19,212 nucleotides of DNA. Source: Adhaeribacter sp. (lineage in GTDB: Bacteria; Bacteroidota; Bacteroidia; Cytophagales; Hymenobacteraceae). How positions within the stretch are numbered: the stretch's first letter is position 1; every line of letters begins with the position of its first letter. The notes under the pieces were generated by a model. It was given only the letters and a program-made list of their open reading frames with translations. It was not told where the DNA came from and ran no database searches. Positions 1-19,212 of the stretch are shown here, piece by piece. Position numbers and translations under genes: made by a program. The stretch covers positions 1-19,212 of the forward strand of contig JAQBNV010000238.1 in assembly GCA_028288395.1 (NCBI GenBank), given 5' to 3'.

Positions 1-970
1 TCAGCATTCTTTCGGATTCGGAGAAGTTCAGGGTTTGGGCGCCGTCGGAGGCGGCTTCTTCCGGCTTTTCGTGGGTTTCGTAGATAATGCCGTCGGCCCC
101 GGCCATGACGGCGGCCAAGGCCATGGGCTCAATATATTCCCGGATGCCAATGCCGTGCGACGGATCCACAATAACGGGTAGATGGGTTTTATCTTTTAAA
201 ATCGGGATGGCATTTAAATCAAGGGTGTTGCGGCTGGCCGTTTCGTAGGTGCGAATACCGCGTTCGCATAAAATCAGCTTTTCGTTGCCGCCCGAAAATA
301 CGTATTCCGCCGAATACAACAGCTCGTCGATGGTGCCGGAAATGCCCCGCTTTATCATCACCGGCTTGTCTACTTTACCCAGCTCATCCAGTAAATTAAA
401 GTTCTGGGTATTGCGCGCCCCTACCTGGAAAATATCCACATAATCCAGCATCGGCGCAATCTGGGAAACCTGCATTACCTCCGTAATAATTTTAATGCCG
501 TTTTCACGGCACATGCGGTAAAACAACTTCAGGCCATCTATACCCAACCCCCGGAAAGAATACGGCGAACTCCGGGGTTTGAACACCCCGCCCCGCATGA
601 TTTGAATATTATTTGCTTTTAAATGGTCGATGGTTTTCTGGATCTGCGCTTCATCTTCGATGGAGCAGGGCCCGGCCATTAAGGCAAAATTGCCTTGTTT
701 TATTTCCAAGCCATCGCCTAAATTCACCACCGACGGATTCACTTTCCACTTCCGCGATACCAGCTTATAATCATCCGAAACCCGGTGCAAATCTTTAATG
801 CCGGGCATCTGCCCGATGGTCCGGATATCGAATTCACTTTTACCAATACCAATTAAATAATTGCCGCACTGGGTTTTAACCTCTGTTGCTTTGTATTTAA
901 CCGACTTCAATTTAGAAATAATGGCCAGCTTTTCCTCCTCGCGGATGCCGGCTTGTAACTGGATGATCAT
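1..970 (-). CDS. aroF: 3-deoxy-7-phosphoheptulonate (DAHP) synthase, type I-beta, 3' end cut by window edge
   Basis: Condenses phosphoenolpyruvate and erythrose-4-phosphate, the first step of the shikimate pathway that supplies chorismate to the adjacent trp operon. I translated it by hand from ATG at 970: 323 codons are open to the window edge with no stop, so perhaps 10-20 residues are missing. Residues 1-about 70 form the small ferredoxin/ACT-like N-terminal domain that carries Phe/Tyr feedback control in the Thermotoga-type enzyme; the rest is the TIM barrel. Visible motifs are AGPCSIED near 99-106, GGVFKPRSSPYSFRG near 127-141, VDPSHG near 268-273 and YETH near 297-300. Metal ligands expected in the family fall at C102, H272, E298 and D309. 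It lies 177 bp after trpA in the same direction, so co-transcription is possible but unproven. The symbol could equally be aroG or aroA depending on convention. Confidence 0.93.
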   Translation of the reverse strand, partial: MIIQLQAGIREEEKLAIISKLKSVKYKATEVKTQCGNYLIGIGKSEFDIRTIGQMPGIKDLHRVSDDYKLVSRKWKVNPSVVNLGDGLEIKQGNFALMAGPCSIEDEAQIQKTIDHLKANNIQIMRGGVFKPRSSPYSFRGLGIDGLKLFYRMCRENGIKIITEVMQVSQIAPMLDYVDIFQVGARNTQNFNLLDELGKVDKPVMIKRGISGTIDELLYSAEYVFSGGNEKLILCERGIRTYETASRNTLDLNAIPILKDKTHLPVIVDPSHGIGIREYIEPMALAAVMAGADGIIYETHEKPEEAASDGAQTLNFSESERML

Positions 971-977
971 GGTTGTG

Positions 978-1019
978 GTTAGCTGTTAGCGAATAGCGTT
1001 TAGCAATTGGCGTTTAGGG
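978..1019. repeat. Six imperfect 7-bp tandem repeats (consensus RTTAGCG)
   Basis: On the plus strand the bases split into six consecutive heptamers: GTTAGCT, GTTAGCG, AATAGCG, TTTAGCA, ATTGGCG, TTTAGGG. The tract sits 7 bp upstream of the DAHP synthase ATG (minus strand), in its 5' untranslated region. Heptameric short tandem repeats of this style are known from cyanobacteria; whether this one is mobile or regulatory cannot be told from one copy. The remaining trpA-aroF gap (1020-1147) holds a 10-bp palindrome GGCTTAAGCC and no gene. Confidence 0.6.
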
Positions 1020-1147
1020 ATGTGGAAATATTTGAGGCCTTTGGCTTAAGCCGGCATTTTTTAGGCAATCTTCCGGCTGAAATAGGACGGCAGGTGAAAC
1101 AAAACTGATTTCCGGCCGAAAGACTGCTTAAGATTATTTAAACAGAT

Positions 1148-1954
1148 TCAGGCCGAAACTGCTTCGGGCGCTTTAACTTCCCGGATAAACCCCCGGATGT
1201 TTTCTTCCAGATTCTCAGGCTGTTGAATAATTTTAATAAAAGCGCTACCGATAATCGCGCCTTCGGCATATTTACAGGCCAGTTGGAAAGATGAGCGGTC
1301 CGAAATACCAAAACCAATTAACTTGGGATTCTTCAGGTTCAGGTCCTGTATCCGCTGGAAATATTGGACCTGTTTCGCATCACCGCCCACTTTATTCCCG
1401 GTGGTGCTCGCCGACGAAACCAGGTAAATAAACGAATTGGTTAAGGCGTCTATTTTGCGAATCCGGTCTTCAGAGGTTTGGGGCGTCACCAGAAAGATAA
1501 CGCTCAGGTTGTATTTCAAAAACAGCGGCTGGTATTCTTCTTCGTATTCGTGCAGGGGCATATCCGGCAAAATAAAACCGTCTACTCCTACCCGTGCGGC
1601 TTCCTCGCAGAATCGCTCAATGCCGAATTGCAGCACCGGGTTCAGGTAGCCCATCAGCACAATAGGTACTTCTAATTCGGGCCGGACTGCTTCTATCTGG
1701 CTGAATAGTTTCTTAATAGACATGCCGTTGCGCAAGGCCACCGTATTGCTTTGCTGAATGGTTGGTCCATCGGCCAGGGGATCGGAATAAGGCATGCCTA
1801 TCTCCACTATGTCGGCGCCGGCAGCCTCCAGGGTTTTAAGCACCACGCCGGTACTTTCCAGTTCCGGAAAACCAGCCGTAAAATATACATTCAGGAGGTT
1901 CTCACGCTTCTCCCGGAATAATTTAGTTAGTCTGTTCTCCATGGGGTTTTTCAA
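1148..1954 (-). CDS. trpA: Tryptophan synthase alpha subunit
   Basis: Cleaves indole-3-glycerol phosphate to indole and glyceraldehyde-3-phosphate; the indole is channelled to TrpB in the alpha2-beta2 complex in the cytoplasm. The 268-residue length is standard for this TIM barrel. Seen: [11 protein letters not shown] (25-35), [15 protein letters not shown] with the expected catalytic Glu and Asp at E51 and D62, and the C-terminal phosphate-binding stretch GSAFIKII. The start overlaps the last 32 bp of trpB, which points to translational coupling. A second in-frame ATG four codons later (1942) is an alternative start that also overlaps trpB. It is the last trp gene of the operon. Confidence 0.97.
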
Positions 1955-3134
1955 TGTTATCGAGGTAATTAATAATGGTAGCTAAATCTTTGTCGCCGCG
2001 TCCCGACAGGTTCAGCACCACGACATCGGTGGGCTTCAGTTCCATGCGGTGCAGGGCGGCCAGGGCATGCGCCGATTCAATGGCCGGAATAATTCCTTCG
2101 AGGCGGCTGAGCATGACCACGCCTTCCATGGCTTCGTTATCGGTGATGCTGTAGAACTTGGCGCGGCCAGTTTCCCAGAGGTGCGCGTGCATCGGCCCGA
2201 TGCCAGGGTAATCCAGACCAGCCGAAATAGAATGGGGCTCCACTATCTGTCCGTCATCGGTTTGCATGAGCAGGGTTTTGCTGCCGTGAATAATACCCAA
2301 GGTACCCAACACCGAAGTAGCAGCCGAAAAGCCGGTATCCACCCCGTGTCCGGCAGCTTCCACAGCTACTAATTTCACCTCCGGTTCATCCAGGAAATGG
2401 TAAAAAGCGCCGGCCGCATTACTACCGCCGCCTACGCAGGCTACTACATAATCGGGATTGGCGCGGCCTTCTTTCTCCAGCAACTGTTGCTTCACCTCTT
2501 CGCTGATAACGGACTGAAAACGAGCTACCATATCGGGGTATGGGTGCGGTCCTACCACGGAACCAATAATGTAATGGGTATCTTCCGGGTTGCTGATCCA
2601 ATCCCGAATGGCTTCGTTCGTAGCGTCTTTCAGGGTCTGACTGCCGGAGGTTACCGGCACCACGGTGGCTCCTAATAATTGCATCCGTGCCACGTTGGGC
2701 TTCTGCCGCTCGGTATCTATTTTGCCCATGTAAACCACGCACTCCAGACCCGCTAAAGCACACACGGTAGCGGTTGCCACCCCGTGCTGGCCGGCGCCGG
2801 TTTCGGCAATAATCCGGGTTTTGCCCAGGCGCTTGGCCAGTAATATTTGCCCAACGGTGTTGTTTATTTTGTGCGCGCCGGTATGGGCCAGGTCTTCGCG
2901 CTTCAGGTATATTTTGGCGTTAAACTTTTCGGATAACCGCTTGGCCCAGTACAAAGGCGTCGGCCGGCCGACATAATCGCGTAACAAACCCTGCAGTTCT
3001 TCCTGAAAGGCGGGCTCGTAAATTATTTCTAAATATTTCTGCCGCAACTCCTCCACGTTGGGGTACAGCATTTCGGGAATATAGGCGCCGCCGTAATTGC
3101 CGTAGTAACCGCGCTCATCAACTGAATATTTCAT
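1923..3134 (-). CDS. trpB: Tryptophan synthase beta subunit
   Basis: PLP-dependent condensation of indole with serine to give tryptophan; partner of TrpA. At 403 residues it is a normal TrpB1-type beta subunit. The PLP lysine motif HTGAHKINN (about 84-92) gives K89, REDLAHTG lies just before it, and the phosphate-binding GGGSNAAG and the substrate-loop motif HGVDTGFSA follow in the expected order. The 3' end overlaps trpA by 32 bp. The 122-bp gap back to trpF (3135-3256) is AT-rich and shows no clear hairpin or Bacteroidota promoter on the minus strand. Confidence 0.98.
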
Positions 3135-3256
3135 CTTGCTTTTTATTTTAGTTAGATGCCTGCTACCAACATCCTTAATTATTTTATTAGATTTCTGCCC
3201 TTACCCGTGAATTATATATTTGCCAGATTATCAAATAATATTTAAACTGCCAATAT

Positions 3257-3922
3257 TTATTCTTCCCGGATTTGCCGGAAAAACGCTTCTACCTTATTAC
3301 GGTCTTTCAGAGCCGGACTAATTTCGAACCGGCTGTTTATATCGATGCCCTTTAATAAAGGCAAATCTATACTTTTTATCTGCGCCGCATGCTCCAAATC
3401 AATACCGCCACTCAGGAAAAAAGGGGTATTGCCGGTGTAATTTTTCAGAATACCCCAGTTAAACCGCACGCCATTGCCGCCGTATTCCTGGCCATTGGTA
3501 TCGAACAGGAAATAATGGCAAGTGTTTTCGTAAGCCCGGAGTTGGTTAAAATCGAAAGCATCATCCACCGAAAAGGCTTTTAAGACTACCAGGCCGGCTG
3601 CTTTCAACTGCCGGCACAAATCTGGTGCTTCGTGACCATGCAGCTGTACCGCCTCCAGGTTATATTTTTTAACAACAACCAGAATTTGCGCTGCCGGTTC
3701 GTTTACAAAAACCCCTACTTTTTGGGTCGAAGCCGGGATAGCCGCCAATGTCTCTTGCGAAAGCTCCTCTCCCACGTAGCGCGCCGATTTGGGGTAAAAA
3801 ATAAAGCCCAGGTAATCGGGTTGCAAAGCCACCACTGCCTGAATATTTTCCAGCTGCCGCATGCCGCATACTTTCAGTTGCAGCGCTGTATTCTGGGGAG
3901 CGGGGTTGGCAGGGGCCTTCAT
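3257..3922 (-). CDS. trpF: Phosphoribosylanthranilate isomerase
   Basis: Isomerises N-(5'-phosphoribosyl)anthranilate to CdRP, the third step from chorismate. A TIM barrel of 221 residues. The general-base cysteine is in LKVCGMR (C19) and the general acid is D141 in LFDTNGQEYGGNG. FLSGGIDLEHA (about 159-169) and GIDINSRFE (about 182-190) are the two C-terminal phosphate-binding segments; many homologues read VSSGVE rather than DINSRFE at the latter, a form I believe is common in Bacteroidota. The ATG begins 3 bp after the trpC stop, so the two genes are tightly coupled. The first dozen residues (proline/alanine-rich) precede the conserved fold and may be a lineage extension. Confidence 0.96.
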   Translation of the reverse strand: MKAPANPAPQNTALQLKVCGMRQLENIQAVVALQPDYLGFIFYPKSARYVGEELSQETLAAIPASTQKVGVFVNEPAAQILVVVKKYNLEAVQLHGHEAPDLCRQLKAAGLVVLKAFSVDDAFDFNQLRAYENTCHYFLFDTNGQEYGGNGVRFNWGILKNYTGNTPFFLSGGIDLEHAAQIKSIDLPLLKGIDINSRFEISPALKDRNKVEAFFRQIREE

Positions 3923-3925
3923 TGA

Positions 3926-4726
3926 TTAAACGGCTGTGGTTGGTTGTAAGGCCTGAATAAAATCGGCGCATGCTTTCTCAGGCCGGCTGGTTTTCATGAA
4001 AGCTTCGCCCATCAAAAAGCCACGGAATCCGTATTGTCGCAGTTCCTGAATAGTTTCGGGTTTACCAATCCCACTCTCCGATACTTTAATGAACGAATCC
4101 GGAATGAGGGCCGCCAGTTCTTTGGAGGTTTCGATGCTGACACTAAAGTCTTTCAGGTTGCGGTTGTTAACGCCAATCGCATCTACCGCATCGCTCATGG
4201 TGCGTTCCAGTTCTTCGCGGTCGTGTACCTCCAGCAATATTTCCAAACCAAGCGAGCGGGCAAAGGCGGCTAGCTGGTTTAATTTAGGGGTTTCCAATAT
4301 GCCCGCAATCAATAATATTACATCGGCACCTATTGATTTTGCTTCCACAATCTGGTATTCGTCAATAATAAAGTCTTTGCGCAGAATGGGGCAGAAATTA
4401 AACTTGCGGGCAATTGTCAAATCCTCATTTTTACCGCCGAAGAAATGCTGATCCGTGAGTACCGACAGCGCAGAGGCGCCCGCCTGCATGTAGCCGATTG
4501 TGGTTTTCTCGACGGAGGCATGGGCATTAATCACCCCCAAAGAAGGCGACTTCCGCTTGAATTCGGCAATAATGCCATTCAGGTCCGGCCGTTGCAGGTA
4601 TTTTTTGAAGGATACCGGCTGCGTTTCGAAATAAATGCTTCTTTCCAGTAATTTAACCGGTACAATGCTTTTCCGATCGGCTACCTCGGTTACTTTATGT
4701 GCTGCAATCTGTTCTAAAATATTCAT
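3926..4726 (-). CDS. trpC: Indole-3-glycerol phosphate synthase
   Basis: Decarboxylating ring closure of CdRP to indole-3-glycerol phosphate, the TrpA substrate. A stand-alone TrpC (266 residues), not fused to TrpF as in enterobacteria. IIAEFKRKSPSLG gives the expected E55 and K57 plus the SPS phosphate motif. LRKDFIIDEYQ gives catalytic K117, LLEVHDREE gives E166, and IGVNNRNLKDF and VSESGI complete the barrel motifs. Upstream is a 139-bp gap to trpD (4727-4865) with a short imperfect hairpin near 4838-4858 (CCCGA/TCGGG arms) but no run of U that would make it a terminator. Confidence 0.97.
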   Translation of the reverse strand: MNILEQIAAHKVTEVADRKSIVPVKLLERSIYFETQPVSFKKYLQRPDLNGIIAEFKRKSPSLGVINAHASVEKTTIGYMQAGASALSVLTDQHFFGGKNEDLTIARKFNFCPILRKDFIIDEYQIVEAKSIGADVILLIAGILETPKLNQLAAFARSLGLEILLEVHDREELERTMSDAVDAIGVNNRNLKDFSVSIETSKELAALIPDSFIKVSESGIGKPETIQELRQYGFRGFLMGEAFMKTSRPEKACADFIQALQPTTAV

Positions 4727-4865
4727 TTTTATTTCTAATCTTTCGCCAGAAGTTATTAAAGCTTCGGTTACGCTATTGGATGTATTGCGACAACTCTCAA
4801 GTGGCTCTTTACAATAACTTTAGGATGGATAACGCCCGAAAAATCGAACATCGGGCAACTGAATG

Positions 4866-5852
4866 TTAAGCTATCAACTTTTTAAAGGCATTTAATGCTT
4901 TGCCAGCTTCCAGCGATTCCCGGGCTTCGGCTAAGGCTTCCGGAATAGTTAATTTAGGATTAGCACAGAAAATAGCCAGACCGGCGTTGGCCAATACCAC
5001 ATTCTTCTGGGTTTCGGTACCGCTGTTTTCTAAAACCCGCTTGAAAATTACGGCCGATTCTTCGATGGTGCCGCCGCCAGCCAACTCGGCTTGTTTAACC
5101 GTTTTAAAGCCCAACGCTTCGGGCGTTAGCAAATGTTCTCCTTCAGCCATCACCATTTTAAACGGCGAGGTCAAAGATATTTCGTCGTAGCCGTCGAGCG
5201 AATGCAGAATTACGTACCGTTTTGGGGTTTGCTGGTACAGGTAATTATATAAGCGCAGTAACTCCAGGTTAAACACGCCCACCAGCTGAAAATTAGGTAG
5301 CGCCGGGTTAACCATGGGGCCCAGAATATTGAAAAAAGTTTTAAGGCCCAGCTCTTTTCGGATAGGTCCGAAATTTTTCATGGCCGGGTGAAAAACCTGG
5401 GCGTGCAGAAAACAAATATTCGCTTCGTCGAGCTTGCGGCGCAGGTAATCCGAATCGTTGGTAAACTCGTAACCAAAGTGGGCCATTATATTTGATGATC
5501 CGCAGATAGATGACACCCCAAAGTTACCGTGTTTGGCTACTTTATAACCGGCCCCGGCCACCACAAAAGAAGCCAGCGTCGAGATATTAAAAGTATCTTT
5601 GCTGTCACCGCCGGTACCACACAAATCAATTACATCGTGGGTACCCAAATCCGGCTTGATGCACATTTCGAGCATGGCATCGCGGAACCCTTCCATTTCG
5701 GTAACGGTTACATTGCGCATCAGAAAAACGGTGAGGAAGGCAGCCATTTCGCTTTGGTTAAAACGGCCCTGGCTCAGATCTATTAAAACCTGCTTCGCTG
5801 TTTCTTTGGTGAGCGCCTTTTGCTCGATTAAATGAATTAAAATCTCTTTCAT
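4866..5852 (-). CDS. trpD: Anthranilate phosphoribosyltransferase
   Basis: Transfers phosphoribosyl from PRPP to anthranilate, the second step of the branch. About 328 residues from the ATG at 5852; an in-frame TTG nine bases earlier (5861) would add three residues and leave only 2 bp to the trpG stop. I prefer the ATG. Motifs: DLCGTGGDSKDTFN, the PRPP-binding glycine loop (near 77-90), AKHGNFGVSSICGSS (near 106-120) and FGPIRKELGLKTFFNILGP. The position after KHGN is Phe where proteobacterial enzymes have Arg; I read this as the Bacteroidota form, not a defect. It is stand-alone, not fused to TrpG. Confidence 0.95.
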   Translation of the reverse strand: MKEILIHLIEQKALTKETAKQVLIDLSQGRFNQSEMAAFLTVFLMRNVTVTEMEGFRDAMLEMCIKPDLGTHDVIDLCGTGGDSKDTFNISTLASFVVAGAGYKVAKHGNFGVSSICGSSNIMAHFGYEFTNDSDYLRRKLDEANICFLHAQVFHPAMKNFGPIRKELGLKTFFNILGPMVNPALPNFQLVGVFNLELLRLYNYLYQQTPKRYVILHSLDGYDEISLTSPFKMVMAEGEHLLTPEALGFKTVKQAELAGGGTIEESAVIFKRVLENSGTETQKNVVLANAGLAIFCANPKLTIPEALAEARESLEAGKALNAFKKLIA

Positions 5853-5863
5853 AGCAGACAATA

Positions 5864-6463
5864 TTAAATCCAGCTTTTTTTAAGCGTGATAGAGCCTTTC
5901 AGCCAGGTGCGCATAATGGTTTCGCCGTGTTCCGTTAATATAGATTCCGGATGGAACTGTACGCCTTTCACATTGAATTCGCGGTGACGCAGCGCCATAA
6001 TTTGACCCTCGCCATCAATAGCGGTTACTTCCAATTCCTGTGGCATCGTTTGGGCCACCACTACCCAGGAATGATAGCGGGCTGCTTTAAATTCGCTGGG
6101 TAATCCCCGGAAAAGTGGTTCGTTTTTAGCGTTTACCTTTATAGTAGTGGCTACGCCGTGCATTGGTTCCGGCAGGTTTAACAGGGTACCGCCAAATGCT
6201 TCGGCAATGGCCTGGTGCCCGAGGCAAACACCCAGAATCTTTTTAGTAGGCGCGTACCGCTTAATCAGTTCCGGCATAATGCCGGCCTCATCAGGCACCC
6301 CCGGGCCCGGCGACAGGAGAATATTATCGTATTCCTCTACATCATCCAGGGTGATTTTATCGTTCCGGTATACCTCCATCTTCGTTCCATATCCTAGTTT
6401 CTTAACCAGATGCACCAGGTTATAGGTAAAGGAATCGTAATTATCCAACACTAATAATTTCAT
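5864..6463 (-). CDS. trpG: Anthranilate synthase component II (glutamine amidotransferase)
   Basis: Releases ammonia from glutamine for TrpE. A class I glutamine amidotransferase of 199 residues from ATG 6463; a TTG at 6469 would add two. It begins with LVLDNYDSFTYNLVH and has the oxyanion motif LLSPGPGVPDEAG. The catalytic triad is C80 in LGVCLGHQAIAEAFGG with H171 and E173 in QFHPES. It sits 45 bp downstream of trpE and overlaps or nearly touches trpD, consistent with stoichiometric production with TrpE. In some bacteria this subunit also serves folate synthesis (PabA); operon position favours TrpG here. Confidence 0.96.
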   Translation of the reverse strand: MKLLVLDNYDSFTYNLVHLVKKLGYGTKMEVYRNDKITLDDVEEYDNILLSPGPGVPDEAGIMPELIKRYAPTKKILGVCLGHQAIAEAFGGTLLNLPEPMHGVATTIKVNAKNEPLFRGLPSEFKAARYHSWVVVAQTMPQELEVTAIDGEGQIMALRHREFNVKGVQFHPESILTEHGETIMRTWLKGSITLKKSWI

Positions 6464-6508
6464 CTTCAATAAATTTATAATTCCGATAAATCAGGAATAA
6501 ATTTTCTT

Positions 6509-7921
6509 CTAAATATCGGCTGCCATTACTAAGGCTTTGCGGAGGGCCGCCAATTTATGGTTCACTTCGTTAAGTTCCGATTCCATCACCGATTTGGCTA
6601 CCACGCCGGCACCGGCTTGGTAATACAGGCGGTTTTGGACGCTCATAAAAGAACGAATCATAATGGCATGGTTAAAATCGCCATTGAACCCGATAAAACC
6701 AATGCAACCACCATAGTAACCCCGGCCCGTTGGTTCCAGTTCATCAATAATGGTCATGGCTTTATATTTGGGAGCGCCGGATAAGGTGCCGGCCGGAAAA
6801 GTATCGGCTACCATTAGCATGGGCGCTACCTCTTTGGCCCGGGTACTGGTAACTTTAGATACCAGGTGAATGACGTGGGAATAATATTGCACTTCTTTAA
6901 AAACATCCACATTTACATCTTCGCCGTGCCGGCTCAGGTCGTTGCGGGCTAAATCTACCAGCATCACATGTTCGGCATTTTCTTTGGGATCTTCGTAGAG
7001 TTTGCGGGCCAGTTCGGCATCTTTGGCATCGTCGCCGGTGCGCCGGAAAGTGCCGGCAATCGGAAAAATACTGGCTTTATTATTTTTTAATAATATCTGG
7101 GCTTCGGGCGAAGATCCGAATATTTTAAAATTGCCGTAATCAAAATAAAACAGATAAGGCGAAGGATTGATAGAGCGCAGGGCCCGGTAGACATTAAATT
7201 CATCGCCTTTAAAACCTTGCGAAAATCGCCGGGACAACACAATCTGGAACACATTGCCCAATTTGCAATGCTCCTGTCCTTTGGCCAGTACCTTTAAGAA
7301 ACTTTCGTCGGTAAAATTAGAATCTTCGTCGTGGTTGGCTTTAAAAGAGAAAGAAGGAATATTTTTGTTGCGGATAAGGGCCTCCAGGTTAGCCAGGTCT
7401 TTCCCATCGGTTTTATCATTCAGGCTATGCTCGAAAATATATAGATCATTTTTAAAATGATCCACTACTATAACATAGCGGTAGAGTCTATAGTAGATTT
7501 CGGGTAACCCAGGATTGGCCGTTTCTTTTGGCCGGAATTGAATATCTTCGAAATAGGTCACGGCATCGTAAGCCATGTAACCGAACAAACCGTTATTTAC
7601 AAAATTAAAGTCGTGATCTTTAACGAAAAAGCTGTTAACAAAATCCTGCAGGTGTTGTACAGCCTCGCGGCGGTTAGATAAAGTGACCTGCTGTGTGGTA
7701 CCATCCGGATAATACTCACTAATAAGCCCGTCTTTCAATTCGAAGCCCCCGATTGGCTCACAGCAGATATAAGAAAAACTGTTTTCGTGGCCATGATAGT
7801 CAGAGCTTTCGAGTAAGATGCAGTTCTGGTATTTATCACGTAATTGTAAATAAATACCAACCGGCGTAACGGTATCGGCCAGCAAATGTTTGTGAAAAGT
7901 ATAAAGTTTAAACTTATCCAT
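6509..7921 (-). CDS. trpE: Anthranilate synthase component I
   Basis: Chorismate plus ammonia to anthranilate and pyruvate, the committed and feedback-controlled step. 470 residues. LLES at 36-39 matches the tryptophan-binding motif of feedback-sensitive TrpE, so allosteric inhibition is likely retained. The chorismate-binding domain shows GNVFQIVLSRRF (222-233), SSPEAQ (270-275), FPIAGT (286-291), LVDLARNDLSRHG (321-333), AGTLSGAPKYKA (377-388) and GYYGGCIGFIGF (401-412). The ATG at 7921 is preceded by about 30 nt after the attenuator terminator. First structural gene of the operon. The LLES motif and the trp context separate it from the related PabB. Confidence 0.97.
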   Translation of the reverse strand: MDKFKLYTFHKHLLADTVTPVGIYLQLRDKYQNCILLESSDYHGHENSFSYICCEPIGGFELKDGLISEYYPDGTTQQVTLSNRREAVQHLQDFVNSFFVKDHDFNFVNNGLFGYMAYDAVTYFEDIQFRPKETANPGLPEIYYRLYRYVIVVDHFKNDLYIFEHSLNDKTDGKDLANLEALIRNKNIPSFSFKANHDEDSNFTDESFLKVLAKGQEHCKLGNVFQIVLSRRFSQGFKGDEFNVYRALRSINPSPYLFYFDYGNFKIFGSSPEAQILLKNNKASIFPIAGTFRRTGDDAKDAELARKLYEDPKENAEHVMLVDLARNDLSRHGEDVNVDVFKEVQYYSHVIHLVSKVTSTRAKEVAPMLMVADTFPAGTLSGAPKYKAMTIIDELEPTGRGYYGGCIGFIGFNGDFNHAIMIRSFMSVQNRLYYQAGAGVVAKSVMESELNEVNHKLAALRKALVMAADI

Positions 7922-7951
7922 TTAAGAAAGATTTGCAAAAGTATTAAAACA

Positions 7952-7977
7952 AAAAAGCCCAAGTGAACTTGGGCTTT
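7952..7977 (-). terminator. trp attenuator terminator (3:4 hairpin)
   Basis: On the minus strand arms AAAGCCCAAG (7977-7968) and CTTGGGCTTT (7963-7954) form a perfect 10-bp stem with a TTCA loop. The 3' arm runs into TTTTTTG then TTTT, a textbook intrinsic terminator. It lies 30 bp upstream of the trpE ATG and downstream of the leader peptide, so it would stop transcription before trpE unless the antiterminator forms. Confidence 0.93.
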
Positions 7978-8051
7978 CTTTTATACGCTATGATAAAATT
8001 ACAGGTATGCCGGGTTCACTTCTAGTTTTCTAAAAGGTGCCACCAACCAGC
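7961..8051 (-). promoter_or_regulatory. trp leader RNA: alternative 1:2 and 2:3 pairings
   Basis: Segment 2, AAGTGAAC at 8021-8014, is exactly complementary to GTTCACTT at 7968-7961, which spans the loop and both inner arms of the terminator. The pairing continues, after a 2-nt mismatch, with GG (8011-8010) against CC. Forming 2:3 therefore excludes the terminator. Segment 1, GCTGGTT at 8051-8045 (the Ala-Gly codons and the first base of the first Trp codon), can pair with AACCCGGC at 8016-8009 with one bulge, freeing the terminator. Segment 2 begins at the base after the leader UAG, so a ribosome finishing the leader would cover it, while one stalled on the Trp codons would not. The pairings are read from sequence; the mechanism follows classical trp attenuation. 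Confidence 0.85.
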
Positions 8052-8075
8052 AGTTTGTAATGTTATGTTCTTCAT
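8022..8075 (-). CDS. trpL: trp operon leader peptide with tandem Trp codons
   Basis: A 17-codon reading frame, MKNITLQTAGWWHLLEN, ending in TAG. Trp codons 11 and 12 are adjacent (8045-8040), the hallmark of ribosome-sensing trp leaders. It lies between a good promoter and an intrinsic terminator immediately ahead of trpE, and segment 2 of the antiterminator starts directly after its stop codon. No Shine-Dalgarno is visible and there is almost no room for one: the -7 box ends 7 nt before the ATG, so the message may be leaderless or nearly so. Two neighbouring Trp codons by chance in such a short frame, at this exact place, are improbable. Confidence 0.9.
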   Translation of the reverse strand: MKNITLQTAGWWHLLEN

Positions 8076-8082
8076 TATGTCG

Positions 8083-8113
8083 CAAATATAAAGGTGGTTT
8101 TGATTTATCCAAA
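8083..8113 (-). promoter_or_regulatory. Bacteroidota-type promoter of the trp operon
   Basis: Minus strand TTTG at 8113-8110, a 19-nt spacer, then TATATTTG at 8090-8083, a full match to TAnnTTTG. Expected start of transcription is about 4-8 nt beyond 8083, i.e. near 8079-8075, at or just before the trpL ATG. The stretch 8114-8263 upstream is AT-rich with no recognised operator. Confidence 0.8.
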
Positions 8114-8263
8114 ATATTTTAATTTAAAATTAAATTAAGTTAAGTATTCTTCGCACACCAGATAACTTAAATAAACCTTTTAAGCAGCACTTTTAGGATT
8201 TTTTTCCCGCCAGAATTAGGAATTTCGGCTTCAGGCGAACTGGTGTCCTGCTTAGTTGTAAAA

Positions 8264-8290
8264 GATCAGGCGCGTATGTTTTGCCTGATT
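8264..8290 (-). terminator. Weak intrinsic terminator after the serine hydrolase gene
   Basis: Minus strand ATCAGGC (8289-8283) and GCCTGAT (8271-8265) make a perfect 7-bp stem with an 11-nt loop, followed by CTTTTAC. The 5' arm overlaps the stop codon of the hydrolase gene. It would separate that gene from the trp promoter about 150 bp further on. The short U run makes it a modest candidate. Confidence 0.5.
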
Positions 8291-9881
8291 AGCTGATTAA
8301 TTTACCCTCCAGCACCGGCCTTACTCCTGCCCGGCCGGGGGATTTTACCGCAATGCTGTTTTTGAACGACAATCGCACCGTATCGTTTTTAAAATGACAG
8401 GTAACCTGGTCGGAATGCGGCGTATCGTAAAATGCCCAAGTCATTACAAATGTTTCGGGGTCCTGCCACGTACCAAAAGCTGCCACTTTTAACTTGGCAT
8501 CCTCTAACGGATTTCTTAGCGGAATAAATTTTGGCGGATTACCAGGCATATGGGTCTGGCCTTTAACCCATTTCTGAAGCCCACAAATAATAGTATGCTC
8601 CCCTTGCTCATCTTTTAAGCTAAACGTGCACGTATTTTTGTCAAAGTTGAAGCTTACACTTTGGGCATTTAAGGTGTTTTCTGCCAGTTTATAGGCTTTA
8701 CCTGAACTATTGAAGTTCGGAGAAGGCCGGATAGCGTTAATGGCCGGCAGCAGGGTAAGGTTTTTTAATTTTTGCTGAAGCGCTGTTTGGCCTGATTTAT
8801 TCGGGGGTAGCGGCGCCTTTTCTAAACCCGGCAATAAGTGTTCCCATACCTGGTTCATAATAGCCTGCATGTCGTGGGTTTCACCGGTCATGGCCACCAC
8901 GGCATCTTGTTCCGGCATTACTATACAGTATTGCCCCATGGCACCATCGGCACGATATGCATTGTGCCGGCACCGCCAGAACTGGTAGCCATAACCCTGG
9001 TTCCATTCGTGGGCCGGAGTCTGGGTGGGACTATTGGGAACCTGAAAAGCAGTAGCTTCATCAATCCACCGGGCTGGTAAAAGTTGTTTTCCGTTCCATT
9101 TCCCTTTTTGCAGGTAAAACTGACCAAACTTGGCTATATCTTCGGTTTTTAGGCGCAATCCAAAACCACCGGTATTTATACCTGCCGGATCATTTTCCCA
9201 GTCGGCTCCGGTGATGTTCAGGGGCTGGAACAGGCGGGGCGTTAAATAATTTAAAACTGTTTTACTGGTAACCCGTTGCAGGATGGCCGAAAGCATATAT
9301 GTAGCCCCGGTATTGTATAAAAAATAGGTGCCGGGTTCCCGTTCCACCAGTAAAGAGAGAAATGCTTCCGCCCAGCCACCTTCTTTTTGCAGTAATAAAG
9401 GCCCCAAGGTATCTTTTTCGTGGCCGGAAGTCATGGTTAGCAAATCTTTCAGGCGCATGGCCGCGAGGTGGGCACTTACCTTTTCGGGTTTCTCTGCCGG
9501 AAAAAAGGAAATAACTTTATCTTCGGTTTTTAAAAGCCCCTCGGCAACGGCAAACCCAATCGCCGTAGACGTAAAGCTTTTGCTTAACGAAAAGAGGGTA
9601 TGGGGCAAATCAGCGTTATAAGGGTCCCACCAGCCTTCGGCAATTACTTTTCCGTGCCGGACCACCATTAAGCTATGTAAACCTAAGTTTTGTTTTTCAG
9701 TTGCTTCTACAAAAGCCTGGATATGCGCCGAAGAAAGCCCTTGCAATTCCGGCAGACTGCGCGGAAGAGCACCGGCTTTACTCCCTTCAGCCCATAAATC
9801 ATGCGGTAGAAAGGGCAAAATACTTATACCCGCCACGCCCACGCTTATATTTTTGAGGAATTTTCTTCGGTCTGCGATCAT
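8289..9881 (-). CDS. Tat-exported serine hydrolase, class C beta-lactamase / penicillin-binding protein family
   Basis: 530 residues. The N-terminus MIADRRKFLKNISVG followed by a hydrophobic stretch and ending near LWAEG is a twin-arginine signal, so the folded enzyme is exported. The beta-lactamase domain covers about 40-360: nucleophile motif SLSK with S98 and K101, YNTG at 189-192 (the YxN-equivalent form common in COG1680 esterase-like members), and RADGAMGQY in place of the third KTG/HxG motif. Residues about 380-530 form an extra C-terminal beta-rich domain found in some family members, of unknown role. The substrate cannot be read from sequence: esterase, D-amino acid peptidase and beta-lactamase are all possible, and true beta-lactamase activity is the least likely. 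It stands alone, divergent from the maltose genes. Confidence 0.9.
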   Translation of the reverse strand: MIADRRKFLKNISVGVAGISILPFLPHDLWAEGSKAGALPRSLPELQGLSSAHIQAFVEATEKQNLGLHSLMVVRHGKVIAEGWWDPYNADLPHTLFSLSKSFTSTAIGFAVAEGLLKTEDKVISFFPAEKPEKVSAHLAAMRLKDLLTMTSGHEKDTLGPLLLQKEGGWAEAFLSLLVEREPGTYFLYNTGATYMLSAILQRVTSKTVLNYLTPRLFQPLNITGADWENDPAGINTGGFGLRLKTEDIAKFGQFYLQKGKWNGKQLLPARWIDEATAFQVPNSPTQTPAHEWNQGYGYQFWRCRHNAYRADGAMGQYCIVMPEQDAVVAMTGETHDMQAIMNQVWEHLLPGLEKAPLPPNKSGQTALQQKLKNLTLLPAINAIRPSPNFNSSGKAYKLAENTLNAQSVSFNFDKNTCTFSLKDEQGEHTIICGLQKWVKGQTHMPGNPPKFIPLRNPLEDAKLKVAAFGTWQDPETFVMTWAFYDTPHSDQVTCHFKNDTVRLSFKNSIAVKSPGRAGVRPVLEGKLIS

Positions 9882-9952
9882 CTGGATTACCTTTATGAAT
9901 TAATAATTTAATATACTTTTTTTCTGAAAGCAGTGACCGCTAACAGCAGTTG

Positions 9953-10255
9953 CCGGATTATAAATATTTTGGCGAATTACGCTTAGGGCAAATAAAAAAA
10001 CAATCAATTGATTAGCGGGCAATAGCTATTCTGGGAGGCGGCTGGCAAATTTCCTGCTGCTAATCCGGCCTAAAACTATTAAGTTCGCTACCGATACCCG
10101 GTCGGCAACTGATTTTGGAGCGTAACGTTTCATTAACCGCAACCAAGTCACCAGGTAAAACCAGGATAAAAAGTCAGAAATTGCCTGTGACGCTGACCTT
10201 ATAGACCGGACTGGAGAAATAAAGCGATTAAAAATAATCATTCCGGATTATAAAT
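9953..10255. repeat. 13-bp direct repeat CCGGATTATAAAT, two copies 277 bp apart
   Basis: Identical copies at 9953-9965 and 10243-10255 bracket a 277-bp stretch that contains only an unconvincing frame. No terminal inverted repeats or transposase are present. It may be a decayed insertion scar, a pair of binding sites for one regulator, or coincidence. Confidence 0.45.
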
Positions 10256-10260
10256 CGGGG

Positions 10261-10290
10261 TAAACCACAAAAATATAAACCACAAAAAAT
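10261..10290. repeat. Tandem 15-bp repeat upstream of pgmB
   Basis: TAAACCACAAAAATA at 10261-10275 is followed directly by TAAACCACAAAAAAT at 10276-10290 (first 13 bases identical). It lies 59 bp before the pgmB ATG, where an activator or repressor site for the maltose genes would be expected. No known operator consensus was recognised. Confidence 0.5.
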
Positions 10291-10349
10291 CATCTGGCAA
10301 TGTGGGCTTACAGCCCGGCCCGGAAGAAATAATCTGCTATTAAAAAAAC

Positions 10350-11009
10350 ATGACTAATATTGAAGCTTGTATATTCGACCTGGACGGGGTTATTGTGGAC
10401 ACAGCCGTTTACCATTTTAAAGCCTGGAAAAACCTGGCCGACGAACTAGGCATTGATTTTACCGAAGAACACAACGAACGGCTGAAAGGTGTTAGCCGGA
10501 TGCGCTCCCTCGAAATAATTCTCGAAATAGGTTCGCTGGACTTACCGGCAGTTGAAAAGGAAAAACTGGCCTTCCGGAAAAATACAGAATACCTGGAACT
10601 AGTAAACCAGATGACAGCGGCCGAAATATTACCGGGAGTAACCACCTTTTTAGCGGACTTAAAGGTCCGGGGAATAAAAATTGCTTTGGGCTCGGCCAGT
10701 AAAAATGCCCGCACTATTCTGGAGAAAATCAACTTACTAAATCAGTTCGAAGCAATTGTAGACGGAACTCTGGTGCAAAAAGCCAAACCCGACCCGGAAG
10801 TATTTTTGCTGGCTGCGCGTTTGCTGGGCGTTGCCCCCGAACATTGCGTTGTTTTTGAAGATGCCCTGGCCGGCGTAGCGGCCGCCAAAAATGCCGGCAT
10901 GTATTGCGTTGGCGTAGGGAAACCCGAAATATTATCTCAAGCTGATCAGGTTATTTCCTCTTTTGAAGGTTTTTCCCTGGAGCATATTAAAACAGATATT
11001 CCTGCTTAA
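10350..11009 (+). CDS. pgmB: Beta-phosphoglucomutase
   Basis: Converts beta-glucose-1-phosphate, the product of the neighbouring GH65 phosphorylase, to glucose-6-phosphate via beta-glucose-1,6-bisphosphate. HAD superfamily subfamily IA, 219 residues, cytosolic. Nucleophile and acid/base D10 and D12 in FDLDGVIVDTA, H22 and R50 (LKGVSR) in the cap domain where the Lactococcus enzyme has its substrate residues, motif II GSAS (114-117), K146 in AKPDPE, and motif III E170/D171 in FEDALAG. This residue set fits beta-PGM rather than a generic HAD phosphatase, and the GH65 gene 99 bp downstream supports it. The gap to GH65 contains a weak bulged hairpin at 11059-11074 followed by TTTTT. Confidence 0.94.
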   Translation: MTNIEACIFDLDGVIVDTAVYHFKAWKNLADELGIDFTEEHNERLKGVSRMRSLEIILEIGSLDLPAVEKEKLAFRKNTEYLELVNQMTAAEILPGVTTFLADLKVRGIKIALGSASKNARTILEKINLLNQFEAIVDGTLVQKAKPDPEVFLLAARLLGVAPEHCVVFEDALAGVAAAKNAGMYCVGVGKPEILSQADQVISSFEGFSLEHIKTDIPA

Positions 11010-11108
11010 AACCAAATTTCTCCGAGTCTTTTATATAAGCAATTCGAATAAGAACGGCGTAGCGGCAAGCTTACTTTTTAACTTAAAATCAAAACAATAA
11101 AGCTTAAA

Positions 11109-13430
11109 ATGAAGCAATATTTAACGATAAATGAATGGTCTATTATTGAAGATGGCTTTCACCCGGAATATAATAAAATCAGCGAAAGCGTGTGCAGCAT
11201 TGGCAATGGCCGCATGGGCCAGCGGGCCAACTTCGAAGAAAAATATTCCGGCGAAACCCTGCCGGGCCATTACGTAGCGGGAATTTATTACCCCGATAAA
11301 ACCCGGGTGGGCTGGTGGAAAAATGGTTACCCCGAATACTTTGCTAAAATATTAAATGCCCCCAGTTGGATTGGCATTGACGTGGAAATTGATGGGGAAG
11401 TGCTTGATTTAGCCACTTGCCAGGTGCAGGATTTCCGGCGCGAACTGAACATGCGCGAAGGCTATCTCGAACGCACCTTCCGGGCGCAGCTACCCAGCGG
11501 AAAATTGGTTGAAGTATCCTCTTTACGTTTTACCAGTATTGCCGACGACGAATTAGGTGCCATCCGTTATGCCATTATGCCGCTAAATTTCAGCGGTTCC
11601 ATTACCATGGCTCCTTACCTGGATGCCGGCATCAAAAATGCGGACGCGAATTACGACGAGCGGTTTTGGCTGCCTATCGCGCGGGAAGTAGAAGCGGGTA
11701 GCGGCTATATAACTGCCGAAACCAAAAAAACGGCCTTCCAGGTTTGCACCGGCATGCGCCTGCAACTCGAAAAAGACGGGACCGGCGTTGAAACCACTTT
11801 AGAATTAATCGAGCGGGAAGATTTTATTAGCAACCGCATTACCGCTCCCGTGGAGGAAGGAGAGCAACTGGTGCTTTATAAATACGCAGCCGTGGTTTCT
11901 TCGGAAAATTATGCTAACAATAAATTAATTATTGCCTGTAACCTGGCTCTGGACCGGGCTGTGCAAATTGGGTTTGCCGAAATGCTGAATGCGCAGGCCG
12001 CTGTGTGGGCCGAGAAATGGCAGGACAGCGATATTATTATTAAGGGTGATGCTGCGGCCCAGCAGGGCATCCGGTTTAATATTTTTCAACTAAATCAGAC
12101 TTACACCGGTGAAGACGAGCGCTTAAATATTGGCCCGAAAGGCTTTACCGGTGAAAAATACGGCGGCACGACTTACTGGGACACCGAGGCTTATTGTCTG
12201 CCTTTTTACCTCGCCACCGCCGATCAGCAGGTAGCCCGAAATTTACTTGTTTACCGGTACAAGCACCTGCCCAAAGCTATCGAAAATGCCCAGAAGCTAG
12301 GCTTTACGGGTGGGGCCGCCCTCTACCCCATGGTTACCATTAACGGAGAGGAATGTCATAACGAGTGGGAAATCACTTTTGAAGAAATTCACCGGAACGG
12401 CGCCATAGCCTTTGCCATTTACGATTATATCCGCTACACCGGCGATGCAGAATACTTAAATCAATACGGGCTGGAAGTTTTAGTCGGCATTTCGCGGTTC
12501 TGGGCGCAGCGCGTGCATCTATCCAACGAAAAGAACCAGTACGTAATGCTGGGGGTAACCGGGCCAAACGAATATGAAAACAACATAAACAACAACTGGT
12601 ATACCTCTACTATTGCCACCTGGACCCTGGAATATACCCTATCGGCGCTGCAGCAGGTAAAACAATCGGCGCCGGCGCGTTATGCCGAACTGCGGCAAAT
12701 TTTAAACCTGGACGAAGAGAATGAATCGTCAAAATGGCAGGATATTATTAATAACATGTATTACCCCGTAGACGAAAAACTGAGAATATTTTTGCAACAG
12801 GACGGGTACTTAGACAAAGAGCAAATATTGGTAAAAGACCTGGACCCGAGTCAGCGCCCGATTAACCAAAAGTGGTCCTGGGACCGGATTCTGCGGTCTT
12901 GCTTTATAAAACAAGCCGATGTGTTGCAGGGCATTTACCTTTTCGAAGAACGGTATGATGCCGATACCATCCGGCGCAATTTTGATTTCTACGAGCCCCG
13001 TACCGTGCACGAATCTTCTCTGTCGCCGTGCGTACACGCCATCCTGGCCGCTAAAATCGGCGATGAAGAAAAGGCCTACGATTTTTACCTGCGCACTGCC
13101 CGGCTCGACCTGGACGATTATAACAACGATACCGAAGATGGTTGCCATATAACCAGCATGGCTGGCACCTGGATGTCGGTGGTAAAAGGTTTTGGCGGGA
13201 TGCGGGTACTAAAAGACCAACTGCATTTTCACCCCTTTATTCCGAAACAATGGCAGTCCTATACTTTTAAAATAAAGTTCCGGGGCCACCAAATCGATAT
13301 AACCGTTACCCAAGCCACCATCAAAATAATAAACCAGGCCGATAAACCGCTGGCGTTCTTTCTCTACGGAAACCCCCAGAATATCGCGGCGAATAATATC
13401 CTGAATATCAGCCGTCAAATACCAGCATAA
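11109..13430 (+). CDS. GH65 maltose phosphorylase
   Basis: Reversible phosphorolysis of maltose to beta-glucose-1-phosphate and glucose in the cytosol. 773 residues with no signal peptide. Order: N-terminal beta-sandwich, helical linker, (alpha/alpha)6 catalytic barrel from about 315, C-terminal beta sheet. The catalytic acid is E488 in VTGPNEYENN. The specificity loop reads ECHNEWEITFEEIHRNG (415-431); His-x-Glu here (H417, E419) marks maltose phosphorylases rather than trehalose or kojibiose phosphorylases. The phosphate site is TVHESSLS (632-639, H634, S636-S637). Between pgmB and a GH13 amylase, the usual Bacteroidota maltose gene set. Lactobacilli call this mapA; I leave the symbol empty because naming in this phylum varies. 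Confidence 0.94.
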   Translation: MKQYLTINEWSIIEDGFHPEYNKISESVCSIGNGRMGQRANFEEKYSGETLPGHYVAGIYYPDKTRVGWWKNGYPEYFAKILNAPSWIGIDVEIDGEVLDLATCQVQDFRRELNMREGYLERTFRAQLPSGKLVEVSSLRFTSIADDELGAIRYAIMPLNFSGSITMAPYLDAGIKNADANYDERFWLPIAREVEAGSGYITAETKKTAFQVCTGMRLQLEKDGTGVETTLELIEREDFISNRITAPVEEGEQLVLYKYAAVVSSENYANNKLIIACNLALDRAVQIGFAEMLNAQAAVWAEKWQDSDIIIKGDAAAQQGIRFNIFQLNQTYTGEDERLNIGPKGFTGEKYGGTTYWDTEAYCLPFYLATADQQVARNLLVYRYKHLPKAIENAQKLGFTGGAALYPMVTINGEECHNEWEITFEEIHRNGAIAFAIYDYIRYTGDAEYLNQYGLEVLVGISRFWAQRVHLSNEKNQYVMLGVTGPNEYENNINNNWYTSTIATWTLEYTLSALQQVKQSAPARYAELRQILNLDEENESSKWQDIINNMYYPVDEKLRIFLQQDGYLDKEQILVKDLDPSQRPINQKWSWDRILRSCFIKQADVLQGIYLFEERYDADTIRRNFDFYEPRTVHESSLSPCVHAILAAKIGDEEKAYDFYLRTARLDLDDYNNDTEDGCHITSMAGTWMSVVKGFGGMRVLKDQLHFHPFIPKQWQSYTFKIKFRGHQIDITVTQATIKIINQADKPLAFFLYGNPQNIAANNILNISRQIPA

Positions 13431-13445
13431 CCTTGAGATTCCTGC

Positions 13446-13522
13446 CTTTTCCGATAGCCAGCCTTAAACCGGCTGTCGGGAAAGAGGCACTTATCTTAAA
13501 CCCCGGATTTAATTGGTCCGGG
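13446..13522 (+). promoter_or_regulatory. Two consecutive hairpins in the GH65-GH13 gap
   Basis: Hairpin 1 pairs 13446-13459 with 13471-13484: 14 bp, two G-U pairs, an 11-nt loop. Hairpin 2 pairs CCCGGA (13502-13507) with TCCGGG (13517-13522) around a 9-nt loop. Neither is followed by a U run, so they do not look like ordinary terminators. An mRNA-processing or stability role that sets the ratio of phosphorylase to amylase is inference. Confidence 0.55.
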
Positions 13523-13589
13523 TCTTATCCATTTAGATAATACCCCGTACAAGCAATTTAATCTGCTTGCTGCTAACTTTTTTTAACTT

Positions 13590-15395
13590 ATGTCGCTTCA
13601 TATTACCCAACTAACAGAAATATCCGAAGAAAGAACTTTACCCCTGGCACCCGATAATTATTCGGAGGAGCCGGTGAAAGATAACAAATTGATAATTTAT
13701 CAAATTTTTACCCGTCTGTTTGGCAACAAAAATACGACGAATAAATATTATGGCACTTTGGCCGAAAATGGGGTTGGTAAATTTAATGATATCACCGAAA
13801 AATCCCTGACTGAAATTAAAAAAATGGGCGTCACGCACGTTTGGTATACCGGCATTATCGAACACGCTACCCTGACGGATTATACGGCCTACGGCATTAA
13901 AAACGACCATCCTGCCGTAGTGAAAGGCCGGGCAGGTTCGCCGTATGCCATCAGAGATTATTACGATGTGCACCCTGATTTGGCGGTTAATGTCAAAAAC
14001 CGGATGGGCGAGTTTCAGGACTTGGTAGACCGAACCCATAAACAAGGTTTAAAGGTGATAATTGATTTTGTGCCCAACCACGTAGCCCGTACCTATCACG
14101 CTGATGTCCGCCCGTCCGGTACCGAATATTTTGGTGCCAGCGACAACAATCAGGTTTCTTTTCATCCCCAGAATAATTTTTATTACCTGCCGGGCCAATC
14201 ATTGGTTGTTCCGGAGGGAAATAACCTCTTAAGTGAACAGGAGGTACTGCCCTACCAGGAAAACCCGGCCAAGGTCACCGGCAACGATGTATTTTCGGCC
14301 ACCCCTTCGGTTAACGATTGGTACGAAACCATAAAGCTAAATTACGGGGTAGATATTCAGGAAAACCGCACCCACCATTTCGATCCCATACCCGACACAT
14401 GGCAAAAAATGCGCGACATTCTCTTATTCTGGGCGCAGAAAGGGGTAGATGGCTTCCGGTGCGACATGGCCGAAATGGTGCCGGTCGAGTTTTGGGGTTG
14501 GGTGATACCCCAGGTAAAAGCCCGGCACGAAGCTATTACTTTTACAGCCGAAATTTATAATCCGCTCGCCTATCACAAATATATTCAGATTGGCCGATTT
14601 GATTTCCTGTACGATAAGGTGGGCTTATACGATAGCCTCCGCCGCCTGATGGAAGGGCATGGCACAACTACCGATATTATTAAATCCTGGAAAGCAGAAT
14701 CCCGGGGTATCGCGTCGCACATGCTGCGGTTCCTGGAAAACCACGACGAACAGCGCATTGCCTCCCATTATTTTGCCGGCACTCCCTGGGCCGCCATCCC
14801 AGCCATGACCGTAGCCGCTACGCTCGCCTCCGGACCGGTAATGTTGTATTTTGGTCAGGAAGTAGGCGAGCCGGGGAAAGGCTCGGAAGGCTTTCAGGGC
14901 GAAGACGGACGGACTACCATATTTGATTACTGGGGCGTACCGGAACACCAGAAGTGGATGAACAACGGCCAGTTCGATGGCGGCGGACTCAGCCCGGAGC
15001 AGCAAAATTTAAGAAGTTTCTACGGGAGATTATTAAACCTGACCCGGGAAGAGGAAGCGTTAAGAGCCGGTCGGTTTTACCAAATGCATCCCTACTCAAT
15101 AGAGGACCATGGCCAAAGCAATCATAAGCTTTACAGCTATATCCGCTATACCGCTAAAAAGAAAATATTAGTGGTAGTAAATTTCGACCAGCACCAAAAT
15201 ATTAACACCACTATTCCAGTTTACGAACCTGAACTTCAACTTTTGGCCTACAAAGGCAAAAGGCTGGTCATAAAGGATTTATTAGGTTTTTCCCCGGATG
15301 CCAAAGCAGTTTTTGCTACTTCAGAAAAAATGGGCCATATTAAGTTAAAGTTACCGCCGGGGAGTGCCTATATTTTTAATATCTCCCCAGAATAA
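13590..15395 (+). CDS. GH13 alpha-amylase family glycosidase, cytosolic
   Basis: Retaining alpha-glucan hydrolase or transferase, 601 residues, without a signal peptide, so it acts on imported maltodextrins. The four GH13 signature regions are in order: I, DFVPNH (159-164); II, GFRCDMAE (288-295) with nucleophile D292; III, FTAEIY (318-323) with acid/base E321; IV, FLENHDEQR (381-389) with D386. An N-terminal stretch of about 30 residues precedes the barrel start LIIYQIFTRLFG, and the C-terminal beta domain begins near 500. The exact activity (amylase, alpha-glucosidase, maltogenic) cannot be fixed from motifs. It is last in the pgmB-GH65-GH13 set; 159 bp with two hairpins separate it from GH65. 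A promoter of its own was not seen. Confidence 0.92.
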   Translation: MSLHITQLTEISEERTLPLAPDNYSEEPVKDNKLIIYQIFTRLFGNKNTTNKYYGTLAENGVGKFNDITEKSLTEIKKMGVTHVWYTGIIEHATLTDYTAYGIKNDHPAVVKGRAGSPYAIRDYYDVHPDLAVNVKNRMGEFQDLVDRTHKQGLKVIIDFVPNHVARTYHADVRPSGTEYFGASDNNQVSFHPQNNFYYLPGQSLVVPEGNNLLSEQEVLPYQENPAKVTGNDVFSATPSVNDWYETIKLNYGVDIQENRTHHFDPIPDTWQKMRDILLFWAQKGVDGFRCDMAEMVPVEFWGWVIPQVKARHEAITFTAEIYNPLAYHKYIQIGRFDFLYDKVGLYDSLRRLMEGHGTTTDIIKSWKAESRGIASHMLRFLENHDEQRIASHYFAGTPWAAIPAMTVAATLASGPVMLYFGQEVGEPGKGSEGFQGEDGRTTIFDYWGVPEHQKWMNNGQFDGGGLSPEQQNLRSFYGRLLNLTREEEALRAGRFYQMHPYSIEDHGQSNHKLYSYIRYTAKKKILVVVNFDQHQNINTTIPVYEPELQLLAYKGKRLVIKDLLGFSPDAKAVFATSEKMGHIKLKLPPGSAYIFNISPE

Positions 15396-15772
15396 AGATT
15401 ACCGTCCAGCAAAAAAGGGCCGGCACTTGCCAGGAATAAATACAGAATGCTTTTTAACATACAGCCCGATTAAACCTTAATTCTGGCACATTGTTCTCTG
15501 ATTTAGATTCGTTGCTGCTTTATTTTGAACAAAAGGCAAATTAAAGAAATATTAAAAAGAAGCCCAACCAGATCGCTTTAGTTTTAAAAAAATTTAAGAT
15601 CTTTCAATTTAATACACAATTGTTATTGAATTATTAAATATTTAAATAAGTTTACAAGCCCATTGACTTTTACCGGCTGCAAAAGTGGCCAGCCGTACTA
15701 GAATAAATGGTGGGGTAAAGCAGAATATCCTTTAAATTAAAATATTAACCCAAAATATTTTCAAAACAGTCT
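15396..15772. other. Intergenic region ahead of the sugar kinase (377 bp)
   Basis: No gene or tRNA found. Very AT-rich from about 15535 to 15660. A perfect 6-bp hairpin CGGCTG/CAGCCG with a 10-nt loop lies at 15674-15695, close upstream of the kinase. A partial dyad TTCAAT...ATTGAA sits near 15603-15630. No clear terminator for the GH13 gene and no full Bacteroidota promoter were recognised, so the transcript boundary here is open. Confidence 0.6.
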
Positions 15773-16630
15773 ATGATTATTATTGCTGATGGTGGTTCTA
15801 CCAAAACGAGCTGGTGCCTGATTACAGAATCCAATTCTAAAGTCTATTTCAATACCGAAGGGTATAATCCTTATTTTTCCGACACCCCAACCATTATTTC
15901 TTCCCTGCAAAAAAGTCTGCCCGAAAACTTACAAAAAACGGATTTAACGGAAGTTCATTATTACGGTGCCGGGTGTTCTACGCCTGAAAATAACGAAATA
16001 GTCGCAGCGGCTATGCGCGCCGTTTTCACCAATGCAAAAGTAACTGTAGGCCACGATTTACTGGCTGCTGCCCGCGCCCTGCTGGGTGTAGATGCGGGTT
16101 TTGCTGCTATTCTGGGAACAGGTACGAATACTTGTTTTTACGATGGTGAAGATGTAACCTTAAACATCGATTCCTTGGGTTATTTCCTTGGCGATGAAGG
16201 CAGTGGCTCTTCTTTAGGTAAACGTCTGCTGCGGGATTATATGCGCGGTTATTTGCCCGAAGGCATGTCTAAAATATTTAAAGACACCTACGAGTTGGAC
16301 AACGAAGCCATTTTTGATCACCTTTATAACAAACCCCTGCCCAACCGTTTCCTGGCCAGCTTCAGCAAATTTTTATACGAAAACAATAACTTTTCTTACT
16401 CCCGCGAGGTGGTAAAGGAATCGTTCGATATTTTTTTCAAAAACCTGGTTTGTCACTACCCCGGTTACCAGGATCATACCTTTAACTGTGTAGGCTCGGT
16501 TGCTTATAATTTCCGGGATATTCTGGAAGAAGTCTCCCTCGAAAATGGCATGGAAATGGGTACCATCATCCGGTCACCAATAGACAACTTGGTTTACTAT
16601 CACCAGGTGCTGGCTAAAAGTAATTTATAG
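15773..16630 (+). CDS. BadF/BcrA-type sugar kinase, N-acetylglucosamine kinase-like
   Basis: ASKHA-fold ATPase of 285 residues that probably phosphorylates N-acetylglucosamine or a related hexose. The phosphate-1 motif is IADGGSTKTSW (4-14, D6), the likely catalytic base D95 is in VGHDLLAAARALLG, phosphate-2 is ILGTGTNTCFYDG (113-125), and LGYFLGDEGSGSSLG (135-149) is the family signature around the sugar site. Bacteroidota homologues are usually annotated as N-acetylglucosamine kinase. Located after the maltose genes it might instead, or also, phosphorylate the glucose released by the GH65 enzyme; that is inference. It is followed by a strong terminator. The ATG at 15773 leaves the first beta strand complete. 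Confidence 0.88.
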   Translation: MIIIADGGSTKTSWCLITESNSKVYFNTEGYNPYFSDTPTIISSLQKSLPENLQKTDLTEVHYYGAGCSTPENNEIVAAAMRAVFTNAKVTVGHDLLAAARALLGVDAGFAAILGTGTNTCFYDGEDVTLNIDSLGYFLGDEGSGSSLGKRLLRDYMRGYLPEGMSKIFKDTYELDNEAIFDHLYNKPLPNRFLASFSKFLYENNNFSYSREVVKESFDIFFKNLVCHYPGYQDHTFNCVGSVAYNFRDILEEVSLENGMEMGTIIRSPIDNLVYYHQVLAKSNL

Positions 16631-16652
16631 GTCAGTAACTTATACATACCAG

Positions 16653-16684
16653 AAGGCTTCTGTTTAACGGCAGAAGCCTTTTTT
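16653..16684 (+). terminator. Intrinsic terminator after the sugar kinase
   Basis: AAGGCTTCTG (16653-16662) and CAGAAGCCTT (16671-16680) form a perfect 10-bp stem around an 8-nt loop, followed by TTTTATTTTG. It starts 22 bp after the kinase stop codon. Confidence 0.92.
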
Positions 16685-16702
16685 ATTTTGTAGCGGCTTG
16701 GC

Positions 16703-16710
16703 TACCTTTG
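16703..16710 (+). promoter_or_regulatory. Possible -7 promoter box TACCTTTG
   Basis: A full TAnnTTTG match just after the kinase terminator. No TTTG lies 19-21 nt upstream (the region is mostly T), so only the -7 part is convincing. Transcription would begin near 16715, downstream of the first possible TTG start of the next gene, favouring a later start codon. The box overlaps the 3' arm of a small GTAGC/GCTAC hairpin (16690-16705). Confidence 0.45.
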
Positions 16711-17679
16711 CTCCAGATTGTTTACACCGGCTTGACTACGACTCAATTTTCCCTGCGGCACCCTCCTGATTTCGCCCGATTTAAAAATATAAGCTGGCTG
16801 ATAGGTATATTCTACTTCTTTACCTGCCAGGTGGTGGCGCAAGTGCCGGAAACAAAAGCTGATTCTCTCCTGCCCGCCAAAAATATTAAACTGGTCGTGG
16901 CGGGCCTGGCGGTTGGCTATACGGGTTTATTATTCGGCTTAAGTAATACCTGGTACGAGCAGTCGGAAAAAACAAGCTTTCATTTTTTTAACGATAACCG
17001 GGAGTGGAAGCAGTTAGATAAAGCGGGGCACTTTTGGGGAGCTTTTCACGAAAGCAGGTTGGGCATCGAAGCCTTGCGCGCCGCCCGGGTACCAGAAAAG
17101 AAAGCAATCATTTATGGCAGCTTACTGGGCTTTGCCTTACAATCGCCCATCGAATGGCTGGACGGTTACGCAGCCGATTATGGTGCCTCAACTGGTGACT
17201 TAGGAGCCAATGCCCTTGGTTCGCTGGCGGTGCTGGCCCAGCAACTGGCCTGGGGCGAATTAAAAATAACACCAAAGTTCTCTTTCCACCGGACGCCGTA
17301 TGCGCAACAAAGACCAGCGGTTTTGGGCAGCAATTTACCTGAAGAATTATTAAAGGATTATAATGGACAAACCTATTGGCTGGCCGCTGATGTGTCATCG
17401 TTTTTAAAAGAAACCAGCCGCTATCCTAAATGGCTGAATGTGGCCTTGGGCTATGGTGGCCAGCACATGCTTTACGGTGAACCCGCGGACAATGTAAGAA
17501 ATGGCTCTGATGCCTACCGGCAATATTATTTGTCAGTGGATTTGAACCTGCGAAAACTGAAAACCCGGCATAAACTGTTGCGCCAAGCTTTTAGCATAAT
17601 CAGTATTATTCATTTACCGGCCCCGGCCGTAGAATATAACCGGAAGCGGGGCTTGGTTTTGCACCCGTTATATTTCTAA
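16708..17679 (+). CDS. DUF2279 (YfiM-like) envelope protein
   Basis: Family of uncharacterised predicted periplasmic or membrane proteins; function unknown. 323 residues from TTG 16708. The N-terminus has a hydrophobic stretch WLIGIFYFFTCQVVAQ (about 30-45) that reads as a signal peptide cleaved after VVA; FFTC is a poor lipobox. A second hydrophobic segment follows at about 62-80 (LVVAGLAVGYTGLLFGL). The family core is FFNDNREWKQLDKAGHFWGAF (93-113) and a later SPIEWLDGYAADYGAS. There is no ATG anywhere in the N-terminal part, so translation must begin at TTG (16708, or 16732, which fits the promoter better) or another rare codon. Alone between terminators; the context says nothing about its job. 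Confidence 0.85.
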   Translation: MLQIVYTGLTTTQFSLRHPPDFARFKNISWLIGIFYFFTCQVVAQVPETKADSLLPAKNIKLVVAGLAVGYTGLLFGLSNTWYEQSEKTSFHFFNDNREWKQLDKAGHFWGAFHESRLGIEALRAARVPEKKAIIYGSLLGFALQSPIEWLDGYAADYGASTGDLGANALGSLAVLAQQLAWGELKITPKFSFHRTPYAQQRPAVLGSNLPEELLKDYNGQTYWLAADVSSFLKETSRYPKWLNVALGYGGQHMLYGEPADNVRNGSDAYRQYYLSVDLNLRKLKTRHKLLRQAFSIISIIHLPAPAVEYNRKRGLVLHPLYF

Positions 17680-17686
17680 GCTATAT

Positions 17687-17713
17687 TTTATGGCCTTACA
17701 GAATGGCCATAAA
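17687..17713. other. Perfect 9-bp inverted repeat after the DUF2279 gene
   Basis: TTTATGGCC (17687-17695) and GGCCATAAA (17705-17713) with a 9-nt spacer, starting 7 bp after the stop codon. No U run follows on the plus strand, so termination is uncertain. The rest of the gap to 17882 has no gene and no clear promoter. Confidence 0.5.
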
Positions 17714-17882
17714 GACGCAACACCAAGCCGGAAGCGCTTTTCACTAGTCTGGAAAAATTTAGCGTACAGATATTAAATTAGAAGTAATAAACCCAGTTTT
17801 AGAGAGGCATAATCATTTACAGGAGCGATGGTTTGTCCTGAACCTAAATAGATTGTAAAATATTAAATTTAATAGATAAGAA

Positions 17883-18851
17883 ATGAATATAGGTGATCGG
17901 GTGCGTTTGCTTTACGGCAAAGAAGAAGGCATCATTACCCGCTTTCTGGATAATAACCAGGTAGAAGTGGCCATTGATAATGAGTTTACCATTCCGATAT
18001 TGCGCCGGGAGGTGGTGGTTATTGCGCCGGAAGAAGATAAATTTTTTGGAAACGACAGCAGCAACACCGGCCAGGAGCCAATTTCACCCAAAACCCCGGA
18101 TCATTTGCAGCCAGCGGCGCTTTCCAGCCTGGGTATTTACGTGGCGCTTACCCACCAGTCTCCAGAGCTACTGGCGGTTACCATTGTTAATAATTCGGAA
18201 TACGACCTGTTGTTTACTTACGGCGAGGAAAAAGACGAATACAAAGGCATCATCAACGACAAGCTTAATAAGAAAGCCTTTCGAGTAGTAAGTCACCTGC
18301 ATTTAAAAGATTTTGAAAAATGGCCCGCCCTGGTCTTGCAATATCTCCAACACCGGACCGGCACCAAGGCCTTGCTTGAGCCGGGCCTAAAGCGTTTCCG
18401 GTTTAAAGCTGCCTCTTTTTACAAAAGCAAGAAAATAGCTCCGGTAGTAAACAAAGAAGCATACCTGTTCCAGATAGATGCCAAGCCCGAAATAGTGGAT
18501 TTAAAGAAATTGCAGGATAAACTCACCGAGCCGGAGTCATCTGCCGAAACTTATACCCTGAAAGCCCCCGCCCATGAAATAGACCTGCACATTGAAAAGC
18601 TAACCGAAGCCGACAGCAGCAAAATGAGCAACAGCGAAATATTAAAGTTGCAACTGGCTACTTTCCAGGACAATCTGGACCGGGCCTTGGCTGCCAATAT
18701 GCACGAAATAATCTTTATCCACGGAACCGGCAACGGCGTTTTACGCGGCGAGATTCAGAAACTGTTGAGCCGGAATAAAAATATTAAATACTTTGAAGAT
18801 GCCCGGAAAGAAAAATTTGGCTACGGCGCTACCCTGGTGCGGCTCAAATAA
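17883..18851 (+). CDS. DUF2027 and Smr domain protein
   Basis: Bacteroidota-specific architecture, 322 residues, cytosolic. Residues 1-about 50 (MNIGDRVRLLYGKEEGIITR) form a small beta-barrel resembling KOW/SH3-like modules. About 75-205 is the DUF2027 beta-sandwich. About 230-322 is a Smr domain with the DLH motif (D234-H236), HGTGNGVLR (280-288) and a GATLVRLK end. Smr domains occur in MutS2 and in ribosome-collision nucleases, where DxH and HGxGxG contribute to nucleic-acid cleavage, so a nuclease role in RNA or DNA quality control is plausible but not shown. No MutS core is present. The gene lies 83 bp before rnpB. Confidence 0.92.
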   Translation: MNIGDRVRLLYGKEEGIITRFLDNNQVEVAIDNEFTIPILRREVVVIAPEEDKFFGNDSSNTGQEPISPKTPDHLQPAALSSLGIYVALTHQSPELLAVTIVNNSEYDLLFTYGEEKDEYKGIINDKLNKKAFRVVSHLHLKDFEKWPALVLQYLQHRTGTKALLEPGLKRFRFKAASFYKSKKIAPVVNKEAYLFQIDAKPEIVDLKKLQDKLTEPESSAETYTLKAPAHEIDLHIEKLTEADSSKMSNSEILKLQLATFQDNLDRALAANMHEIIFIHGTGNGVLRGEIQKLLSRNKNIKYFEDARKEKFGYGATLVRLK

Positions 18852-18922
18852 ATTTTATTATTTCTAATTGATACTAGCGGCACCGCCGCGGAATAAAAGA
18901 GTTAAAAGACACAAATATTAAT

Positions 18923-18930
18923 TAAATTTG
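18923..18930 (+). promoter_or_regulatory. -7 box of the rnpB promoter
   Basis: TAAATTTG fits TAnnTTTG and ends 4 nt before the G that best fits the 5' end of RNase P RNA. The -33 region is AT-rich without a clear TTTG. Confidence 0.6.
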
Positions 18931-18934
18931 TTCT

Positions 18935-19212
18935 GAAAATATAGCAAGCTGTCTTATCGCTGCGCTTTCGGGCGGAGAGGAAAGTCCGGGCAACACAGAG
19001 CATCCTACTTCCTAACGGGAAGGGTCTTTTCGGGGAACGGAAAAGATACAGCCAGTGCCACAGAAAATTACCGCCTTTTAAGGTTAACAGTAAGCAGTTA
19101 AAGATTATTTCGTAACTAGTAACTGATAACTGAAAAGGTAAGGGTGAAAAGGTGCGGTAAGAGCGCACCAGTACGTCCGGTGACGGCGTAGCTGGGTAAA
19201 CCTTAGGAGTTG
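18935..19212 (+). ncRNA. rnpB: RNase P RNA, bacterial type A, 3' part beyond window
   Basis: Catalytic RNA that matures the 5' ends of tRNAs together with RnpA. Recognised by the universal P4 strand GAGAGGAAAGTCCGGGC (18975-18991), the following ACACAGAGCA, CAGTGCCACAGAAAA, ACCGCC, GGTAAGGGTGAAA, GGTGCGGTAAGAGCGCACC (P13/P14-like), and GGTAAACC near the window end, the L15 region that pairs with tRNA CCA. The second P4 strand and the 3' end lie beyond 19212. The 5' end is placed from the -7 box and is approximate. The minus-strand frame across it is an artefact. P12 is unusual (see its own entry). Confidence 0.95.
19077..19137 (+). repeat. Heptad repeats forming the P12 arm of RNase P RNA
   Basis: Between ACCGCC and GGTAAGGG, where Escherichia coli has a short GC-rich P12, this gene has about 60 nt. 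The 3' arm is TAACTAG-TAACTGA-TAACTGA (19113-19133); the 5' arm is GTTAACA-GTAAGCA-GTTAAAG (19083-19103). The arms pair as a long AT-rich helix with a few mismatches and a loop of about 12 nt. P12 is the region of RNase P RNA that varies most, so such an insertion should be tolerated. Confidence 0.7.

Follow-up and report, generated by a model that had tools for sequence, protein, structure and literature searches.

The trp locus and the architecture of its leader

The minus strand of the window (the whole stretch of DNA analysed here, 19,212 nucleotides in length) carries a trpEGDCFBA operon in which trpE is the first gene (6509..7921) and is followed by trpG, trpD, trpC, trpF, trpB and trpA, in this order (1148..6469). 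In NCBIfam, the trpG, trpD, trpC, trpB and trpA products each have at least one match above the curated cut-off; the best family for trpE is TIGR00564, at 403.2 bits and under the curated cut-off of 517.7, and the best match for trpF reaches 165.2 bits against a cut-off of 215. At the far end of the window, on the plus strand, there is an RNase P RNA of class A (18941-19212, 149 bits) that is truncated by the window end.

The region immediately upstream of trpE (minus strand, 8113-7951) contains all parts of a putative switch: a promoter of the Bacteroidota type, a short leader ORF, mutually exclusive pairings and an intrinsic terminator. The promoter, the 17-residue leader with tandem Trp codons, the 1:2 pairing and the U-run terminator described in the first-pass annotation of this DNA are all present. 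The predicted sigma-A type promoter (8113-8083) consists of TTTG at 8113-8110 and, after 19 nt, TATATTTG at 8090-8083, and the spacing of this box places the predicted transcript start at about 8078. The leader ORF (8075-8022) has 17 codons, reads MKNITLQTAGWWHLLEN, with Trp at codons 11 and 12, and ends with a UAG stop at 8024-8022. In the unmasked fold, a 1:2 hairpin (8052-8008) covers the Trp codons, and it is found in both the minimum-free-energy and the centroid structures. Segment 2 (8021-8008), consisting of AAGUGAACCCGGC and one flanking base, pairs with segment 3 once segment 1 is masked. The latter, GCCCAAGUUCACUU at 7974-7961, comprises part of the 5' arm of the terminator, its loop and the first 3 bases of its 3' arm. 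The 3:4 terminator itself, with its U run, occupies 7980-7951, with 13 pairs identified by the terminator scanner and an energy of -16.8 kcal/mol.

The core of segment 2, AAGUGAAC (8021-8014), starts at the base that follows the UAG and is exactly complementary, over 8 bp, to GUUCACUU (7968-7961). The previously claimed antiterminator of 8 exact bp is confirmed in its length, with a correction to its position: the helix involves 1 base of the 5' arm of the terminator, 4 loop bases and 3 bases of the 3' arm, and an extra GGC:GCC pairing takes the antiterminator further into the 5' arm. Both the overall fold and this complementarity stand out from the background. For the 127-nt leader, the folding energy is -36.7 kcal/mol (z -4.10), and none of the 200 shuffled sequences is equally stable; the segment 2 region is also more complementary to the terminator than in any of 200 dinucleotide shuffles (z -4.6).

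Folding with a masked ribosome site and the proposed switch

The pairings exclude each other in folding models in which a ribosome was represented by a mask that was assumed to reach 11 nt beyond the A-site codon. In a transcript that ends at position 115, where segment 3 is complete and the terminator is not, the probability of the antiterminator is 0.96 with the A site at Trp codon 11 or 12 and 0.02 with the ribosome absent. With the ribosome at the stop codon, the probability is 0.00, a value that depends on the assumed footprint: under a mask that ends at the stop codon itself, segment 2 stays free and the antiterminator returns to 0.96. In these models, the earlier proposal that a terminating ribosome would mask segment 2 directly holds with the 11-nt footprint but not with masking that extends only to the stop.

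For the full-length leader, the terminator wins at equilibrium in every ribosome state (-20.7 kcal/mol compared to -14.9 kcal/mol for the enforced antiterminator); therefore, the decision must be kinetic. In a control with the E. coli trpL leader, for which masked minimum-energy folds were computed without pair probabilities, the states come in the same order, with the antiterminator at -15.6 and the terminator state at -20.3 kcal/mol. Because the E. coli leader behaves alike, the caveat is not specific to the window element.

As a ribosome-mediated attenuator, the element would be expected to work as follows. RNA polymerase would start at about 8078, and a ribosome would enter the leader ORF within a few nucleotides of the transcript 5' end. 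When charged tRNA-Trp is plentiful, the ribosome would reach the UAG and cover segment 2, so that the terminator would form and transcription would end before trpE. The same outcome is predicted when there is no ribosome, in which case segment 1 would cover segment 2. When charged tRNA-Trp is scarce, the ribosome would wait at Trp codons 11 and 12, leaving segment 2 free to pair with the terminator, in its loop and arms, as the latter emerges, and transcription would continue into the operon.

Conservation of the leader and alternative explanations

Most of the analysed TrpE loci have a Trp-rich leader. Two samples were combined: a family sample, in which TrpE is detectable in 195 of 200 genomes and 30 loci were fetched, and a sample of named genomes comprising the best 80 of at least 589 confirmed loci. 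Among the named matches listed, the nearest TrpE is that of Adhaeribacter rhizoryzae, with 89% identity, and Adhaeribacter is the most likely source of the window. Of these 110 loci, 109 have at least 150 nt of upstream sequence and could be evaluated (L080, with 92 nt, was left out). Leaders were defined as ORFs of 6-45 codons that start with ATG, contain W-W or W-x-W and lie within 400 nt of trpE. They are found in 105 of the 109 loci (30 family loci and the best 80 of at least 589 named ones, less L080); on the opposite strand, 1 of 109 loci has such an ORF, and in a control stretch 900-1300 nt upstream, 7 of 106 do. These loci are not independent, given that the same leader peptide is common to L003 and L032, to L019 and L033, and to L020 and L034. 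The Trp-Trp leader ORF is retained in all 8 analysed genomes of the genus. The first-pass annotation had named homologous leaders lacking conserved Trp codons as evidence that would speak against attenuation; this refutation is not borne out. Among the four exceptions, one has a GTG-start Trp leader (L099), one has a Trp leader at -530 (L069), one has a leader with a single Trp and a terminator recognised by eye (L057), and in only one was no leader found upstream of the TrpE locus (L054).

An order-wide sample gives a lower rate. TrpE is present in 46 of 59 genomes, and 30 of the 46 loci were fetched, the window's own (L002) being left out; 28 could be evaluated (L146, with 113 nt upstream, was left out). 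Leaders are found in 20 of the 28, 19 of them with a terminator and one (L156) by the leader ORF alone, and the other 8 have no Trp-Trp leader. Separately, two near-complete genomes of the family (G001 and G007, genus g2) show no TrpE match, for which the loss of tryptophan synthesis or a divergent enzyme are both possible explanations.

Many leader ORFs are predicted to start at or close to the 5' end of the transcript. In Flavobacterium, the TAnnTTTG box is reported at -12 to -5 (PMC9723704), with 4 or 5 nt separating it from the start site (PMC6847099). The spacer between the box and the ATG in the window is 7 nt, and therefore the 5' leader is predicted to be about 3 nt long; in the Rufibacter-type loci, with a spacer of 4 nt, the transcript is accordingly predicted to begin with AUG. 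Among the first units of the named loci (best 80 of at least 589), a promoter box is present within 80 nt in 69 of 76; the spacer is 9 nt or less in 35 of these 69, 10-20 nt in 19 and longer in 15. In the 30 first units of the family sample, the spacer is 4 or 7 nt in 23 and 27-29 nt in 7. For leaders with several in-frame ATGs, these counts use the one nearest to the box, which favours short spacers. Only 18 of 2338 ATGs in the control stretches have a box at 4-9 nt. Leaderless transcripts are a minority in Flavobacterium: they are reported to account for 5.5% in F. psychrophilum (PMC9723704), and 87% of an F. johnsoniae set are reported to have a 5' leader of more than 10 nt (PMC6847099). 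Leaderless leader ORFs are described in Streptomyces and Sinorhizobium (PMC8079986, PMC7298713), and, if start-site mapping confirms the predicted 5' ends, the leaderless trp leader would be a known trait in another phylum.

In Sinorhizobium, both the peptide peTrpL and the RNA rnTrpL are reported to act in trans, and the terminated RNA of the window element would be similar to rnTrpL in being short and nearly leaderless (PMC7298713). However, the N-terminus of the leader peptide differs between species, and such trans action, which would be an addition to attenuation rather than an alternative to it, appears improbable.

In 124 units, the segment 2 region was tested for complementarity to the terminator against 200 dinucleotide shuffles per unit; ORFs whose terminator did not reach -8 kcal/mol were excluded beforehand, as was one ORF formed by the last part of an upstream gene. 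The complementarity is significant (p <= 0.05) in 85 of the 124 units, including all 8 units of the genus, 29 of 30 of the Rufibacter type and 48 of 79 in the named loci (from the best 80 of at least 589), the other 31 of these 79 not rising above shuffles. None of the 7 Hymenobacter-type units of the family sample and none of the 8 named Hymenobacter units among the 79 exceed the shuffles, which may reflect chance pairing of GC-rich sequence. The best contiguous helix takes in at least 3 bases of the terminator loop in 72 of the 124 units, the window included; GUGA is present in segment 2 of 72 units and UCA in the loop of 66, with both found in 57. In most of the listed second units of the Rufibacter type and in five listed Pontibacter pairings, the helix runs into the 5' arm, and in several units from Flavobacteriales, into the 3' arm.

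Within the genus, the core GUGAAC:GUUCAC is the same in all 8 genomes, so that there is no covariation to be had at this level. Five of these genomes have a contiguous 2:3 helix of 8 or 9 bp and the other 3 have one of 6 bp; one of the latter (L005) has a shorter U run and was missed by the first terminator scan. Across genera, 61 distinct units were anchored on the UGA of segment 2 and the UCA of the loop, and the pairing partners were dealt anew in shuffles. Offset +5 pairs in 69% of the units compared to the expected 43%, a value that was reached in none of 2000 shuffles, and offset -2 pairs in 44% compared to 32% (p 0.01); offset +7 falls slightly short (p 0.057), and the remaining eight offsets are not significant. 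Two of the eleven flanking offsets covary at p <= 0.01, with p values uncorrected for the eleven offsets and shuffles that ignore relatedness, so the covariation of the antiterminator is suggestive, not strong. Compensatory changes, by which the first-pass annotation proposed to judge the element, are suggested between genera at a few flanking positions, and the core within the genus shows no variation.

These observations bear on the alternative that the hairpin does no more than terminate transcription constitutively or mark where a small RNA ends, that the Trp codons are incidental and that trpE is transcribed from elsewhere. The hairpin is very stable and prevails at equilibrium in all ribosome states, and a second promoter-like box, TACTTTTG, lies behind it at 7943-7936 on the minus strand, ahead of trpE. 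Should this box be active, trpE transcripts that begin there would escape the attenuator, and its presence slightly lowers the confidence in attenuation. However, the window is alone among the 8 genomes of the genus in having a TAnnTTTG within the 100 nt that precede trpE, the other 7 lacking it, whereas Trp-rich ORFs occupy the same place in 105 of the 109 loci and the complementarity extends to every analysed genome of the genus. A plain terminator with incidental Trp codons is, under these circumstances, very unlikely.

T-box RNAs and TRAP are known means of trp gene control, but a non-ribosomal sensor of this kind, or a tryptophan-binding RNA, acting on the same terminator is hardly credible: the own genome (78.6% complete) contains no match to a T-box, TRAP or the Trp repressor (the first-pass annotation saw no element like the former two in this DNA), the leader has no above-threshold match in Rfam, and the leader ORF and the position of its stop codon would be left unexplained. 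Ribosome-mediated transcription attenuation of the trpL type, the mechanism first proposed for this locus, is supported by the sequence elements, the masked folds, the E. coli trpL control, the leaders and antiterminator complementarity in all 8 analysed genomes of the genus, the leaders in most other TrpE loci and the further leaders of the own genome before pheA and hisG, and we estimate the probability of this reading at about 0.9. The response to tryptophan and the translation of the leader are predictions of this model.

Relationship to known leaders and serial leaders in Rufibacter-type genomes

The leader in the window does not belong to any of the Rfam families of trp leaders by score. 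The gathering scores of RF00513 (Trp_leader), RF01692 (Bacteroid-trp) and RF04312 (trpB motif) are 41, 49 and 59 bits, respectively; the window leader scores 26.6 bits with the first model and 18 bits with the third, and RF01692 is not among its matches at E <= 10 and has no match in the genome. The T-box model RF00230 likewise has no match in the window or in the own genome. The sub-threshold matches are not telling because the highest one is to STnc430, an unrelated enterobacterial sRNA (30.5 of 47 bits). Judging from its sequence, the element would work like a trpL attenuator, and it is outside these families by score.

The similarity to the E. coli trpL leader (RF00513) is nevertheless extensive and includes a Trp-Trp leader peptide, three exclusive pairings, a terminator with a U run, similar energies and even the stretch over the Trp codons, GGUUGGUGGC. 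The departure from the enterobacterial geometry claimed in the first-pass annotation turns out to be slight, given that segment 2 starts 0 nt after the leader stop in the window and 2 nt after it in E. coli. The actual differences are the Bacteroidota promoter, the location of the leader ORF almost at the predicted end of the transcript, the absence of a TrpR match and an antiterminator for which the terminator loop provides most of the pairing. A trp leader ORF at the 5' end of the transcript is also described for Streptomyces lividans and Sinorhizobium meliloti (PMC8079986, PMC7298713); these bacteria belong to other phyla, and their 5' ends are reported ones, whereas that in the window is predicted from promoter spacing.

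The notion that attenuation of trp genes is unusual for the phylum is not supported. Rfam describes RF01692 (Weinberg 2010) as a tryptophan peptide leader RNA; it is listed among the cis-regulatory RNAs of Bacteroidetes, and its consensus, similarly to the window leader, holds a leader peptide with Trp codons. Flavobacterium psychrophilum is reported to carry this leader (PMC6414381), and strong clues for attenuation before amino-acid operons in the same species, with conserved 5' elements before pheA and hisG, are described as well (PMC9723704). However, the RF01692 model ends at GGCUUGUC, and it matches, under stricter filters, 1 of 59 relatives. F. psychrophilum belongs to another order of the phylum, whereas the trp element of the window is dissected here and compared across genera. 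These findings place classical attenuation firmly in Cytophagales, where the window leader reaches no Rfam cut-off.

A serial arrangement is found in genus g6, which is identified as Rufibacter by leaders common with the named loci L033 and L034. In all 15 genomes of this genus with fetched loci (L010-L024), trpE is preceded by two Trp-Trp leader ORFs, at about -310 and -150, and the two named Rufibacter loci carry such a pair as well; the sixteenth genome of the genus (G065) shows no TrpE match. By folding, each of the leader ORFs has its own terminator (30 of 30 units), so that both units are recognised in 15 of 15 genomes, compared to only 9 of 15 under a stricter exact-repeat rule. The first leader has a promoter with a 4-nt spacer. 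The second one has no TAnnTTTG box within 80 nt, and its start lies in an A-rich context, as judged by eye in 14 of the 15 loci. One further genome (L051) also has a pair of Trp leaders. All 8 genomes of genus g4 in the family carry a single leader followed by a terminator; one of these genomes (L127) has a further GTG-start Trp ORF without a terminator. The sole apparent pair in the order-wide sample (L138) looks spurious; a locus whose leader differs from it at one residue (L139) has no pair.

Tandem trp T-boxes exist. For attenuators, a literature search, judged by titles and abstract openings, revealed no serial pair that senses a single amino acid. The closest parallel is the Salmonella mgtCBR leader, which also contains two leader ORFs in series that are reported to answer different signals (PMC3641672), whereas the Rufibacter-type pair would answer tryptophan twice; the window has no such pair.

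Taken together, these features tip us slightly towards a broader interpretation, namely that Bacteroidota use a form of trp attenuator that is adapted to the lack of Shine-Dalgarno sites in this phylum. With a leader that is leaderless or nearly so, the ribosome would load at its 5' end, and the antiterminator would nucleate on the terminator loop. In the Rufibacter-type loci, the device would be doubled, with two Trp sensors on one transcript, the first leaderless and the second starting internally in the A-rich context, and the polymerase would have to pass two gates that respond to the same signal, which could make the response steeper or wider. Such systems could serve as a test bed for attenuation without Shine-Dalgarno initiation, and the Rufibacter-type pair would make it possible to ask directly how operon control changes when one signal is read at two gates instead of one.

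Additional short ORFs are found in related loci and elsewhere in the own genome. In four Adhaeribacter-type genomes (L006-L009), there is a second conserved short ORF between the attenuator and trpE (e.g., MRLYFFFRTNYYWQG) that is rich in Phe, Tyr and Trp and is absent from the window. By eye, its core differs between these genomes mostly by changes that look synonymous, and no terminator was seen after it. The FRTNYYW pattern of this ORF occurs once in each of the four genomes and in one further genome of 200, where it is out of frame inside a 471-codon open frame.

In the own genome, pheA is preceded (L120, 469-604) by the leader MKTRTSATFYYYFFFSPSPGC and a strong terminator, likely a Phe/Tyr attenuator. 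A likely His attenuator precedes hisG (L119): a His-rich leader ORF of 37 codons, whose product ends in HGFHHLHSATGE, lies 8 nt downstream of a promoter box and is accompanied by a U-run hairpin. Given these Phe/Tyr and His-rich leaders, the attenuation device may be general in this genome.
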